Shown here one piece after another: positions 1 to 64,000 of a stretch of DNA of 64,000 bases; the stretch's first letter is position 1, and each line of letters starts with the position of its first letter. A model generated the notes under the pieces. The model was not told the origin of the DNA. It made no database searches and worked only from the letters and a program-made list of their open reading frames with translations. A program made the translations under genes and the position numbers. The stretch comes from Streptomyces albofaciens JCM 4342 (GTDB lineage Bacteria > Actinomycetota > Actinomycetes > Streptomycetales > Streptomycetaceae): assembly GCF_008634025.1 (NCBI RefSeq), contig NZ_PDCM01000002.1, forward strand, positions 2,691,001 through 2,755,000, written 5' to 3'.

Positions 1-75
1 CGGGGTGGCGGTGAGCCGGGAGGTCAGCTCCCTGATCAGCCCGAACTCCCCCAGCTCGCCCACGGTGCCCTTCAT
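1..75 (-). CDS. thiL: Thiamine-monophosphate kinase, N-terminal 25 residues only (gene runs off the left edge)
   Basis: The minus strand from position 75 starts with ATG and reads MKGTVGELGEFGLI, then RELTSR, to the window edge with no stop. This N-terminus, with the GELGEFGLI core, is the conserved beginning of ThiL, which phosphorylates thiamine monophosphate to thiamine diphosphate in the cytoplasm. Only 25 codons are present, so no ATP or substrate site can be inspected. Its position beside an AsnC-type domain, a DUF3515 lipoprotein and ddl fits the conserved Streptomyces order thiL-lrp-DUF3515-ddl-gpsA-plsC. The call rests on the N-terminal motif and this context. Confidence 0.75.
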   Translation of the reverse strand, partial: MKGTVGELGEFGLIRELTSRLTATP

Positions 76-302
76 GCTGCTGCCCTTCCGACGCGTACGG
101 ACGATCCGTACTGCGCTGCCGATCCGTACTCCACCACCGCGCGCCCGGCCCGTGCTTCCCCCGGGCGGACGGCCGTCGTGCTGCCCCTGGTCGTACCGCA
201 CGTCGTGTTCCGGGCGGCGCGGGTCTCCCCGGCGCGCGCACCGACGCGGTACCGTGGCGTCCCTTCTTCCCACATGATCCTCGAAGCCGCCCTGGAGGTC
301 CC

Positions 303-536
303 GTGGTACAGGCGTACATCCTGATCCAGACCGAGGTGGGCAAGGCGTCGGCCGTAGCGGAAGTGATCGCCAAGATCCCCGGTGTGCTCCAGGCCGAGGA
401 CGTCACCGGTCCGTACGACGTGATCGTGCGGGCGCAGGCCGAGACGGTCGACGAGCTCGGCCGCATCGTGGTCGCCAAGGTCCAGCAGGTGGACGGCATC
501 ACCCGCACCCTGACCTGCCCGGTGGTCCATCTCTAG
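303..536 (+). CDS. Stand-alone Lrp/AsnC-type ligand-binding (RAM) domain protein
   Basis: This 77-residue protein starts at GTG and is entirely an Lrp/AsnC effector-binding domain with a beta-alpha-beta-beta-alpha-beta layout. Visible landmarks are QAYILIQTEVG in the first strand and helix, VTGPYDVIVRA in the middle strands and TRTLTCPVVHL at the end. The N-terminal helix-turn-helix of full-length Lrp regulators is absent and there is no upstream in-frame room for one. Such stand-alone domains form oligomers that bind amino acids and may modulate other regulators, but no partner is evident. It lies divergent from thiL and only 8 bases before the DUF3515 gene, so the two are probably co-transcribed. 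Confidence 0.85.
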   Translation: MVQAYILIQTEVGKASAVAEVIAKIPGVLQAEDVTGPYDVIVRAQAETVDELGRIVVAKVQQVDGITRTLTCPVVHL

Positions 537-544
537 CTCCCCGT

Positions 545-1036
545 ATGCTCGGCCGGGTGATCTCCTCGTCCCGCCGGCCGCTGGTACCGGCCCTGCTCAC
601 CGTGGCCTTCGCCGCGGTGGGCTGCTCGTCCTCGGTCCCCGTCGCCGCCCCCTCCCCCGAGGGCGCCTCCGCGCGGCAGTGCCGGGCGCTCCAGAAGGAG
701 TTGCCGCGGACCGTGGACGGGCTGGAGCGCGGCACCGCCGATCCGGCCTCGGACTTCACCGCCGTGTGGGGCGATCCCGCCGTCCGGCTGCGCTGCGGCG
801 TGGCCAAGCCGGCCGTGCTGACGCCTGGAAGTGAACATTACAACCCCGGTGCGGACGCGGCGGAAGTCAACGGCGTCGAGTGGCTCTTCGAGAAGCAGGA
901 CGACGGGTACCGCTTCACGACCGTACTGCGCAAGACGTACGTAGAGGTGAGCGTCCCGAAGAAGTACGCCCCCGAGGTCGATGTGCTGACCGACCTCGCG
1001 GACGCGGTCAAGAAGACGGTGCCGGCCGGAGTCTGA
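545..1036 (+). CDS. DUF3515-family putative lipoprotein
   Basis: This 163-residue protein has a basic N-terminus (SSSRRP), a hydrophobic stretch of about 15 residues and a lipobox-like FAAVGC with Cys near residue 27, so it is probably a lipoprotein anchored on the outer face of the membrane. The remainder has two further cysteines (around RQCRAL and RLRCGV) and the conserved GVEWLFE and TYVEVSVPKKYAPEVD motifs of DUF3515, a family of unknown function common in actinomycetes next to ddl. A GTG at 557 is an alternative start that would shorten the signal peptide by four residues. It ends 38 bases from the convergent ddl stop. Confidence 0.75.
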   Translation: MLGRVISSSRRPLVPALLTVAFAAVGCSSSVPVAAPSPEGASARQCRALQKELPRTVDGLERGTADPASDFTAVWGDPAVRLRCGVAKPAVLTPGSEHYNPGADAAEVNGVEWLFEKQDDGYRFTTVLRKTYVEVSVPKKYAPEVDVLTDLADAVKKTVPAGV

Positions 1037-1074
1037 GCCCTCCGGCCGGGCGCGGTCCGAACCGTCCGGGCGCC

Positions 1075-2217
1075 TCAGCGCAGGCCCGTCGAACGCCGCA
1101 GGGCCGCCTGGATCAGCCGGTCGATCAGCTCCGGGTAGCTCACACCGCTCTCCTGCCACATCCGCGGGTACATCGAGATGGGCGTGAAGCCGGGCATCGT
1201 GTTGATCTCGTTGATGACGTAGGTGCCGTCGTCCTGGAGGAAGAAGTCCACCCGGGCCAGGCCCTCGCAGGACAGCGCCTCGAAGGCGCGGACGGCCAGC
1301 TCCCGGACCTCGGCGGTCTGCTCCGCGGTCAGCGGGGCGGGCACGATGCCGGTGGCCGAGTCGATGTACTTGGCCTCGAAGTCGTAGAAGGTGTGGTCGG
1401 AGACGGGCGGGATCTCGGCGGGGAGGCTGCCGCGCGGCCCGTCCTCGAACTCCAGCACGCCGCACTCGATCTCGCGGCCGGTGAGCAGCGCCTCCACCAG
1501 GATCTTCGGGTCGTGGCGGCGCGCCTCCTCGATGGCCGCGTCCAGCCCGGAGACGTCGTCGACCTTGCTGATGCCCATGGAGGACCCCGCGCGGGCGGGC
1601 TTCACGAAGACCGGCCAGCCGTGTTCGGCGGCGAAGTCCACGATCCGCCGGCGGGCCGCGGCGCCGCCGTCGGCCTGCTCCCACTCGCGGGGGCGGACGA
1701 CCTCGTACGGGCCGACCGGCAGCCCGTAGGAGAGGAACACCCGCTTCATGTACTCCTTGTCCATGCCGGCGGCCGAGGCGAGCACGCCCGAGCCGACGTA
1801 GGGCACGCCGGACAGCTCCAGGAGGCCCTGGATGGTGCCGTCCTCGCCGTACGGGCCGTGCAGCACGGGGAAGACGACGTCGACCGCGCCCAGCGCCTTG
1901 GGCACCGAGCCGGGTTCGCTGTAGACGACCTCACGGCTGGTCGGGTCCACGGGGAGCTGGACGGCCCCCTCGGCGGACTCGGCCAGCTCCGCCACGCTCG
2001 GCAGCTTCCGGTCGGTGATGACCATCCGCGCGGGGTCGTCGGCGGTCAGCGCCCAACGGCCGTCGGCGGTGATGCCGATGGGCAGCACGTCGTACTTCTC
2101 GCGGTCGATGGCCGACAGCACGGCGCCCGCGGTCACCACGGAGACGGCGTGTTCGGAGCTGCGGCCACCGAACACGACGGCGACGCGGGGCTTCTGGGGA
2201 GGGGTCTGGCTGCTCAT
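1075..2217 (-). CDS. ddlA: D-alanine--D-alanine ligase
   Basis: This 380-residue ATP-grasp enzyme joins two D-alanines for peptidoglycan precursor synthesis in the cytoplasm. The N-terminal VAVVFGGRSSEH motif is at about residues 12-23, the central VFVKPARAGSSMG ATP-grasp segment near 200, and the C-terminal magnesium and D-Ala2 site INEINTMPGFT near 337. The omega-loop carries EAKY with Tyr, as in D-Ala-D-Ala ligases rather than the D-lactate-forming Van type. The start chosen is the ATG at 2217, which gives the family length; the open frame continues upstream without stop but shows no Ddl homology. It is the last gene of a plsC-gpsA-ddl run, 80 bases after gpsA. Confidence 0.95.
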   Translation of the reverse strand: MSSQTPPQKPRVAVVFGGRSSEHAVSVVTAGAVLSAIDREKYDVLPIGITADGRWALTADDPARMVITDRKLPSVAELAESAEGAVQLPVDPTSREVVYSEPGSVPKALGAVDVVFPVLHGPYGEDGTIQGLLELSGVPYVGSGVLASAAGMDKEYMKRVFLSYGLPVGPYEVVRPREWEQADGGAAARRRIVDFAAEHGWPVFVKPARAGSSMGISKVDDVSGLDAAIEEARRHDPKILVEALLTGREIECGVLEFEDGPRGSLPAEIPPVSDHTFYDFEAKYIDSATGIVPAPLTAEQTAEVRELAVRAFEALSCEGLARVDFFLQDDGTYVINEINTMPGFTPISMYPRMWQESGVSYPELIDRLIQAALRRSTGLR

Positions 2218-2269
2218 ATCGGGTCGAGGGTACCTGCTGCCCCAGGGGGAGTCGGTGCCACGGGCCGGT

Positions 2270-2292
2270 GCGGCGCCTCCCCCGGGCGCCGC
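2270..2292. terminator. GC-rich inverted repeat between gpsA and ddl
   Basis: GCGGCGCC at 2270-2277 is followed by GGCGCCGC at 2285-2292, a perfect 8-bp inverted repeat in the 80-base gpsA-ddl gap. There is no T-run, so it may be an intra-operon attenuating or processing hairpin rather than a strong terminator. Confidence 0.3.
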
Positions 2293-2297
2293 GCAGC

Positions 2298-3299
2298 TCA
2301 GTGGCGCTCGGGCTTGGCGCTGCGGGACATCAGCTCCTTGAGGGCCACCAGCGGCGGCTTGCCCTCGTGGACGATGTCCACCACGGTCTCGGTGATCGGC
2401 ATGTCGACGCCGTGCCGGCGCGCCAGATCCAGAACCGACTCGCAGGACTTGACGCCCTCGGCGGTCTGCTTGGTGACCGCGATGGTCTCCTCCAGCGACA
2501 TCCCGCGGCCCAGGTTGGCACCGAAGGTGTTGTTGCGGGAGAGCGGCGAGGAGCAGGTGGCGACCAGGTCGCCCATGCCGGCGAGCCCGGCGAAGGTGTG
2601 CGCGTCGGCGCCCATCGCCAGGCCCAGGCGGGTGGTCTCGGCGAGGCCGCGGGTGATCAGGGAGGCTTTGGCGTTGTCGCCCAGGCCCATGCCGCCGGCC
2701 ATGCCGACCGCCAGCGCGATGACGTTCTTGACCGCGCCGCCCAGCTCGGCGCCGACCACGTCGGTGTTGGTGTACGGGCGGAAGTACGGGGTGTGGCAGG
2801 CGGCCTGGAGGCGCCGGGCCACCGCCTCGTCCGCGCAGGCGACGACCGCGGCGGCGGGCTGCCGGGCGGCGATCTCCTTGGCGAGGTTGGGGCCGGTCAG
2901 CACCGCGACGCGCTCGGCGGGGGCCTTGGCGACCTCCTCGATGACCTCGCTCATCCGCTTGGCGGTGCCCAGTTCGACGCCCTTCATCAGGGAGACCAGG
3001 ACGGTGTCGGCGGGCAGCAGCGGGGCCCATTCGGCGAGATTGCCGCGCAGGGTCTGGGAGGGGACGGCCAGGACCGTGAAATCGGCGCCGTGCGCGGCCT
3101 CGGCGGGGTCGGTGGTGGCCCGTACGGACTCCGGCAGCTGTGCGTCCGGCAGGTAGTCGGGGTTGGTCCGGCCGGTGTTGATGGCGTCGACCAGGCCCGC
3201 TCTGCGGCCCCACATCGTCACCTCGCAGCCCGCGTCGCCGAGCACCATCGCGAATGCGGTGCCCCAGGACCCCGTGCCGTAGACGGCGCAGCGCGTCAC
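2298..3299 (-). CDS. gpsA: Glycerol-3-phosphate dehydrogenase [NAD(P)+]
   Basis: This 333-residue cytoplasmic enzyme reduces dihydroxyacetone phosphate to sn-glycerol 3-phosphate, the backbone for phospholipids. The N-terminal Rossmann motif GTGSWGTAFA begins at residue 9. The sequence then shows SLMKGVELGT, the LTGPNLAKEIA motif near residue 137 and the catalytic-lysine segment GAVKNVIALAVG near residue 190, followed by the C-terminal helical domain with LAGMGDLVATCSSPLSRN. Length equals the family norm. Its ATG overlaps the plsC stop by 4 bases (ATGA at 3296-3299), indicating translational coupling; the upstream product makes phosphatidate from the glycerol 3-phosphate that GpsA supplies. 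Confidence 0.97.
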   Translation of the reverse strand: MTRCAVYGTGSWGTAFAMVLGDAGCEVTMWGRRAGLVDAINTGRTNPDYLPDAQLPESVRATTDPAEAAHGADFTVLAVPSQTLRGNLAEWAPLLPADTVLVSLMKGVELGTAKRMSEVIEEVAKAPAERVAVLTGPNLAKEIAARQPAAAVVACADEAVARRLQAACHTPYFRPYTNTDVVGAELGGAVKNVIALAVGMAGGMGLGDNAKASLITRGLAETTRLGLAMGADAHTFAGLAGMGDLVATCSSPLSRNNTFGANLGRGMSLEETIAVTKQTAEGVKSCESVLDLARRHGVDMPITETVVDIVHEGKPPLVALKELMSRSAKPERH

Positions 3300-4126
3300 T
3301 TGCCTTCATCCTCCTGTGTCTTCGGTGCCTGGTCGTCCAGTTTCACGCCCCGCTCGTCCAGCTCGCGCGCCCGCTCGGCGGCCCGCTGCTCCCGGCGGGC
3401 CCGGCTGCGCCGGACGGCGTCCTTGCGGTGGTCGTACGGCTCGGCGGGCGCCGGCTCGCCGCGCAGTTCGGCCAGCAGCTCGGTGACCGCGGCCATGACC
3501 TTCTCGGTCACCGCGCGCAGCACCTCGGCGGTCGGCTCCTTGCCGTAGAACTCGCTCAGGTCGACCGGCGGCCCCGCCTTGACCCGCAGGGTCTTGCGCG
3601 GGAACAGGCGCAGCTTCTTCTCCTTGGCGTAGGGCGGCATCACCTCGTTGGCGCCCCACTGGGCCACCGGGACCACCGGCGCCTTGGTGAGCAACGCCAC
3701 CCGGGCGGCGCCGGTCTTGCCCTGCATGGGCCACAGGTCGGGGTCGCGGGTGAGGGTGCCCTCGGGGTAGAAGGCGACGCATTCGCCCTTGTTGATGGCG
3801 GCCACGGCGGCACGGAAGGCGACCGCGGCGTCGGCGGATTCCCGGTAGACGGGGATCTGGCCGGTGCCGCGCATCACCGCGCCGACAAAGCCGCCCTTGA
3901 AGAGCCCGGACTTGGCGAGGAATCGCGGGACCCGTCCGGTGTTGTACTGGTAGTGCGCGTACGACAGCGGGTCCAGATACGAGTTGTGGTTGACCACGGT
4001 GATAAATCCGCCGTCGGCGGGAATGTGCTCCATTCCCTGCCAGTCCCGCTTGAACAGAACCAGGAGCGGCGGTTTGCAGATGACCGCGGCCAAGCGGTAC
4101 CAGAAGCCGATTCTGCGGCGGGACAC
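3296..4126 (-). CDS. plsC: 1-acyl-sn-glycerol-3-phosphate acyltransferase
   Basis: This PlsC-family membrane-associated acyltransferase makes phosphatidic acid from lysophosphatidic acid. The GTG at 4126 gives a 276-residue protein and is preceded by AAGGAGGG at good spacing; a longer in-frame reading to 4384 has no homology. An amphipathic N-terminus (FWYRLAAVICKPPLLVLF) precedes the HX4D catalytic motif NHNSYLD near residue 43, and the acyl-acceptor motif FYPEGTLTRD lies near residue 118. The C-terminal 60 residues are Arg/Glu-rich and probably disordered. It is the first gene of the plsC-gpsA-ddl operon and is divergent from cofC. Confidence 0.92.
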   Translation of the reverse strand: MSRRRIGFWYRLAAVICKPPLLVLFKRDWQGMEHIPADGGFITVVNHNSYLDPLSYAHYQYNTGRVPRFLAKSGLFKGGFVGAVMRGTGQIPVYRESADAAVAFRAAVAAINKGECVAFYPEGTLTRDPDLWPMQGKTGAARVALLTKAPVVPVAQWGANEVMPPYAKEKKLRLFPRKTLRVKAGPPVDLSEFYGKEPTAEVLRAVTEKVMAAVTELLAELRGEPAPAEPYDHRKDAVRRSRARREQRAAERARELDERGVKLDDQAPKTQEDEGK

Positions 4127-4251
4127 TGGGACACCCTCCTTGTGGGATCTGCTGAGCTGCTGCGACCCGGCAGCCGCACAAGTGTCGCCCCAGGTACCCG
4201 CTATGTCGAGAACACCGTAACCCCGCCGCTCACGGATGGCGGTGACGGCAG

Positions 4252-4953
4252 GTGAGAATGGGGGCGATGCGAAGTGATGGAGCGGACGCCGGATGGAGCC
4301 TGGTCGTCCCGCTGAAACCCCTGGTACGGGCGAAGAGCAGGCTGTCCGGGGCGGTGGGGGAACGGCTGCGGCCACAGTTGGCACTGGCGTTCGCGCTGGA
4401 TACCGTGTCCGCCGCGCTGGCCTGCGAAGACGTCATGGATGTGGCGGTTGTCACGGACGACCCGCTGGCCGGGGAGCGGCTCGCGGCGCTCGGCGCGCGC
4501 GTCTTCGCGGACGTTCCGGGCCGTGGCCTGAACGCGGCGCTGGCCCATGGGGCGGCACGGGTGCGCGAGCGGCGCGCCGGGGCCGCCGTGGCGGCGCTGA
4601 ACGCGGATCTCCCGGCGTTGCGCCCGGCGGAACTGCACCGGGTGCTGACGGCCGCCGCCGCATTTCCCCGGGCATTTCTCGCGGATGCGGCGGAAATCGG
4701 TACGACGCTGCTGTCCGCGGCTCCGGGAGTGGAATTGGCGCCCGCTTTCGGGGGGCCGTCCCGGGCGCGGCACCGCGAATCGGGGGCGCAGGAGATCGTG
4801 CTGCCGGGCACCGAATCCGTGCGCCGGGACGTGGACACCGGCGCGGACCTGCTGGCCGCGCTGGAGCTGGGCGCGGGGCCGCACACCGCCCGCTGTGTGC
4901 CGCGGATACGGGAGCGCGCGGGCCTGGAGGGCGTCAGAACGTCTGGAGCGTGA
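4252..4953 (+). CDS. cofC: 2-phospho-L-lactate / phosphoenolpyruvate guanylyltransferase (F420 biosynthesis)
   Basis: This 233-residue nucleotidyltransferase of the CofC/FbiD family transfers GMP from GTP to a three-carbon phospho acid in coenzyme F420 synthesis. The N-terminal WSLVVPLKPLVRAKSRLSG carries the nucleotide-binding loop with its KSRLS signature, and NADLPALRP near residue 116 is the metal-binding NxDLP motif. DVAVVTDD follows the first Rossmann strand. The first start is GTG at 4252; internal ATGs at 4258 and 4267 are alternatives. The gene is divergent from plsC across 125 bases and its last 20 bases overlap the convergent 73-residue gene. Confidence 0.9.
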   Translation: MRMGAMRSDGADAGWSLVVPLKPLVRAKSRLSGAVGERLRPQLALAFALDTVSAALACEDVMDVAVVTDDPLAGERLAALGARVFADVPGRGLNAALAHGAARVRERRAGAAVAALNADLPALRPAELHRVLTAAAAFPRAFLADAAEIGTTLLSAAPGVELAPAFGGPSRARHRESGAQEIVLPGTESVRRDVDTGADLLAALELGAGPHTARCVPRIRERAGLEGVRTSGA

Positions 4954-5155
4954 CGAGCACGACGCGGCGCCCGTCCGTTTCCGTACCGCTGCCCGCTTCG
5001 CCCTCGACCTCGATGCGCACCCGCTGACCGGGCCGCAGCAGCCGCAGGCCGCCCGCGTCGAAGGCCGCCGCGTCGAAGGGCAGCGGCGTGCCGTCGTCGA
5101 GCAGCACGCTGCCGGAACGGGTCTGGGCGTCGTAGGTGTACGCGGTGGCCTGCAT
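4934..5155 (-). CDS. Conserved small protein of unknown function
   Basis: This 73-residue protein begins MQATAYTYDAQTRSGSVLLD and is predicted to be almost all beta-strand (short alternating segments VLLDDG, LPFDAAAF, LRLLRPGQRVRIEVEG, RRVVLVTLQTF). The pattern, with a PGQRVRIEVEG strand, resembles a small OB-like barrel such as those in cold-shock-type proteins, but no RNP motif is visible, so no function is proposed. It is convergent with cofC, overlapping it by 20 bases, and lies downstream of hupS on the same strand. Confidence 0.7.
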   Translation of the reverse strand: MQATAYTYDAQTRSGSVLLDDGTPLPFDAAAFDAGGLRLLRPGQRVRIEVEGEAGSGTETDGRRVVLVTLQTF

Positions 5156-5247
5156 ACGGCCACCCTAAACGGCGACCGGGGGCCGATCGCCCGGAACGGC
5201 GCCGGTACGGGCGCGGGACACGCCGCGCCGCGGGTACGACGCACCGC

Positions 5248-5277
5248 GGGCCGGGCTCCCCGGGGGGAGTCCGGCCC
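5248..5277 (-). terminator. Hairpin downstream of hupS
   Basis: GGGCCGGGCTCCCC at 5248-5261 pairs with GGGGAGTCCGGCCC at 5264-5277, a 14-bp stem with one mismatch, 25 bases beyond the hupS stop. No long T-run follows; GC-rich hairpins without T-runs are common terminators in Streptomyces. Confidence 0.55.
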
Positions 5278-5301
5278 GACGCGTGGCGTCGCCGCTGCTG
5301 A

Positions 5302-6018
5302 TTACCGCTTGCGGGCGGTGGTCTTCTTGGCGGTGGTCTTGCGGGCCGTGGTCTTCTTGGCCGGGGCCTTCTTCGCCGTCGCCTTCGTCGCGGGCGCGGT
5401 CTTCTTGGCCGTCGCCTTCTTGGCGGTGGTGGTGGCCTTCTTGGCCGGGGTGGCCTTCTTCGCCGCCGGGGTGGCCTTCTTGGCGGTGGCCGTGGTCTTC
5501 TTGGCCGCCGTCTTCTTCGCCGTGGCGGTGGTCTTCTTCGCCGGCGTCGCCTTCTTCGCGGCCGCCGTCGTCGTCTTCTTCGCCGGCGTGGCCTTCTTGG
5601 CGGTGGCCGTGGTCTTCGCCGCCGACTTCTTGGCGGTGGCCTTCTTGGCCGCGGCCTTCTTCACGGTCGAGCGGGTGGAAGTACCACCGGAAAGGCTGCC
5701 CTTGGGTGCCTTCTTGACGGCCACGTCGTTCTTCGGGAGCTTCTTCGAGCCGCTGACCAGGTCCTTGAAGCCCTGACCGGCGCGGAAACGCGGCACCGAG
5801 GTCTTCTTGACCCGCACCCGCTCACCCGTCTGCGGGTTGCGGGCGTAGCGGGCCGGACGGTCCACCTTCTCGAACGAACCGAAACCGGTGACCGATACGC
5901 GGTCACCGGAGACAACTGCACGGACGATTGCGTCCAGTACCGCGTCGACCGCGTCGGCGGCGTTCTGGCGGCCGCCGAGCTTGTCGGCAATGGCTTCTAC
6001 GAGCTGCGCCTTGTTCAC
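5302..6018 (-). CDS. hupS: HU-family nucleoid protein with long Lys/Ala/Thr tail (HupS type)
   Basis: This 238-residue nucleoid-associated protein has a normal HU domain in residues 1-90 (MNKAQLVEAIADKLGG, VTGFGSFE, RNPQTGE and FRAGQGFKDLV) and a tail of about 140 residues built of irregular KKATAKK, KKTTA and TPAKK repeats, like histone H1. This architecture is the Streptomyces HupS type, which in S. coelicolor is associated with spore chromosome compaction, and differs from the short vegetative HupA. The GTG start at 6018 follows GAAGGGGAAG. The repeats make opposite-strand frames look like long hydrophobic proteins, which are artefacts. An AT-rich segment with TATATAT at about 6080-6087 probably belongs to its promoter. 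Confidence 0.96.
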   Translation of the reverse strand: MNKAQLVEAIADKLGGRQNAADAVDAVLDAIVRAVVSGDRVSVTGFGSFEKVDRPARYARNPQTGERVRVKKTSVPRFRAGQGFKDLVSGSKKLPKNDVAVKKAPKGSLSGGTSTRSTVKKAAAKKATAKKSAAKTTATAKKATPAKKTTTAAAKKATPAKKTTATAKKTAAKKTTATAKKATPAAKKATPAKKATTTAKKATAKKTAPATKATAKKAPAKKTTARKTTAKKTTARKR

Positions 6019-6143
6019 GTCTTCCCCTTCGGAGACATTGCTGGAACGAAAGTGTTCAAGCCTTTTCGCACGTTAGGCAGATATATACCGCAAATCAAAC
6101 ACGAAACGGGCTAATCACCCTTGTGCCGCAACGAACTCGACCT

Positions 6144-6389
6144 TCACGGAGTTCCGTCGGCGTGCACGTCTTCGGGAAAGCGACCCTCGTCGAGGTCGTT
6201 CATGAACCACTCCAGACGCCTTGCCGCGTCCGCCAGATCGTGTTTCGCCGCCGCCGTGATGACGAGCAGCTTCCGGGTCAGCGCCATGCGTACGCCCTCC
6301 GGGACTTGCAGTGTCCGCACTCGTGTGTGTGCGTCCTTGAGTCGGTCGGCGACGAGACCGTAGAGCTCGAGTTGGTCGTCGCGTTCCAT
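6144..6389 (-). CDS. Conserved small helical protein of unknown function
   Basis: This 81-residue protein starts MERDDQLELYGLVADRLKDA and looks wholly alpha-helical and acidic, with three likely helices (residues 4-25, 30-50 and 52-70). No enzymatic motif is visible. There is no ribosome-binding site: the ATG at 6389 is preceded within 12 bases by CACAAT, a possible -10 element, so the transcript may be leaderless. It lies between leuD and hupS on the same strand. The family is recognised only as a conserved actinomycete hypothetical. Confidence 0.65.
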   Translation of the reverse strand: MERDDQLELYGLVADRLKDAHTRVRTLQVPEGVRMALTRKLLVITAAAKHDLADAARRLEWFMNDLDEGRFPEDVHADGTP

Positions 6390-6454
6390 GCGCTAATTGT
6401 GCCATCTGCGGCGAGTTGTCGCTTCACGGGGCCTCAACAGACGCCTTCATACGC

Positions 6455-6490
6455 CGATGCGCCCCCTGCCAACCAGCAAGGGGCGCATCG
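6455..6490. terminator. Hairpin downstream of leuD
   Basis: CGATGCGCCCC with TGC at 6455-6469 pairs with GCA and GGGGCGCATCG at 6476-6490, giving a stem of about 14 bp with a small internal mismatch, 35 bases past the leuD stop. A run of six A on the plus strand at about 6512 (T on the leuD strand) lies before the hairpin rather than after it. Confidence 0.55.
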
Positions 6491-6524
6491 TACGCAATAA
6501 GGCTTTGAGCCAAAAAACCCGAGG

Positions 6525-7118
6525 TCAGACTACTACCGTACGCGGCTTGAACGACGGCCTGTTCGCCTCGTACCGGGCGATGGCCTCCTCCTCCCGAAGA
6601 GTGAGGCTGATGTCGTCCAGGCCCTCCAGCAGCCGCCAACGCGCGTTCTCGTCCAGCTCGAACCCTGCGGTGATGCCCGGTGCCCGGACCTGCCGGCCGA
6701 CGAGGTCGACGGTGACCTCGGCCGCGGGGTCCGCCTCGGCGAGCTTCTGCAGCGCCTCGACGGTCTCCTGCGGGAGCACCACGGTCAGCAGTCCGTTCTT
6801 CAGCGAGTTGCCCCGGAAGATGTCCGCGAAACGCGACGAGATGACGGCCTTGAAGCCGTAGTTCTGCAGCGCCCAGACCGCGTGCTCGCGCGAGGAGCCG
6901 GTGCCGAAGTCGGGACCGGCGACCAGGACCGTCGCACCTCGGTACGCCTCCTGGTTCAGCACGAACTGCGGATCCTTGCGCCAGGCCTCGAAGAGCCCGT
7001 CCTCGAAGCCGTCGCGGGTGACCTTCTTGAGCCAGTGCGCCGGGATGATCTGGTCGGTGTCCACGTTGCTGCGGCGCAGCGGGACGGCCCGGCCGGTGTG
7101 GGTGGTGAAGGCTTCCAT
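6525..7118 (-). CDS. leuD: 3-isopropylmalate dehydratase small subunit
   Basis: LeuD is the swivel-domain subunit that joins LeuC to isomerise 2-isopropylmalate to 3-isopropylmalate in leucine synthesis. The 197-residue protein shows the family hallmarks [16 protein letters not shown] near residue 17, [17 protein letters not shown] near 68 with the substrate-binding GSSREH, and [17 protein letters not shown] near 92. Its ATG lies 3 bases after the leuC stop, so the pair is translationally coupled. Confidence 0.97.
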
Positions 7119-7121
7119 GGT

Positions 7122-8552
7122 TCAGACTCCCGCGGGCGTACGTACGTCGGCGTCGGACAGATCGGCCGGCGATGCCAGATGGCCGAGAACCGCCGTTGCG
7201 GCGGCGACCTGAGGCGAGACCAGGTGGGTGCGGCCGCCCTTGCCCTGCCGCCCCTCGAAGTTGCGGTTGGAGGTGGACGCGGAGCGCTCGCCGGGGGCCA
7301 GCTGGTCCGGGTTCATGCCCAGGCACATCGAGCAGCCGGCGTGCCGCCACTCGGCACCGGCCTCGGTGAAGACCTTGTCGAGCCCCTCCTCGACCGCCTG
7401 GAGGGCGACCCGCACCGAGCCGGGGACGACGAGCATGCGCACCCCGTCGGCGATCCGGCGGCCCCGTACGACCTCGGCCGCGGAGCGCAGGTCCTCGATC
7501 CGCCCGTTGGTGCACGAACCTACGAAGACGGTGTCCACCCGGATGTCGCGCAGCGGCTGACCCGCCGTCAACCCCATGTATTCCAGGGCCTTTTCGGCGG
7601 CGTAGCGCTCCGATGCGTCTTCGTACGAAGCGGGGTCGGGGACCCGCTCCGAAAGCGGCGCGCCCTGCCCCGGGTTGGTGCCCCAGGTGACGAACGGCGC
7701 CAGCTCCGCGGCGTCGATGACGACCTCGTGGTCGAAGACCGCGTCGTCGTCGGTGCGCAGGGTCTTCCAGTACGCGACGGCGGCGTCCCAGTCGGCGCCC
7801 TCGGGGGCGTGCGGGCGCCCCTTCAGGTACGCGAAGGTGGTCTCGTCGGGGGCGATCATCCCGGCCCGGGCGCCCGCCTCGATGGACATGTTGCAGATGG
7901 TCATCCGGGCCTCCATCGAGAGCTTCTCGACGGCCTCGCCGCGGTACTCGATGACGTAGCCCTGGCCGCCGCCGGTGCCGATCCGGGCGATGACGGCCAG
8001 GATCAGGTCCTTGGCGGTGACGCTCTCGGGCAGTTCGCCCTCCACGGTGACGGCCATGGTCTTGAACGGCGCCATCGGCAGCGTCTGGGTGGCCAGCACG
8101 TGCTCGACCTGGCTGGTGCCGATGCCGAAGGCCAGCGCGCCGAACGCGCCGTGGGTGGAGGTGTGGCTGTCGCCGCAGACCACGGTGGTGCCCGGCTGGG
8201 TCAGTCCCAACTGCGGTCCCACCACGTGGACGACGCCCTGCTCCACGTCGCCCAGCGGGTGCAGCCGTACGCCGAAGTCCGCGCAGTTCTTGCGCAGCGT
8301 CTCCAGCTGGGTGCGGGAGACCGGGTCGGCGATGGGCTTGTCGATGTCGAGGGTGGGGGTGTTGTGGTCCTCGGTGGCGATGGTCAGGTCGGTGCGCCGC
8401 ACCGAGCGGCCGGCCTTGCGCAGGCCGTCGAACGCCTGCGGGCTGGTGACCTCGTGCAGCAGGTGCAGATCGATGAAGAGGAGATCGGGCTCGCCTTCCG
8501 CGCGCCGGACGACGTGGTCGTCCCAGACCTTCTCCGCGAGTGTCCGTCCCAT
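7122..8552 (-). CDS. leuC: 3-isopropylmalate dehydratase large subunit
   Basis: This 476-residue aconitase-family subunit carries the [4Fe-4S] cluster of isopropylmalate isomerase. The N-terminal [15 protein letters not shown] is typical, [19 protein letters not shown] lies near residue 130, and the cluster cysteines are in VGSCTNGR near 345 and [12 protein letters not shown] near 405. The start at 8552 is chosen because GGAGGG lies 7 bases upstream; an in-frame ATG eight codons earlier has no such site. It is divergent from ndgR, whose IclR-type product is known in Streptomyces to act on leuCD. Confidence 0.97.
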
Positions 8553-8693
8553 CGCTTTCCCTCCGGCCGGCCGCATCGCCGGCCCAACTCGACTGTGTGC
8601 AAAGCGCCCGTCCCCCGGTTGCGGGCGTCGTGCCGGGCCCTGGTCGGGGGCCGTGCCTACAGATTGGCGGCTTCCCCGGAAAATTGAACTTGC

Positions 8694-8710
8694 GTTTCAC
8701 ACTGTGAGAC
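8694..8710. promoter_or_regulatory. Near-perfect 17-bp palindrome, candidate NdgR operator between leuC and ndgR
   Basis: GTTTCACACTGTGAGAC has 8-base arms matching at 7 of 8 positions around a central C at 8702. It ends 15 bases before the ndgR ATG and lies directly upstream of a TTCAAT that could be the leuC -35 on the other strand. IclR regulators bind such palindromes, and NdgR (AreB) is known to bind the leuCD-ndgR gap in other Streptomyces; that this is the exact site is inferred. Confidence 0.65.
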
Positions 8711-8724
8711 GTGAGTATCGTTGC

Positions 8725-9441
8725 ATGGACAACTCTAGCGGCGTCGGCGTTCTCGACAAGGCAGCTCTGGTACTGAGCGCTCTGGAGTCCGGTCCGGCCA
8801 CCCTCGCCGGGCTGGTCACGGCGACCGGGCTCGCACGGCCCACGGCCCACCGGCTGGCCGTGGCACTGGAACACCACCGGATGGTGGCGAGGGACATGCA
8901 GGGCCGGTTCATCCTCGGCCCGCGGCTCTCCGAGCTGGCCGCGGCGGCCGGCGAGGACCGCCTGCTGGCCACGGCCGGACCGGTGCTCACCCACCTGCGC
9001 GATGTGACGGGCGAGAGCGCGCAGCTCTACCGGCGCCAGGGCGACATGCGCATCTGCGTGGCCGCGGCGGAACGGCTGTCCGGACTGCGGGACACCGTCC
9101 CGGTCGGCTCCACGCTCCCGATGAAGGCCGGCTCGGCGGCCCAGATCCTGATGGCCTGGGAGGAGCCGGAGCGGCTGCACCGCGGCCTCCAGGGCGCGCG
9201 TTTCACGGCGACCGCCCTGTCCGGCGTACGGCGCCGGGGCTGGGCCCAGTCGATCGGCGAGCGGGAGCCGGGCGTGGCTTCGGTCTCCGCCCCCGTACGC
9301 GGCCCCTCGAACCGCGTGGTCGCCGCCGTCTCGGTCTCCGGACCGATCGAGCGGCTGACCCGGCACCCGGGCCGGATGCACGCCCAGGCGGTCATCGACG
9401 CCGCGGCGCGGCTCAGCGAGGCGCTGCGGCGTACGGGCTGA
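8725..9441 (+). CDS. ndgR: IclR-family transcriptional regulator NdgR (AreB)
   Basis: This 238-residue regulator has an N-terminal winged helix-turn-helix (LSALESGPATLAGL, then ATGLARPTAHRLAVALEHH, residues 14-55) and a C-terminal IclR effector domain with GDMRICVAAAE, STLPMKAGSAAQILMAW and SVSAPVRGP. The sequence and its position divergent from leuCD match NdgR/AreB of Streptomyces, which controls leucine and other amino acid genes. The ATG at 8725 gives the usual length and begins MDNSSGVGVLDKAALVL. No clear ribosome-binding site is present within 12 bases, and the candidate operator lies just upstream, so autoregulation is likely. Confidence 0.93.
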   Translation: MDNSSGVGVLDKAALVLSALESGPATLAGLVTATGLARPTAHRLAVALEHHRMVARDMQGRFILGPRLSELAAAAGEDRLLATAGPVLTHLRDVTGESAQLYRRQGDMRICVAAAERLSGLRDTVPVGSTLPMKAGSAAQILMAWEEPERLHRGLQGARFTATALSGVRRRGWAQSIGEREPGVASVSAPVRGPSNRVVAAVSVSGPIERLTRHPGRMHAQAVIDAAARLSEALRRTG

Positions 9442-9515
9442 TCTGCCGCATTCACCACCCGACCCGCCGGAACGCCGACCGGCCGGTGCAGCACCGAACG
9501 CGCGCACCGGCCGGT

Positions 9516-9683
9516 CAGCCGTATTCGGGCGGCCGTATCCGCTTGGCCGCGTCCGGGCGGCCGCCTCCGCTCAGCCGTATCCGGGCGGCCGCCTCCGCTC
9601 AGCCGCACCCGGGCGGCCGCCTCCGCCCAGCCGCATCCAGGCGGCCGCGTCCGCTCAGCCGTATCCGGGCGGCCGTACTACGC
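9516..9683. repeat. Six tandem copies of a 28-bp repeat
   Basis: The unit is CAGCCGTATCCGGGCGGCCG followed by CCTCCGCT, with starts at 9516, 9544, 9572, 9600, 9628 and 9656. Copies differ at one to six positions and the last one includes the stop codon (9678-9680) of the DUF4188 gene. There are no spacers, so it is a minisatellite, not a CRISPR array. Each copy has the self-complementary core CGGCCG. Confidence 0.85.
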
Positions 9684-10160
9684 CACGCCCACGGGAGCGC
9701 TCCGCGCCCCGCGCCGGCCGGGCATGGTGACGCCGTACGCGGCGCCGAGCCCGGTCGGCGGCATGGAGTCGTACAGCGCGTCATGCGCACCGGCCGGCAC
9801 CGCATACGTCTCGTGCCAGATCCCGACGCCGCCCTTGCCGCTTCGCGCGCGGCGGTTGAACGCCGCCCACGCGGGGCGGTGCTGCCGGTCCGGGGCCGAG
9901 GCGTACGCGTACAGCTTCTCCCGCGACTCCCAGTACTGGACGACGGTGAAGAAGCGCGGCCCGCCGCTCAGCAGCCGGTAACCGAGCAGACCCGCATCCG
10001 GGTCACGCGCCAGCTCCTTCAGCATCCGCGGCATCGCCAGGAACACCGGCAGCCAACTGCGCACCGAGCGCCACCGGTTGACGCGCATGCCGATCAGGAA
10101 GACCACCACTTCCCCGTCGGCGTCCGCCCGCACCCGCCCCGGCACGACCTTGCCAGCCAT
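9678..10160 (-). CDS. DUF4188-family (heme-monooxygenase-like fold) protein
   Basis: This 160-residue protein is recognised by VVFLIGMRVNRWRSVRSWLPVF and the later LGYRLLSGGPRFFTVVQYW and WHETYAVPAG, typical of DUF4188 proteins that resemble dimeric alpha/beta-barrel monooxygenases. Its enzymatic activity is unknown. The ATG at 10160 has AGGGGGAG at 6-base spacing; the ATG at 10166 is an alternative with no spacing. It is divergent from a MerR gene across 84 bases containing a palindrome, so the MerR protein probably controls it. Confidence 0.75.
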   Translation of the reverse strand: MAGKVVPGRVRADADGEVVVFLIGMRVNRWRSVRSWLPVFLAMPRMLKELARDPDAGLLGYRLLSGGPRFFTVVQYWESREKLYAYASAPDRQHRPAWAAFNRRARSGKGGVGIWHETYAVPAGAHDALYDSMPPTGLGAAYGVTMPGRRGARSAPVGVA

Positions 10161-10187
10161 TGACATCTCCCCCTGTCCCGATTCTTT

Positions 10188-10204
10188 GGATAGCGGCGCT
10201 ATCC
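10188..10204. promoter_or_regulatory. MerR-type palindromic operator
   Basis: GGATAGC at 10188-10194 and GCTATCC at 10198-10204 form a perfect 7-bp inverted repeat around GGC, in the middle of the divergent gap between the DUF4188 and MerR genes. The symmetry and position fit a MerR-family operator serving both genes. Confidence 0.6.
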
Positions 10205-10244
10205 ATGCTTGGATACTGACACTCTCCAACGAAGGGCGCAAGGG

Positions 10245-10892
10245 ATGCGACTGGCGGAATTGAGCGAACGCAGCGGGGTACCGACCGCCACGATCAAGTA
10301 CTACCTGCGCGAGCGGCTGCTCCCGCCGGGCGAGCGGGTCACCGCCACCACGGCCGAGTACGGCGACACCCACCTGCGCCGGCTGCGTCTGGTGCGGGCG
10401 CTGATCCAGGTCGGGAAGATGTCGGTGGCCACGGCACGTGAGGTGCTGGCCGCCGTCGAGGACGAGTCGCTGGACCACCACATGCGGCTCGGCGCGGCCG
10501 TGTGGGCGCTGCCGTTCGACCCGGGGCCCGCCGAGGAGACCCCGGAGACCGCCGCGGCGCGCCGTACGGCGGACGAACTGCTGCGCCGCCTGGACTGGCG
10601 GTTCGGGCTGGAGCTGGGGGCGCTGTCGCCTGCGTACGGGCTGCTGGTGAACGCCATCGCCGCGCTCGCCCGGCTCGGCTATCCGCACGGCGTCGAGAAC
10701 GTCCTGCCGTACGCCCGGCTCGCCGGTGAACTGGCCGTGACCGACCTGGATTTGGTGGAGGGGTTCGAGACGCCCACCGAGCAGGTGGAGGCCGCGGTGG
10801 CGCTGACCGTGCTGTACGAGCCGGTGCTGCTGAGTCTGCGGCGGCTCGCGGAGGCCGAGGAGTCGCACCGCCGGTACGGCGAAGGCGGGTGA
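10245..10892 (+). CDS. MerR-family transcriptional regulator
   Basis: This 215-residue protein starts at ATG 10245 after GAAGGGCGCAAGGG. The N-terminal MerR winged helix is clear: MRLAELSERSGVPTATIKYY in residues 1-20 and then LRERLLPPGE, with RRLRLVRALIQVGKMSVATA completing the domain near residue 62. The remaining 140 residues form a mostly helical effector domain with no cysteine cluster, so metal sensing is not indicated. It probably represses or activates the divergent DUF4188 gene through the palindrome at 10188-10204. Confidence 0.88.
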   Translation: MRLAELSERSGVPTATIKYYLRERLLPPGERVTATTAEYGDTHLRRLRLVRALIQVGKMSVATAREVLAAVEDESLDHHMRLGAAVWALPFDPGPAEETPETAAARRTADELLRRLDWRFGLELGALSPAYGLLVNAIAALARLGYPHGVENVLPYARLAGELAVTDLDLVEGFETPTEQVEAAVALTVLYEPVLLSLRRLAEAEESHRRYGEGG

Positions 10893-10935
10893 GCCGGGCG
10901 GCGCGGGCCCGCCCGCGGTCCGCGCGGCCCATGCG

Positions 10936-10965
10936 AAAAGGCCCCTCCCTGCCGGGAAGGGCCTC
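10936..10965 (-). terminator. Rho-independent terminator of the tRNA operon
   Basis: On the minus strand GGCCCTTCCC pairs with GGGAGGGGCC (10940-10963, one G-U pair, 4-base loop) and is followed by TTTT at 10939-10936. It lies 11 bases beyond the last tRNA-Glu and marks the end of the five-gene tRNA transcript. Confidence 0.8.
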
Positions 10966-10975
10966 TCCGTCTGCG

Positions 10976-11048
10976 TACCCCCGACCGGATTCGAACCGGC
11001 GCTACCGCCTTGAGAGGGCGGCGTGCTAGGCCGCTACACAACGGGGGC
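10976..11048 (-). tRNA. tRNA-Glu (anticodon CTC), copy 1
   Basis: The 73-base cloverleaf starts GCCCCCG on the minus strand. The anticodon arm has CTC in the loop, the T arm contains GGTTCGAATCC, and the 3' acceptor strand CGGGGGT makes a G1-U72 pair with discriminator A. CCA is not encoded. It is the last gene of a five-tRNA unit and is identical to the two other Glu copies. Confidence 0.95.
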
Positions 11049-11085
11049 TCGCTCTGCAGAACCGCAGTTGACCTGCGGTTTCGCG

Positions 11086-11157
11086 CTGGGCTACCAGGAC
11101 TCGAACCTAGACTAAATGAACCAGAATCACTCGTGCTGCCAATTACACCATAGCCCA
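11086..11157 (-). tRNA. tRNA-Gln (anticodon CTG), copy 1, with a G-U anticodon-stem variant
   Basis: The 72-base cloverleaf starts TGGGCTA and ends TAGCCCA with discriminator G. The anticodon loop is TTCTGGT. Its anticodon stem is AGTGA/TCATT, whereas the other Gln copy has ACTGA/TCAGT, so this copy carries a G-U pair where the other has C-G. CCA is not encoded. Confidence 0.95.
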
Positions 11158-11173
11158 TGGTGGTTTAGACCAG

Positions 11174-11246
11174 TACCCCCGACCGGATTCGAACCGGCGC
11201 TACCGCCTTGAGAGGGCGGCGTGCTAGGCCGCTACACAACGGGGGC
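11174..11246 (-). tRNA. tRNA-Glu (anticodon CTC), copy 2
   Basis: This 73-base gene is identical in sequence to the other two Glu copies, with acceptor GCCCCCG, anticodon CTC and no encoded CCA. It lies 16 bases upstream of tRNA-Gln copy 1 in the transcript. Confidence 0.95.
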
Positions 11247-11309
11247 CCTAGCGATCCTTGCATCGTCACATCCGGGAGCGACCCGAAGGTGACGGAGAGA
11301 AAGGATCTG

Positions 11310-11382
11310 TACCCCCGACCGGATTCGAACCGGCGCTACCGCCTTGAGAGGGCGGCGTGCTAGGCCGCTACACAACGGGGGC
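11310..11382 (-). tRNA. tRNA-Glu (anticodon CTC), copy 3
   Basis: This 73-base gene is identical to the other Glu copies. It is the second gene of the transcript, 40 bases after tRNA-Gln copy 2 and 63 bases before Glu copy 2. Confidence 0.95.
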
Positions 11383-11422
11383 CTGGTACTGCGCGATCAA
11401 GAAACCTTCAGAAGATCTCTTG

Positions 11423-11494
11423 CTGGGCTACCAGGACTCGAACCTAGACTAACTGAACCAGAATCAGTCGTGCTGCCAATTACACCATAGCCCA
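11423..11494 (-). tRNA. tRNA-Gln (anticodon CTG), copy 2
   Basis: This 72-base gene is the first of the unit and has a fully Watson-Crick anticodon stem (ACTGA/TCAGT), loop TTCTGGT and discriminator G. The unit order on the minus strand is Gln, Glu, Glu, Gln, Glu. Confidence 0.95.
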
Positions 11495-11581
11495 CCAGAA
11501 CTCAACTCCGAGCCGGAGTCTTGTTCGGCTTGCGCTTCCCGGCCCGGCCTTTCGGCCCGCCCGGGCGGCGCAGAAAGAACA

Positions 11582-12307
11582 TTACCCGAAGGTGGACGAC
11601 GCTCCAAAACCGATAAGGCCGCGCACCAGCGAGGGCAGCTCGGCGAGCCCCTCGATCCGCGTCACCCCGTCCGGCACCTCGCCCCGCTCCCCGGTCCGGT
11701 CCACCCACACCGCACGCAGCCCGGCGTCCCGGGCGCCGATGGCGTCCACGTCCAGCTTGTCGCCCACGTAGACCACGCGGCCGGGCTTCAGCCCCATCGC
11801 GTCACAGGCCGCCAGAAACGCCTCCGCCGCCGGCTTCGCGTGCCCCAGCCCGTCGGCACACAGCACCACCTCGAAGTGATCGCGTATGCCCAGCGTGCGC
11901 AGCTTGCGGTCCTGATTGGCGACGGAGGAGTTCGACAGCACGCCCTGCCGGGCCAGCGGCGCGAGCGCTTCGAGGGCCTGGACGGCGTCCGGGAAGAGGC
12001 TCCAGGCCGCCTCGTAGAGGGCCACATACCGCCCGAACCAGGCATCCGCCTCGTCATCGCTCAGCGGCTTCCCCAGAAACGACCGCGCCCGCTCCCGGCG
12101 ATGCTCCAGGAACCCCACCTCCCCCGCGAGAAACCGCGCGAAGGCCGCCTCCATGCACTCCCGCCACCGCCCGAGCGCGCACTCCGCGTCGGCATACGCT
12201 CCGAGCAGCCCCTCCGCCTCGATGTGGCGCAGCGCCCCCGTCCGGTCGGACCCGGTGTAGTCGAAGAGGGTGTCGTCCACGTCCCAGAGAACCGCGTCGA
12301 TGCTCAT
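11582..12307 (-). CDS. HAD-superfamily hydrolase (putative phosphatase)
   Basis: This 241-residue cytoplasmic hydrolase has all four HAD motifs: WDVDDTLFD (nucleophile and acid-base Asp) at residues 8-16, LSNSS for motif II, HAKPA for motif III lysine and VGDKLDVDAIGARDAG for motif IV. A helical cap of about 85 residues follows motif I, as in the phosphoglycolate phosphatase-like subgroup. The substrate cannot be inferred. The ATG at 12307 begins MSIDAVLWDVDDT; the longer open frame upstream has no homology. It lies 87 bases upstream of the tRNA unit on the same strand. Confidence 0.87.
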   Translation of the reverse strand: MSIDAVLWDVDDTLFDYTGSDRTGALRHIEAEGLLGAYADAECALGRWRECMEAAFARFLAGEVGFLEHRRERARSFLGKPLSDDEADAWFGRYVALYEAAWSLFPDAVQALEALAPLARQGVLSNSSVANQDRKLRTLGIRDHFEVVLCADGLGHAKPAAEAFLAACDAMGLKPGRVVYVGDKLDVDAIGARDAGLRAVWVDRTGERGEVPDGVTRIEGLAELPSLVRGLIGFGASSTFG

Positions 12308-12443
12308 GAAACCGACCGTACCGGCGCGGGCGGCGCGGGATCTTCGTTTTTGCCCTGCGCACGTCAAAGCCATGGCATGCTGTCGCCCTGCCGGGGCGCC
12401 GATTCCGCGCCCCGTCCGGAAACCAACGGGGAGTGATCGACCA

Positions 12444-12743
12444 GTGATCGACATCAAGCGTGCCGCCGTGGTGGGCCTGGCCGTCGCCGGCCTGGGCCTC
12501 GGAAGCCTGGCGACCGCCGCACCGGCCGCCGCGAACGGAACGGCGCCCGCCTGCGTCAAGCGCAACGTCTACACCGTGGTGGGCCGCTACTGGGAAGCCC
12601 GCGTCGAGAACACCTGCGGCAAGACCATGCGCGTCCGCGTGGTCGGCAGCTTCGGCCCCTTCGACTGCCACACCCTGAAGAACGGCCAGAGCTACCGGCA
12701 CCACAGCGACTGGGGCAAGTACAAGCGCGTCGAGGTGTGCTGA
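12444..12743 (+). CDS. Small secreted four-cysteine protein, possibly tendamistat-like
   Basis: The GTG at 12444 follows GGGGAG and gives 99 residues. An N-terminal signal peptide (IDIKRAAVVGLAVAGLGLG, then a cleavage-like APAAAN) leaves a mature protein of about 67 residues with exactly four cysteines, likely two disulfides. The spacing C-x20-C-x16-C-x23-C, with APACV at the first Cys and TMRVRVV after the second, resembles Streptomyces proteinaceous alpha-amylase inhibitors such as tendamistat (C-x15-C-x17-C-x27-C), but the inhibitory WRY triplet is not present (RYW occurs instead). The assignment to that fold is inference; export is well supported. Confidence 0.7.
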   Translation: MIDIKRAAVVGLAVAGLGLGSLATAAPAAANGTAPACVKRNVYTVVGRYWEARVENTCGKTMRVRVVGSFGPFDCHTLKNGQSYRHHSDWGKYKRVEVC

Positions 12744-12814
12744 GGCGCGCTCGCGCGCCGAAGGCGGCGTGGGGGCCCGGCGGCCGGGGTCGGCCCGCCG
12801 GGCCCCGGACGGCC

Positions 12815-13018
12815 TCAGCGGTTACGTACGGGCGGGCGCACCCCGTGCCCTTTGATCACGGCCAGAAACGCGGCCAGGCCCTCGCGGGTGACCGGGAAGA
12901 CCGTCTCCGGAGCGTCGCTCTCGCGGAGGCGGAAGGTGCCGTCGGGGGCGGCGGCGAGGTTCAGGCAGTTCACCGCCGCGTTGCTGTACGAGGACTTCTG
13001 CCACCGGTAATCGTGCAT
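12815..13018 (-). CDS. DUF397 small protein, partner of a WhiJ-type regulator
   Basis: This 67-residue protein shows the DUF397 pattern: WQKSSYSNAAVNCLNLA near the start, a DGTFRLRESDAP middle and a C-terminal FPVTREGLAAFLAVIKG. DUF397 proteins are encoded in many copies next to XRE-type regulators in Streptomyces (the WhiJ/AbaA-OrfD arrangement) and are thought to modulate them. It lies 9 bases downstream of the regulator gene, so both are co-transcribed. Confidence 0.88.
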   Translation of the reverse strand: MHDYRWQKSSYSNAAVNCLNLAAAPDGTFRLRESDAPETVFPVTREGLAAFLAVIKGHGVRPPVRNR

Positions 13019-13027
13019 CGTCGAGCC

Positions 13028-13885
13028 TCACAAACTCTTCGCGATCTTGTGGATGAAGTTGCGACTCTCGGCGGGATCGAGTGCACACCGACGCATGCGG
13101 TCCAGAACCTCCCGGTAACGGGCGAGCTGATCCTCCGCGTGGAGAATCTCAAGGCCGTGGTCGGTATCCAGCAGGACGGTGTCCAGTTGGGGCACGGGCC
13201 CGCACGCATAGGTGATCGGTTGGCCTCCCGATGCGGGAAAATCCGCCCGCCCGAAAGGGATGACCTGGATCGTGATGTGCTCGTACTCACCCATGTCCAT
13301 GAGATGCCGGAGCTGCGCGCGCACGACGTCGATCCCGCCGATCCCCATCCGCAGCGCGGCTTCGTGGATGATCGCCGTGTAGGGCAACGGCGCTTCCCCG
13401 TGCAGGACGCCTTGGCGCCGGATGCGGAACGCAGTGCAGTGTTCGATCTCGAACGGGCGAAGTGCAGGCACGTTCTGGTTGTACGCGGCGCGGACGTGTT
13501 CGACAGACTGGAGGAGCCCGGGCATGGCCACGAGCACAGCGACCTGCAGTGCTGTGGCCTCGTGTTCGAACTCGGCTACCTCGACCAGCGCCGTGGGCAG
13601 CAACTCACGATACTCGTCCCACCAGCCGCGCGTACGGCCGCCGGTCATCGCGGTCAGCGCCTGGACGAGGGCATCGTCCGAACATTTGTAGAGCCGGGCC
13701 AGCGCCCTGACGCGGTCCGCGCTGACTGCGTAGTTGCCCGCCTCAATGTTGCTGATGCGTGATTGCGGCGCACCGAACAGTTCTCCGGCACGCGTCACAG
13801 ACAGGCCCGCACGTTCTCGGAGGCGGCGCAGTTCGGCCCCCAAACGCCGCTGTCTGACCGTCGGTGGGACCTTGGCCCGGGCCAT
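13028..13885 (-). CDS. WhiJ/Scr1-type XRE-family regulator with DUF5753 domain
   Basis: This 285-residue protein has an N-terminal helix-turn-helix (LGAELRRLRERAGLS, RAGELFGAPQSRISNIEAG, residues 14-55) and a C-terminal DUF5753 sensor-like domain containing WWDEYRELLP, LLQSVEHVRAAY, RQGVLHG and VIPFGRADFPASGGQP. This is the multi-paralogue WhiJ-type family of Streptomyces, whose founder affects development. The ATG at 13885 begins MARAKVPPTVRQRRLG. It is followed by the DUF397 gene and is divergent from two small genes at 14015, a typical arrangement. Confidence 0.9.
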   Translation of the reverse strand: MARAKVPPTVRQRRLGAELRRLRERAGLSVTRAGELFGAPQSRISNIEAGNYAVSADRVRALARLYKCSDDALVQALTAMTGGRTRGWWDEYRELLPTALVEVAEFEHEATALQVAVLVAMPGLLQSVEHVRAAYNQNVPALRPFEIEHCTAFRIRRQGVLHGEAPLPYTAIIHEAALRMGIGGIDVVRAQLRHLMDMGEYEHITIQVIPFGRADFPASGGQPITYACGPVPQLDTVLLDTDHGLEILHAEDQLARYREVLDRMRRCALDPAESRNFIHKIAKSL

Positions 13886-13918
13886 GTCGTCTGCCTTTCA
13901 CTCACAGGAGTGGTAGCG

Positions 13919-13954
13919 GTATGGAATCTAACCAAGTGGTGGTCTACATACCAG
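13919..13954. promoter_or_regulatory. Interrupted inverted repeat in the WhiJ-type divergent gap
   Basis: GGTATG near 13918-13923 and CATACC near 13947-13952 form a 6-bp inverted repeat separated by about 23 bases, in the 129-base gap between the regulator and the 99-residue gene. It could be the autoregulatory site; its length is too short to be certain. Confidence 0.3.
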
Positions 13955-14014
13955 CAACCGCCCTAGTCTCCTCACCATCAGCCCGCAACTTCGCCCACAG
14001 ACAGGAGACTTCAC

Positions 14015-14314
14015 ATGCCCACCGTATCCTCACCCCCACCCCTCCCCGACCCTCCCGAAGGCTTCGCCCAAGAGATCCAAGACCTGGTCGACGCCAGCGC
14101 GCCTCGCCTCTTCGCCGTTGTCGAGGAGTATGCGGTCGGCGGGTTGCGGGACGCGCGGGTTGCCGCGTGGGGGCTCGTGTATGAAGACGGGCGGGCGGAT
14201 GTTGCTGCCGTGGGGTGCGGATTCCGGATGTCGGTGACGGCGCCGGAGCGCGCGGCCCGGTTCGCCTCGTTGCGGCCTGGTGTGGTGGGGAGTGTGGTGT
14301 GGCCGAGGGCATGA
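14015..14314 (+). CDS. Small protein of unknown function in the WhiJ-type cluster
   Basis: This 99-residue acidic protein starts at ATG 14015 with AGGAG 8 bases upstream. It begins with a proline-rich stretch, then LVDASAPRLFAVVEEYAVGG and AAWGLVYEDGRADVAAVG, predicted as a helix followed by beta-strands. No known domain is recognised. Its position, divergent from the WhiJ-type regulator and overlapping the next gene by ATGA, is typical of the accessory proteins that travel with WhiJ/DUF397 pairs, so a role in that module is likely but unproven. Confidence 0.7.
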   Translation: MPTVSSPPPLPDPPEGFAQEIQDLVDASAPRLFAVVEEYAVGGLRDARVAAWGLVYEDGRADVAAVGCGFRMSVTAPERAARFASLRPGVVGSVVWPRA

Positions 14315-14646
14315 ACAGAGAAGTCGAAGTGGACCGGAACGCCTGCGAGCGGGCTCCGGACGCCATCCGCACGGCGTTGCAGCGGCGCCCGGACTGGCTG
14401 CGGTTCTTCGAGCGGGACTGGCTCAGCGCGGCGGCGGATTTCGACCGTGCGGAGCTGGACCGGGTCACCGACAAGTGGTTCCCCTTCGCTTGCGCGTGCG
14501 CGACGCCCGGCTACCTGGATCAGGTGGAGCAGATGGCCGAGCGCCTGGCGGTAGGGGACACGGAAGGCATGGTCTTCCGGGACGCCGAGGGCAACGCGTA
14601 CGACGCCGAGAACAATCCCCTCCACGTCGGTCCGGTGACTGCGTGA
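14311..14646 (+). CDS. DUF6247-like small protein
   Basis: This 111-residue protein starts at ATG 14311, overlapping the preceding stop by four bases. It contains DAIRTALQRRPDWLRFFERD followed by an amphipathic helix with a WFPFACACATPG segment, the layout seen in DUF6247 proteins, which often accompany toxin-like or regulatory partners in actinomycetes. No catalytic motif is visible. Translational coupling suggests it acts with the 99-residue protein. The DUF name is given from memory of the pattern and would need a profile search. Confidence 0.65.
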   Translation: MNREVEVDRNACERAPDAIRTALQRRPDWLRFFERDWLSAAADFDRAELDRVTDKWFPFACACATPGYLDQVEQMAERLAVGDTEGMVFRDAEGNAYDAENNPLHVGPVTA

Positions 14647-14663
14647 CCCACCCCCGCCCCATA

Positions 14664-14701
14664 CGAAGGGGCGGCCACCGAACCCGGTGGCCGCCCCTTC
14701 G
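14664..14701. terminator. Perfect bidirectional hairpin between convergent genes
   Basis: CGAAGGGGCGGCCACC at 14664-14679 and GGTGGCCGCCCCTTCG at 14686-14701 form a perfect 16-bp stem with a 6-base loop. It sits between the convergent DUF6247-like gene and gltX and can serve both strands. Confidence 0.85.
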
Positions 14702-14741
14702 GCGTACGGAGCAACAGCGTTACGGCGTGACAGCCGCCGCC

Positions 14742-16220
14742 TTACGCCCCCAGCTTCGCCAGCGCCGCGTCGATCCGTGCGAGCGTGCGCTCCTTGCCCA
14801 GGATTTCCAGGGACTCGAAGAGCGGGAGGCCGACCGTGCGGCCGGTGACGGCCACGCGGACCGGGGCCTGGGCCTTGCCGAGCTTGAGGCCGTGCTCCTC
14901 GCCTGCCGCCAGGACGGCCTGCTTGAGGGAGTCGGGGCTGGACCAGTCGGCGCCCGAGAGCTTTTCGCGGGCGGTGGTGAGGAGGGCCACCGGGTCGCCC
15001 TTCATCGCCTTGGCCCAGGACGCCTCGTCCTCGACCGGCTCCTTGCGGAACAGGAAGTCGACGTTGGCGGTGATGTCGGAGAGGACCGTCAGGCGGGTCT
15101 GCGCGTGGGGCGCGATGGCCTGCCAGGCGGCCTCGTCGAAGTCGGCCGGGTCCCAGTTGGCGTGGGGGGCCTGGAGCCAGGGGCGGCAGGCCTCGGCGAA
15201 GGCCTTCGGGTCGAGGCGGCGGATGTGGTCGGCGTTGATCGCCTCGGCCTTCTTCAGGTCGAAACGGGCCGGGTTGGCGTTCACGTCGGCGATGTCGAAG
15301 GCCGCGACCATCTCGTCGATCGAGAAGACGTCCTGGTCGGCGGAGAAGGACCAGCCGAGGAGGGAGAGGTAGTTGAGGAGGCCCTCGGGGAGAAAGCCGC
15401 GCTCGCGGTAGAGGTTGAGGGACGCCTGCGGGTCGCGCTTCGAGAGCTTCTTGTTGCCCTCGCCCATGACGTAGGGGAGGTGGCCGAAGAGCGGGATCGA
15501 CTTGGCGATGCCCAGCTCGATCAGGGCCTTGTAGAGGGCCACCTGGCGCGGGGTGGAGGAGAGCAGGTCCTCGCCGCGCAGGACGTGGGTGATCTCCATC
15601 AGGGCGTCGTCGACCGGGTTGACCAGGGTGTACAGCGGCGCGCCGTTGGCGCGGAGGATGCCGTAGTCGGGCACGTTCTCCGGGGTGAAGGTCAGCTCGC
15701 CGCGGACCAGGTCCGTGAAGGTGATCGGCTCGTCCGGCATCCGGAAGCGGACGATCGGCTCGCGGCCCTCGGCCTCGTACGCGGTGATCTCGTCGGCGGT
15801 CAGCGCGCGGCACTTGCCGTCGTACCCGGAGGGCTTGCCGGCGGCGCGGGCGGCCTCGCGGCGGGCGTCCAGCTCCTCGGTGGAGCAGTAGCACTTGTAC
15901 GCGTGGCCGGCGTCCAGCAGCTTCTGCGCGACGTCCTTGTAGAGGTCCATGCGCTGGGACTGCCGGTACGGCGCGTGGGGGCCGCCGACCTCGGGGCCCT
16001 CGTCCCAGTCCAGGCCCAGCCAGCGCATCGAGTCGAGCAGCTGGTTGTAGGACTCCTCGGAGTCGCGGGCCGCGTCGGTGTCCTCGATGCGGAAGACCAT
16101 CGTGCCCTGGGTGTGCCGGGCGAAGGCCCAGTTGAACAGGGCGGTGCGGACCAGGCCCACGTGGGGGTTGCCGGTCGGGGAGGGACAGAAACGGACGCGG
16201 ACGGGGGTCGCGTTAGCCAC
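14742..16220 (-). CDS. gltX: Glutamyl-tRNA synthetase
   Basis: This 492-residue class I synthetase charges tRNA-Glu and, in bacteria lacking a glutaminyl-tRNA synthetase, also mischarges tRNA-Gln for later amidation. The HIGH-type motif is [13 protein letters not shown] near residue 14, a zinc-like [14 protein letters not shown] insertion lies near 105, and the KMSKS-type motif is NKKLSKRD near residue 260. The C-terminal third is the helical anticodon-binding domain. Its start overlaps the FAH-family stop by 8 bases, so the two are co-transcribed. A tRNA unit consisting only of Glu and Gln genes lies 3.2 kb away. Confidence 0.97.
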
Positions 16221-17001
16221 GCTTGATCACCTTGTTGGTGAGAGTGCCGATGCCTTCGATGTGGACGGCGACCTCGTCGCCGTCCTGGAGGGGGCCGACC
16301 CCGGCCGGGGTGCCCGTGAGGACGACGTCGCCGGGGAGCAGCGTCATCGCCTCGGTGATGTGCACGATCAGGTCCTCGACGGAGCGGACCATCTCACTGG
16401 TGCGGCCGAGCTGGCGTTGCTCGCCGTTGACGGTGCACATGATCGTCAGGTCGCCGGGGTCCAGCTCCGTCTCGACCCAGGGGCCGAGCGGGCAGGAGGT
16501 GTCGAAGCCCTTGGCCCGCGCCCACTGGGGCTCGCGCTGCTGCACGTCGCGCGCGGTGATGTCGTTGGCGCAGGTGTAGCCGAGGATGACGTCCTTGACG
16601 CGCTCGCGCGGGACCTCGCGGCACATCCGTCCGATGACGACGGCGAGCTCCGCCTCGTGGTGGACCTCCTGGGAGAAGGAGGGGTACTGCACCGGGTCGC
16701 CGGGGCCGATCACCGAGGTGGAGGGCTTGAAGAAGGTGACCGGCACGTCCGGGACCTCGTTGCCCAGCTCGCGCGCGTGTTCGGCGTAGTTGCGGCCGAC
16801 CGCGACGACCTTGTTGGGCAGGACGGGGGGCAGCAGGCGGACCTTGTCCAAGGGGACCTTGTGGCCCGAGCGCTCGAATTCGGCGAAAGGGTGTCCCTTG
16901 ATGACGTCGATCTCGTCGCCGTCGAGGACGCCGAAGCCGACGTTGCCGTCGATGGAGAATCTGGCGATGCGCACGGGTTGCCGCTGCCCCTCATTGATCA
17001 C
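16213..17001 (-). CDS. Fumarylacetoacetate hydrolase-family protein
   Basis: This 262-residue protein has the FAH catalytic fold. [17 protein letters not shown] carries the conserved N-terminal motif near residue 68, [20 protein letters not shown] contains the metal-binding E-x-E-type acid residues and histidines near 105, and [20 protein letters not shown] follows near 150, with [15 protein letters not shown] at the end. Relatives hydrolyse or decarboxylate acylpyruvates such as 5-carboxymethyl-2-oxo-hex-3-ene-dioate, but the true substrate cannot be assigned. It lies upstream of and overlapping gltX. Confidence 0.88.
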
Positions 17002-17060
17002 TGGCCGGAGTTGACACTTTCAGGCTATCGCGGGGCCGCGGCCGGCCCGCCTCCCCTTTG

Positions 17061-17294
17061 CTATACGGCCGTGTCCGCGGTCCGGTCCGGCGCGGCGGCC
17101 GGCGCGGGAACGGTGTGCGGCGCGGGGGCGTCCTTGAGGACGGTGCGGCGCGGGTTGGCGGTCTGCGTGGGCAGTTCGACGGCGTGCTCCGGCGCCTCGG
17201 CCACGGTGCTCTGGAGCTCGTCGGCATCCTTGAGATGCGCGAGGGTGGTGCGCCGCGGGTTGGCTATGTTGCGGAACATCATCGTGGTCTTCAC
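17061..17294 (-). CDS. Small protein with two ANPRRT motifs, unknown function
   Basis: This 77-residue protein starts at GTG 17294 (MKTTMMFRN) with ATG alternatives four and five codons in. It contains the motif twice: IANPRRTTLAHLKDA at residues 10-24 and TANPRRTVLKDA at about 45-56. The rest is Pro/Ala-rich and low in complexity, with no cysteine, no signal peptide and no membrane segment. The two RRT sites resemble basophilic kinase target sites. It lies 59 bases downstream-to-upstream from the FAH gene and 614 bases from conservon 1. No family is recognised. Confidence 0.65.
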   Translation of the reverse strand: MKTTMMFRNIANPRRTTLAHLKDADELQSTVAEAPEHAVELPTQTANPRRTVLKDAPAPHTVPAPAAAPDRTADTAV

Positions 17295-17908
17295 TGCTCG
17301 GGCCTCGCGTAGGGACGTCGGGAAACAGGGCCGGCCGGGGCAAAGTTCCGGGATTACGGCCTTGTCATTTCGGGCAACTGTGTAAAGCGTCAGGCTAAGC
17401 GCGCTATTCCCCGCGGCGCTTCGGGAAAGTCGGCCGGAAGCCTGTGAGTTTGCTCACGAAGTGTGTGACAAATGCCGCATTTCCCATGATCAACATCCAC
17501 GGGCGAAACGGACATTGCTGGATTGAAGCCCATGTTCCGCTCCCGATCACCGCACCTGGGACAGGGGTCACGCGTGAGCGACTCGCGGACATAAGTCCGT
17601 TATCAGCCACGTCACTCTCTACACATGGTGACGTGTCCCGTACATTGCGTCACGCATGTCCCAGGGGGCCGCACCGCCCTTGTTGGAGATCCGGCACTGT
17701 GCTGGAATTCCACGGACCGCCGCAGGTATCCGCCGGACGGCGCGCAGGGGGCGCAGCGAAGCGCCGCGCGGTGGTGCCGCTCTCTCGGCCAGAGGGAGCA
17801 GCTCGCCGGTCACTCACGACCGCCAAATGGGGACCCCGGTCCCCTACGACTCGACAACCGTCCCGCCGTTGACGCGGTGGGACGCCTGGTCCAGAGGTTG
17901 CGACGCTA
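17295..17908. other. 614-base gene-free region upstream of conservon 1
   Basis: The region separates the NPRRT gene from cvnA1. The part at 17340-17600 has a lower GC content than its surroundings and no convincing gene; the frames read here lack codon bias. It holds the CACGTCAC inverted repeat described separately and a shorter TGCG/CGCA repeat near 17644. The cvnA1 promoter probably lies in its right half. Confidence 0.6.
17608..17635. promoter_or_regulatory. Perfect 8-bp inverted repeat upstream of cvnA1
   Basis: CACGTCAC at 17608-17615 and GTGACGTG at 17628-17635 are perfect inverted repeats with a 12-base spacer, about 275 bases before the cvnA1 start. Each arm contains the palindromic CACGT-type core. 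It is a candidate regulator site; no regulator is assigned. Confidence 0.4.
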
Positions 17909-20900
17909 GTGCAGGGACGTTTCAAGAGGGATGGCATGGGGTCTCCCCAGGCCCGCCAGGGCCAAGGGGAAGCTGCGGCGGACCCGGAGCTGCGCGGCGG
18001 GAGCGACCGCGCCTCCTCGCCCCAGCATGGCCCGGGCACCGGCCCGGCCATCGGCGGTGACACCGCCGACGCCGCGCCGAAGCCGGCCAAGGACGCCAAG
18101 GAGCCGAGCGGCCCCGGCGCGCGCATCGCCATGCGCAACTGGCGCATCAGCACCCGCCTGGTCTCCCTGCTGGCGCTCCCCGTCATCGCCGCGACCACGC
18201 TGGGCGGCATGCGCATCAACACGTCGCTGGACAACATCGACCAGCTCGACAAGATGCAGCTGCTCACCGAGATGACGCGGCAGGCCACCGAGCTGGCCGA
18301 CGCGCTCCAGGTCGAGCGGGACAAGTCGGCCGGTCCGATCGCGGGCAGCGGCAACGTCAAGGACGACGCCAACGTCGTCGCGCCGCGCGAGGGCACCGAC
18401 CGCGCGAAGCTGGCGTTCAACAAGGCCACCGGCAGCATCCAGCGCGACGACCCGGCGATGGCCGGCGTGCAGGCGACCCTGCTGGACATCGGGCGTCAGC
18501 TCAACACGCTCAACGAGATCCGCAACAACGCGTACAAGGACGCCGACAACTCCGCGCGTACGGTCAGCAGCTACAACCAGCTGATCAACTCGCTGCTCGC
18601 ACTGTCCCAGGACATGGCGCAGGCGACCAGCAACCCCGAGATGATCCGCGCGACCCGTGCGCTGGCGGCGTTCTCCTCCGCCAAGGAGTACGCGTCGATG
18701 CAGCGCGCGATCGTCAGCGCCGGTCTCGCGCACAAGGGCCGCCCACAGTTGTCCGACAACGACCGGCTGGCCGGCCGTACCGCCGAGGACAACGAGAAGG
18801 CGGCCCGCGACCGCTTCTCCCAGATCTCCGAGGGCGCCAGCGACCTCACCAAGGGCCTGGACGGCAACAACGACGACATCAAGGCGGCCGTCGCCTTCGC
18901 GCACCGGGCGTTCGCCAGCGAGGGCGGCATCCGCAGCGAGGACTACAAGTACCTCGACTGGTACGACACCGACACCGTCAAGATCGACGAGATGTCGAAG
19001 ATCGAGAGCTCGCTGCTCTCGCAGATGGAGCAGAAGTCCCGCGAGCTGCGCAACGACGCGACGCGCGAAGCGATCATCAACGGTGCGCTGATCCTGCTGG
19101 TCCTCGGCATCTCGCTGGTCGGCGCCTTCGTCGTGTCCCGGTCCATGGTGCGTTCGCTGCGCCGCCTCCAGGACACCGCGCAGAAGGTCTCCCAGGAGCG
19201 CCTGCCCGAGCTGGTCAAGCAGCTGTCCGAGTCGGACCCGCAGGACGTGGACACCTCCGTGGAGTCGGTCGGCGTGCACAGCCGCGACGAGATCGGCAAG
19301 GTGGCCGCGGCCTTCGACGACGTGCACCGCGAAGCCGTCCGCCTGGCGTCCGAGCAGGCGCTGCTGCGGGGCAACGTCAACGCGATGTTCACCAACCTCT
19401 CGCGCCGCAGCCAGGGCCTGATCCAGCGCCAGCTGTCGCTGATCTCCGAACTGGAGTCCCGCGAGGCCGACCCGGACCAGCTGTCCTCGCTGTTCAAGCT
19501 GGACCACCTGGCGACCCGTATGCGCCGTAACGGTGAGAACCTCCTCGTCCTCGCGGGCGAGGAGCCGGGCCGCCGCTGGACGCGCCCGGTCCCGCTGGTC
19601 GACGTGTTGCGCGCCGCCGCCTCCGAGGTGGAACAGTACGAGCGCATCGAACTGAGCGCGGTCCCGCAGACCGAGGTCGCCGGCCGGGTCGTCAACGACC
19701 TCGTCCACCTCCTCGCCGAGCTGCTGGAGAACGCCACCTCCTTCTCCTCGCCGCAGACCAAGGTCAAGGTGACCGGTCACGCGCTGCCCGACGGCCGCGT
19801 CCTGGTCGAGATCCACGACACCGGCATCGGCCTGTCGCCCGAGGACCTGTCCGCGATCAACGAGCGGCTGGCCAGCCCGCCGACGGTGGACGTCTCGGTC
19901 TCCCGCCGCATGGGTCTGTTCGTGGTCGGCCGCCTGTCGCTGCGGCACGGCATCCGGATCCAGCTGCGGCCGTCCGACTCGGGCGGTACGACGGCGCTGG
20001 TCATGCTGCCGGTCGACGTCGCCCAGGGCGGCAAGAAGCCGCAGCCGGGCAAGGGCGGTCCGGGCGCCGGGCACGGCGAGGGCAAGCCCAGCACGCCGAA
20101 CGCCTCCGCCAACCGCCTCGCCGGCCTCCAGCCGCGCGGCCAGGTCGGCGCGGGCGGCGCGCGTCCGGCGCTGCCGGGCCGCGGCGGTCCGGGCGGCCAG
20201 GGCGGTCCGGGCGCCGGCGCGTTCGGTGCCCCGGGCGGCCGTACGGGCAACAACGCGCCCGGCGGCCCCGCGAAGACCGGCCCCGGCGCGGGCCAGCTGA
20301 GCGACGGACGTCCGGCGCTGCCGACGCGTGGCGCGCCGGCCGGCGCGAACACGGGCGCGGGTGCCGGTGACACCTCCCAGATGCCGACGGTCGCGCCGCC
20401 CACCGGCGCGCCGCACAACGACGAGCGCCCGCAGCTGCCGCAGCGCGGCGCGGCGGCGGAGCTGACCGGCGGTGCCGACACCGCCGGCGACGCCCCGCAG
20501 CCCGGCACCACGAGCTGGGGCGCCCGCCGCGAGCGCGGCGCCGCGGACGACTGGCCGATGGCGCCCCGCCAGGAGCAGGACCGGCCGCGCGGCCACGAGG
20601 AGCCGGAGACCGGCGGCTTCGCCCGCCCGGCGGCCGGCGGCCCCGGCGACACGGCCGAGTTCGCCCGTCCCGACTTCGACGCCCCGCCGCCCGCCGCGGA
20701 CGGCGCACAGGGCCGCGGCCCGGGCGACACCGGCGAGTTCGCCCGGCCGGACGCCTTCGGTACCGGCGCGCCGCAGCGTGGCGAGCAGACCACCGGTGAG
20801 TACGCGCTCCCCGCCGACCTGCGGAGCGAGTCCCCGCAGGGCCCCGGCGACACCGGGCAGTTCGCCCGCCCGGACGCCGGGTTCGGCGACCGCTCGTACG

Positions 20901-21670
20901 AGAACAACGGGTACGACGCCAACGCGGCCGGTGCCTTCGAAGGCGGCAGCGCCTTCGGCGGCGGCGTACCGCAGCAGCAGGGGGCCGGGACCACCGGCGA
21001 GTTCGCCCTGCCCGCCGACCTGCAGAGCGGGTCGCCGCAGGGCACCGGCGAGTTCGCGATGCCGGCCCAGGAGCGGGAGCGCCCGGCCGACGGCTCCGGC
21101 GACCTGCTCGGCGGCGGCTCGCCGGCCGGTCCGGGCGACGGCCGTACGCCGATCTTCGACACCATCGAGTCGAACTGGTTCAGCCACCCGGCCTCCGGCT
21201 CCGCCGTGCCGCAGCAGGCCGATGACGAGCCGGCCGCCCCGTCGGCGGAGCGCTCCGAGGCGCCGCCGCTGCCGCGCCGCGAGCCCGGCGCCGCGACCGG
21301 TGCCGCGTCCGGCGGTACGTCCGGCGCGGGCCTGAGCCTCAACGGGGCCGGCGCCGACGACCGCGGCCAGTGGCGCGCCTCGCCCAACGACGAGCGCTGG
21401 CGGCAGGCTGAGCAGCTGCGCCAGCCCGCCGCGGGCGGCGTCACCACCTCCGGGCTGCCCCGCCGCGTGCCGCGCGCCAACCTGGTCGCCGGCACCGCGC
21501 AGCAGCAGTCGAACCAGACCGGTCCGCAGGTCTCGCGTGCGCCCGACGACGTACGCGGCCGTCTGACCAACCTTCGCCGGGGTATCCAGCAAGGCCGTTA
21601 CCGGGCCGAGGAGAACGCCTCCACCGGCAACCACGGCATTGTCGACCCCACTCACCAGCAGGAGCGTTAG
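17909..21670 (+). CDS. cvnA1: Conservon 1 sensor, histidine kinase-like CvnA with nitrate/sulfonate-sensing-type N-terminus
   Basis: This 1253-residue membrane protein resembles a sensor kinase. A cytoplasmic N-terminus of 70 residues precedes a first membrane helix near 80-100 (LVSLLALPVIAATTLGG), an extracytoplasmic helical sensor domain to about 385, a second helix near 388-410 (ILLVLGISLVGAFVV), a HAMP-like linker and an ATPase domain at about 590-705 with N box LLAELLENATSFSSP, G1 DTGIGLS and G2 MGLFVVGRL. No canonical phospho-accepting His box is evident. The last 550 residues are a disordered Gly/Pro/Ala tail with repeated GDTGEFARPD-like motifs and a conserved end. CvnA proteins gate the CvnB-C-D complex. 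GTG start at 17909. Confidence 0.93.
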   Translation: MQGRFKRDGMGSPQARQGQGEAAADPELRGGSDRASSPQHGPGTGPAIGGDTADAAPKPAKDAKEPSGPGARIAMRNWRISTRLVSLLALPVIAATTLGGMRINTSLDNIDQLDKMQLLTEMTRQATELADALQVERDKSAGPIAGSGNVKDDANVVAPREGTDRAKLAFNKATGSIQRDDPAMAGVQATLLDIGRQLNTLNEIRNNAYKDADNSARTVSSYNQLINSLLALSQDMAQATSNPEMIRATRALAAFSSAKEYASMQRAIVSAGLAHKGRPQLSDNDRLAGRTAEDNEKAARDRFSQISEGASDLTKGLDGNNDDIKAAVAFAHRAFASEGGIRSEDYKYLDWYDTDTVKIDEMSKIESSLLSQMEQKSRELRNDATREAIINGALILLVLGISLVGAFVVSRSMVRSLRRLQDTAQKVSQERLPELVKQLSESDPQDVDTSVESVGVHSRDEIGKVAAAFDDVHREAVRLASEQALLRGNVNAMFTNLSRRSQGLIQRQLSLISELESREADPDQLSSLFKLDHLATRMRRNGENLLVLAGEEPGRRWTRPVPLVDVLRAAASEVEQYERIELSAVPQTEVAGRVVNDLVHLLAELLENATSFSSPQTKVKVTGHALPDGRVLVEIHDTGIGLSPEDLSAINERLASPPTVDVSVSRRMGLFVVGRLSLRHGIRIQLRPSDSGGTTALVMLPVDVAQGGKKPQPGKGGPGAGHGEGKPSTPNASANRLAGLQPRGQVGAGGARPALPGRGGPGGQGGPGAGAFGAPGGRTGNNAPGGPAKTGPGAGQLSDGRPALPTRGAPAGANTGAGAGDTSQMPTVAPPTGAPHNDERPQLPQRGAAAELTGGADTAGDAPQPGTTSWGARRERGAADDWPMAPRQEQDRPRGHEEPETGGFARPAAGGPGDTAEFARPDFDAPPPAADGAQGRGPGDTGEFARPDAFGTGAPQRGEQTTGEYALPADLRSESPQGPGDTGQFARPDAGFGDRSYENNGYDANAAGAFEGGSAFGGGVPQQQGAGTTGEFALPADLQSGSPQGTGEFAMPAQERERPADGSGDLLGGGSPAGPGDGRTPIFDTIESNWFSHPASGSAVPQQADDEPAAPSAERSEAPPLPRREPGAATGAASGGTSGAGLSLNGAGADDRGQWRASPNDERWRQAEQLRQPAAGGVTTSGLPRRVPRANLVAGTAQQQSNQTGPQVSRAPDDVRGRLTNLRRGIQQGRYRAEENASTGNHGIVDPTHQQER

Positions 21671-22093
21671 TTGAGTCCGATGAGCCAGGCGGCGCAGAAT
21701 CTGAACTGGTTGATCACCAACTTCGTGGACAACACCCCCGGTGTGTCCCACACGGTGGTGGTCTCCGCGGACGGACTGCTCCTCGCCATGTCCGAGGGCT
21801 TCCCGCGCGACCGGGCCGACCAGCTGGCCGCGGTGGCGTCCGGGCTGACCTCGCTGACCTCCGGTGCGTCCCGCATCTTCGAGGGCGGGAGTGTCAACCA
21901 GACCGTGGTGGAGATGGAGCGCGGCTTCCTCTTCATCATGTCCATCTCGGACGGATCGTCGCTGGCCGTACTGGCGCACCCGGAGTGCGACATCGGCCTC
22001 GTCGGCTACGAGATGGCCCTGCTGGTCGACCGCGCGGGCACGGTGCTGACGCCCGACCTGCGCGCCGAGCTCCAGGGCAGCCTGCTGCACTGA
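21671..22093 (+). CDS. cvnB1: Conservon 1 roadblock/LC7-domain protein CvnB
   Basis: This 140-residue roadblock protein contains NLNWLITNFVDNTPGVSHTV, VSADGLLLAMSEG and SIFEGG-type segments of the Roadblock/LC7 fold. CvnB proteins are adaptor or GTPase-activating-type partners of CvnD at the membrane. The start is TTG at 21671, immediately after the cvnA1 stop, with the ATG at 21680 as alternative. It differs from CvnB of conservon 2 at only about four residues, including SISDG versus SVSDG and a final His versus Asn. Confidence 0.92.
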   Translation: MSPMSQAAQNLNWLITNFVDNTPGVSHTVVVSADGLLLAMSEGFPRDRADQLAAVASGLTSLTSGASRIFEGGSVNQTVVEMERGFLFIMSISDGSSLAVLAHPECDIGLVGYEMALLVDRAGTVLTPDLRAELQGSLLH

Positions 22094-22190
22094 GTCCCGC
22101 CGAACGTCACGACCCGACCCACCGACCACCGTGCCGCACCCCCCACCGGCCCAACCCGACGACAGTCAGTTGTCCCGTCCGGAGGACCCC

Positions 22191-22601
22191 ATGACCCCGC
22201 CACCCGCCTCGCCCGGCCCGTACGGCGCCTACAGCCAAGCGCCGTACGGGGGCGAAGGTGACCAGCCGCTGGTCCGCCCGTACGCCATGACCGGAGGACG
22301 GACCCGGCCGCGCTACCAGCTCGCCATCGAGGCGCTGGTCAGCACCACCGCCGACCCGTCCCAGCTGCCCGGTCTGCTGCCGGAGCACCAGCGCATCTGC
22401 CACCTGACCCGCGAGGTGAAGTCGGTCGCCGAGGTCTCGGCGCTGCTGCACATCCCGCTGGGGGTGGCCCGCATCCTGGTCGCGGACCTGGCGGAGGCCG
22501 GCATGGTGGCGATCCACCAGCCGGGCGGCAGCACCGAGGCCGGCGGTACGCCCGATGTGACGCTGCTGGAAAGGGTGCTCAGTGGACTTCGCAAGCTCTG
22601 A
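22191..22601 (+). CDS. cvnC1: Conservon 1 DUF742-family protein CvnC
   Basis: This 136-residue protein has a short proline-rich N-terminus and then a DUF742 winged-helix-like domain with LVRPYAMTGGRTRPRY, LPEHQRICHL and VAEVSALLHIPLGVARILV. CvnC is the third component of the membrane complex. The ATG at 22191 has GGAGG 5 bases upstream, so the longer frame from 22131 is not used. It overlaps cvnD1 by 20 bases. Confidence 0.92.
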   Translation: MTPPPASPGPYGAYSQAPYGGEGDQPLVRPYAMTGGRTRPRYQLAIEALVSTTADPSQLPGLLPEHQRICHLTREVKSVAEVSALLHIPLGVARILVADLAEAGMVAIHQPGGSTEAGGTPDVTLLERVLSGLRKL

Positions 22602-23181
22602 CGGGGCCGGGCCCGCCGCCGCTCAGGGCGGCGGGTCCACCACCTCCGCGAAGATCGTGGTGGCGGGCGGCTTCGGCGTGGGCAAGACCACGTTCGTCGG
22701 GGCCGTCTCGGAGATCAACCCGCTGCGCACGGAGGCCGTGATGACCTCCGCCTCGGCGGGGATCGACGATCTGAGCCACGTGCAGGACAAGACCACGACG
22801 ACCGTGGCGATGGACTTCGGCCGCATCACGCTGGACCAGGACCTGATCCTGTACCTGTTCGGCACCCCCGGCCAGGACCGCTTCTGGTTCATGTGGGACG
22901 ACCTCGTCCGCGGCGCCATCGGCGCCGTCGTCCTGGTCGACACCCGCCGCCTCGCCGACTGCTTCCCCGCCGTCGACTACTTCGAGAACAGCGGCCTGCC
23001 CTTCGTCATCGCCCTCAACGGCTTCGACGGACACCAGCCCTACACCCCCGACGAAGTACGCGAAGCACTCCAGATCGGCCCCGACGCCCCGATCATCACC
23101 ACCGACGCCCGCCACCGCAGCGAAGCCAAGAGCGCCCTCATCACCCTCGTCGAACACGCCCTCATGGCCCGCCTGAAGTGA
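22582..23181 (+). CDS. cvnD1: Conservon 1 small GTPase-like protein CvnD
   Basis: This 199-residue Ras/MglA-like GTP-binding protein has the P-loop GGFGVGKTTF near residue 34, the G3-type FGTPGQDRFWFMW near 93, and the G4-type ALNGFDG in place of NKxD. It is the output protein of the conservon complex. The start is GTG at 22582, inside cvnC1. From 22804 to 23175 its DNA has no visible mismatch with cvnD2, while the 5' part differs at many sites. Confidence 0.93.
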   Translation: MDFASSDGAGPAAAQGGGSTTSAKIVVAGGFGVGKTTFVGAVSEINPLRTEAVMTSASAGIDDLSHVQDKTTTTVAMDFGRITLDQDLILYLFGTPGQDRFWFMWDDLVRGAIGAVVLVDTRRLADCFPAVDYFENSGLPFVIALNGFDGHQPYTPDEVREALQIGPDAPIITTDARHRSEAKSALITLVEHALMARLK

Positions 23182-23605
23182 CGCTTTCACGCCACCTCGC
23201 CGACAGGTAGGTTGCCCCGGGCAATGAGTACACCGGACCGGCGCCCCCGGGCGCCGGAAAGGTCGCGGGTGAGCGCCGGTTCCCGCGAGCCGCCACGGGA
23301 TCTGTGTCCTTGGCCACGCCGCCCGACGCGTTCATAACGTTTCGACAGAGAATTCACCCGCCGCCGATACCCGGCGCGCACACGCGGCTCCGCTGTGCGC
23401 ACATTTCTCTCGCATTTTGGCGCCGCTCGCCCTTAACGCCCCTTTTATCTGCGCCGCTCAGCGCGTTGCTCCGCTTTTGCCCAGTGTTTGGAACGCACGG
23501 TCCTGACGTGCTGAAATTCGCTGAACTCCGGAGTAGTAAGAGGCCCCGAAGAAAACGGCACGGCGCAAAAGGGCGCGGTGCCGGCGCCGAGAGGTTGTTG
23601 GTCGA
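23182..23605. other. 424-base gap between the two conservons
   Basis: No gene is supported. The region holds several AT-richer patches (ATAACGTTTCGACAGAGAATTC near 23333-23355 cut here by a G-rich start, and CCCCTTTTATC near 23440) likely to include the cvnA2 promoter. There is no clear terminator hairpin after cvnD1, so read-through between the conservons is possible. Confidence 0.45.
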
Positions 23606-26600
23606 GTGAGGCGAAGCAGGCCGGGCCCCGAGCCGCAGAAACCGCGGCGGGGCAACTTCACGCCACCGTCGCACAGCGCGGCACCGACTGCCGGCGCTGC
23701 CGGGAACCAGGTCGCCACCGCCCCGGTGAGCGGCGGGCGGTTCTCCCCGCGCAACTGGCGCGTGGCCACCCGGCTCAACGCGATCCTGCTCATTCCCGTA
23801 CTCGTCGCCCTGGTCTTCGGCGGCCTGCGCGTCAACAGCTCGGTCGAGACCTGGCAGGAGGCCCGGGACGCCGAGAACACCGCGAAGCTGGTACGGGCCG
23901 CCGCCGCCTACAGCCACGCCATCATCGACGAGCGCGACCGCACCGCCGAGCCGCTGCTCGCGGGCAAGCGCGACGACGCGGCCGTGAGCGAGGCGCGCGC
24001 GGCGACCGACACCGCGGCGAAGGCGTTCCACGCCGCGGTCCAGGAGATGCCCGACAAGGGCGGCCTCAAGCGCCGCCTGGCCGCCTTCGAGAAGGTCGAG
24101 CCGGGTCTGAAGAAGCTGCGCGAGGCCGCGTACACCTCTCAGCTGCCCGGTGTGCGCACCGAAGAGGGCTACGTCGCCATCCAGCACCCGCTGATGGAGT
24201 TCGCCAACGAGCTGGGACTGGGCACCGGCAACATCACCTCGTACGGCCGTACGGTCTACGCCGTCTCGCTGGCCAAGGCCGCCGAGTCGCTCACCCGCTC
24301 CATCGGTACGCACCTGCTGGTCGCCCCGGCGTCCCCGCAGGGCGGCAAGGAGCACAAGCAGCAGCTGACCGCGTTCGCCTCGTACAAGTACCTGGAGAAC
24401 ATCGCCATCGGCGAGTACACCTCCGGCGGCACCCCCGAGGACGTCCAGCGGCTGAAGGACGACACGGCCAAGCTCAGGAAGCGGAGCGAGGCATCGCCGT
24501 CCTTCGACACGATGGCTGGCGCCATCGCCTCCGGCGCCTCGCCGCAGCAGCTCGCCGCGCAGGGCATCACGCCGGAGAGCTGGTTCACCGCGGCCACCGG
24601 CACGTTCGACATGTACCGGGCCATCGAGAAGGACCTCGCCGACAAGGCCGTGGACGAGGCGGCCGCGATCTCCTCGGACGCGCAGCGGTCCGCCTTCGTC
24701 GACTCCGCGATCGTGATCGCCGCGCTGATCGTCGCCTTCGTGGTGGCCGGCATGATGGCCCGCCGGATGAGCCGCAACATGAGCCGGCTGCGCACCGCGG
24801 CCTTCGGCGTCGCCGAGCAGCGGCTGCCGACCCTGGTCGACCAGCTCTCCCGTACGGACCCGGGCCGCGTGGACACCCGCGTGGAGCCCATCCCGATCCA
24901 CACCACCGACGAGATCGGCGAGGTCGCCCGCGCCTTCGACCAGGTGCACCGGGAGGCCGTCCGGCTGGCCGCCGAGCAGGCGCTGCTGCGCGGCAACGTC
25001 AACGCGATCTTCACCAACCTCTCGCAGCGCAACCAGGGTCTGATCGAGCGCCAGCTCACCCTGATCACCGAGCTGGAGAACAACGAGGCCGACCCGGACC
25101 AGTTGGAGAACCTCTTCCGGATGGACCACCTGGCCACCCGTATGAGGCGCAACGGCGAGAACCTCCTCATCCTCGCGGGCGAGGAGCCGGGCCAGCGCTG
25201 GAACCAGCCGGTGCCGCTGATCGACGTGCTGCGCGCGGCCACCTCCGAGGTCGAGGCGTACGAGCGGATCGAACTGTCCGGCGTGCCGGACGGCGACATC
25301 CACGGCACCGCCGTGACCGACCTCGTGCACCTGCTCTCCGAGCTGCTGGAGAACGCCACCACGTTCTCCTCGCCGCAGACCAAGGTGCGGGTCGCCGCCA
25401 CCCGGCTGCCGGACGGCCGGGTCATGATCGAGATCCACGACAAGGGCATCGGGCTGACCCCCGAGGACTTCGCGGACATCAACCACAAGCTGGCCAACCC
25501 GCCGACCGTGGACGCCTCGGTCTCCCAGCGCATGGGCCTGTTCGTGGTCGGCCGCCTCGCCGACCGGCACGGCATCCGCGTACAGCTGCGCCCCTCCGGC
25601 GAGCAGGCCGGCACCACCTCCCTCGTCATGCTCCCCGAGGCCATCACCCACGGCGGTGGCGGCGAGGAGGGCTACGACGACGACTTCACGGTCTCCCGGA
25701 TCGTCCCCGAGCACGAGCAGGGCGCCTACGCCGGCAACGGCCGCCCGGCCGGGGAGCCCGGCTTCGACGAGTCCGGCTTCGGGCAGCACGGCGGCGCCGC
25801 GCCGCTCGACCCGGTCAACCGTTCGCTGCTGCGCGAGGAGCGCCGGGCGGCGCTGGAGGCGCAGGCCGGTGGCGCGGGCGCCCAGGGCCGGACGCACGAT
25901 CCCGCGCAGCAGCAGCCGTACCCGGATCTGTCGGGGCAGCCGTACCAGGACCCGGCGGCGCAGCCGTACCAGGACCCGGCGGCGCAGCCGTACCAGGACC
26001 CGGCGGCGCAGCCGTACCAGGACCCGGCGGCGCAGCCGTATCAGGACCCGTCGGCACAGCTGTTCCAGGACCCGGCGCAGCACGGTGGCGCGGGGTACGG
26101 GAACCAGCCCGGACAGCCCTATGCGGAACCGCAGCAGGGGGTGTACGACACCGGGCAGCAGCTGGGCCAGGGACTTGCCGAAGTCGGTCGCGACGAGGCC
26201 GCCGGCCAGCAGCCGTACGTGCCGTACGAGACGCGGCCGCAGGACGACCGGCCCGAAAACGGAGCGTACACCGGCTATTCCGGCCCGGAAACGGAATCGG
26301 ACCGGAATCCGTCGGCCGCTCCCGCGGACAGTCCGGAGCGCGTAGCATTCCACCGTCCGGATCCCACCCCGAACGACGCGCCGTCGCTGACCGACGCCGG
26401 CCTTCCGCGCCGCGGAGCCGGCCAGCCGCAGGCTCAGCAGCAGTGGCAGCCGTTCGAGGAGGCGTCCTCCAGGCCCCGGGCCCAGGAGGACCCGGCGGCC
26501 GCCCCGCAGGGGAACGCGCCGGAGACCGGTTCGGACGGCTCCGAGTGGCGCTCGGCCAACGACGAGCGCTGGCAGCGGGCGGAGCGGCTGCGCGAGCCGA

Positions 26601-26848
26601 AGGCGGGCGGAGTCACTTCCTCCGGTCTGCCCCGGCGGGTGCCCAAGGCCAACCTGGTCGAGGGCACGGCGGAGCAGAGCCCGCAGGGCGGCCCGCAGGT
26701 CTCCCGCGCTCCGGAGGACGTCCGCGGCCGGCTGAGCAACCTGCGGCGCGGGGTCCAGCAGGGACGCAACGTGGGCACGGACCAGGAGGTCCCCCAGAAT
26801 GACCAACAGGGCTTCGGCCCCGGCAGCACCTACGATCAGGAGCGTTAG
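23606..26848 (+). CDS. cvnA2: Conservon 2 sensor, histidine kinase-like CvnA
   Basis: This 1080-residue homologue of CvnA1 has membrane helices near residues 58-75 (LNAILLIPVLVALVFGG) and 365-385 (VIAALIVAFVVAGMM) around an extracytoplasmic sensor domain of about 290 residues. An ATPase domain lies at about 565-680, with LLSELLENATTFSSP, DKGIGLTPED and MGLFVVGRLADRHG. The sensor domain and tail are strongly diverged from CvnA1. The disordered tail carries six 8-residue QPYQDPAA-type repeats and ends with the same conserved module (ANDERW, GLPRRVP, RGRLSNLRRG) as CvnA1. GTG start at 23606. Confidence 0.93.
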   Translation: MRRSRPGPEPQKPRRGNFTPPSHSAAPTAGAAGNQVATAPVSGGRFSPRNWRVATRLNAILLIPVLVALVFGGLRVNSSVETWQEARDAENTAKLVRAAAAYSHAIIDERDRTAEPLLAGKRDDAAVSEARAATDTAAKAFHAAVQEMPDKGGLKRRLAAFEKVEPGLKKLREAAYTSQLPGVRTEEGYVAIQHPLMEFANELGLGTGNITSYGRTVYAVSLAKAAESLTRSIGTHLLVAPASPQGGKEHKQQLTAFASYKYLENIAIGEYTSGGTPEDVQRLKDDTAKLRKRSEASPSFDTMAGAIASGASPQQLAAQGITPESWFTAATGTFDMYRAIEKDLADKAVDEAAAISSDAQRSAFVDSAIVIAALIVAFVVAGMMARRMSRNMSRLRTAAFGVAEQRLPTLVDQLSRTDPGRVDTRVEPIPIHTTDEIGEVARAFDQVHREAVRLAAEQALLRGNVNAIFTNLSQRNQGLIERQLTLITELENNEADPDQLENLFRMDHLATRMRRNGENLLILAGEEPGQRWNQPVPLIDVLRAATSEVEAYERIELSGVPDGDIHGTAVTDLVHLLSELLENATTFSSPQTKVRVAATRLPDGRVMIEIHDKGIGLTPEDFADINHKLANPPTVDASVSQRMGLFVVGRLADRHGIRVQLRPSGEQAGTTSLVMLPEAITHGGGGEEGYDDDFTVSRIVPEHEQGAYAGNGRPAGEPGFDESGFGQHGGAAPLDPVNRSLLREERRAALEAQAGGAGAQGRTHDPAQQQPYPDLSGQPYQDPAAQPYQDPAAQPYQDPAAQPYQDPAAQPYQDPSAQLFQDPAQHGGAGYGNQPGQPYAEPQQGVYDTGQQLGQGLAEVGRDEAAGQQPYVPYETRPQDDRPENGAYTGYSGPETESDRNPSAAPADSPERVAFHRPDPTPNDAPSLTDAGLPRRGAGQPQAQQQWQPFEEASSRPRAQEDPAAAPQGNAPETGSDGSEWRSANDERWQRAERLREPKAGGVTSSGLPRRVPKANLVEGTAEQSPQGGPQVSRAPEDVRGRLSNLRRGVQQGRNVGTDQEVPQNDQQGFGPGSTYDQER
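25937..26080 (+). repeat. 24-bp in-frame tandem repeat in cvnA2
   Basis: CAGCCGTACCAGGACCCGGC plus GGCG occurs at 25937, 25961, 25985 and 26009 without differences, followed by two degenerate copies at 26033 and 26057. In frame it codes for QPYQDPAA. The identity of four copies implies recent expansion. Confidence 0.9.
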
Positions 26849-26849
26849 T

Positions 26850-27272
26850 GTGAGCCCGATGAGCCAGGCGGCGCAGAACCTGAACTGGTTGATCACCAAC
26901 TTCGTGGACAACACCCCCGGTGTGTCCCACACGGTCGTGGTCTCCGCGGACGGTCTCCTCCTCGCCATGTCCGAGGGCTTCCCTCGGGACAGAGCCGATC
27001 AGTTGGCGGCGGTGGCCTCCGGCCTCACCTCGCTGACCTCCGGCGCCTCCCGCATCTTCGAGGGCGGGAGTGTCAACCAGACCGTGGTGGAGATGGAGCG
27101 CGGCTTCCTCTTCATCATGTCCGTCTCCGACGGATCGTCGCTGGCCGTACTGGCGCACCCGGAGTGCGACATCGGCCTCGTCGGTTACGAGATGGCCCTG
27201 CTGGTCGACCGCGCGGGCACGGTGCTCACGCCGGACCTGCGCGCGGAACTGCAGGGCAGCCTTCTCAACTAG
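26850..27272 (+). CDS. cvnB2: Conservon 2 roadblock/LC7-domain protein CvnB
   Basis: This 140-residue protein starts with GTG at 26850 (VSPMSQAAQNLNWL), parallel to the TTG of cvnB1, and follows the cvnA2 stop by one base. An ATG at 26859 is an alternative. It contains the same roadblock/LC7 motifs and almost the same sequence as CvnB1. Some segments are identical at DNA level, for example about 70 bases around ATCTTCGAGGGCGGG. Confidence 0.92.
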   Translation: MSPMSQAAQNLNWLITNFVDNTPGVSHTVVVSADGLLLAMSEGFPRDRADQLAAVASGLTSLTSGASRIFEGGSVNQTVVEMERGFLFIMSVSDGSSLAVLAHPECDIGLVGYEMALLVDRAGTVLTPDLRAELQGSLLN

Positions 27273-27356
27273 CAGACAGGCAGTGCGTTTCCCGCCACCG
27301 CGCCGTAGGGTGCGGTGGCGCGACCGGCGTCAGATTGGCAAGTTGAAGGAGGAGAC

Positions 27357-27965
27357 GTGGCAACGCCCCCGAGCGGTTACCCGTACGGTCCCGGACAGCA
27401 GTCCGGGTCCCAGGGCGAGCACCGGCACAACCGCTTCAACTTTCCTTCCGCGCCCAGCCGTCGGCAGCAGCCGCCGCAGCCCCAGCAGCCGTATCAGCAG
27501 CGGCCGTACGACTCCCGGCAGCCGTACGAGCCGTCGCCGTACGAGCAGCCGCGGGCGCCGCGTGTCCAGCCGGCACCGCCCCGGCAACGGCGCAACGGGC
27601 CGTCGGCCCCCACGGGGGGCGCGCACAACCCGCTCGTGCGCCCGTACGCGATGACCGGGGGCCGGACCCGGCCGCGCTACCAGCTCGCCATCGAGGCGCT
27701 GGTCAGCACGACCGCCGACCCGGCCAGGATGCAGGGCCAACTGCCGGAGCACCAGCGCATCTGCCACCTCTGCCGCGAGATCAAGTCAGTGGCCGAGATC
27801 TCGGCCCTCCTCTCCATCCCCCTCGGCGTCGCCCGAATCCTCGTCGCCGACCTGGCGGAGGCCGGACTCGTCGCCATCCATCAGCCCGGCGGGGACGAGA
27901 CCGCCGGCGGACAGCCAGATGTGACACTGCTCGAAAGGGTGCTCAGTGGACTTCGCAAGCTCTAG
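27357..27965 (+). CDS. cvnC2: Conservon 2 DUF742-family protein CvnC
   Basis: This 202-residue protein has a long disordered N-terminus rich in Gln, Pro, Tyr and Arg (several RQPYEP-like motifs) to about residue 95, then the same DUF742 domain as CvnC1 with LVRPYAMTGGRTRPRY and ICHLCREIKSVAEISALL. The GTG at 27357 has AAGGAGGAG 4 bases upstream. It is 66 residues longer than CvnC1 because of the extended N-terminus, and it overlaps cvnD2 by 20 bases. Confidence 0.92.
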   Translation: MATPPSGYPYGPGQQSGSQGEHRHNRFNFPSAPSRRQQPPQPQQPYQQRPYDSRQPYEPSPYEQPRAPRVQPAPPRQRRNGPSAPTGGAHNPLVRPYAMTGGRTRPRYQLAIEALVSTTADPARMQGQLPEHQRICHLCREIKSVAEISALLSIPLGVARILVADLAEAGLVAIHQPGGDETAGGQPDVTLLERVLSGLRKL

Positions 27966-28524
27966 CGGTGCAGCCCGCTCCACCACCTCCGCGAAGATCG
28001 TGGTGGCGGGCGGCTTCGGCGTGGGCAAGACCACGTTCGTCGGGGCCGTCTCAGAGATCAACCCGCTGCGCACCGAAGCCGTGATGACCTCGGCGTCGGC
28101 CGGCATCGACGACCTCACGCACGCGCCGGACAAGACCACCACCACGGTGGCGATGGACTTCGGCCGCATCACGCTGGACCAGGACCTGATCCTGTACCTG
28201 TTCGGCACCCCCGGCCAGGACCGCTTCTGGTTCATGTGGGACGACCTCGTCCGCGGCGCCATCGGCGCCGTCGTCCTGGTCGACACCCGCCGCCTCGCCG
28301 ACTGCTTCCCCGCCGTCGACTACTTCGAGAACAGCGGCCTGCCCTTCGTCATCGCCCTCAACGGCTTCGACGGACACCAGCCCTACACCCCCGACGAAGT
28401 ACGCGAAGCACTCCAGATCGGCCCCGACGCCCCGATCATCACCACCGACGCCCGCCACCGCAGCGAAGCCAAGAGCGCCCTCATCACCCTCGTCGAACAC
28501 GCCCTCATGGCCCGCCTGCGCTGA
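27946..28524 (+). CDS. cvnD2: Conservon 2 small GTPase-like protein CvnD
   Basis: This 192-residue GTP-binding protein has the same P-loop GGFGVGKTTF, G3 FGTPGQDRF and ALNGFDG as CvnD1. It lacks about seven residues of the N-terminal stretch found in CvnD1. The DNA from 28147 to 28518 matches cvnD1 at every base, including synonymous sites, whereas the region just 5' of it does not. A strong terminator follows 20 bases downstream. Confidence 0.93.
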   Translation: MDFASSSGAARSTTSAKIVVAGGFGVGKTTFVGAVSEINPLRTEAVMTSASAGIDDLTHAPDKTTTTVAMDFGRITLDQDLILYLFGTPGQDRFWFMWDDLVRGAIGAVVLVDTRRLADCFPAVDYFENSGLPFVIALNGFDGHQPYTPDEVREALQIGPDAPIITTDARHRSEAKSALITLVEHALMARLR

Positions 28525-28543
28525 CCGGCCCCTCGACGCGACG

Positions 28544-28571
28544 ACCCCCGCACCTCGGGTGCGGGGGTTTT
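28544..28571 (+). terminator. Rho-independent terminator after conservon 2
   Basis: ACCCCCGCACC at 28544-28554 pairs with GGTGCGGGGGT at 28558-28568 around a TCG loop, an 11-bp perfect stem running into TTTT. It ends the conservon 2 transcript 20 bases after cvnD2. Confidence 0.9.
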
Positions 28572-28585
28572 CGGTGTGGGCCGCT

Positions 28586-30355
28586 CTAGCGGTTCAGATG
28601 ATCGCCGACCGCCGTCACCAGAAGCGACAGCGACACCGCTCCGGCGTCCGGGTGACCGTGCCCCAGGGAACCCATACGGGCCGCGCGGCCGCGGGACGGG
28701 GTGAGGTCCGCGGTGGCGGAGGCGGCGCGGGTGGCGGCCTGGGCGGCGGCCTTCCAGGCGCCGGGGAGGGGTTCGGCGGCGCGGGCGCGGAGTTCGGCCC
28801 GGAACGGGTCCAGCGCGTCGAGCATCGTCTTGTCCCCCACCTGGGCGCCGCCCAGCTCCGTCACGGCCCGCTGCGCGGCCTCGACGGCGTCCGCGAGCAG
28901 CGCGGTGGAGTAGCTCTCCGCCTTGGCGAGTACGGCGCCGGTCTCGGCCAGCAGCGTGCCGTACAGGGCGCCGGACGCGCCGCCCGAGGCGTCGGCCAGG
29001 GCGAGGCCCGCGGCGAGCAGCGCGGCGCCCGCCGAACGGGGGTCGTCGGCCGGTCCCGGCTCGGCCGCGCGGGCCGCGGCGACGGCGGCGCGCAGGCCCC
29101 GGACGATCCCGATGCCGTGGTCGCCGTCCCCGGCGACGGCGTCCAGCCGGCCGAGTTCGTCCTCGTCGGCCGCGATCAGGTCGAGGGCGGCCTGGAGAGC
29201 GGCGGTGGCGGGGAGGCCGGTGGCGGGGAGGCCGGTGGAAGGGGCGGTACGGACGGGGGCGGGCGGCGCGGCGGGTACGGATTCCGCCGGCCGCAGGTCG
29301 TCGTGGTCCGCCGGCACGCTGCGGAACGCCGGGGTGTCGCAGGGCGCGTCGTACAGTTCGGCCAGTTCGTCGTCCAGGAGCATCACGGACAGCGAGACGC
29401 CCGCCATGTCGAAGGACGTGACGAACTCGCCGACCTCGGGGCGGTGCGGGCGCAGCCCGGCGGCGCGCAGCCGGCGGTTGACCTGGCGGTAGACGACGAA
29501 CATCTCCTCGTATTTGGTGCGGCCGAGGCCGTTGAGGAGGACGGCGGCCCGCCCGTCTCCCCCGGCGGGCGGCGCCGGGAGTTCCCGCAGGAGGTTGTCG
29601 ACGAGCGCGTCGGCCAGTTCCGACGCGGTGAGGTGGCGGGTGGTGCGCAGGCCGGGTTCGCCGTGTATGCCCATGCCGAGTTCGGTCGTCCCGGCGTCGA
29701 CGGTGAACAGCGGCTCGCTCGCGCCCGGCAGCGTACAGCCGGCGAACGCGGCACCGAAGGTGCGGGTCAGCGCGTTGGCGCGGGCCGCGAGCCGGGCCAC
29801 GCCCGCCAGGTCGTCGCCGCGCTCGGCCGCCGCGCCCGCCACCTTGAAGACGAAGAAGTCGCCGGCCACGCCGCGCCGGTCGCGGGACGGGTCGACCGGC
29901 TGCCCCTCGACCGGCGGCGGGCCGCTCGCCACGTCGTCGGTGACCAGGACCGTACGGACGTCGACGCCCTCGGCGGCCAGGCGGCGGGCGGCGAGGCCGA
30001 AGTGCATCACGTCGCCGGCGTAGTTGCCGTAGCTGAAGAGCACGCCGGCGCCGCCGTCCGCGGCCCGCGCGGTGCGGTAGACCTGTTCGGCGCTGGGGCT
30101 GGCGAAGACGTCGCCGACGGCCGCCGCGTCGGCGAGGCCGGGGCCGACCAGCCCGGCGAAGGCGGGGTAGTGCCCGGAACCGCCGCCGATGACGACCGCG
30201 ACCTTGCCGGGGCGCGGCGCGTGCCGCCCGACGACCCCGTAGGTGTCCGGGACCCGGCGCACCGTGCGGGCGTAGGCGTCGGCCAGGCCCTCCAGCCAGT
30301 CCTCACGGAAGGTCCCGGGGTCGTGGCCGGGGCCGGCGGCGGGGGTGGTGGTCAT
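28586..30355 (-). CDS. ATP-dependent dihydroxyacetone/erythrulose-type kinase, DhaK-DhaL fusion
   Basis: This 589-residue kinase fuses a DhaK domain (residues 1 to about 335) and a DhaL domain (about 385-589). DhaK shows VVIGGGSGHYPAF near residue 55 and the substrate-binding histidine in GMGIHGEPGLR near residue 228. DhaL shows DAVAGDGDHG with the ATP-Mg aspartates and SGGASGALYGTLL. This is the ATP-type (not PTS-type) architecture. The ATG at 30355 has AAGGAG 8 bases upstream; the GTG at 30364 overlaps that site. Its partner across the divergent gap is a polyol-type MFS transporter, suggesting a dihydroxyacetone or erythrulose pathway, with the exact sugar unknown. Confidence 0.87.
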   Translation of the reverse strand: MTTTPAAGPGHDPGTFREDWLEGLADAYARTVRRVPDTYGVVGRHAPRPGKVAVVIGGGSGHYPAFAGLVGPGLADAAAVGDVFASPSAEQVYRTARAADGGAGVLFSYGNYAGDVMHFGLAARRLAAEGVDVRTVLVTDDVASGPPPVEGQPVDPSRDRRGVAGDFFVFKVAGAAAERGDDLAGVARLAARANALTRTFGAAFAGCTLPGASEPLFTVDAGTTELGMGIHGEPGLRTTRHLTASELADALVDNLLRELPAPPAGGDGRAAVLLNGLGRTKYEEMFVVYRQVNRRLRAAGLRPHRPEVGEFVTSFDMAGVSLSVMLLDDELAELYDAPCDTPAFRSVPADHDDLRPAESVPAAPPAPVRTAPSTGLPATGLPATAALQAALDLIAADEDELGRLDAVAGDGDHGIGIVRGLRAAVAAARAAEPGPADDPRSAGAALLAAGLALADASGGASGALYGTLLAETGAVLAKAESYSTALLADAVEAAQRAVTELGGAQVGDKTMLDALDPFRAELRARAAEPLPGAWKAAAQAATRAASATADLTPSRGRAARMGSLGHGHPDAGAVSLSLLVTAVGDHLNR

Positions 30356-30497
30356 CGGGCTCACTCCTTTGTTTCGTCCCTTGTTGGATTTAACACCCGG
30401 ATCACATATCCGTCACCCCTCCTGGCGTAATCCACCCCTGTTATTGCGAAGTAACTGCGAAGAACCCCCCGAAAAAGACTCTGCATCACACCTTGCA

Positions 30498-30510
30498 TGT
30501 GAACTTCACA
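30498..30510. promoter_or_regulatory. Perfect palindrome in the kinase/transporter divergent gap
   Basis: TGTGAA, C, TTCACA is a perfect 6-bp palindrome around one base, 55 bases before the transporter ATG and about 140 bases from the kinase start. It is a candidate operator for a repressor (LacI, GntR or DeoR type) not encoded in this window. Confidence 0.5.
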
Positions 30511-30564
30511 GGGTTCATGCTGCCTGCACCACACCGCACCGCACCGCACCGCCCGGAGGCAGCC

Positions 30565-31905
30565 ATGGCCCCACCGCAGCTCTCGCTCCCCGACCGGCTG
30601 GGCATCCCGAGGCCACTGGTCCTCGGCTACCTCGGCGTGCTGCTGTTCATGGTCGGCGACGGTGTCGAATCCGGTTTCATCGCCCCGTACATGGCCGGAC
30701 ACGGCGCGGGCACCGAGGTGCACGCCTCTTACGTGATCACCGCGTACGGCGTGACCGTCATGCTCGCCTCCTGGCTCTCCGGCGCGCTGTCGGACCTGTG
30801 GGGCCCGCGCCGCGTCATGCAGCTGGGCCTGGCCGTGTGGGTCGTCTTCGACGTGCTCTTCCTGGCCCTGGCGCTGGGCCCGGGGAACTACCCGCTGATG
30901 CTGGTCTTCTACGGCCTGCGCGGTTTCGGCTATCCGCTCTTCGCCTTCGGCTTCCTGGTATGGATCACCGCCACCGCGCCGGCGGCCCGGATGGGCACCG
31001 CGGTCGGCTGGTTCTACGTCGCCTTCACCGGCGGCCTGCCCACCCTCGGCTCGCTCGTCGCGGGCGTCACCAACCCGTGGTTCGGCCAGTTCGGCACCCT
31101 GTGGGTGGCGCTCGGCATCATCGTCCTGGGCGGCGTCTGCTGTCTGCTCGGCGTCCGCGAGCGCACCGGCTTCGCCCGGCTCGCCCCGCCGGAGGTGCGG
31201 CCCGTGCAGTCGCTGCTGTCCAGCCTGTCCATCGCCTGGACGCACCCGAAGGTCGCCGTCGGCTGTGTGGTGCGCGTGATCAACACGGCGCCGGAGTTCG
31301 GCTTCCTGGTCTTCCTGCCGACCTTCTTCGGCGAGGAACTGGGCTTCGGGCAGGGCCGCTGGCTGACCCTGCTGGCCGTCATCTACGGCACCAATGTGCT
31401 GTGCAACCTGCTGTTCGGGGTGATCGGCGACCGGATCGGCTGGCGGCGCACCATCGCCTCCTTCGGGGGCCTGGGCTGCGCGGTCACCACCCTCACCCTC
31501 TACTTCGTGCCGAAGGCCGTCGGCGGCAACTACGGGGTGGCCATCGCCGTCGGCATGCTCTACGGCATCACGCTGGCCGGGTTCGTGCCCATCTCCGCAC
31601 TGGTCCCGGCCCTCGCGCCGGACCACAAGGGCGGCGCGATGGCCCTGCTCAACCTGGGCGCGGGCGGCGCGGCCTTCGTCGGCCCGGCCATCGTCAGCGT
31701 CTTCCTCGGCCCGTTCGGCCCGGCGGGCGTCGTGATCGTCTTCGCCGCGCTGTACGTGCTCTCCGCCGCCCTGACGCTGTATTTGAAGCTGCCGGAGCCC
31801 GCCGCGGGACAGGGCCGGGACGGCCGCGAGGCGGCCCCGGCCGGCGCCGCTGCCCCCGCACCGCCGTACGCGGAAGCCGGGCCCGGCGGGGCCCGGCTTC
31901 CGTAA
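30565..31905 (+). CDS. MFS transporter of the polyol (RbtT/DalT/CsbX-like) group
   Basis: This 446-residue membrane protein has about 12 hydrophobic helices beginning at PLVLGYLGVLLFMVGDG near residue 22. GVESGFIAPYMAGHG in the first loop and the following LSGALSDLWGPRRVMQ (MFS motif A) match the alditol permease subgroup. The ATG at 30565 has CGGAGG 6 bases upstream; the frame from 30493 is longer but unlikely. Proton-driven uptake of a sugar alcohol is likely, and the divergent kinase could phosphorylate its oxidised product. Confidence 0.87.
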   Translation: MAPPQLSLPDRLGIPRPLVLGYLGVLLFMVGDGVESGFIAPYMAGHGAGTEVHASYVITAYGVTVMLASWLSGALSDLWGPRRVMQLGLAVWVVFDVLFLALALGPGNYPLMLVFYGLRGFGYPLFAFGFLVWITATAPAARMGTAVGWFYVAFTGGLPTLGSLVAGVTNPWFGQFGTLWVALGIIVLGGVCCLLGVRERTGFARLAPPEVRPVQSLLSSLSIAWTHPKVAVGCVVRVINTAPEFGFLVFLPTFFGEELGFGQGRWLTLLAVIYGTNVLCNLLFGVIGDRIGWRRTIASFGGLGCAVTTLTLYFVPKAVGGNYGVAIAVGMLYGITLAGFVPISALVPALAPDHKGGAMALLNLGAGGAAFVGPAIVSVFLGPFGPAGVVIVFAALYVLSAALTLYLKLPEPAAGQGRDGREAAPAGAAAPAPPYAEAGPGGARLP

Positions 31906-31908
31906 CGG

Positions 31909-32571
31909 CTACGGCTTGGGGCACTGCTTCCACGAGAAGTGGTACTTCGTGTTGATGCTGCCGTCCGTGGAGTCCATCGCCATGAAGCTGGTCAGCTTGG
32001 GGTCGGAGCCCTTGGCGTCCACCCGCAGCTCGGTGTTGATGTTGAAGTAGCGCTTCTCGCCGCAGGGGGCGTAGACCAGCGCGTCGATCCCGGTCTCGTC
32101 CGAGCTCTGCCAGTTGGCGTCGTACGGACCGGTGAAGCGGTGGCTCTTGCGGTCGGTCTGCGCGCTGCCCTGGAAGTAGTAGCCCGCCTGCTGGAGGCCG
32201 ATGGCGCCGGGCGCGAGCTGGGCGTAGCCGCGGTAGTCGGCGCGGGCGATGGCGTAGGTGAAGCCCTGCGGGACCTGGACGTTCAGGGCGATCTGGCAGT
32301 TCTTGCGGGAGTCCGTGGGTCTGCTGTCCTTGCCCGCCTGGGCGAGGTATTCGCTGTACGTCACGGTGAACGCGGTGTTGTCGGGCGCGACGGCGACCGC
32401 GGCGCTGCCGGGCCGGCAGCCCGAGCCGTTGACGGTGGCGACATTGATCGTGATCTTGCCGTCCGGCGGCGCGTCGCCGAACCGGGAGGCCTGTGCGGAG
32501 GCGGGGGACGCCGCTCCGGCGAGGATCAGCAGCGATGCCGCGGCGGCACCGGCACCCAGCGTGCGGAACAT
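31909..32571 (-). CDS. Secreted DUF4360-family protein
   Basis: This 220-residue protein has a signal peptide (LGAGAAAASLLILAGAA and a cleavage-like SPASA), then a beta-rich domain with VNGSGCRPGSAAVAV, CQIALNVQVPQGFTYAI and YYFQGSAQ. Cys residues (near CRPG, NCQIA, PCGEK, QCPKP) may form two disulfides. DUF4360 has no assigned activity. The ATG at 32571 has GGAAGG 7 bases upstream; an ATG at 32577 is 1 base after it. The gene is convergent with the MFS gene, 3 bases apart, and is followed at a distance by accE. Confidence 0.82.
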   Translation of the reverse strand: MFRTLGAGAAAASLLILAGAASPASAQASRFGDAPPDGKITINVATVNGSGCRPGSAAVAVAPDNTAFTVTYSEYLAQAGKDSRPTDSRKNCQIALNVQVPQGFTYAIARADYRGYAQLAPGAIGLQQAGYYFQGSAQTDRKSHRFTGPYDANWQSSDETGIDALVYAPCGEKRYFNINTELRVDAKGSDPKLTSFMAMDSTDGSINTKYHFSWKQCPKP

Positions 32572-32775
32572 GGGCATTCCTTCCGGTCGTCAGGGGGCTG
32601 CTCCCGGGCCGGCGGTTACGGGGACGCCGGGAGCGGCGATGACGAGCGCATGTCAGCACGGGGATCACGGGATGGACAGCTCCCGCCCCGAGAGTCGGTG
32701 TGAACCTACGCCTTGATTCGGCCGTCGCAGCAACGGACCGGAAGGGCCGAACAAAGCACCGGACGGGGCGACGCC

Positions 32776-32810
32776 ACGGGCCCGGCACTCGCGGGGAGTA
32801 CCGGGCCCGT
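32776..32810 (-). terminator. Hairpin terminating the accB-accE operon
   Basis: ACGGGCCCGGCACTC at 32776-32790 pairs with GAGTACCGGGCCCGT at 32796-32810, 15 bp with one mismatch. It lies 15 bases past the accE stop. Confidence 0.7.
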
Positions 32811-32824
32811 CGGGACGGCCGTGT

Positions 32825-33031
32825 TCAGCGCTGCCAGCTGCCGGCGCCGTGGAAGCCGTGCTGGCGCTCCAGGCGGCGCCAGCGGGCGCTGGCGGCGCGC
32901 CGGCGGGCCGGGACGGCGGCGGGCTGGTGGGCGGCGCGGGCGAGCAGCACGGCGGTCAGCGCCGCCAGCTCCTCCTCGCTGGCATCGCCCTTCTCCACGC
33001 GGATGGGGCTGGTCTGAACGGGAGTGGTCAC
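32825..33031 (-). CDS. accE: Acyl-CoA carboxylase epsilon subunit
   Basis: This 68-residue protein shows IRVEKGDASEEELAALTAVL followed by an Arg/Ala-rich linker and RWRRLERQHGFHGAGSW, typical of the epsilon subunits of actinobacterial acyl-CoA carboxylases. These assemble with beta and biotinylated alpha subunits and stabilise the complex, supplying malonyl- or methylmalonyl-CoA. It lies 54 bases after the beta-subunit gene on the same strand. Confidence 0.88.
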   Translation of the reverse strand: MTTPVQTSPIRVEKGDASEEELAALTAVLLARAAHQPAAVPARRRAASARWRRLERQHGFHGAGSWQR

Positions 33032-33085
33032 GTCTTCTCCGGTCTGCGAAAGGTCCGGTCGGTATCGGGGCGTCGCCGTCCGCGC

Positions 33086-34669
33086 CTACTGGGGCGGGTT
33101 GCCGTGCTTGCGGGCGGGCAGGTCGGCGTGCTTGTTGCGCAGCATCTCCAGCGAGCGGATGAGCACCTCGCGGGTCTCGGCGGGGTCGATCACGTCGTCG
33201 ACCAGGCCGCGCTCGGCCGCGTAGTACGGGTGCATCAGCTCGGACTTGTACTCCTTGACCATCCGCGCCCGCATCGCCTCCGGGTCGTCCGCCTCGGCGA
33301 TCTGCTTGCGGAAGATCACGTTGGCGGCGCCCTCGGCGCCCATCACCGCGATCTCGTTGGTCGGCCAGGCGTAGGTCAGGTCCGCGCCGATGGACTGCGA
33401 GTCCATGACGATGTACGCGCCGCCGTACGCCTTGCGCAGCACCACCGAGATCCGCGGCACCGTGGCGTTGCAGTACGCGTACAGCAGCTTGGCGCCGTGC
33501 CGGATGATGCCGCCGTGCTCCTGGTCCACGCCCGGCAGGAAGCCCGGCACGTCCAGCAGGGTCACGATCGGGATGTTGAACGCGTCGCACATCTGCACGA
33601 AGCGGGCGGCCTTCTCGGAGGCCTCGATGTCCAGCACCCCGGCCAGCGACTGCGGCTGGTTGGCGATCAGGCCGACGACCTCGCCGTCGAGCCGGGCCAG
33701 CGCCACGATGATGTTGGTGGCCCAGCGCTCGTGGACCTCCAGGTACTCGCCGTCGTCGACGAGCTCCTCGATGACCTTGCGCATGTCGTAGGGCCGGTTG
33801 CCGTCCGCCGGCACCAGGTCCAGCAGCGCGTCGCCCGCGCGGTCGGCGGGGTCCTCGCAGGCCACCGACGGCGGCTGCTCGCGGTTGTTCTGCGGCAGCA
33901 TCGACAGCAGGAAGCGGACCTCCTCCAGGCAGGTCTGCTCGTCGTCGTAGGCGAAGTGGCACACCCCGGAGGTCTCGGCGTGCACGTCCGCGCCGCCCAG
34001 CCCGTTCTGGGTGATCTCCTCGCCGGTGACCGCGCGGACCACGTCCGGGCCGGTGATGAACATCTGCGAGGTCTCACGGACCATGAACACGAAGTCGGTC
34101 AGCGCCGGGCTGTAGGCGGCGCCGCCCGCGCACGGGCCGAGCATCACCGAGATCTGCGGGATCACTCCCGAGGCCTTGGTGTTGCGCTGGAAGATGCCGC
34201 CGTACCCGGCCAGGGCCGAGACACCCTCCTGGATCCGCGCCCCGGCGCCGTCGTTCAGCGACACCAGCGGGGCACCGGCGGCGATGGCCATGTCCATGAT
34301 CTTGTGGATCTTGGTGGCGTGGGCCTCGCCCAGCGCCCCGCCGAAGATCCGGAAGTCATGGGCGTAGACGAACACGGTCCGGCCGTGCACCGTGCCCCAG
34401 CCGGTGATCACACCGTCGGTGTAGGGCTTCTTGGCCTCCAGGCCGAAACCGGTCGCCCGGTGCCGGCGCAGCGGCTCGACCTCCCGGAAGGAGCCCTCGT
34501 CCAGCAGCAGCTCGATCCGCTCACGCGCGGTGAGCTTGCCCTTGGCGTGCTGCGCCTCGGTCGCCCGCTCGCTGGGGCCGCGCCGGGCCTGCTCACGGAT
34601 GGCGTGCAGCTCGGCGACCCGCCCGCGGGCATCGTTCGCCTCGGCGGGCACATCTTCGACAGTGGTCAT
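33086..34669 (-). CDS. accB: Acyl-CoA carboxylase beta subunit (carboxyltransferase)
   Basis: This 527-residue carboxyltransferase forms malonyl-CoA or methylmalonyl-CoA from carboxybiotin. AKGKLTARERIELLLDEGSF lies near residue 42, GGALGEAHATKIHKIMDMA near 115, NDGAGARIQEGVSALAGYG near 145 and the second oxyanion-hole motif QEHGGIIRHGAKLLYA near 390. Substrate length preference cannot be judged from inspection alone. The ATG at 34669 gives MTTVEDVPAEAND and the family length but has no strong ribosome-binding site (GGAGG is 24 bases away). It is co-transcribed with accE. Confidence 0.92.
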   Translation of the reverse strand: MTTVEDVPAEANDARGRVAELHAIREQARRGPSERATEAQHAKGKLTARERIELLLDEGSFREVEPLRRHRATGFGLEAKKPYTDGVITGWGTVHGRTVFVYAHDFRIFGGALGEAHATKIHKIMDMAIAAGAPLVSLNDGAGARIQEGVSALAGYGGIFQRNTKASGVIPQISVMLGPCAGGAAYSPALTDFVFMVRETSQMFITGPDVVRAVTGEEITQNGLGGADVHAETSGVCHFAYDDEQTCLEEVRFLLSMLPQNNREQPPSVACEDPADRAGDALLDLVPADGNRPYDMRKVIEELVDDGEYLEVHERWATNIIVALARLDGEVVGLIANQPQSLAGVLDIEASEKAARFVQMCDAFNIPIVTLLDVPGFLPGVDQEHGGIIRHGAKLLYAYCNATVPRISVVLRKAYGGAYIVMDSQSIGADLTYAWPTNEIAVMGAEGAANVIFRKQIAEADDPEAMRARMVKEYKSELMHPYYAAERGLVDDVIDPAETREVLIRSLEMLRNKHADLPARKHGNPPQ

Positions 34670-34929
34670 GTATCGACGGTACGTGTCCGGGGCCTCCGGA
34701 ACCGATGTCGGTTTCGTACAACGTCGGAAGCGATTTGGTGGGCAGGCAGAACAGAAGCCGCCTGTACGCGGCCCGCGTCCGGCCTGGTCGGCACCCCGGA
34801 AGACCCGATCGGTATGTATGGGCCCGACAAAGCGCGACCGGGCGGCGTTGTGGTCCCCCACTGTCCGGCCGGGCGCCGCCGAGGCCCGGCCGGCCCCCGA
34901 AAGCGGCCTTGATCAGGGCGAACGGCCGG

Positions 34930-37374
34930 TCAGCGAGGGGCGACCGTACAGGTGTGGGTGGTGCAGGAGCCGCCCGGGGTGACCCGGACGCGCAGGGCCG
35001 GAGCGGTCGCCAGGACCGTGACGGAGGGATCGGCGGCGAGCACCGCGCGCACCGGCCGGTCCCAGACCACCTCGAACGGCTCGCCGGTACGCGGCGGCTC
35101 GGCCACGCACAGTGACGCCGTCCGCCCGCCGTGCCGCCCGTACGCGGCACGCGCCGGACGCTCGCGCAGCAGCACGCTCGCGGGCGCCGAGACGGTCAGC
35201 CCGCCCGCCGAACCGGCCTGCCAGAAGTTCACGGCGGTCAGGCCGAGCGACGGGATCGCGACCGCCTGCCGCTCGCCGGTGTTGGCCAGGACGGTCAGCC
35301 AGCGGCGGTCGGCGGCCCGCGCGGCGAGGGCGCGCGGGCCCGCGCCGGGCATCAGCAGGTACGCGTACGCGGCGTCCGCCGGGTCGGTGCCGTGGTCGAA
35401 CCAGAGGGTCAGGTAGCGGCGGGTGAAGGGCTCGGGCGAGCCGCCGGTGTTGATGTCGCTCCAGGCGCCGGTCCGGGTGTCGCGGAGCGCGTGCAGAACC
35501 GGTTCTCCCCTGCCGGGGAGGCGGGGGAAGACGTACCCGCCGTGCCCGGCGAGATGGATCCAGCGGGCGCGCGGGAAGGACAGCCGCCGCCCCGGTTCCG
35601 CGGGCCGCCGTACGCCGTCGACGGTCAGCACGGGCATTCCCGACGGGCCCAGGTTGCGGTTGTCCACGACCGTCTCGGCGGGCACCCCGTCGCGGGAGGT
35701 GATGCCGGCGCCCAGGCAGACCACGCAGTCCGCGGCGAAGACCCACGACTTCTTGGCGCGCAGGGACGAGGAGAGGCCGCGCACGTCCTGTCCGACCACG
35801 GCGTACTCGCCGTCGGTCGTCCCGCCGACCCACCGCGCGGCGGGCTTGGGCGCGCCCCAGCCGCCGCCCTCGTTGTCGGCCAGCCGCTTGGCGGACACGG
35901 TCGTGCCGGGCAGGCGGTACGGGTCGACGGTGGGCCAGAACGCGTCCGTGTACTGGTCGCCCCCGAAATCGCGGCCCCACCAGTAGAGCATTCCGGCGCC
36001 GGTGTGCCAGCCGCGCGGGTTCTCGCCGTTGCCGTTCTCGTAGTACGTGATGCGGTCCGAGGCCATGGCCAGGCCGGCGGCCCAGCCGGGACGGCGGTGC
36101 ACGGCCCGGTCCATGGCCGGGAAGAGCCGGTGGGCGACGGGTTCCGGCGCGACCGGGCCGCCGTCGTCCGCGAGCGTCTTGAGGCGGGCCAGATCGGCGA
36201 CCTCGTACTGCCGGTCCGCGAGAACCGGGTAACTGGTGTCCCGCCGGATCCAGCCCCGGACCATCGCCTGCCAGCGCTCCCGCTCCCGGGACGTGGCCGC
36301 TTCCGCGAGCAGGGCGACGGCCGCGATCAGCGCGTGGCCGTGGAAGTGGTCGCCGCGCATCACCCGGCGTTCGTCGGCGCGCTGGTAGCCGCGGCTTATG
36401 GCGCGCCCGTTGACGCTGTCCATCATCAGGCCGTTGTGGAGCAGCGGCGCGTAGGCGTGCTCCACGCTGTCGAAGATGATCTGCCGCTTCGGGTCGGTGA
36501 CGGCCCAGTCGGTCCCGCCGAGCAGCAGGAAGAGGCGGGCGAGCCCGTCGAGCAGGACGAAGCCGTAGGTGCCGGAGTAGGCGACCCAGGTGTGCTGGAT
36601 GAAGGAGCCGTCGGCGTAGAGGCCGTCGCCCTTGGTGACGTACGGGAAGACCGGCGACAGGGCGTCGCGGGCCAGCGCGATCTTCGCCGGGACCCGGCCG
36701 AGGACGCCGCGCAGCGCCACGACGCGGCACAGGTCGGCCCGGTTGGCGCCGGTGCTGGTGCCGGTGTAGTCGCCGAGCATGGCGTCCGGGACGAAGTGGT
36801 CGACGGCGGCGAGGCAGCGCTCCCGCCGCTCCTGGCCGAGTTGCCCGTACAGCATCGCGACGGTGTCCAGGAGGAGCCGGGGGCTGCCGATCTGCCACTC
36901 CCACCAGTTGCCGTACCGGGTCGTGCCGGAGTGGTAGACGGTGTCGTGCACATGGTCCAAGCCCTTGACGACGTCGGTGGCGAGGCCAGTGTCCCCGGTC
37001 AGGCCGGTGCCGGGCTGGAGGTACGCCCGGGCCATGGTGGCGAGGCGGTGGTAGCTGCGGGTGATGCCGGCCGGCGGGTCGAAGGGGCTGTCGGGCCAGA
37101 GCGAGCCGGCGGCCGGGCGCATGGCCGTACGGAAGCCGCGGGCCAGCTCGCCGGTCTCCTTCAGGCGGGCGGCGTACGGCTCGGCGGCGGGGTCGTAGCC
37201 GGTGCCGAGCTGGATGCCGAGCCAGCGGCGGCGCAGCGTCTCGTACGGGTCGCCGTCGGCGGCGTGCGCGGCGGCGCCCGGCCCGGTGAGCGCGGGCGCC
37301 AGCGCCAGGCCGAGCGCGCCCGCTCCGGAGAAGCCGAGGAAGCCGCGGCGGGACCAGACGGGGGAAGGCGGCAT
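34930..37374 (-). CDS. Secreted polysaccharide lyase family 8 enzyme (hyaluronate/chondroitin/xanthan type)
   Basis: This 814-residue exoenzyme has a Tat signal (SRRGFLGFSGAGALGLALA) ending around AAHAAD. An alpha/alpha-toroid domain to about residue 380 holds PL8 catalytic features: NWWEWQIG with the catalytic Asn near 153, FIQHTWVAYSGTYG with His near 258 and Tyr near 267, and NGRAISRGYQ with Arg. Beta-sandwich domains follow (WRVN-like segments and YAYLLMPGAG near 675). Such lyases cleave glycosaminoglycans or xanthan by beta-elimination; the actual polymer is uncertain. It stands alone between the acc genes and yceI. Confidence 0.85.
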   Translation of the reverse strand: MPPSPVWSRRGFLGFSGAGALGLALAPALTGPGAAAHAADGDPYETLRRRWLGIQLGTGYDPAAEPYAARLKETGELARGFRTAMRPAAGSLWPDSPFDPPAGITRSYHRLATMARAYLQPGTGLTGDTGLATDVVKGLDHVHDTVYHSGTTRYGNWWEWQIGSPRLLLDTVAMLYGQLGQERRERCLAAVDHFVPDAMLGDYTGTSTGANRADLCRVVALRGVLGRVPAKIALARDALSPVFPYVTKGDGLYADGSFIQHTWVAYSGTYGFVLLDGLARLFLLLGGTDWAVTDPKRQIIFDSVEHAYAPLLHNGLMMDSVNGRAISRGYQRADERRVMRGDHFHGHALIAAVALLAEAATSRERERWQAMVRGWIRRDTSYPVLADRQYEVADLARLKTLADDGGPVAPEPVAHRLFPAMDRAVHRRPGWAAGLAMASDRITYYENGNGENPRGWHTGAGMLYWWGRDFGGDQYTDAFWPTVDPYRLPGTTVSAKRLADNEGGGWGAPKPAARWVGGTTDGEYAVVGQDVRGLSSSLRAKKSWVFAADCVVCLGAGITSRDGVPAETVVDNRNLGPSGMPVLTVDGVRRPAEPGRRLSFPRARWIHLAGHGGYVFPRLPGRGEPVLHALRDTRTGAWSDINTGGSPEPFTRRYLTLWFDHGTDPADAAYAYLLMPGAGPRALAARAADRRWLTVLANTGERQAVAIPSLGLTAVNFWQAGSAGGLTVSAPASVLLRERPARAAYGRHGGRTASLCVAEPPRTGEPFEVVWDRPVRAVLAADPSVTVLATAPALRVRVTPGGSCTTHTCTVAPR

Positions 37375-37595
37375 GCTCCGTCCTCTCCGTGAACGTCAAC
37401 TGCGTACGGAAACGGTCTGGTTGAACGATGTCCGACGGTCTAGCACGGCCCCCGCCCTCCGACAATGCCCATGACACGCCGACCGCACGGGACGCTCCGC
37501 ATCACTCCCCCGTGAAGCAAAGGTTGAAACTTGAACTAGATACCGCTACGCTCAATCTCGTTGAAGTTTTAACAAATCACTTCCGAGGAGGAGCC

Positions 37596-38237
37596 ATGGC
37601 TCTGTTCACCCGCAAGCGCGCCACGGCCACGGCCGCGGACACCGGCCGCACCACCGCCCACCGGCCCGCCGCCGCCCTCGACGCCGACCCGGCCCTCGCC
37701 GCGCTGACCGGCGACTACACCATCGACCCCGCGCACAGCCGGATCGGCTTCTCCGTGCGGCACGCCATGGTCACCAACGTCCGCGGCGCGTTCGGCACCC
37801 ACGAGGGCACCCTGCACCTCGACGGCGCCGACCCGGCCCGCTCCACCGCCGCCGTGGACGTCACGATCGCGTCCGTCGACACCGGCATCGCCGACCGCGA
37901 CGCCCACCTGCGCGGCGGCGACTTCTTCGACGCCGACGCCTTCCCCCTGATGACGTTCCGCTCCACCGCCGCCGAGCGGGTCGGCGACACCACCTACCGC
38001 GTCACCGGCGACCTGACGATCAAGGACGTCACCCGGCCGCTCACCATCGACCTGGAGTACCAGGGCGCGGCGACGGACGTGTACGGCGCCGAGCGCGTGG
38101 GCTTCGAGGGCAGCGCCGAGATCCTGCGCTCCGACTGGGGCCTGACCTGGAACGCGGCGCTGGAGACCGGCGGCGTGATGGTCAGCGACAAGGTCAAGCT
38201 GACCTTCGACATCTCCGCGGTCAAGGCCGCCGCCTGA
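37596..38237 (+). CDS. YceI-family lipid-binding-fold protein
   Basis: This 213-residue protein has an Ala-rich N-terminus and then a YceI beta-barrel with YTIDPAHSRIGFSVRHAM near residue 45, GTLHLDGADPARSTAAVDV, RDAHLRGGDFFDADAFPLMT near 97 and ADVYGAERVGFE-type segments. YceI proteins bind isoprenoid or lipid ligands in the barrel. There is no signal peptide, so it is probably cytoplasmic, as in Streptomyces paralogues. The ATG at 37596 has GGAGGAG 4 bases upstream. The gap before it (37510-37590) is AT-rich with repeated TTGAA and a GTT-AAC inverted repeat, suggesting a repressor site. Confidence 0.85.
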   Translation: MALFTRKRATATAADTGRTTAHRPAAALDADPALAALTGDYTIDPAHSRIGFSVRHAMVTNVRGAFGTHEGTLHLDGADPARSTAAVDVTIASVDTGIADRDAHLRGGDFFDADAFPLMTFRSTAAERVGDTTYRVTGDLTIKDVTRPLTIDLEYQGAATDVYGAERVGFEGSAEILRSDWGLTWNAALETGGVMVSDKVKLTFDISAVKAAA

Positions 38238-38257
38238 GCCGTAGGCTCCCGGAAATC

Positions 38258-38306
38258 CCGCGGCCCCGCACCGGCTCCTCCCCCAAGGAGCGGTACGGGG
38301 CCGCGG
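38258..38306. terminator. Long hairpin between yceI and cimA
   Basis: CCGCGGCCCCG at 38258-38268 pairs with CGGGGCCGCGG at 38296-38306; inside, CTCCT pairs with AGGAG across CCCCA. The stem totals about 20 bp and serves the convergent yceI and cimA genes. Confidence 0.75.
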
Positions 38307-38326
38307 TCACATCCCGCGTACGGCGG

Positions 38327-39937
38327 TTACTCCTGCGGCTCGACGCCCGCCCGCATCAGCCCGTACGCGTACGCGTCGTCCAGCGCCTGCCAGGACGCCG
38401 CGATGACGTTCTCCGCGACGCCGACCGTGGACCACTCCCCCTGTCCGTCGCTGGTGGACACCAGGACACGGGTGGTCGAACCGGTGCCCAGGCGGCCTTC
38501 CAGGATGCGGACCTTGTAGTCCACCAGCTCCAGCCCGGCCAGCTGCGGGTAGATCTGCTCCAGGGCCACCCGCAGCGCCCGGTCCAGCGCGTGCACCGGA
38601 CCGTTGCCCTCGGCGGTGGCCACCAGCCGCTCGCCCTTGGCCCACAGCTTCACGGTCGCCTCGTTGGCATGCGAGCCGTCCGGCCGGTCCTCGACGATCG
38701 CCCGCCAGGACTCCACCTCGAAGTACCGGCGCGGCCGGCCCTCCACCTCCTCGCGCAGCAGCAGCTCGAACGAGGCGTCGGCGGCCTCGTACGTGTACCC
38801 GGCCAGCTCGCGCTCCTTGACCCGCTCCACCACCCGGCCGACCAGCTCCCGGTCGCCGCTCAGGTCGAAGCCCAGCTCCTTGCCCTTGAGTTCGATGGAG
38901 GCCCGCCCCGCCATGTCGGAGACCAGCATCCGCATGCTGTTGCCGACCAGCGCCGGGTCGATGTGCTGGTACAGGTCCGGATCGACCTTGATCGCGGAGG
39001 CGTGCAGCCCGGCCTTGTGCGCGAAGGCCGAGACGCCCACGTACGGCTGGTGGGTGGACGGGGTGAGGTTGACGACCTCGGCGATGGCGTGCGAGACCCG
39101 GGTGGTCTCGGCCAGCTTGCCCTCGGGCAGCACCCGGCGCCCGTACTTCAGCTCCAGGGCGGCCACGACCGGGAAGAGGTTGGAGTTGCCGACGCGCTCG
39201 CCGTAGCCGTTGGCGGTGCACTGCACGTGGGTGGCGCCCGCGTCCACGGCGGCGAGGGTGTTGGCCACCGCACAGCCGGTGTCGTCCTGGGCGTGGATGC
39301 CCAGGCGCGCCCCGGTGTCCGCCAGCACCGTCCGCACGACGGCCGAGACCTGCGCGGGAAGCATGCCGCCGTTGGTGTCGCACAGCACGACCACGTCGGC
39401 GCCGGCCTCGCTCGCGGTCCGCACGACCTCCTTGGCGTACGCCGGGTCGAGGGCGTACCCGTCGAAGAAGTGCTCACAGTCCAGGAAGACCCGGCGGCCC
39501 TGCGCGCGCAGGTACGCGACGGTGTCCCGCACCATCGCGAGGTTCTCCTCCGGGGTGGTGCGCAGCGCCAGTTCCACGTGCCGTACGTGCGACTTGGCGA
39601 CGAGGGTGACGACCGGCGCCTGCGACTCCAGCAGGGCCGTGACCTGCGGGTCGTCCTCGACCCGCACGCCTGCCTTGCGGGTCGCGCCGAAGGCGACCAG
39701 CTGGGCGTGCCTGAAGTCGATCTCCGCGCGGGCCCGCTGGAAGAACTCGGTGTCCCGGGGGTTGGCGCCGGGCCAGCCGCCCTCGATGAAGCCCACGCCG
39801 TAGTCGTCCAGGTGCCGGGCGATGGTCAGCTTGTCGGCGACGGTCAGGTTGATGCCCTCACGCTGCGCGCCGTCGCGCAGCGTGGTGTCGAAGACGTGGA
39901 AGGCGTCGGACAACGCGGGTTCGGGTGCGTCCGTCAT
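38327..39937 (-). CDS. cimA: Citramalate synthase (2-isopropylmalate synthase-like)
   Basis: This 536-residue enzyme of the HMGL-like TIM-barrel family condenses pyruvate and acetyl-CoA to citramalate, a threonine-independent entry to isoleucine. FHVFDTTLRDGAQREGINL (metal-binding Asp and Arg) is near residue 14, then HAQDDTGCAVANTLAAVDAG near 218, QCTANGYGERVGNSNL near 240, and a C-terminal LeuA-type regulatory domain (residues 370-530) with DYKVRILEGRLGTGS. HMGL family members with DTTLRDGAQ and this length fall among CimA or alpha-isopropylmalate-type synthases; CimA is favoured by the GEFFxxR-less motif and the leader. An ATG at 39946 is an alternative start. Confidence 0.85.
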   Translation of the reverse strand: MTDAPEPALSDAFHVFDTTLRDGAQREGINLTVADKLTIARHLDDYGVGFIEGGWPGANPRDTEFFQRARAEIDFRHAQLVAFGATRKAGVRVEDDPQVTALLESQAPVVTLVAKSHVRHVELALRTTPEENLAMVRDTVAYLRAQGRRVFLDCEHFFDGYALDPAYAKEVVRTASEAGADVVVLCDTNGGMLPAQVSAVVRTVLADTGARLGIHAQDDTGCAVANTLAAVDAGATHVQCTANGYGERVGNSNLFPVVAALELKYGRRVLPEGKLAETTRVSHAIAEVVNLTPSTHQPYVGVSAFAHKAGLHASAIKVDPDLYQHIDPALVGNSMRMLVSDMAGRASIELKGKELGFDLSGDRELVGRVVERVKERELAGYTYEAADASFELLLREEVEGRPRRYFEVESWRAIVEDRPDGSHANEATVKLWAKGERLVATAEGNGPVHALDRALRVALEQIYPQLAGLELVDYKVRILEGRLGTGSTTRVLVSTSDGQGEWSTVGVAENVIAASWQALDDAYAYGLMRAGVEPQE

Positions 39938-40042
39938 GCTGCTCATGGCTCCTGTCGGGTCTCGGTTTACCGGAATGACCGGTTCCACCGCCCCCTCATG
40001 GTCCCTCGCGCTCCGCCGCCGGCGATGGGTGGGCCGGAAACG

Positions 40043-40071
40043 AAAAGACCCCTCGCGGATGCGAGAGGTCT
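40043..40071 (-). terminator. Intrinsic terminator in the cimA leader region
   Basis: On the minus strand AGACCTCTCGC (40071-40061), loop ATCC, GCGAGGGGTCT (40056-40046) and TTTT make an 11-bp stem with one G-U pair and a T-run. It lies about 97 bases upstream of the cimA start, 55 bases past the MIIG leader ORF and 230 bases past the MFS gene, so it could attenuate cimA or end the MFS transcript. Confidence 0.75.
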
Positions 40072-40092
40072 GCGCGCGGGTCTGGGACGACG

Positions 40093-40129
40093 GTGACCGC
40101 GCCGTACTCGGTACGTACGGGGCGGTCAC
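40093..40129 (-). promoter_or_regulatory. Pause-type hairpin overlapping the leader ORF stop
   Basis: On the minus strand GTGACCGC (40129-40122) pairs perfectly with GCGGTCAC (40100-40093), and inside it CCGTAC pairs with GTACGG (40120-40115 and 40107-40102). Its 5' arm overlaps the stop codon of the MIIG leader ORF (40126-40128), so a terminating ribosome would block it. Confidence 0.55.
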
Positions 40130-40161
40130 TGCGGACCGGCGCGCCTGCTGCCAATAATCAT
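40126..40161 (-). CDS. Candidate Ile-rich leader peptide of cimA (11 codons)
   Basis: The minus strand from ATG at 40161 reads MIIGSRRAGPQ then TGA, with codons ATG ATT ATT first. ATT is a rare Ile codon in such GC-rich genomes. A hairpin starting at the stop codon and a terminator follow before cimA. No purine-rich ribosome-binding site precedes the ATG, so the peptide is a candidate only. Confidence 0.5.
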   Translation of the reverse strand: MIIGSRRAGPQ

Positions 40162-40216
40162 GGCGAGGGAGGGCACGGGCGTCAGTTTGCCATACGTTCC
40201 CGGAGGGGCGCGGGGT

Positions 40217-40226
40217 GTCTCACAGT
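40217..40226 (-). promoter_or_regulatory. Half-site matching the NdgR candidate operator, upstream of cimA
   Basis: On the minus strand ACTGTGAGAC is identical to the right half of the palindrome at 8701-8710. It lies 56 bases upstream of the cimA leader ORF start, as the similar ilvB element does, so NdgR may bind here. Confidence 0.5.
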
Positions 40227-40257
40227 TCGGGCCGCCGGGGCGGCCCGTTCCCGATCG

Positions 40258-40300
40258 TCCTCAAGCTCCCCCGGCCACCGCCGGGAGGTGCCCCCGGACG
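40258..40300. repeat. Palindromic GC-rich interspersed-type repeat after the MFS gene
   Basis: CCCCCGGC, CACC, GCCGGG, then AGGTGCCCCCG make an imperfect nested hairpin. It closely resembles the dispersed intergenic palindromes seen in Streptomyces genomes. A second perfect inverted repeat, CGGGCCGCC at 40228-40236 with GGCGGCCCG at 40239-40247, is next to it. Confidence 0.45.
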
Positions 40301-40302
40301 GG

Positions 40303-41637
40303 CTACTTCTTCGCCGGCTGCGGCCCTGTCTGAGTGGGGAATGCCGCGCCCCCGCGCTCCGCCCGCTGTACGCGATTCAGGTCGATCGTCCTCGTCTCGC
40401 GCATCGTGACGTAGACGATCAGCGACACCGCCGCGCAGCCCGCCACGTACCAGTAGTAGCCGGATTCGATGCCGCCGTTCTTGAACCAGAGGGCGACGTA
40501 TTCGGCGGTGCCGCCGAAGAGGGCGTTGGCGATGGCGTACGGGAGGGCGACGCCGAGGGCGCGGATGCCGGTGGGGAAGAGTTCGGCCTTCACGCAGGCG
40601 TTGATCGAGGTGTAGCCGGTGACGACCAGCAGGGCCAGCAGCGAGAGGCCGAGCGCGGGCCAGAAGCTGCCGGCGTGCTTGAGCAGCGTCATGATCGGCA
40701 CGGTCAGGAAGGTCGAGCCGACCGCGAAGGTGATCAGCAGCGGGCGGCGGCCGATCCGGTCGGAGAGCCGGCCCGCCAGCGGCTGGATGCACATGAAGAC
40801 GAACAGCGCGCAGAAGCTGACCAGCGAGGCGGTGGGCTTGGCCAGCCCGGCGGTGCCGGACAGGTACTTGGTGAGGTAGGTCGTGTACGTGTAGTACGCG
40901 ACCGTGCCGCCCATGGTGAGCGCTATGACGAGGAACGCCTCGCGCCTGTGCGCCCACAGCGCCTTGATCGTGCCGCGCGCCGGGTCGCTGTGCGCGCTGT
41001 CGTCCTGCGCGTACACCTCCGTCTCCAGCATGTTGCGCCGCAGGTAGAAGACGATGGCGGCGCCGAGCGCGCCGATGATGAACGGGATGCGCCAGGCCCA
41101 GCTGTGCAGGGCGTCCTCGGACATGGTGCGCTGGAGGACGATCTGCAGGCCGAGGCCGAGGAGCTGGCCCGCGGTCATGGACACGTACTGGAAGCTGGAG
41201 GCGAAGCCGCGGCGGCCGGGCGCGGAGGCCTCCGTCAGGTACGTGGCGCTGGCCGCGTACTCGCCGCCGACCGAGAGCCCTTGCAGCATGCGGGCGATGA
41301 GCAGCACCGCGACGCCGCCGTAGCCGGCCACCGCGTAGGTCGGCGCGACGGCGATGAGGACGGCCGAGGCGGACATCAGGGTGACGGTGAGGGTCAGCGC
41401 GGCCTTGCGGCCCTTGCGGTCACCGACCCGGCCGAGCAGCCAGCCGCCCACCGGCCGCATGAAGAAGCCGACCGCGAAGATCCCCATGGTGTTCATGAGG
41501 TTGGCGGTGTCGTTGCCCTTGGGGAAGAAGGAGTCGGCGAAGTACACCGCGAAGCTGGCGTACACGAACCAGTCGAACCACTCGACCATGTTGCCGGCCG
41601 AGCCGACCCAGATCTTCTTCCACTGCTCTCGTCCCAT
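40303..41637 (-). CDS. MFS transporter, metabolite:H+ symporter (MHS) type
   Basis: This 444-residue membrane protein of about 12 helices begins MGREQWKKIWVGSAGNMVEW, a typical MHS start. GWLLGRVGDRKGRKAALT (motif A) is near residue 68 and RMLQGLSVGGEYAASATYLT near 120 gives the FxxGLAxGGEW-type motif of KgtP-like proteins; GRLSDRIGRRP is the second half motif. Substrates in this group are dicarboxylates, prolines or similar, and cannot be narrowed here. It lies upstream of the cimA leader region on the same strand. Confidence 0.85.
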   Translation of the reverse strand: MGREQWKKIWVGSAGNMVEWFDWFVYASFAVYFADSFFPKGNDTANLMNTMGIFAVGFFMRPVGGWLLGRVGDRKGRKAALTLTVTLMSASAVLIAVAPTYAVAGYGGVAVLLIARMLQGLSVGGEYAASATYLTEASAPGRRGFASSFQYVSMTAGQLLGLGLQIVLQRTMSEDALHSWAWRIPFIIGALGAAIVFYLRRNMLETEVYAQDDSAHSDPARGTIKALWAHRREAFLVIALTMGGTVAYYTYTTYLTKYLSGTAGLAKPTASLVSFCALFVFMCIQPLAGRLSDRIGRRPLLITFAVGSTFLTVPIMTLLKHAGSFWPALGLSLLALLVVTGYTSINACVKAELFPTGIRALGVALPYAIANALFGGTAEYVALWFKNGGIESGYYWYVAGCAAVSLIVYVTMRETRTIDLNRVQRAERGGAAFPTQTGPQPAKK

Positions 41638-41751
41638 GACCGATCACGGTCGCCGACCGGAGCCCGCCGCGGCAAGGGTGCGACGGGCAACGATCACGCT
41701 TCGTTACCTGCGGGGAAGGCGCCACCAAGGCCGCGCGGGGCGGTCGCCCCC

Positions 41752-43032
41752 TCAGCGGGCGTGCCGCAGGAACACATCGGTCTCGTGGTTGGTGTCGCCC
41801 GCGACCAGATCGTCGAGGTGCGACTCGAAGACGACCTTGCGGCCGTCCGGCGTCATCGCGTCGGGCCCGGCGGTGGCCGCCCTCGGCTTTCCGTCGGTGC
41901 CGGGGCTGACCAGGGTGTCCTTCCCGGTCCTCAGATCCTTGACGTACAGCCCGTACTCGACGCCGTAGGAGTGCAGCAGCAGCCGTCGGCCGTCCGGGCT
42001 GATCGCGTCCGCGTCGGCGTACTGGTTGCCGTCGATGCCGTCCACCCGCCGCATCGCGCCGGTGCGCAGATCCCGTACGAAGGCATAGGAGCGGGCCTCG
42101 TCCGGCACCGGCACGATGTTCTTGGCCGCGGAGTTGAACGCCACGGTGCGGCCGTCGGCGCTGATCAGCGGGTCGGTGGAGCCCGAGGTGGCGGGCGCGC
42201 CGTCGGCGGTGGTGTCGATCTGCCGCTGCTCGCCGGTGCGCAGGTCGGCGAGGTGGATGTCGGCCCAGTCGCGTTCGCCGCCGGGACCGCCGCCGCGGCG
42301 GCTGCGCTCCCGGTAGACGGCCTTGGCGCCGTCGGCGCTGATACGCACGGAGTCGTAGCCGCGCCCCTCCTTGGTGGGGACCCGGCTGACCCGGCGCGTC
42401 ATCCCGGTCCTGCGGTCGCGTACGTAGATCCGGCTCATCTCCTCCTTCTCCGGCGGGACGGTGGACTGCCGGCCGACGTAGGCGACATAGCGGCCGTCGG
42501 CGCTGAGCGCGGGCGCCTCGCCGCCGGTGAAGCCCGCGTCCATGTCCAGGTCGGCGCGCTCCAGTCGCCCGGTGCGGATCTCGTGGACGTAGACGTGGTA
42601 CTGGCCGTCCGTCTCGGCGTCGAAGGCGACGTACCGGCCGTCCGCGCTGATCGCGGCGAAGTCGGCGTTGCCGTGGCCGAGCGGGGCGTTGAGGCGGCGG
42701 GTGGTGCCGGTGCGGCGGTCGCGCAGGAAGACGTCGCGGACGAGGGTGCCGTCGTTGTCGTCGCCCGGCACGAGGTTGCCGGCCTCCGAGTCGAAGGCGA
42801 CGTACCGGCCGTCGGCGCTGATCGCGGCGTTGAACGAGCCGCCGCCGACCGCCTCGGAGCCGTCGGGGGCGGTGTTCACCCGCTCGGTGCGCGGCCCCTG
42901 GCCACCGGCCGCCGCGGGCGGGCCGCCGGCCGCCACCGCCCCGACGAGCACGGCGGCCACGACGGCCCCCGCGGACGCGCGTCTGCCCCCGCCCCTGTCT
43001 CTTCTCCTGTCTCCGCCCCTGCCCACGCCCAT
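41752..43032 (-). CDS. Secreted PD40/TolB-like beta-propeller protein
   Basis: This 426-residue protein has a basic N-terminus (RGGDRRRDRGGGRR), a hydrophobic segment (AGAVVAAVLVGAVAAG) and a Pro/Ala-rich cleavage region, so it is probably exported. Six repeats of the ISADGRYVAFDS type are spaced about 50-60 residues (for example ISADGRYVAFD, LSADGRYVAYVG, ISPDGRRLLLHS, MTPDGRKVVFES), making a WD40-like PD40 propeller. Function is likely protein or ligand binding. The ATG at 43032 has GGGGGGAAG 1-5 bases upstream; an ATG six codons earlier is possible. Confidence 0.82.
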   Translation of the reverse strand: MGVGRGGDRRRDRGGGRRASAGAVVAAVLVGAVAAGGPPAAAGGQGPRTERVNTAPDGSEAVGGGSFNAAISADGRYVAFDSEAGNLVPGDDNDGTLVRDVFLRDRRTGTTRRLNAPLGHGNADFAAISADGRYVAFDAETDGQYHVYVHEIRTGRLERADLDMDAGFTGGEAPALSADGRYVAYVGRQSTVPPEKEEMSRIYVRDRRTGMTRRVSRVPTKEGRGYDSVRISADGAKAVYRERSRRGGGPGGERDWADIHLADLRTGEQRQIDTTADGAPATSGSTDPLISADGRTVAFNSAAKNIVPVPDEARSYAFVRDLRTGAMRRVDGIDGNQYADADAISPDGRRLLLHSYGVEYGLYVKDLRTGKDTLVSPGTDGKPRAATAGPDAMTPDGRKVVFESHLDDLVAGDTNHETDVFLRHAR

Positions 43033-43163
43033 GCTTCCCCCCGGAAACATCCGCCTCCGGCCCTGCGCCGGAGCGCGAGGGGATACAACCGCGTCTCCGG
43101 CGACAGGGTCAATGCGCTCTTTTCCGTACAACCGGTACGAGAGTCAGGGCGTCCGCTCAGCCC

Positions 43164-43814
43164 TCAAGGCACAGTCGGAGCGCCTGCCGGCGTCAACGCC
43201 TCGTCCAGGAACTCCGCCACGTGCCGCAGCACCTGCTCCCGGTCCAGCCCCGGCAGGCCGACGACGAGGTGCGTACCGAAGCCGTCCAGCAGCGCGCGCG
43301 TACGGGTGGCGAAGCGCTCCGCGTCCACCGCCCGCAGCTCGCCCTTCGAGGCGCCCTCGACCAGGAGCGCCACCAGATCGCGGTGCCAGGCCAGTTCCAG
43401 GTCGAGCTGGCGCTCGCGGGCCGCGTCGTCCGCGTTCTGCGAGCGGTTCCACACCTCCAGCCACAGGGCCCAGCGCGGGTCCCGGCGCCCATCGGGCAGG
43501 TACAGCTCCACCAGCGCGTCGAGCCGCTCGCGGGCCGGGACACGGCGGGCGAGCGTCGCCCGCCGCCGGGCGCCCAACTGCTCCTCGCTCCACTGAAGGG
43601 TCTGGAGCAGCAGCTCGTCCTTCGTACCGAAGTAGTAGAGGATGTGCCCGCTGCTCATGCCGACCTCGCGGCCCAGCCCGGCCATGGTCAGCCGTTCCAG
43701 GCCCGCTTCGGCGATGGTGGCCATCGCCGCGGCGAGGACCTGCTCGCGGGGCTGGGCGAGCCGCCGCCGGGGTCGGCGGACCGGTCCGGACACAGAAACC
43801 TCCGGGTACGTCAC
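43164..43814 (-). CDS. TetR-family transcriptional regulator
   Basis: This 216-residue regulator has an N-terminal TetR helix-turn-helix at residues 20-65 (AAMATIAEAGLERLTMAGLG then MSSGHILYYFGTKDELLLQTL) and a helical ligand domain. The GTG start at 43814 overlaps the aguA stop by four bases (GTGA), so it is translated with the agmatine deiminase gene and probably regulates that operon. TTTAGTGC motifs upstream of aguA may be its sites. Agmatine or a related polyamine is the most likely ligand, by context only. Confidence 0.88.
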   Translation of the reverse strand: MTYPEVSVSGPVRRPRRRLAQPREQVLAAAMATIAEAGLERLTMAGLGREVGMSSGHILYYFGTKDELLLQTLQWSEEQLGARRRATLARRVPARERLDALVELYLPDGRRDPRWALWLEVWNRSQNADDAARERQLDLELAWHRDLVALLVEGASKGELRAVDAERFATRTRALLDGFGTHLVVGLPGLDREQVLRHVAEFLDEALTPAGAPTVP

Positions 43815-44860
43815 ACGGTGCCCACCTTGGGCTGCTGCTGGGTGATGCAGTGGATGCCACCGCCAGCTGCAAAGATCGTACGGGCGTCGGCCTGCACCAC
43901 CGCGCGCTCCGGGAACAGCCGCCGGAAGATCGCGGCTGCCTCCTCGTCGCGCGGGTCATCGAACGCGCACAGCACCACGCCGCCGTTGCACAGGTAGTGA
44001 TTGATGTACGAATAATCCACCGGCTCGCCGTCCGTCTCCACCACGGTCGGCGCGGGCACCTCGACCACCTCCAGCCGTCGGCCGCGCGCGTCCGTAGAGG
44101 CACGCAGCAGCTTGACGATCTCCTCGCACACGGCGTGGTCGGGGTGGGCAGGGTCGGGCTGGGTGTGCGCGACGACGACGCCGGGGCGGGCGAAGGCCGC
44201 GACGATGTCCACGTGCCCACGGGTGCCGAAGCGCCCGTAGTCGGCGGTCAGTCCGCGCGGCAGCCAGACCGCCTTCGTGGTGCCGAGGCAGGCATGGACC
44301 TCCGCCTCGACCTCCTCCCGGGTACGGCCCGGATTGCGCCCGGGATCGAGTTGCACGGTCTCCGTCAGCAGAACGGTCCCCTCACCGTCCACGTGCAGCC
44401 CGCCGCCCTCGTTCACCAGCGACGAGCGGTACGCACGGGCCCCGGCCAGCCCGGCCACGTACCCACCGATCTGCGCGTCCCGCTCCCAGCGCGCCCAGTC
44501 CTGCCCGCCCCACCCGTTGAACACCCAGTCCACAGCGGCCAGTTGCCCGCCCCCGCCGGTCAGAAAGGTCGGCCCGACATCCCGCATCCAGGCGTCGTCC
44601 AGCGCCCGCTCGACGACCTCGATTCCCGCCCCGAGCAGCAGCCGCGCCCGGTCCGTCTGCCCGGGACTCGCCACCACCGTGACCGCCTCGAACCGCCGCA
44701 CCGCCCGGGCCACACCGGCCCACGCCCGCCGGGCCCGCGCCAACTCCTCGCCGCCTTCCGCACCGAAGGTGGCATTGGGCCCCGGCCAGGCCATCCAGGT
44801 CCGCTCATGCGGAGCCCACTCGGCAGGCATACGGAAGCCGTCGGCGGCGGGGGTGGTCAT
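43811..44860 (-). CDS. aguA: Agmatine deiminase family protein
   Basis: This 349-residue enzyme of the guanidine-modifying superfamily converts agmatine to N-carbamoylputrescine. MPAEWAPHERTWMAWP is the conserved N-terminus; DAWMRDVGPTFLT near residue 90 and NGWGGQDW near 115 bind substrate; the catalytic cysteine is in AAGGGIHCITQQQP near residue 338. The ATG at 44860 has GGAGG 5 bases upstream. It forms an operon with the downstream TetR gene. The wider arginine-decarboxylation pathway partners are not in the window. Confidence 0.92.
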   Translation of the reverse strand: MTTPAADGFRMPAEWAPHERTWMAWPGPNATFGAEGGEELARARRAWAGVARAVRRFEAVTVVASPGQTDRARLLLGAGIEVVERALDDAWMRDVGPTFLTGGGGQLAAVDWVFNGWGGQDWARWERDAQIGGYVAGLAGARAYRSSLVNEGGGLHVDGEGTVLLTETVQLDPGRNPGRTREEVEAEVHACLGTTKAVWLPRGLTADYGRFGTRGHVDIVAAFARPGVVVAHTQPDPAHPDHAVCEEIVKLLRASTDARGRRLEVVEVPAPTVVETDGEPVDYSYINHYLCNGGVVLCAFDDPRDEEAAAIFRRLFPERAVVQADARTIFAAGGGIHCITQQQPKVGTV

Positions 44861-44952
44861 GGGGTCCTCCGGGATGGGGGCGGGGAAGGCCGAGGGGCGG
44901 GGCGGCCCCCGTCCGGGCCGCCCCGCGGTTGGAGGCGCCGATCAAGCGGCGC

Positions 44953-45027
44953 TTTAGTGCGTCACTCTAAACGGGTGCTCGCGAGCAGCCAAGCATGTAG
45001 CCGCATTACTGCGCACACATTTAGTGC
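44953..45027. promoter_or_regulatory. Repeated TTTAGTGC elements upstream of aguA
   Basis: TTTAGTGC occurs at 44953-44960 and again at 45020-45027. The first is followed by GTCACTCTAAA, so TTTAGTG and CACTCTAAA form an imperfect palindrome with a perfect AGTG/CACT core. The elements lie 93 and 160 bases upstream of aguA and are candidate TetR-regulator sites. Confidence 0.5.
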
Positions 45028-45058
45028 AAGCCTCAAACAGGTGCGGCCACATGCCCCC

Positions 45059-45117
45059 GGAACGCCGAACGGCCCGGGGAATGCCGAAACGGCCCGGGGA
45101 ACGCCGAACGGCCGCCC
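45059..45117. repeat. Three near-copies of a 20-bp repeat between aguA and ilvE
   Basis: GGAACGCCGAACGGCCCGGG recurs three times from 45059, with single-base differences (GGAATGCCGAAACGG and GGAACGCCGAACGG). The third copy runs into the hairpin at 45106-45139. Confidence 0.6.
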
Positions 45118-45139
45118 GGTCAGCACCGGACGGCCGTTC
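45106..45139 (-). terminator. Hairpin downstream of ilvE
   Basis: GAACGGCCG with CCGGT (45106-45120) pairs with ACCGG with CGGCCGTTC (45125-45139), a 14-bp stem with a one-base mismatch. It lies 18 bases beyond the ilvE stop. Confidence 0.65.
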
Positions 45140-45157
45140 CATGAAACGAGGCTCGGG

Positions 45158-46243
45158 TCAGCCGAGCGGATGCATCCACCCGTGCGTGTCCGCCGTAGCC
45201 CCCGTCTGGAGGTCCAGGAGGGCCTTGCGGAGCTTCATGGTGACCTCGCCGGGCTTGCCGTCGCCGACGGTCCAGGAGGCGGCCTCGGACTTGACCGAGC
45301 CGACGGGGGTGATGACGGCGGCGGTGCCGCAGGCGAAGGCCTCGGTCAGGGAGCCGTCCTCGGTGGCGGCCTTCCAGTCCTCGACGGAGATGCGGCCCTC
45401 GGCGGCCTCGTAGCCGAGGTCGGTGGCGATCTTCAGGAGGGAGTCGCGGGTGATGCCGGGGAGGAGGGAACCGGAGAGCTCCGGGGTGACAATCTTGTTC
45501 CCGTACACGAAGTACAGGTTCATGCCGCCCATTTCCTCGATCCAGCGGCGCTCGATCGCGTCCAGCCAGACGACCTGGTCGCAGCCGTGCTGGGCGGCCT
45601 GGGCCTGGGCGACGAGGGAGGCGGCGTAGTTGCCGCCGGTCTTGGCGGCGCCGGTGCCCCCGCGCACGGCGCGCACGTACTCCTGCGACAGCCAGACGGA
45701 GACCGGCTTGACGCCGCCGGTGAAGTAAGCGCCGGCCGGCGAGGCGATGACGATGAACAGGTACTCGTTGGCGGGCCGGACGCCCAGGCCGACCTCGCTC
45801 GCGATCATGAAGGGGCGCAGGTAGAGCGATTCCTCACCGGAGGCGGGCACCCAGTTCTTGTCCTGCCGGACCAGGGCGTCGCAGGCCTCGATGAAGGTCT
45901 CGACGGGCAGTTCGGGCATGCCCAGGCGGCGGGCGGAGGCCTGGAAGCGGCGGGCGTTGGCGTCCGGGCGGAAGGTGGCGACGGTGCCGTCGGGCTGGCG
46001 GTACGCCTTCAGGCCCTCGAAGATCGTCTGCGCGTAGTGCAGCGTCATGTTGGCCGGGTCCATGGACAGCGGCGCGTACGGCACCAGCTGGGCGTCGTGC
46101 CAGCCGCGGCCCTCCGTCCACTTGATCGTCACCATGTGGTCGGTGAAGTACCGGCCGAAGCCGGGGCTGGCCAGGATCTTCTCCCGCTCCGCGGCGGGCA
46201 GCGGGTGGGCGGAGGGCTTGAGCTCGATCGTGGGCGTCGTCAT
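45158..46243 (-). CDS. ilvE: Branched-chain amino acid aminotransferase
   Basis: This 361-residue class IV PLP enzyme makes the last step to Ile, Leu and Val. [15 protein letters not shown] and [12 protein letters not shown] lie near the N-terminus, the PLP lysine in [15 protein letters not shown] near residue 200, [14 protein letters not shown] near 240 and [12 protein letters not shown] near 310. Length and motifs are typical. It lies 370 bases downstream of leuB on the same strand with a hairpin between them, so it may have its own promoter. Confidence 0.97.
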
Positions 46244-46485
46244 GGGTGCGTGTCCTTCACCGGTGAGGTTATGGGGCCGCGCTCACGAACTCCTTGCCGT
46301 TACAGGTCGTCCGGTACTCCCCTCGTACGGCGGCTCCACGTTCGATTATCGCTCCCGGGGTGCCGGGGAGGAAACGCCGTGCTGCGGAGGACGGGACGCC
46401 CCGGCTCCGGAATCGGACCCGTGTGCGCTGGCCAGGGGTCGATGGTCGCACCGAATCCGGCGGCAGCACAGTCGCGGGCATGGGT

Positions 46486-46519
46486 GACAGCGCCGGGGCG
46501 GCGGGGCCCCGGCGCTGTC
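46486..46519 (-). terminator. Perfect 13-bp hairpin downstream of leuB
   Basis: GACAGCGCCGGGG at 46486-46498 pairs perfectly with CCCCGGCGCTGTC at 46507-46519 around an 8-base loop, about 95 bases beyond the leuB stop. There is no T-run. Confidence 0.65.
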
Positions 46520-46526
46520 GGCGGCC

Positions 46527-46590
46527 GGTCGCTCTCAGGACCGGCCGCTCTTGGGGTCGGTCGTTCTCAGGACCGGCCGCTCTTGGGGTC
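46527..46590. repeat. 32-bp direct repeat downstream of leuB
   Basis: GGTCGCTCTCAGGACCGGCC plus GCTCTTGGGGTC occurs at 46527-46558 and again at 46559-46590 with one mismatch (C to T at the sixth base). A partial third copy follows at 46591. Confidence 0.8.
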
Positions 46591-46612
46591 GGTCGCTTCC
46601 AGGGCCGGGGCC

Positions 46613-47653
46613 TCAGCCCGCCACCCGGGCGGCGAGGGCGTCGCCGATCTCGTCGGTGGTGCGGGGAGCCGTGCCGCGGGCTTCGAGGTCGGCGGCGACG
46701 GCGCTCTCGATGCGGGCCGCCTCGGCTTCGTACCCGAGGTGGCGCAGGAGGAGGGCGACGGACAGCACGGTGGCCGTCGGGTCGGCCTTGCCGGTGCCCG
46801 CGATGTCCGGCGCCGAGCCGTGCACCGGCTCGAACATGGACGGGAAGGCGCCGGTGGGGTTGATGTTGCCGGAGGCGGCCAGCCCGATGCCGCCGGTCAC
46901 GGCGGCGGCGAGGTCGGTGAGGATGTCGCCGAAGAGGTTGTCGGTGACGATCACGTCGAACCGCTCGGGCTGGGTGACGAAGAAGATCGTCGCGGCGTCC
47001 ACGTGCAGATAGTCGGTGGCGACCTGGGGGTACTCCTGGCCCACCGTGTCGAAGATCTTCTTCCACATGTGGCCGGCGTGCACCAGGACGTTGTTCTTGT
47101 GGACCAGCGTCAGCTTCTTGCGCGGCCGGGCGGCGGCCCGCTCGTACGCGTCCCGGACCACCCGCTCCACGCCGTACGCGGTGTTCAGGCTGACCTCGGT
47201 GGCGACCTCGTGCGGGGTGCCGGTGCGCAGGCTGCCGCCGTTGCCCGTGTACGGGCCCTCGGTGCCCTCGCGGACGACGACGAAGTCGATGTCGGGACGG
47301 CCGGCGAGCGGCGTCGCGGTGTTCGGGAAGAGCTTCGACGGGCGCAGGTTGACGTAGTGGTCGAAGGCGAAGCGCAGCTTCAGGAGCAGGCCGCGCTCCA
47401 GGACGCCGGAGGGCACGGACGGGTCGCCGATCGCGCCGAGCAGGATCGCGTCGTGCTCCTTGAGGGACTCCAGGTCCGCGTCCGGCAGCGTCTCGCCGGT
47501 GGCGTGCCACCGCCGCGCGCCGAGGTCGTACTCCTTGGTTTCCAGCTTGACGTCCTGCGGGAGGACCGCGCCGAGGACCTTCAGTCCTTGGGCGACGACC
47601 TCCTGGCCGATACCGTCACCGGGAATCACTGCGAGGCGAATGCTGCGAGACAT
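46613..47653 (-). CDS. leuB: 3-isopropylmalate dehydrogenase
   Basis: This 346-residue NAD-dependent decarboxylating dehydrogenase oxidises 3-isopropylmalate to 2-oxoisocaproate in leucine synthesis. [14 protein letters not shown] is at residue 9, [14 protein letters not shown] near 72, [20 protein letters not shown] near 130 for substrate binding, and [19 protein letters not shown] near 228. Length is that of the actinobacterial LeuB. The GTG/ATG start at 47653 is preceded by weak ribosome-binding signals. It is divergent from the phosphatase gene. Confidence 0.97.
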
Positions 47654-47720
47654 GCCTGGACCCTACTCTTCGTCCCAGTGCTTGACACGTGCCGTCCGGG
47701 ATACGGACACATGAGGAGCC

Positions 47721-47742
47721 GGTCACCCGCCGTTCACCCGCA
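47721..47742 (+). promoter_or_regulatory. PHO box (two 11-base direct repeats) upstream of a secreted phosphatase
   Basis: GGTCACCCGCC at 47721-47731 is followed at once by GTTCACCCGCA at 47732-47742. These match the 11-base direct-repeat units that PhoP recognises in Streptomyces. The box is 40 bases upstream of the phosphatase ATG. Confidence 0.75.
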
Positions 47743-47782
47743 GGGCCCCTACGCGTCGAACGGCGATGCGACGTTGCGCAGC

Positions 47783-49348
47783 ATGGACACACCACGCGTG
47801 GGCATTCCCGAACCGCTGGCGAGCCGCCTGAGCATGCCCGAGCAGCACGAGTACCTCCGGACGAAGCTGACCCGCCGCGGACTGCTGCGCACCTCCGCCG
47901 CCACGGCGGGCGCCGTCGCGGGCGGCGGGCTGCTGGCGGGCCCCGCCCAGGCCGCCTCCCCCACCCTGCTCTCCTCCCCCGCCACCGGCGCGGTCCACGG
48001 CTCGCTCGTCGCGCCGTTCGGCCGGCACCTGGCGTTCGGCGCGGATCCTCGGCACCAGATGCGCGTCTCGTGGCAGGTGCCGTTCGCGGTCAAGCGGCCG
48101 TTCCTGCGCGTGGGGCTGCGGCCGTGGGACCTGAGCCGGAAGATCCAGGCCGAGGTACGGGACCTGCACACGCCGTCGCTGAGCAAGAAGCTGCCCGCGG
48201 TGGACCAGTACTACCTGCACGCGGCGCTGGACGGGCTGCGGCCGGGCACCACGTACTACTACGGCGTCGGCCACGACGGCTTCGACCCCGCCGACGCCCG
48301 GCACTTCGGCACCCTCGGCACGTTCCGCACCGCCCCGGCCCGCGCCGAGCGGTTCGTCTTCACCGCCTTCGGCGACCAGGGCGTCAGCTACCACGCGCTC
48401 GCCAACGACCAGCTCATCCTGGGCCAGAACCCGTCCTTCCACCTGCACGCGGGCGACATCTGCTACGCGGACCCGGACGGCAGCGGCACCGACCACGACA
48501 CCTACGACGCGCGCCAGTGGGACCAGTTCCTGGCGCAGACCGAATCGGTGGCCAAGACGGTGCCGTGGATGGTGACGACCGGCAACCACGACATGGAGGC
48601 GTGGTACTCCCCCAACGGGTACGGCGGCCAGAACGCGCGCTGGACCCTGCCGGGCAACGGGCCGGACGCGCAGAACGCGCCGGGCGTCTACTCCTTCACG
48701 TACGGGAACGTCGCCGTCGTCGCGCTCGACGCCAACGACGTCTCGTACGAGATCCCCGCCAACCTCGGCGTGACCGGCGGCAGGCAGACGAAGTGGCTGG
48801 ACCGCAGGCTCGGCGAGCTGCGCGCCACCCGGGGGATCGACTTCATCGTGGTGTTCTTCCACCACTGCGCCTTCTCCACCACCAACTCGCACGCCTCGGA
48901 GGGCGGGGTGCGCGACGCGTGGCTGCCGCTGTTCGAGAAGCACCAGGTGGACCTGGTGGTCAACGGCCACAACCACGTCTACGAGCGGACCGACGCGATC
49001 AAGGGCGGCCGGGTCTCCAAGAAGGTGCCGATCGGCGAGACGGTGGACTCCACGCGCGAGGGCATCGTGTACGTGACCGCCGGCGGCGCGGGCAAGTCGC
49101 TCTACGACTTCCCGGTGCCGGACAGCTACGAGGGCCACGTCGAGGACCTCGACCACGTGGACACCTACCACTGGGCCAAGGGCCGGGAGAAGGTCAAGGA
49201 GACGGTGCAGTGGTCGCAGGTGCGCTACACCGGCTACTCCTTCATCGCCGTCGAGGTCCTGCCGGGCCACCGGCCGCGGATGAAGGTCACCGCGCTCGCC
49301 GAGTCCGGTGCGAGCGTCGACCGCTTCGAGATCACGCGGCGCCGCTGA
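47783..49348 (+). CDS. Tat-exported metallophosphoesterase, purple acid phosphatase type
   Basis: This 521-residue protein has a twin-arginine signal (KLTRRGLLRTSAATAGAVAG near residue 30) and is exported folded. A fibronectin-like N-terminal domain (HQMRVSWQVPF, LDGLRPGTTYYYGVGHDG) precedes the metallophosphoesterase domain with AFGDQGVSYHAL, HAGDICYADPDG, TTGNHDMEAW, HHCAFSTTN and NGHNHVYERTD carrying the metal ligands. It releases phosphate from organic esters outside the cell. The PHO box upstream implies induction by phosphate starvation. The ATG at 47783 is preceded by no strong ribosome-binding site. Confidence 0.9.
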   Translation: MDTPRVGIPEPLASRLSMPEQHEYLRTKLTRRGLLRTSAATAGAVAGGGLLAGPAQAASPTLLSSPATGAVHGSLVAPFGRHLAFGADPRHQMRVSWQVPFAVKRPFLRVGLRPWDLSRKIQAEVRDLHTPSLSKKLPAVDQYYLHAALDGLRPGTTYYYGVGHDGFDPADARHFGTLGTFRTAPARAERFVFTAFGDQGVSYHALANDQLILGQNPSFHLHAGDICYADPDGSGTDHDTYDARQWDQFLAQTESVAKTVPWMVTTGNHDMEAWYSPNGYGGQNARWTLPGNGPDAQNAPGVYSFTYGNVAVVALDANDVSYEIPANLGVTGGRQTKWLDRRLGELRATRGIDFIVVFFHHCAFSTTNSHASEGGVRDAWLPLFEKHQVDLVVNGHNHVYERTDAIKGGRVSKKVPIGETVDSTREGIVYVTAGGAGKSLYDFPVPDSYEGHVEDLDHVDTYHWAKGREKVKETVQWSQVRYTGYSFIAVEVLPGHRPRMKVTALAESGASVDRFEITRRR

Positions 49349-49352
49349 GCGC

Positions 49353-49412
49353 GGGCGCGGGCGGGTGCGGCCGCGCGCTCAGCGCGCCGCCGCACCCCCG
49401 CCCGCCGGGCGG
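49353..49412. terminator. GC-rich hairpin after the phosphatase gene
   Basis: GCGGGCGGGTGCGG (about 49358-49370) pairs with CCGCACCCCCGCC (about 49390-49405) and GCGCGC with GCGCGC in the inner stem. It lies between the phosphatase and the convergent 43-residue gene. Confidence 0.55.
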
Positions 49413-49420
49413 CCCCGGGC

Positions 49421-49552
49421 TCAGTGCCCGGTCGAGCCGCCGTTGTCCCGGCGGTCGAGCGCCCGCTGGAGCGCGGCGGCGGCGTTCTTGCGGTCGGCCT
49501 CGTTGGTCGCACGGGCGGAGTGCCGGATCCTGCGGACAGCGGTCTTGGTCAT
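49421..49552 (-). CDS. 43-residue basic conserved hypothetical protein
   Basis: The ATG at 49552 has GGAGG at 6-base spacing, and the product reads MTKTAVRRIRHSARATNEAD then RKNAAAALQRALDRRDNGGSTGH. It is positively charged in the first half and probably forms a helix with an Ala/Arg face. Short proteins of this kind occur in many Streptomyces genomes with no known role. The good ribosome-binding site and codon bias support it. Confidence 0.6.
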   Translation of the reverse strand: MTKTAVRRIRHSARATNEADRKNAAAALQRALDRRDNGGSTGH

Positions 49553-49908
49553 GATGCGCCTCCAACGCCAAAGCCCCGAGAAATGAAACGGAAGCGTCCT
49601 TCCGGAAACGGCCGAAAAGCGCGGGGGCCTCGGCACAGCAGGGATCACCTGCCCACACAGCCGGGCCGCACCCGCCACCGCTCGATCGAGCGGAACGTTC
49701 GGCTTCTACAACGCTAAGCCAGCGAGGCCGTGCTGTCTGCACAATTACTTGGGCTTCCTACTATTTGAGACGGGCGATGGCCTGAGGTGCACGATCGGGT
49801 GATCGGTCGAGGTCGGGGCGCGGGCGGGGACACGACTCCGTAGCGTGACCGGCGTGCCTTGTGCCACGGGGCCAAGCGCGCCCACACTTGAGGAGGAGGT
49901 GCTACGCC
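49553..49908. other. 356-base gap between the 43-residue gene and the Uma2 gene
   Basis: No gene is visible. It contains an AT-richer segment at about 49738-49775 (CAATTACTTGGG, then CCTACTATTTGAGA), which could hold promoters for either flanking gene, and a CGATCGGGTGATCG near 49791. Confidence 0.5.
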
Positions 49909-50568
49909 ATGACTGCTCTTGCCCATGAGACCCCCTGGGGCTTCGCCCCCGAACCGTCCGGCCAGGAGGTTCCCAGGCCGGATCTGGATGAGGTCCTGTG
50001 GCAGGCGTGGGAAGCCATGGAACTCCCCGAGGGCTTCCACGCTGAGATCATCGAGGGGTTCATCGAGGTGTCGCCGACAGGCTGTTACGCGCACAGCCAG
50101 ATCGCCAACAAGCTGCGCCGCGCCGCGGACAAATATTTGGCCGACGGACCGTACGCGGGTCACCAGGACACTAATGTGATCCACGACCGCAAGGTCTGGA
50201 TTCCCGACGTGATCATTGCTCTTGAGGATTTCGAAGCGCAGGACGTCATCGAACACGGAGTCGGCGTCAAAGCGTCCGCTGTCGAGGTGGCCGTCGAAGT
50301 GGTCTCCCCTGGCCACAACAGCGTCACGCGCGACCGCGTCCGCAAGCGCCGCGCCTACGCCCGTGCCGGCATCCCCGTCTATGTCCTCGTCGACGACCAT
50401 GATCTCCGCGGCATCGTCACCGTGTTCACCTCCCCCATGCCCGAGAAGGGCGACTACGCCGCCGAACACCGCGTCCCCTACGGCACCGACATCACCATCC
50501 CCGAAGGCCCCGCCAAGGGCTTCGTCATCGGCGAGGCGATCACCGGCCCCCCACGCGCCGACCGCTGA
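49909..50568 (+). CDS. Uma2/DUF820-family restriction-nuclease-fold protein
   Basis: This 219-residue protein has a PD-(D/E)XK-type Uma2 fold: ELPEGFHAEIIEGFIEVSPT near residue 40 carries the E-I-I-EG motif, DRKVWIPDVIIALEDFE near 100 has the Asp, and VAVEVVSPGHNSVTRDRVRK with the E-V-V-SP and Arg/Lys residues follows near 140. Uma2 proteins are found in many copies in actinomycetes and cyanobacteria without a settled role; they are predicted nucleases. The ATG at 49909 has AGGAGGAGG upstream. Confidence 0.85.
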   Translation: MTALAHETPWGFAPEPSGQEVPRPDLDEVLWQAWEAMELPEGFHAEIIEGFIEVSPTGCYAHSQIANKLRRAADKYLADGPYAGHQDTNVIHDRKVWIPDVIIALEDFEAQDVIEHGVGVKASAVEVAVEVVSPGHNSVTRDRVRKRRAYARAGIPVYVLVDDHDLRGIVTVFTSPMPEKGDYAAEHRVPYGTDITIPEGPAKGFVIGEAITGPPRADR

Positions 50569-50573
50569 CCGCA

Positions 50574-50619
50574 CGCCGACGGCCCGGCACCCCACCAATG
50601 GGGCGCCGGGCCGTCGGCG
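50574..50619. terminator. Bidirectional hairpin between Uma2 gene and pruA
   Basis: CGCCGACGGCCCGGC with CCCC (50574-50593) pairs with GGGG and GCCGGGCCGTCGGCG (50600-50619), a stem of about 19 bp with one mismatch. It separates the convergent Uma2 and pruA genes. Confidence 0.75.
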
Positions 50620-50636
50620 TACTACAGGGCTACAGA

Positions 50637-52268
50637 TCAGCCCATGTGCGGGTACCGGTAGTCCGTCGGGGCGACCATCGTTTCCTTGATGGCGCGGGGG
50701 GACATCCAGCGGATGAGGTTGAACTTGGAGCCGGCCTTGTCGTTGGTGCCGGAGGCGCGGCCGCCGCCGAAGGGCTGCTGGCCGACGATGGAGCCGGTGG
50801 GGCGGTCGTTGAGGTAGAAGTTGCCGGCCGCGAAGCGCAGCTTCTCCGAGGCCTCGACGAGGACCTGGCGGTCCTGGGCCAGGACGGCGCCGGTCAGGGC
50901 GTACGCCGAGGCGGACTCCATCTGCTCCAGCATCGTGTCGAAGTCGGCGTCCTCGTAGACGTGAACGGCGATGATCGGGCCGAAGTACTCGGTCTTGAAG
51001 ACCTCGTTCTCCGGGTCGGAGCAGACGATCACGGTCGGGCGCACGAAGTAGCCGACCGAGTCGTCGTACGTGCCGCCCGCGACGATCTCGCAGGTCGGGT
51101 CCTGCTTGGCGCGGTCGATCGCGGCCTTGTTCTTGGCGAAGGAGCGGTCGTCGATGACGGCGCCGATGAAGTTCGACAGGTCGGTGACGTCGCCCATGGT
51201 CAGGCCCTCGACCTCGGCGACCAGGTCGTCCTTGAAGCCGCCCTCCCACAGGGAGCGGGCGATGTAGGCGCGGGAGGCCGCGGAGCACTTCTGGCCCTGG
51301 TACTCGAAGGCGCCACGGGTGATGGCGGTCTTCAGGATCGCCGGGTCGGCGGTCGGGTGGGCGACGATGAAATCCTTGCCGCCGGTCTCGCCGACCAGGC
51401 GCGGGTAGGAGCGGTAGTTGGTGATGTTCTCGCCGACCGCCTTCCACAGGTACTGGAAGGTGGCGGTGGAGCCGGTGAAGTGGACGCCGGCCAGCTCCGG
51501 GTGCGGCAGCGCGACCTCGGAGACCTCCTTGCCGTCGCCGGTCACCAGGTTGATGACGCCCTTGGGCAGGCCGGCCTCCTCCAGGAGCTGCATCAGCAGG
51601 ATCGCGGAGTGGGTCTGCGTCGGGGACGGCTTCCAGACGACGACGTTGCCCATGAGGGCGGGCGCGGTCGGCAGGTTGCCGGCGATGGCGGTGAAGTTGA
51701 AGGGCGTGATCGCGTAGACGAAGCCCTCCAGCGGGCGGTGGTCCAGGCGGTTCCAGACGCCGTTCGGCTGGATGGGCGGCTGCTCCTGGAGCAGCTCGCG
51801 CGCGAAGTGGACGTTGAAGCGCCAGAAGTCCACCAGCTCACAGGGCGCGTCGATCTCGGCCTGCTGGGCGGTCTTGGACTGGCCGAGCATCGTGGAGGCG
51901 GCGATGGTCTCGCGCCACGGGCCGGACAGCAGGTCGGCGGCCTTGAGCAGGATCGCGGCGCGGTCGTCGAAGGACATGGCGCGCCAGGCCGGGGCGGCGG
52001 CCAGGGCGGCGTCGATGGCGTCCTGGGCGTCCTGGCGGGTGGCGTTGGCGTAGGTGCCGAGGACCGCCGTGTGGTTGTGCGGCTGCACGACGTCGAACCG
52101 CTCGCCGCCGCCCATCCGCTTCTCGCCGTTGATGGTCATCGGCAGCTCGATGGGGTTCTCGGCCAGCTCCTTGAGCTTGGCCTCCAGGCGCGCCCGCTCG
52201 GGGGAACCCGGTGCGTAGCCGTGCACCGGCTCGTTGTACGGGGCGGGGACGTGGGTCACGGCGTCCAT
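50637..52268 (-). CDS. pruA: L-glutamate gamma-semialdehyde (1-pyrroline-5-carboxylate) dehydrogenase
   Basis: This 543-residue enzyme oxidises glutamate semialdehyde to glutamate, the second step of proline breakdown. FNFTAIAGNLPTAPALMGN near residue 185 carries the NAD site, SYPRLVGETGGKDFIVAH near 288 has the glutamate, and EYQGQKCSAASRAY near 325 has the catalytic Cys, matching the PruA group. The ATG at 52268 has AAGGAG 9 bases upstream. The putB gene lies 107 bases upstream in the same direction, making an operon. Confidence 0.96.
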   Translation of the reverse strand: MDAVTHVPAPYNEPVHGYAPGSPERARLEAKLKELAENPIELPMTINGEKRMGGGERFDVVQPHNHTAVLGTYANATRQDAQDAIDAALAAAPAWRAMSFDDRAAILLKAADLLSGPWRETIAASTMLGQSKTAQQAEIDAPCELVDFWRFNVHFARELLQEQPPIQPNGVWNRLDHRPLEGFVYAITPFNFTAIAGNLPTAPALMGNVVVWKPSPTQTHSAILLMQLLEEAGLPKGVINLVTGDGKEVSEVALPHPELAGVHFTGSTATFQYLWKAVGENITNYRSYPRLVGETGGKDFIVAHPTADPAILKTAITRGAFEYQGQKCSAASRAYIARSLWEGGFKDDLVAEVEGLTMGDVTDLSNFIGAVIDDRSFAKNKAAIDRAKQDPTCEIVAGGTYDDSVGYFVRPTVIVCSDPENEVFKTEYFGPIIAVHVYEDADFDTMLEQMESASAYALTGAVLAQDRQVLVEASEKLRFAAGNFYLNDRPTGSIVGQQPFGGGRASGTNDKAGSKFNLIRWMSPRAIKETMVAPTDYRYPHMG

Positions 52269-52375
52269 GTCGGCCGTCTCCTTCGGTCGGGGGTGTGCGG
52301 GTGCGTCAAGTTGTGGGGCGCCGGGCAGCGGGGGCGGCCCGGCGCGTGCGGTCCGGCCGGGGCCGGACGCCTGGC

Positions 52376-53302
52376 TCAGCCCTTGGTGACGAGCGAGCGC
52401 AGGAAGAACGCGAGGTTGGCGGGGCGCTCGGCGAGGCGCCGCATGAAGTAGCCGTACCAGTCCGTGCCGTACGGGATGTAGACGCGCATCCGGTGGCCTT
52501 CCGCGACCAGGCGCTGCTGCTCGGACTCGCGGATGCCGTAGAGCATCTGGAATTCGTACTCGGCGGGCTTGCGGCCGAAGCGGCGGGCCAGCTCCTGGCC
52601 TATCGCCACCATCCGCGGGTCGTGCGACCCGATCATCGGGTAGCCCTCGCCCGCCATCAGGATCTTCAGGCAGCGTACATATGCCTTGTCGACCTCCCGC
52701 TTGTCCTGGAACGCGACCGTCGCGGGCTCCTTGTAGGCGCCCTTGACCAGGCGCACACGGGAGCCTTCCCCGGCCAGCGCGTGGCAGTCGTCCTCGGTGC
52801 GGAACAGGTAGGACTGGAGCACCGCGCCGGTCTGCGGGAAGCGGGCGCGCAGCTCGCGGAGGATCGCCAGGGTGGAGTCGACCGTGGTGTGGTCCTCCAT
52901 GTCCAAGGTAACCGTGGTGCCGGCCTCGGCGGCGGCCTCGACGACCGGGGTGACGTTCTTCAGCGCCAGGTCGTGGCCGCCGGGCAGCGCCTGCCCGAAG
53001 GCGGAGAGCTTGACCGACATCTCGGCGCGCTCGCCGAGGCCCAGGTCCTTCAGGGCGGCGGTCAGCTGGAGGTAGGCGTCGCGGTTGCGCAGCGCCTCGG
53101 CCGGGTCGGTGATGTCCTCGCCGAGGTGATCGAGGGTGACCTCCATGCCGCGGTCCGCCAGGGACCGGACGGCGGCCATGGACGCGTCCAGCCGCTCGCC
53201 GGCCACGAAACGGTCCACGACCGGGCGGGTGACCGGAGCGGCCGAAACGATACGGCGGATGCTGTCGCTGCGCGCTGCTGCGAGAAGCACGGGACCCAGC
53301 AC
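52376..53302 (-). CDS. putB: Proline dehydrogenase
   Basis: This 308-residue flavoenzyme oxidises proline to 1-pyrroline-5-carboxylate. VTLDHLGEDITDP near residue 53, MSVKLSAFG near 95, TLDMEDHTTVDSTL near 135, QSYLFRTEDD near 165, VRLVKGAYKEP near 186 and IGSHDPRMV near 225 are typical of the bacterial monofunctional PRODH fold. The GTG at 53302 gives MLGPVLLAAA and has GGAGG 6 bases upstream. It is divergent from a PucR-type regulator. Confidence 0.93.
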   Translation of the reverse strand: MLGPVLLAAARSDSIRRIVSAAPVTRPVVDRFVAGERLDASMAAVRSLADRGMEVTLDHLGEDITDPAEALRNRDAYLQLTAALKDLGLGERAEMSVKLSAFGQALPGGHDLALKNVTPVVEAAAEAGTTVTLDMEDHTTVDSTLAILRELRARFPQTGAVLQSYLFRTEDDCHALAGEGSRVRLVKGAYKEPATVAFQDKREVDKAYVRCLKILMAGEGYPMIGSHDPRMVAIGQELARRFGRKPAEYEFQMLYGIRESEQQRLVAEGHRMRVYIPYGTDWYGYFMRRLAERPANLAFFLRSLVTKG

Positions 53303-53402
53303 GGGGCACCTCCACGATTCAGGATGACATTGCCGGACGGGCGCCGGGCAGGCGGGCGCGACGGCAAGATGAGCCACCTGAAACTTAAGGATCTCGCTAC
53401 TT

Positions 53403-53439
53403 CCCGGCCATCGACAGCTGTCTGGCCTTCGTGGCCGGG
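53403..53439. promoter_or_regulatory. Interrupted palindrome in the putB/PucR divergent gap
   Basis: CCCGGCCA at 53403-53410 and TGGCCGGG at 53432-53439 are perfect inverted repeats, and between them ACAGCTGT at 53414-53421 is an 8-base palindrome. The element lies about 100 bases from the putB start and 130 bases from the regulator start, a likely operator for proline control. Confidence 0.45.
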
Positions 53440-53566
53440 ATCTCAGACAGATGTATGAGAATGGAGGACGACCACAACGGCACCGGTGGACACCCGTCCA
53501 CCGGTGGCCGCACGGACACCGGCGGCGCACGGCCCCGGGGAGCGAAGGAAAGGAGCCGCGCGGCGC

Positions 53567-54883
53567 ATGCGGGGCGATTACCAACAGCTCGTGGACGAGA
53601 TCTCGGCCGCCCTGGGCGCCCCGGCCACCCTTGAGGACCGCGATTTCGGGCTGATCGCCTTCGGCGCCCATGAAGGCGACGACGACCTGGTGATGGACCC
53701 GGTACGGACCCGGTCGATCCTCCAGCGCCGCTCGACGGCGGCCGTACGGGCCTGGTTCGAGGCGTTCGGCATCGCCCGCGCGACGACCCCGCTGCGCATC
53801 CCGCCGGACCCGGCGGCCGGGGTCTTCAAGGGCCGCATCTGCCTGCCCGTTCGCCACCGCGGCGTCGTCCACGGCTACGTCTGGCTGCTGGACGACGGCC
53901 ACCTGACCGACCTGGAGCTGGGCGGCGGCGGAACGCCGCCGGACCCGCGCATCGAGCAGGCGATGGAGTCGGCCGCGGGCATCGGCGCCCTGCTGGCGGC
54001 GGAGGCGCGCGCGGGCGCCGAGCTGGGCGACCTGCTGCGCGCGCTGCTCCAGTCGCGGCCCGGGGAGCGGCCCTCCGCGGCGGCGGCGCTGCGCGACGGG
54101 CTGCGCTCCGCCGCGGACGCGTCCCTGGTGGTGGTCGCGGTGACGCCGTGGGACGTCCCGGAAGCCGATCAGGCGCCGCTGCCCAATCTGCCGGGGCTGC
54201 TCGCCGCCTGCGCGCTGCCCGCCGCGAACGGGGCGGCGGACGGCGCCGAGTCCCCGCACCTGGCGCTGTCCGCCGCCTCGTCCGCCCCGGCGGCACGCCG
54301 CGCCGCTCCCGCCCCGCCACCGCGCGCGACCGCCGACGCCCCGTCCCTGGCGGCTCTCGTACGGCTGCGCTCGCCGTCCTCCCTCGCCGCGGCGCACACG
54401 GTGGCCGAGCACCTGCTGCGCTCCCCGCGCGCGGGCGGTGGCCTGGCGCCGTCCGGGGCCGATTCCCGTACGTTGCCGGGCGCCGCCGGGCTCGGTAAGC
54501 CCGTACGGGAGTTGGCCGGATTGCCCATCGCCTGGCAGGAGGCGCTCGCCGCGGCGCGGGCCGCGCGCGCCGAGCCGCGGCTGGGCCCGGTGGCCGAATG
54601 GGACGCGATCGGCTCGTACCGCCTGCTGACCGGCCTGCCGCCGGCCGAACCGGACGCGACCGTCCGTCCCCTGCTGACGCCCGCGCACAGTGAACTCGCC
54701 CGTACTGCCGAGGTGTTCCTCGACTGCGCGGGCCAGGCGGGCCGCGCCGCCCAGGCGCTCGGCATCCACCGCCAGACGCTCTACTACCGGCTCGGCCGCG
54801 TCGAGAAGCTGACCGGTCTGGACCTGGACGAGGGCGGGGACCGGCTGCTGCTGCACATGGCGCTGAAGACGGCGCGCTTGTGA
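53567..54883 (+). CDS. PucR-family transcriptional regulator of proline catabolism
   Basis: This 438-residue regulator ends with a PucR-type helix-turn-helix ([20 protein letters not shown], residues about 396-416) after a domain containing [16 protein letters not shown]. The N-terminal half has a GAF-like profile ([38 protein letters not shown]), then a long Ala/Pro-rich linker. The divergent orientation with putB-pruA is the common proline-catabolism arrangement in Streptomyces. The ATG at 53567 begins [17 protein letters not shown] and has GGAAAGGAG 13 bases upstream. Confidence 0.87.
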
Positions 54884-54888
54884 CACCG

Positions 54889-54913
54889 GCTCCGGGGTGG
54901 CGGGCGCCGGAGC
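54889..54913 (+). terminator. Hairpin after the PucR gene
   Basis: GCTCCGG at 54889-54895 pairs with CCGGAGC at 54907-54913 across an 11-base loop, four bases beyond the PucR stop. No T-run follows. Confidence 0.45.
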
Positions 54914-55655
54914 GGGCGGACCGCACGCGAATACGGGTTGTTGAGTACTGGACAGGCGGCGGGTCCGGACGCACGATGTGAGTCTGTGGGGTCCCGGACA
55001 TCCGACGGGAGGCCGGCTGCCCGCGCAGGGTGCGGCCGCCGCCGGGAGAAGAACCGGAACCGGCGGCGACCGGCTACCGGGCGACGGGGCTCCTCTTCCC
55101 CCTCACCCGGCACTGACCGCCCTTCCTGGTGGGCCGGGGCGCGCGGGAGGGCCCCTGGCTGGACAGGCCGGGAAGGGCGGGGCCGGAGTCGCTTCGTTCG
55201 CTGCGTGGCGCGGATCTCCGGCCGATCGTGGGCGGGAACTGCTCGGCGACCTCTGGGTCTGGGAGATCCGGGCCCGGCGGCAGCTGCTGCCTGGTCCCGT
55301 ACGGCGAGCCTAGAACCTGGCGGCGCGTCCGGACAAGTGGCGAACGGTCAAATACCGAACGCTATCGGCCGGTTGACCGGCGCGGCCGGACGGGGCGCGG
55401 ACCGCCGGGCGGTCCGTCGCACCGCCGGGAACCGGCCGGTCCACCGCCGGGCCCGAACCGTCCCGGCCCCGGCACCGCCGTACCGGCACCGCCCGTCCCG
55501 GCCCCTCCCCCGGACCCCTCTCATCCGTCGCGCCGCCGCCGCGCCGACCGCGCTGTCCGGTACGCCCGCGAAGACCGGCGCCTCATCCGGCTGTCCGACC
55601 GCGGTACGCCGGTATCCGTAGGCGCCCGGCCCGTACCGCACGCGGCACACCCGTA

Positions 55656-55712
55656 CCGTACGGAACCGGCCCGCCGCACACGCGGTGCGGCGGACCGGTT
55701 CCCTCCGTACGG
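55656..55712 (-). terminator. Large cruciform-like hairpin downstream of the DUF2382 gene
   Basis: CCGTACGGAACCGG at 55656-55669 pairs with CCGGTTCC and CCGTACGG (55695-55712) with a small bulge, and CCGCA pairs with TGCGG inside. It lies 39 bases past the DUF2382 stop. Confidence 0.5.
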
Positions 55713-55750
55713 CGGAACCGCCGGAAGCGGCGGCGCCTCGTGTGCCGGGC

Positions 55751-56722
55751 CTACCGGCCCGGCCCGGGCCCCATGCCGCGGCCCTGCTCCGGGCCGCCCC
55801 GGTCGCGGCGGCCGCGCCGACCGGTGCCCTTGCCGTCGTCGAACTCCACCTCTTCCCGGTGGACTTCGGTGTTGACCTCCTGCTGCTCGGTGACCCGCTC
55901 GGTCTCCAGCCGGATCCGCTCGACCGGCACGTTCTCCTTGCGTACGACGGCCTGCTCCTCGTAGAGCGTGACCTCGACCTCGCCGTCACCGAGCTTCTGC
56001 TGCCCGGTCCGGCCGGTGCGGCGCTCTTCGTCGCTGATCTTCTCGCGGACGATATGGGCCTCGTCGTGGCTGACCGGTACGGTGCGGTGCACCTCCTCGG
56101 TCGTCACATGCTTGCGCAGCCGCGCGTGACCGGCCTCGTGCGCCTCGGTGCCCAGCTCGACGCGCTCCTCGGAAATGATCATCTCCGGGTTCTGCTCCTT
56201 GGAGCGCGCGTCGGTGTCCCGGCCGCGGGACATGGCCATGGCACCCGCCCCGGCGCCCGCCAGCGGCCTGGACTCGGCCCGCTCCCGGCGGCGCTCCTCC
56301 GGCGGACGCATGCCGGGCGCCCCGGCGGCTCCGGCGGTGCCCATTCCGGCACCGGTGGTCGTCGTGGTGCGGCCAGGCACCGTGCCGGAGGGCGCTGTCC
56401 CAGGACGCGCTATCCCGTAGTGCCGGTACAGCCGCTCCTCCTCGCCCGGTTCCAGGTGGCCGTCCGCGTCGATCCGCGGCGCGTCCTTGATCTGGTCCTT
56501 GGTGTACGGGACCTGGCACTCGTCACCCACACGCCGGGCGCCGGCGAGCGGTACGAAGGTCTCCTTCATGCCGAACAGACCGGTGCGCACGGTGATCCAC
56601 TCGGGCGCGTCGGTGGCGTCGTCCCGGTATATCTGCTGGATCGAGCCCACCTTGGTGCCCTGCTTGTCGACCACGTTCTTGCCGGTCAGATCCTGAGGGT
56701 TCTCACCCAGGGGTGCGTTCAT
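55751..56722 (-). CDS. PRC-barrel / DUF2382 stress-related protein
   Basis: This 323-residue protein has an N-terminal PRC-barrel (NPQDLTGKNVVDKQGTKVGS and APEWITVRTGLFGMKETFVP, residues 7-70), a Gly/Pro/Arg linker and a C-terminal DUF2382 domain beginning MIISEERVELGT, with HEAGHARLRKHVTTEEVHRT and EEVEVTLYEEQAVVRKE-like segments in a repeated beta pattern. DUF2382 proteins are often stress-induced in actinomycetes and deinococci. The ATG at 56722 has AAGGAG 9 bases upstream. The gene stands alone. Confidence 0.85.
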   Translation of the reverse strand: MNAPLGENPQDLTGKNVVDKQGTKVGSIQQIYRDDATDAPEWITVRTGLFGMKETFVPLAGARRVGDECQVPYTKDQIKDAPRIDADGHLEPGEEERLYRHYGIARPGTAPSGTVPGRTTTTTGAGMGTAGAAGAPGMRPPEERRRERAESRPLAGAGAGAMAMSRGRDTDARSKEQNPEMIISEERVELGTEAHEAGHARLRKHVTTEEVHRTVPVSHDEAHIVREKISDEERRTGRTGQQKLGDGEVEVTLYEEQAVVRKENVPVERIRLETERVTEQQEVNTEVHREEVEFDDGKGTGRRGRRDRGGPEQGRGMGPGPGR

Positions 56723-56907
56723 GGCGTCGCTCTCCTTCCGCACGCGCCGGCAGGGGGCACGCGCACTTCCCATTGCGCGTCGCCCCGCGAAGCGCAGCGA
56801 GTCGGAAAACCCCCGCAGCACCGGTCCGGCGGCGTGTTTCCGGGGCGCCCGGCATCGCCCCGCGCTACGCCGAACGGGTGAATCGTTGCAGGATCACCCA
56901 CCGGGCC

Positions 56908-57003
56908 CGACGCCCGTACGACAACGGGCCACGACGCCCGTACGACAACGGGTCACCACACCCGTACGCCAACAGGCCACGACGCCGGTACGGCACCGGG
57001 CCC
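56908..57003. repeat. Four tandem copies of a 24-bp repeat upstream of serA 3' end
   Basis: CGACGCCCGTACGACAACGG with GCCA occurs at 56908, 56932, 56956 and 56980, with increasing divergence in copies 3 and 4. Each has a CCCGT/ACGGG mini-palindrome. It ends in the serA terminator. Confidence 0.75.
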
Positions 57004-57037
57004 GGACTCCCGCCGCAGCGGGGGTCCGGGCCCGGTG
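56994..57037 (-). terminator. Terminator hairpin of serA
   Basis: CACCGGGCCCGGAC with CCCGC (56994-57013) pairs with GCGGG and GTCCGGGCCCGGTG (57018-57037) around CGCA, a 20-bp stem with one mismatch. It lies 22 bases beyond the serA stop. Confidence 0.75.
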
Positions 57038-57058
57038 GTGCACGGTCCGGCCGTGGCG

Positions 57059-58651
57059 TCAGTCCGCGAGGTTGACCGCGCGCGCCGAGGTGGCGCCGAT
57101 CTCCTCGGCGATCTCGCCCAGCACCGCCGTCGGGATCGTGTCGTCCACGGTCAGCGCGACCAGCGCCTCGCCGCCCGCGTCGGCCCGGGACACCTGCATG
57201 CCCGCGATGTTGATGCCCGCCTCGCCGAGGATCCGGCCGAGCGTGCCGACGACGCCGGGGCGGTCGCCGTAGCGCAGGAAGGCCATGTGGTCGGCGAGCG
57301 CGAGGTCGATGGAGTGCTCGCCGACCGCGACGATCTTCTGCTGGTTCTTGTTGCCGGCCAGGGTGCCGGAGATGGAGATCTCGTCGCCGCCGGCCAGGGT
57401 GCCGCGCACCGTGACCACGTTGCGGTGCTCGGCCGACTCGCTGCTGGTGGTCAGGCGCACCTCGACGCCGCGCTCCTGCGCGAACAGCGGGGCGTTCACA
57501 TACGAGACGGTCTCGGCGACCACGTCCTCGAACACGCCCTTGAGCGCGGACAGTTCCAGCACCTTGACGTCGTGCTGGGTGATCTCGCCGTACACCTCGA
57601 CGTCGAGGCGGACCGCGACCTCGCCGGCCAGCGCGGTGAAGATCCGGCCGAGGCGCTCGGCCAGCGGCAGCCCCGGCTTGACGTCCTCGGCGATCACGCC
57701 GCCCTGCACGTTGACCGCGTCCGGCACCAGCTCGCCGGCCAGCGCCAGGCGCACCGACTTGGCGACCGCGATGCCCGCCTTCTCCTGCGCCTCGCCGGTC
57801 GAGGCGCCCAGGTGCGGGGTGGCGACGACCTGGTCGAACTCGAACAGCGGGGAGTCCGTACAGGGCTCGGTGGCGTACACGTCCAGGCCGGCGCCGGCCA
57901 CCCGGCCCTCCTTGAGGGCGCTGGCGAGCGCGGTCTCGTCCACGATGCCGCCGCGCGCGGCGTTGACGACGCGTACCGTCGGCTTGACCTTGCGCAGCGC
58001 GTCGTCGCCGATCAGGCCGATGGTCTCGGGGGTCTTGGGGAGGTGGACGGTGATGAAGTCCGAGACCTCCAGCAGCTCGTCCAGGGAGACCAGCTTGACG
58101 CCCATCTGCGCGGCGCGGGCGGGCTGCACGTACGGGTCGTAGGCGACGATCTTCATGCCGAAGGCGGACATCCGCTGCGCGACCAGCACGCCGATCCGGC
58201 CGAGGCCGACCACGCCGAGGACCTTCTCGGACAGCTCGACGCCGGTGTACTTGCTGCGCTTCCACTCCCCGTTCTTCAGGGCGGTGTTCGCCTGCGGGAT
58301 GTTGCGGGCGGTGGCGATCAGCAGGCCGCAGGCCAGCTCGGCGGCGGTGACGATGTTGGAGGTCGGCGCGTTGACGACCATCACGCCGGCCTTGGTGGCG
58401 GCGGACACGTCGACGTTGTCCAGGCCGACGCCGGCGCGGGCGATGACCTTCAGCTTGCGGGCGGCGGCGATGGCCTCGGCGTCCACCTTGGTGGCGCTGC
58501 GTACGAGGATCGCGTCGACATCGGCGATGGCGGGCAGCAGCTCGGCGCGGTCGGCGCCGTTGCAGTGCCGGATCTCGAAGTCCGGGCCCAGGGCGTCGAC
58601 GGTGGCCGGCGAGAGTTCCTCGGCGATCAGAACGACAGGTTTCGAGCTCAC
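57059..58651 (-). CDS. serA: D-3-phosphoglycerate dehydrogenase
   Basis: This 530-residue first enzyme of serine synthesis has the extended ASB plus ACT architecture of actinobacteria. ILVRSATKVDAEAIAAA is near residue 48, NAPTSNIVTAAELACGLL near 96, NAD-binding GVVGLGRIGVLVAQRM near 145, catalytic RGGIVDETAL near 232, EPCTDSPLFE near 262 and PHLGASTGEAQEKAG near 280 (His), followed by the allosteric substrate-binding domain (about 315-440) and a C-terminal ACT domain for serine feedback (RPGVVGTLGRILGEAGINIA). The GTG at 58651 begins MSSKPVVLIAEELS and gives the usual length. Confidence 0.96.
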   Translation of the reverse strand: MSSKPVVLIAEELSPATVDALGPDFEIRHCNGADRAELLPAIADVDAILVRSATKVDAEAIAAARKLKVIARAGVGLDNVDVSAATKAGVMVVNAPTSNIVTAAELACGLLIATARNIPQANTALKNGEWKRSKYTGVELSEKVLGVVGLGRIGVLVAQRMSAFGMKIVAYDPYVQPARAAQMGVKLVSLDELLEVSDFITVHLPKTPETIGLIGDDALRKVKPTVRVVNAARGGIVDETALASALKEGRVAGAGLDVYATEPCTDSPLFEFDQVVATPHLGASTGEAQEKAGIAVAKSVRLALAGELVPDAVNVQGGVIAEDVKPGLPLAERLGRIFTALAGEVAVRLDVEVYGEITQHDVKVLELSALKGVFEDVVAETVSYVNAPLFAQERGVEVRLTTSSESAEHRNVVTVRGTLAGGDEISISGTLAGNKNQQKIVAVGEHSIDLALADHMAFLRYGDRPGVVGTLGRILGEAGINIAGMQVSRADAGGEALVALTVDDTIPTAVLGEIAEEIGATSARAVNLAD

Positions 58652-58952
58652 GTGGTCTTCATCCTCACTAGTCCTGGGGGCCCCTCCCGTGCCCCTTGCG
58701 GCAACGGGCGAGGACGGCCGTCCCGACGGCCGAAGGCGGTGAAGGGGGCAGCCGCGTGGAAGACGCACGACGCTGTGAGCCTGACGCGCTTGTGCTGTGC
58801 AGTGTAGTGGCGGGCCCCTTCCGTTCATCCGCCGTTTCGGAAGGATCACCCGGTAGTGGTGTGACGGGATGGACAACACCGCGCCGCGGGTGAGCCCGGC
58901 CGGTCATGGCGAACGGGGCCGCGGCGGCTGCCACGGCCCCGTGCCGGACGGC
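58652..58952. other. 301-base gap between ilvC and serA
   Basis: No gene is visible. On the minus strand, GGGGCCG (58915-58921) and CGGCCCC (58934-58940) form the likely ilvC terminator. GGCCGTC, CC, GACGGCC near 58715-58730 is a perfect palindrome of unknown role upstream of serA. The tetra-codon ATG AAG ACC ACG TGA ends at the serA start. Confidence 0.5.
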
Positions 58953-60014
<1,062 letters not shown>

Positions 60015-60053
60015 TCAGGGGTCTCGCGATACGGTCCGTACGGGCCCGTACGC

Positions 60054-60578
60054 TCAGGCGGAGCGGTCGAGCGCGCGCAGCGAGCGGTCCGTGATGGACC
60101 GGGCGCCGCGCCCTATGGCGATGGTGCCGGACTGCACCAACTCCTTGATGCCGAACGGCTCCAGCATCTTGAGCATCGCTTCGAGCTTGTCGCTGCTGCC
60201 GGTCGCCTCGATCGTCACCGCGTCCGGGGAGACGTCGACGGTCTTGGCGCGGAAGAGCTGCACGATCTCGACGATCTGCGAGCGGGTCTCGTTGTCGGCG
60301 CGCACCTTGGCCAGCACCAGTTCCCGCTGGACCGCGGAGCCGGGTTCCAGCTCGACGATCTTCAGGACGTTGACGAGCTTGTTGAGCTGCTTGGTGACCT
60401 GCTCCAGGGGGAGCGATTCGACACTCACCACGATGGTGATGCGGGAGATGTCGGGGTGCTCGGTGACGCCGACGGCGAGCGAGTCGATGTTGAATCCGCG
60501 GCGGGAGAACAGCGCGGCGATCCGGGCCAGGATGCCGGGGGTGTTCTCCACCAGGACGGAGAGCGTGTGCTTGGACAT
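60054..60578 (-). CDS. ilvN: Acetolactate synthase regulatory (small) subunit
   Basis: This 174-residue subunit gives valine sensitivity to acetohydroxyacid synthase. The N-terminal ACT domain has LSVLVENTPGILARIAALFS and RRGFNIDSLAVG, and the second ACT-like domain has LVLAKVRADNETRSQIVEIV and LFRAKTVDVSPDAVTIEATG. It follows ilvB after 45 bases, consistent with co-transcription. Confidence 0.96.
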   Translation of the reverse strand: MSKHTLSVLVENTPGILARIAALFSRRGFNIDSLAVGVTEHPDISRITIVVSVESLPLEQVTKQLNKLVNVLKIVELEPGSAVQRELVLAKVRADNETRSQIVEIVQLFRAKTVDVSPDAVTIEATGSSDKLEAMLKMLEPFGIKELVQSGTIAIGRGARSITDRSLRALDRSA

Positions 60579-60623
60579 GGTCGGTCTTCTTCCTTCTATC
60601 CGCGAAACTCGCGTCCCGGTCGC

Positions 60624-62492
60624 TCAGTCGTCTTCGGAGTCGCCGAAGTCGGGGCGGACGCCGCGGGCCGCCATGACCTCGTCGTTGGAGGTGCCGGCCG
60701 CGACCATCGGCCAGACCTGGGCGTCCTCGTGGACGATGAAGTCCACCACCACCGGGCGGTCGTTGATCGCGTTCGCCTTGGCGATCACCGCGTCCAGCTC
60801 GGCCGGGTCCTCGCAGCGCATCGCGACGCAGCCCATCGCCTCGGCCAGCTTGACGAAGTCCGGCACGCGGGTGCCGGCGCCGGCCACCTCCGCCGTGGCG
60901 GCGCAGTCCTCGGGGCCGCTGTGCAGGACGGTGTTCGAGTAGCGCTGGTTGTAGAACAGCGTCTGCCACTGGCGGACCATGCCGAGGGCGCCGTTGTTGA
61001 TGATGGCGACCTTGATCGGGATGTTGTTCAGCGCGCAGGTGACCAGCTCCTGGTTGGTCATCTGGAAGCAGCCGTCGCCGTCCACGGCCCAGACCGTACG
61101 GTCGGGACGGCCGGCCTTGGCGCCCATCGCGGCCGGGACCGCGTACCCCATCGTTCCGGCGCCGCCGGAGTTCAGCCAGGTGGACGGCGTGTCGTAGTCG
61201 ATGAAGTGGGCGGCCCACATCTGGTGCTGGCCGACGCCCGCCGCGTAGATGGTGCCCTCGGGGGCCAGCTCGCCCAGGCGCTGGATGACCTGCTGCGGGG
61301 CCAGGCTGCCGTCGTCCGGGTGGGTGTAGCCGAGCGGGTAGGTCCCGCGCCAGCGGTCGAGGTCCTTCCACCAGGCGGTGTAGTCGCCGGTGTGGCCGGC
61401 CGCGTGCTCGGCCTGGAGGGCGACGACCAGGTCGGCGATGACCTCGCGGGCGTCACCGACGATCGGCACGTCGGCGGCGCGGTTCTTGCCGATCTCGGCC
61501 GGGTCGATGTCCGCGTGCACGATCTTGGCCAGCGGGGCGAAGGAGTCCAGCTTGCCGGTGACGCGGTCGTCGAAGCGGGCGCCGAGCGCGACGATCAGGT
61601 CGGACTTCTGGAGGGCGGTGACGGCGGCGACCGTGCCGTGCATGCCGGGCATGCCCAGGTGCTGCGGGTGGGTGTCGGGGAAGGCGCCCAGCGCCATCAG
61701 GGTGGTGGTGACGGGCGCGCCGGTCAGCTCGGCCAGCACCTTCAGCTCGGCGGTGGCGCCGGACTTCAGCACGCCGCCGCCGACGTACAGGACCGGGCGC
61801 CGGGCCTCGGTGATCAGCCGGGCGGCCTCGCGGATCTGCTTGGCGTGCGGCTTGGTCACCGGGCGGTAGCCGGGCAGGTCGGTGTGCGGCGGCCAGGAGA
61901 AGGTGGTCTGCGCCTGGAGGGCGTCCTTGGCGATGTCCACCAGGACCGGTCCCGGGCGGCCCGTGGAGGCGATGTGGAACGCCTCGGCGATGGTGCGGGG
62001 GATCTCGGCCGCGTCGGTGACCAGGAAGTTGTGCTTGGTGATCGGCATCGTGATGCCGCAGATGTCCGCCTCCTGGAAGGCGTCGGTGCCGATCGCCTTG
62101 GAGGCGACCTGGCCGGTGATCGCGACCATCGGGACGGAGTCCATGTGGGCGTCGGCGATCGGTGTGACGAGGTTGGTGGCACCGGGCCCCGAGGTGGCCA
62201 TGCAGACGCCGACCTTGCCGGTGGCCTGCGCGTAGCCGGTGGCGGCGTGGCCCGCGCCCTGCTCGTGGCGGACCAGGACGTGGCGGACCTTCGAGGAGTC
62301 CATCATCGGGTCGTACGCGGGGAGGATGGCGCCTCCCGGGATGCCGAACACGGTGTCGGCCCCGACCTCTTCGAGCGAACGGATGAGGGACTGCGCGCCC
62401 GTGACGTGCTCCACGGTGGCGGGCGCGTGCGCCCCGCCGGAGTGACGGGCCCGCGGCTGCGGATGGTGGGCCCCGGTGGCCTGCTCGGTCAT
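60624..62492 (-). CDS. ilvB: Acetolactate synthase catalytic (large) subunit
   Basis: This 622-residue ThDP enzyme makes 2-acetolactate or 2-aceto-2-hydroxybutyrate. [19 protein letters not shown] near residue 46 has the catalytic-Glu motif with [14 protein letters not shown], the FAD-binding region lies in the middle, and the ThDP motif [14 protein letters not shown] is near 470. The ATG at 62492 gives [14 protein letters not shown] after the leader and terminator. Transcription is controlled by the leader peptide and terminator upstream. Confidence 0.97.
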
Positions 62493-62547
62493 CTGCGTCT
62501 CTTCTCGAAGCTGAGGGTTTTGGTGGGGTATGGGGGCGGTTATGCAA

Positions 62548-62582
62548 CAAAAAACCCCTCGTGCCGTGAGGCAAGCGAGGGG
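62548..62582 (-). terminator. ilvB attenuator terminator
   Basis: On the minus strand, CCCCTCG with TGCC pairs with GGCA and CGAGGGG (62555-62582) around a GTGA loop, followed by six T at 62554-62549. It lies between the leader peptide and ilvB, the classic attenuation arrangement. Confidence 0.85.
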
Positions 62583-62625
62583 AGCGCGCCGGTGCGGAGC
62601 GCTGGGCTTCTCAAGTGACCCAGCT

Positions 62626-62667
62626 TCAGCCGACGCGCTTTCCAAGTACGAGAATTCGGGTGCGCAT
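62626..62667 (-). CDS. ilvL: ilvB leader peptide [13 protein letters not shown]
   Basis: This 13-residue ORF on the minus strand starts with ATG at 62667 and stops with TGA. Residues 5-8 are Ile-Leu-Val-Leu, the branched-chain amino acids made by the downstream genes, so ribosome stalling at these codons would report their supply. The leader peptide of actinobacterial ilvB is well known and matches this sequence. GGGAGGG precedes it by 10 bases. An exact TTGACA (62699-62704) lies 31 bases upstream of the ATG. Confidence 0.85.
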
Positions 62668-62698
62668 GGAACTGACCCTCCCCCCGGGGCCAGCCGAG

Positions 62699-62704
62699 TG
62701 TCAA
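62699..62704 (-). promoter_or_regulatory. ilvB promoter -35 element and possible NdgR-type site
   Basis: On the minus strand TTGACA occurs at 62704-62699, overlapping the stop of the upstream EAL gene. With an 18-base spacer the -10 would be GAGGGT at 62680-62675 (weak), placing the transcript start at or near the leader ATG. ATAGTGAGAC at 62729-62720, 8 of 10 bases like the NdgR half-site, sits 16 bases upstream of the -35. Confidence 0.5.
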
Positions 62705-64000
62705 GTGGGTGGGACGGAGGTCTCACTATTTGGGCGCAGCGGAGGCCGTGCCAGGGCCGCTTCCGCTCCGTCCCGGCCGTCTCCCGGCGCGAATCGTCTG
62801 GGCAGTTCGCCCAGCACCCGTCCGGGTGACACCGGTTCGCGCCCCTTCTTGACGTGCCGTACGGGCAGGCCCGTACCGCTGAGCACCACGGCCCGGCCCT
62901 CGCTGCCCGGACCGGGCACCGGATAGCAGCCCTGGGTCAGCGCGCGGCGCAGCCGGTGTTCGTCCAGCGGCCCGGAGAAGGCCATGCCCTGGCCGTGTGT
63001 GCAGCCCATCGAGCGCAGCGCGACGACCTGCTCGGGCAGGTCGACGCCGTCCGCGACGGACTGCATGCCGAGGTCGGCGGCGATCCGCAGCAGCCCCGAT
63101 GTGATCTTGTGCAGCCGGGCGGAGTCCACCACCCCGTCGACCAGGTCACGGTCCAGCCGCAGTACGTCCACGGGCAGCCGGCGCAGCGCGCCGATGGCGG
63201 CCGCGCCGCTGCCGAAGCCGTCCAGGGCGATCCGCACCCCCAGGCGGCGCAGGGCGACCAGGCGCCGCTCCAGCTCCTCCAGAGGTATCCGCGGATCGGT
63301 GTCGGCCAGCTCCAGGACCAGCGACCCGGACGGCAGGCCGTGCCGGGACAGCAGCGCCTCGATGCTCTTGGGCGGCAGCGCGCGGTCCAGCAGCCGGTGG
63401 GCGGAGATGCGCACGGCCACCGGGACCGGATGGCCCGCCCGGTGCCGGCCGGCGGCCTGCTGCACCGCCTCCTCCAGCTGCCAGCGGCCCAGCTCGGCGG
63501 TGCGGTCGCCGTCCTCCTTGAGACGGCCGCGGTCGCCGACCCGCAGGAACTCGGCGGGCGTGAAGAGTATGCCCTGGGCGGAGCGCCAGCGGGCGAGCGC
63601 GGCGACCGCCGTGATCCGGCCGTCGGCCAGCTCCACCACGGGCTGGTGCAGCAGCGCGAACTCGCCGTCGTGCAGCGCGGTGCGCAGCTTGGTGGCCAGC
63701 TCGGCGCGGCGCACCACGTCGGCCTGCATCTGGGGTGCGTACAGCTTGACGCAGCCCTTGCCCGCCTGCTTCGCGCGGTACATCGCCAGGTCGGCGTTGC
63801 GCATCAGGGGGCCGGGGGTGATGCCGGGCTCGGCGAAGGCGACGCCGATGCTGGCGGCGACCCGGACGTCCCGCCCGTCGATCTTGTACGGGTCGGAGAG
63901 GCGGATCCGCAGCCGGTCGGCGACCTCCAGGATGCGGTGCTCCCGGGCGGCGTGGTCACGGGTGCCGTCGCCCATGATCAGCGCGGCGAACTCGTCGCCG
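62701..64000 (-). CDS. GGDEF-EAL protein, C-terminal part only (5' end beyond window)
   Basis: The minus strand frame is open to the right edge. It enters the window in the GGDEF motif ([12 protein letters not shown]), and reads the rest of the GGDEF domain with [20 protein letters not shown] and [14 protein letters not shown], then an EAL-type domain beginning [14 protein letters not shown]. The EAL signature is replaced by AALARW, the conserved E-x-x-D region reads LADTD, DDFGTG reads DGFGSG, and the Lys of KxD is Arg (RLDRDLV). The EAL half therefore lacks the residues needed for c-di-GMP hydrolysis. The upstream TM or PAS domains are not visible. Confidence 0.88.

Follow-up and report, generated by a model that had tools for sequence, protein, structure and literature searches.

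A candidate isoleucine-dependent transcription attenuator in front of the citramalate synthase gene in Streptomyces and many of its relatives

Does the citramalate synthase gene cimA carry a leader that adjusts its transcription to the supply of isoleucine? The window, that is the whole stretch of 64,000 nucleotides of Streptomyces albofaciens JCM 4342 that was analysed, contains cimA at 38327..39946 on the minus strand, to which all the features described below belong. The gene was identified with TIGR00977 (624.1 bits for a cut-off of 450), starts with an ATG at 39946 preceded by CAGGAG and is 98% identical in its best segment to cimA of an S. rimosus strain (locus L034). A sequence-only reading of this DNA had proposed an attenuator upstream of the gene, built from a short open reading frame (ORF) with two Ile codons, a stable hairpin with its 5' arm over the stop codon, and a terminator of 11 bp with TTTT, and all of these parts are present. 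The ORF ATG ATT ATT...TGA is found at 40161-40126. The hairpin, called P2 (40093..40129), is an inner hairpin of Streptomyces type with the arms GTGACCGC (40129-40122) and GCGGTCAC (40100-40093), the first of which begins at the leader stop codon. The predicted intrinsic-type terminator (40043..40071) consists of 11 bp, with the arms A-GACCTCTCGC/GCGAGGGGTC-T at 40071-40046, and of a TTTT ending at 40043. The frame of cimA is itself open upstream into the leader (38327-40129, 600 aa from GTG 40129), and automatic annotation may therefore hide the attenuator. Far from this locus, the window also holds a cluster of five tRNA genes at 10976-11494.

We compared the leader among 107 distinct leaders of a Streptomyces set (110 leader loci minus three identical copies, with one Actinacidiphila included); the counts given over 106 leaders omit L063, which has one extra codon. 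The ATG at 40161, proposed earlier as the start of an 11-codon ORF, is replaced by GTG in one relative and by ACG in 20 of the 107, and because of the latter we do not take it as the start. In all of the 107 leaders but L063, a GTG or ATG precedes the first ATT by exactly 18 nt, and the leader ORF, which is thus conserved in Streptomyces, is found beyond the genus too. As judged by these alignments, its most likely start is the GTG at 40176-40174, 15 nt upstream of the ATG, so that the reading frame and Ile codons of the earlier proposal stand while its length becomes 16 codons. The ORF from GTG to TGA (40126..40176) encodes MPSLAMIIGSRRAGPQ (here and below, peptides are written up to the stop codon), with the Ile codons at 40158-40153.

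The sequences in front of the start codon are informative as well. A -10-like box, CAAACT (40184..40189), lies 7 nt before the GTG, and 89 of the 106 Streptomyces-set leaders have a [CT]AxxxT box before the start, 83 of them at 6 nt and six at 7 nt, with none in the remaining 17. Among the 85 leaders that were fetched from outside the family (eight more class matches adjoining cimA are not among them, and the downstream cimA is not shown for L286), xAxxxT occurs 5-11 nt before an ATG or GTG in 80. According to a passage of the S. lividans survey (PMC8079986), the -10 box TAnnnT of leaderless transcripts is located on average 6.3 nt ahead of the transcription start. Given this spacing and the box 6-7 nt before the start codon, the cimA leader transcript is most likely leaderless, with a transcription start that we infer at the GTG or immediately beside it. 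Such a transcript fits the lack of a ribosome-binding site before the ORF, noted in the sequence-only reading as a difficulty, and would explain it. Further upstream, a TGAGAC motif (40217..40222) stands about 46 nt 5' of the leader start codon. All 106 leaders of the Streptomyces set contain TGAGA[CT], 104 of them at 45-46 nt ahead of the start, and 12 of the 85 leaders outside the family have it within 60 nt upstream; it is also visible before several of the paralogous leaders described below. It is possibly an activator or repressor site. We take SCO5529 to be the locus tag of cimA. NdgR was considered as the protein that binds TGAGAC and was rejected: its published 15-bp motif differs, and SCO5529 is not mentioned in the sections of that paper at hand (PMC4340878).

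The RNA of this region is predicted to fold far better than chance, with -74.3 kcal/mol compared to -53.35 +/- 3.63 for shuffled sequences (z -5.77; 0 of 200 shuffles as good). The minimum-energy fold contains an outer helix, P1, that links the leader ORF to the terminator. Its 5' strand, GCGCGC-C-GGTC (40134..40144), lies within the ORF and pairs with the 3' strand GACC-C-GCGCGC (40072..40082), which the terminator follows immediately. In the window P1 thus encloses P2 and ends flush against the terminator. We then looked at covariation in 37 leaders, two of them paralogues and the other 35 from class members outside the family. P1 and the terminator pair in 94.8% of the cells, a value that drops to 40-58% when one partner is slid by 1-3 columns. 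Changes on both sides were observed in 13 of 20 pairs (6 of 9 in P1, 7 of 11 in the terminator) versus 6.1 +/- 1.3 in shuffles, and in 60 cells versus 14.8 +/- 4.1, in an alignment that stems partly from the same sequences as the structure and so favours it. At its foot, P1 has a nearly invariant GCGC in each strand. Both the structure and these pair changes place a predicted intrinsic terminator between the leader ORF and the gene.

In order to score the Ile codons outside the family, starts were assigned by a rule blind to codons (xAxxxT, with ATG or GTG 5-11 nt on, near the start of the model match). Five of the 85 leaders had no start by this rule and were not counted, leaving 80. Ile-Ile was found in frame in 68 of these and at least one Ile in 78, compared to 0 and 0 for Ile-Ile and 3 and 7 for any Ile in the two other frames. 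Ten of the 12 leaders without Ile-Ile have isolated Ile codons, several of them beside Thr; in the other two, L282 and L287, the rule chose a wrong GTG, and both are misses in this test and were left out of the computations on 78 leaders described below. Peptides such as MTYSLIIS, MSASTEIIG, VLHRTVIIIT, MTHWMIII and VAQALIIG illustrate this group. ATT and ATC interchange among the Ile codons, which points to the meaning of the codons. The cimA leader thus has a short ORF whose control codons encode the amino acid that the pathway supplies, and its Ile-Ile, confined to one frame and matched to the downstream gene, supports the attenuator reading proposed earlier. In individual folds, P1 and the terminator are neighbours in all 80 leaders, separated by 0 nt in 63, 1 nt in 14, 2 nt in two and 3 nt in one, and 66 of the 80 have their first Ile codon 11-14 nt ahead of P1.

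The C-terminal end of the peptide deserves separate attention. The commonest leader peptides are MLSFAMIIGSRRAGPQ (41 leaders, plus one with an ATG start) and MLSFATIIGSRRAGPQ (17). Among the 106 leaders of the Streptomyces set, seven have Met and one has Thr at codon 8, while CGC GCC GGT is identical in 107 of 107 and the following CCG is kept in 105. These bases encode RAGP in frame in 96 of 106 leaders, and RAG is encoded in several leaders outside the family. R-A-G-P is a SecM-like arrest motif, and such conservation would be expected if the ribosome stalled on an arrest peptide through this end and not through a shortage of Ile. However, in 10 of the 107 leaders a deletion of one base (nine leaders) or two bases (one leader) shifts the frame beyond codon 9 or 10: RAGP is lost from the peptide, and the bases GCGCGCCGGTCCGCAGTG are nearly unchanged. 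In all ten, the Ile codons are still in frame with the start (Ile-Met in L098), and a stop codon is regained at nt 55 (nine) or nt 58 (one), within the P2 region. Thus, this stretch and the C-terminal codons that it contains appear to be conserved as the P1 strand of the RNA. Moreover, the stop codon begins 1-5 nt before P1 in 58 of the 80 leaders outside the family, with ends such as IIS, IIT and III, and inside P1 in 20, mostly RAG types; the remaining two are L282 and L287 with their wrongly chosen GTG. The arrest peptide, not being conserved in one frame, was dropped as a candidate, and we consider it very unlikely.

The Ile codons could also act untranslated, in an RNA that binds a tRNA or a metabolite in the manner of a T-box or a riboswitch. 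A small hairpin, P0 (GCC..GGC, 40150..40164), which is a minor element of the leader, presents the AUU codons in its loop and could form in most of the Streptomyces-set leaders (4 of 4 pairs possible in 81 leaders, 3 of 4 in 16 and fewer in nine of 106); T-boxes do exist before actinobacterial ileS, according to excerpts of PMC1262725. Nevertheless, a search of the leader against Rfam gave chance matches only, with no T-box or known riboswitch family, and the start codon, the single reading frame and the stop codon are preserved across leaders, all of which would be superfluous for a non-translated RNA. We therefore regard this explanation as highly improbable and retain a translated leader.

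How widely is the leader distributed? A DNA match to it was found in 120 of 121 genomes of the genus, the exception, G080, also being without a cimA match. A covariance model built from 27 leaders (R1) detected the element in 121 of 121 genomes and 17 of 17 genera of the family, matches being counted without a check per gene; at the level of the class it detected the element in 97 of 197 genomes. A second model (R2), built mostly from R1 matches and mostly from class leaders, found it before any gene in 132 of 197 class genomes and 68 of 90 genera, some weak matches around E 1e-4 included, and in 43 of 198 genomes of a phylum draw that includes genomes of the window's own genus. A2, A4, R1 and R2 all come from related sequences, and the E-values of both models are rough. 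Among the matches listed, 106 of 150 cimA genes are preceded on their own strand by an R2 match at a distance of 35-237 nt (16 of 17 genes in the genus and 90 of 133 outside it) and 44 have none; five such upstream regions, searched without filters, gave nothing better than E 1. Conversely, 50 of 54 class loci outside the family (L158-L211) encode cimA downstream as determined by tblastn. The others are L208 and L211, with an ilvB-like gene judged by eye, and L191 and L197, with small proteins whose weak ACT_4 matches are under the Pfam cut-off.

These data bear on the suggestion, already raised by the sequence-only reading, that the terminator merely ends the upstream MFS gene and that the ORF is there by chance. 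The MFS gene does end about 230 nt upstream of the terminator. But in 61 of 79 leader loci the upstream sequence, taken over roughly 2 kb, contains no MFS homologue, and across the class the leader, the promoter-like box and the Ile frame are conserved directly before cimA. We give this explanation practically no weight.

Does the amino acid encoded by the leader follow the gene behind it? We analysed 50 further matches, namely those judged by eye not to adjoin cimA together with the phylum matches, which are a part of all such matches; in some of them, no start codon was found in the stretch searched. By tblastn against five references, 49 of them precede ilvB (27), ilvA (9), leuS (8), leuA (3) or cimA (2), and the remaining one precedes leuB as judged by NCBIfam. 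The leader codons differ by gene: Leu for leuS (VRTGLLLTEPR, MRARLLLTGPR) and leuA (MTNLLLT), Val/Leu/Ile for ilvB (VRTRILVVMQRAG, VRFGILVLH) and Ile-Thr for ilvA (VQLHLMAIT, VPLFLMVIT). The leuB leader reads MSFSQVVIIR.

Changes of gene are also seen within single groups. In nine genomes of one family, f18 (L224, L228-L230, L234, L236, L242, L243, L253), the element stands before ilvA, and Ile-Thr leaders ending in MAIT, MGIT or MVIT precede threonine ammonia-lyase. Three cimA upstream regions of this family, searched without filters, contained no such leader; from its sequences, the attenuator seems to have changed gene there. In addition, ten genomes of the genus (L115-L124) carry a paralogous Ile leader elsewhere; it has one or two Ile codons, L116 and L118 being those with just one. 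The L117 copy precedes an orphan protein with a CimA-type LeuA_dimer domain, the L124 copy has a truncated cimA behind it, and L116, L120 and L121 are followed by small proteins that gave no Pfam or NCBIfam match where searched. The proteins behind these five leaders are possibly regulatory offshoots of cimA.

With the parts of the leader, their conservation, the frame-specific Ile codons, the covariation and the match between codons and gene all computed, we consider with good confidence that the cimA leader is a ribosome-mediated transcription attenuator controlled by the supply of Ile. Streptomyces and many of its relatives most likely turn on isoleucine production by this means when isoleucine is short. 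In the mechanism that we propose, transcription would begin at or beside the GTG, a ribosome would initiate on the leaderless mRNA and would read two or three Ile codons in most leaders, mostly 11-14 nt before P1. With ample charged tRNA-Ile, it would reach the stop codon and cover most or all of the P1 5' strand; P1 would be prevented, the terminator would form alone and transcription would stop. With Ile in short supply, the ribosome would stall at the Ile codons, P1 would form and RNA polymerase would continue into cimA.

We examined whether the geometry of the leaders allows this. The leading edge of a ribosome lies at +15 from the P-site codon. With this footprint assumed, a ribosome at the stop codon covers half or more of the P1 5' strand in 78 of 78 leaders and the entire strand in 49, and one waiting at the first Ile codon leaves P1 free but for 0-2 bases. 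The leader thus contains a conserved RNA structure, P1, that depends on the position of the ribosome, again under the assumed footprint. Free during a stall and covered at the stop, P1 is the structure expected in starvation and must, if the regulation makes sense, oppose the terminator.

How P1 could do so is less obvious, for the sequence-only reading saw no antiterminator pairing and our computations on 27 and 78 leaders agree with it. Duplexes of each terminator arm with the upstream sequence were computed in 27 leaders, and no antiterminator was found. In the window, the terminator 3' arm can pair with the leader start CCCTCCCTCGCC, and in many cimA leaders the P1 5' strand could pair weakly, at about -10 kcal/mol, with the terminator 5' arm; the partners in such pairings differ between leaders and are not kept in the paralogues. 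We also computed the pairing of the terminator 5' arm at the moment before the 3' arm is made. In the stalled state, taken as its best case with the ribosome edge at the start of P1, this arm is more than half paired in 0 of 78 leaders (mean 0.13). Its pairing is higher once the ribosome stands at the stop codon (mean 0.40, with 23 of 78 leaders above 0.5). Extension of P1 into the terminator could capture one or two bases in only 7 of 78 leaders and shares none in the other 71. The pairing with the terminator 5' arm that marks a classical antiterminator was therefore not found in the cimA leaders.

With no pairing that excludes the terminator, we propose a steric block by the flush P1. Formed at the base of the terminator, P1 would hinder closure of the stem in the RNA exit channel, and its GCGC clamp would have to open first. 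Taken alone, this step, in which P1 blocks the terminator without sharing bases with it, is a tentative proposal, rather less likely than not. Alternatively, Ile attenuation may operate with P1 as no more than a pause hairpin that keeps ribosome and polymerase in step, read-through then depending on an alternative structure or a protein that we do not see. This overlaps with the preferred explanation in everything except the steric step. The lack of any pairing by which P1 excludes the terminator speaks in its favour; on the other hand, P1 is the only conserved structure found with the expected dependence on ribosome position, and in 77 of 80 leaders no more than 0-1 nt separates it from the terminator. 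We consider a mere pausing role somewhat doubtful. Extending the steric block by P1 to the other genes, we suggest, again tentatively, that Actinomycetota may share one modular attenuator chassis without an antiterminator. In it, a GCGC-footed hairpin flush at the terminator would block sterically, and the codons before the hairpin would be rewritten: Ile for cimA, Ile and Thr for ilvA, Val/Leu/Ile for ilvB, Leu for leuA and leuS.

If the leader works as proposed, cimA, with which the citramalate route to isoleucine begins, would have its own specific control across much of a class known for producing antibiotics and amino acids, and scattered, poorly understood actinobacterial attenuators such as those of ilvB and leuS would be tied to one RNA design. 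The missing antiterminator becomes a testable question, namely whether a hairpin that merely touches a terminator can prevent termination. The leader may also serve as an engineering part, the codons before P1 seeming to have been exchanged in evolution.

Classical attenuators, such as those of E. coli trp and his, have control codons, a ribosome whose position picks the structure, a terminator before the gene and an antiterminator that overlaps the terminator; unlike in these, no overlapping antiterminator was found in the cimA leaders. We found no earlier report of a cimA attenuator in the open-access papers searched, which do not include Lopatovskaya et al. 2010, the most probable source of such a prediction. 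In particular, cimA, citramalate and ilvA are absent from the text of Seliverstov et al. 2005, and the portions at hand of PMC11109978 name neither cimA nor citramalate. Excerpts of the S. lividans TK24 survey (PMC8079986) give eight amino-acid attenuators, none of them at cimA; a possible reason is the annotation of the 600-aa cimA frame, open to 40129, into the leader. Term-seq of S. clavuligerus revealed 150 premature transcription units, as stated in a passage of PMC8269248. In S. coelicolor, replacement of the regulatory codons in front of ilvB had no effect, as reported in part of PMC1262725, so not every such leader need work in this way. The LEU element before actinobacterial leuA resembles the cimA leader by its branched-chain leader peptide and conserved RNA structure. 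It is described, in the same excerpts (PMC1262725), as a pseudoknot in which Leu codons and the Shine-Dalgarno box of leuA form the base stem, and by this description it is set apart from the cimA leader with its hairpin and predicted intrinsic terminator.

The nearest studied case is ilvBNC of C. glutamicum (the ilvB-II motif, a 'fast attenuator'). As presented in sections of PMC11857589 and PMC10272879, it likewise has a branched-chain leader peptide on a nearly leaderless mRNA and neighbouring hairpins, there an antiterminator and a terminator. In contrast to the cimA leader, a boundary GCC is common to its antiterminator and terminator (PMC11857589, in part), and a third hairpin acts as an anti-antiterminator in the portion of the work available; no base is shared through P1 extension in 71 of 78 cimA leaders, which thus lack this boundary. 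The gene differs too, being cimA here, with Ile as the control codons. Finally, candidate attenuators have been described for leuS, ilvB and trp of Streptomyces (Seliverstov et al. 2005, and table 4 of the S. lividans TK24 survey, both in the parts at hand), with a short leader ORF, control codons, hairpins and a terminator. Several of these leaders are leaderless as here, and leuS and ilvB copies of the cimA-leader chassis were found by the same model.
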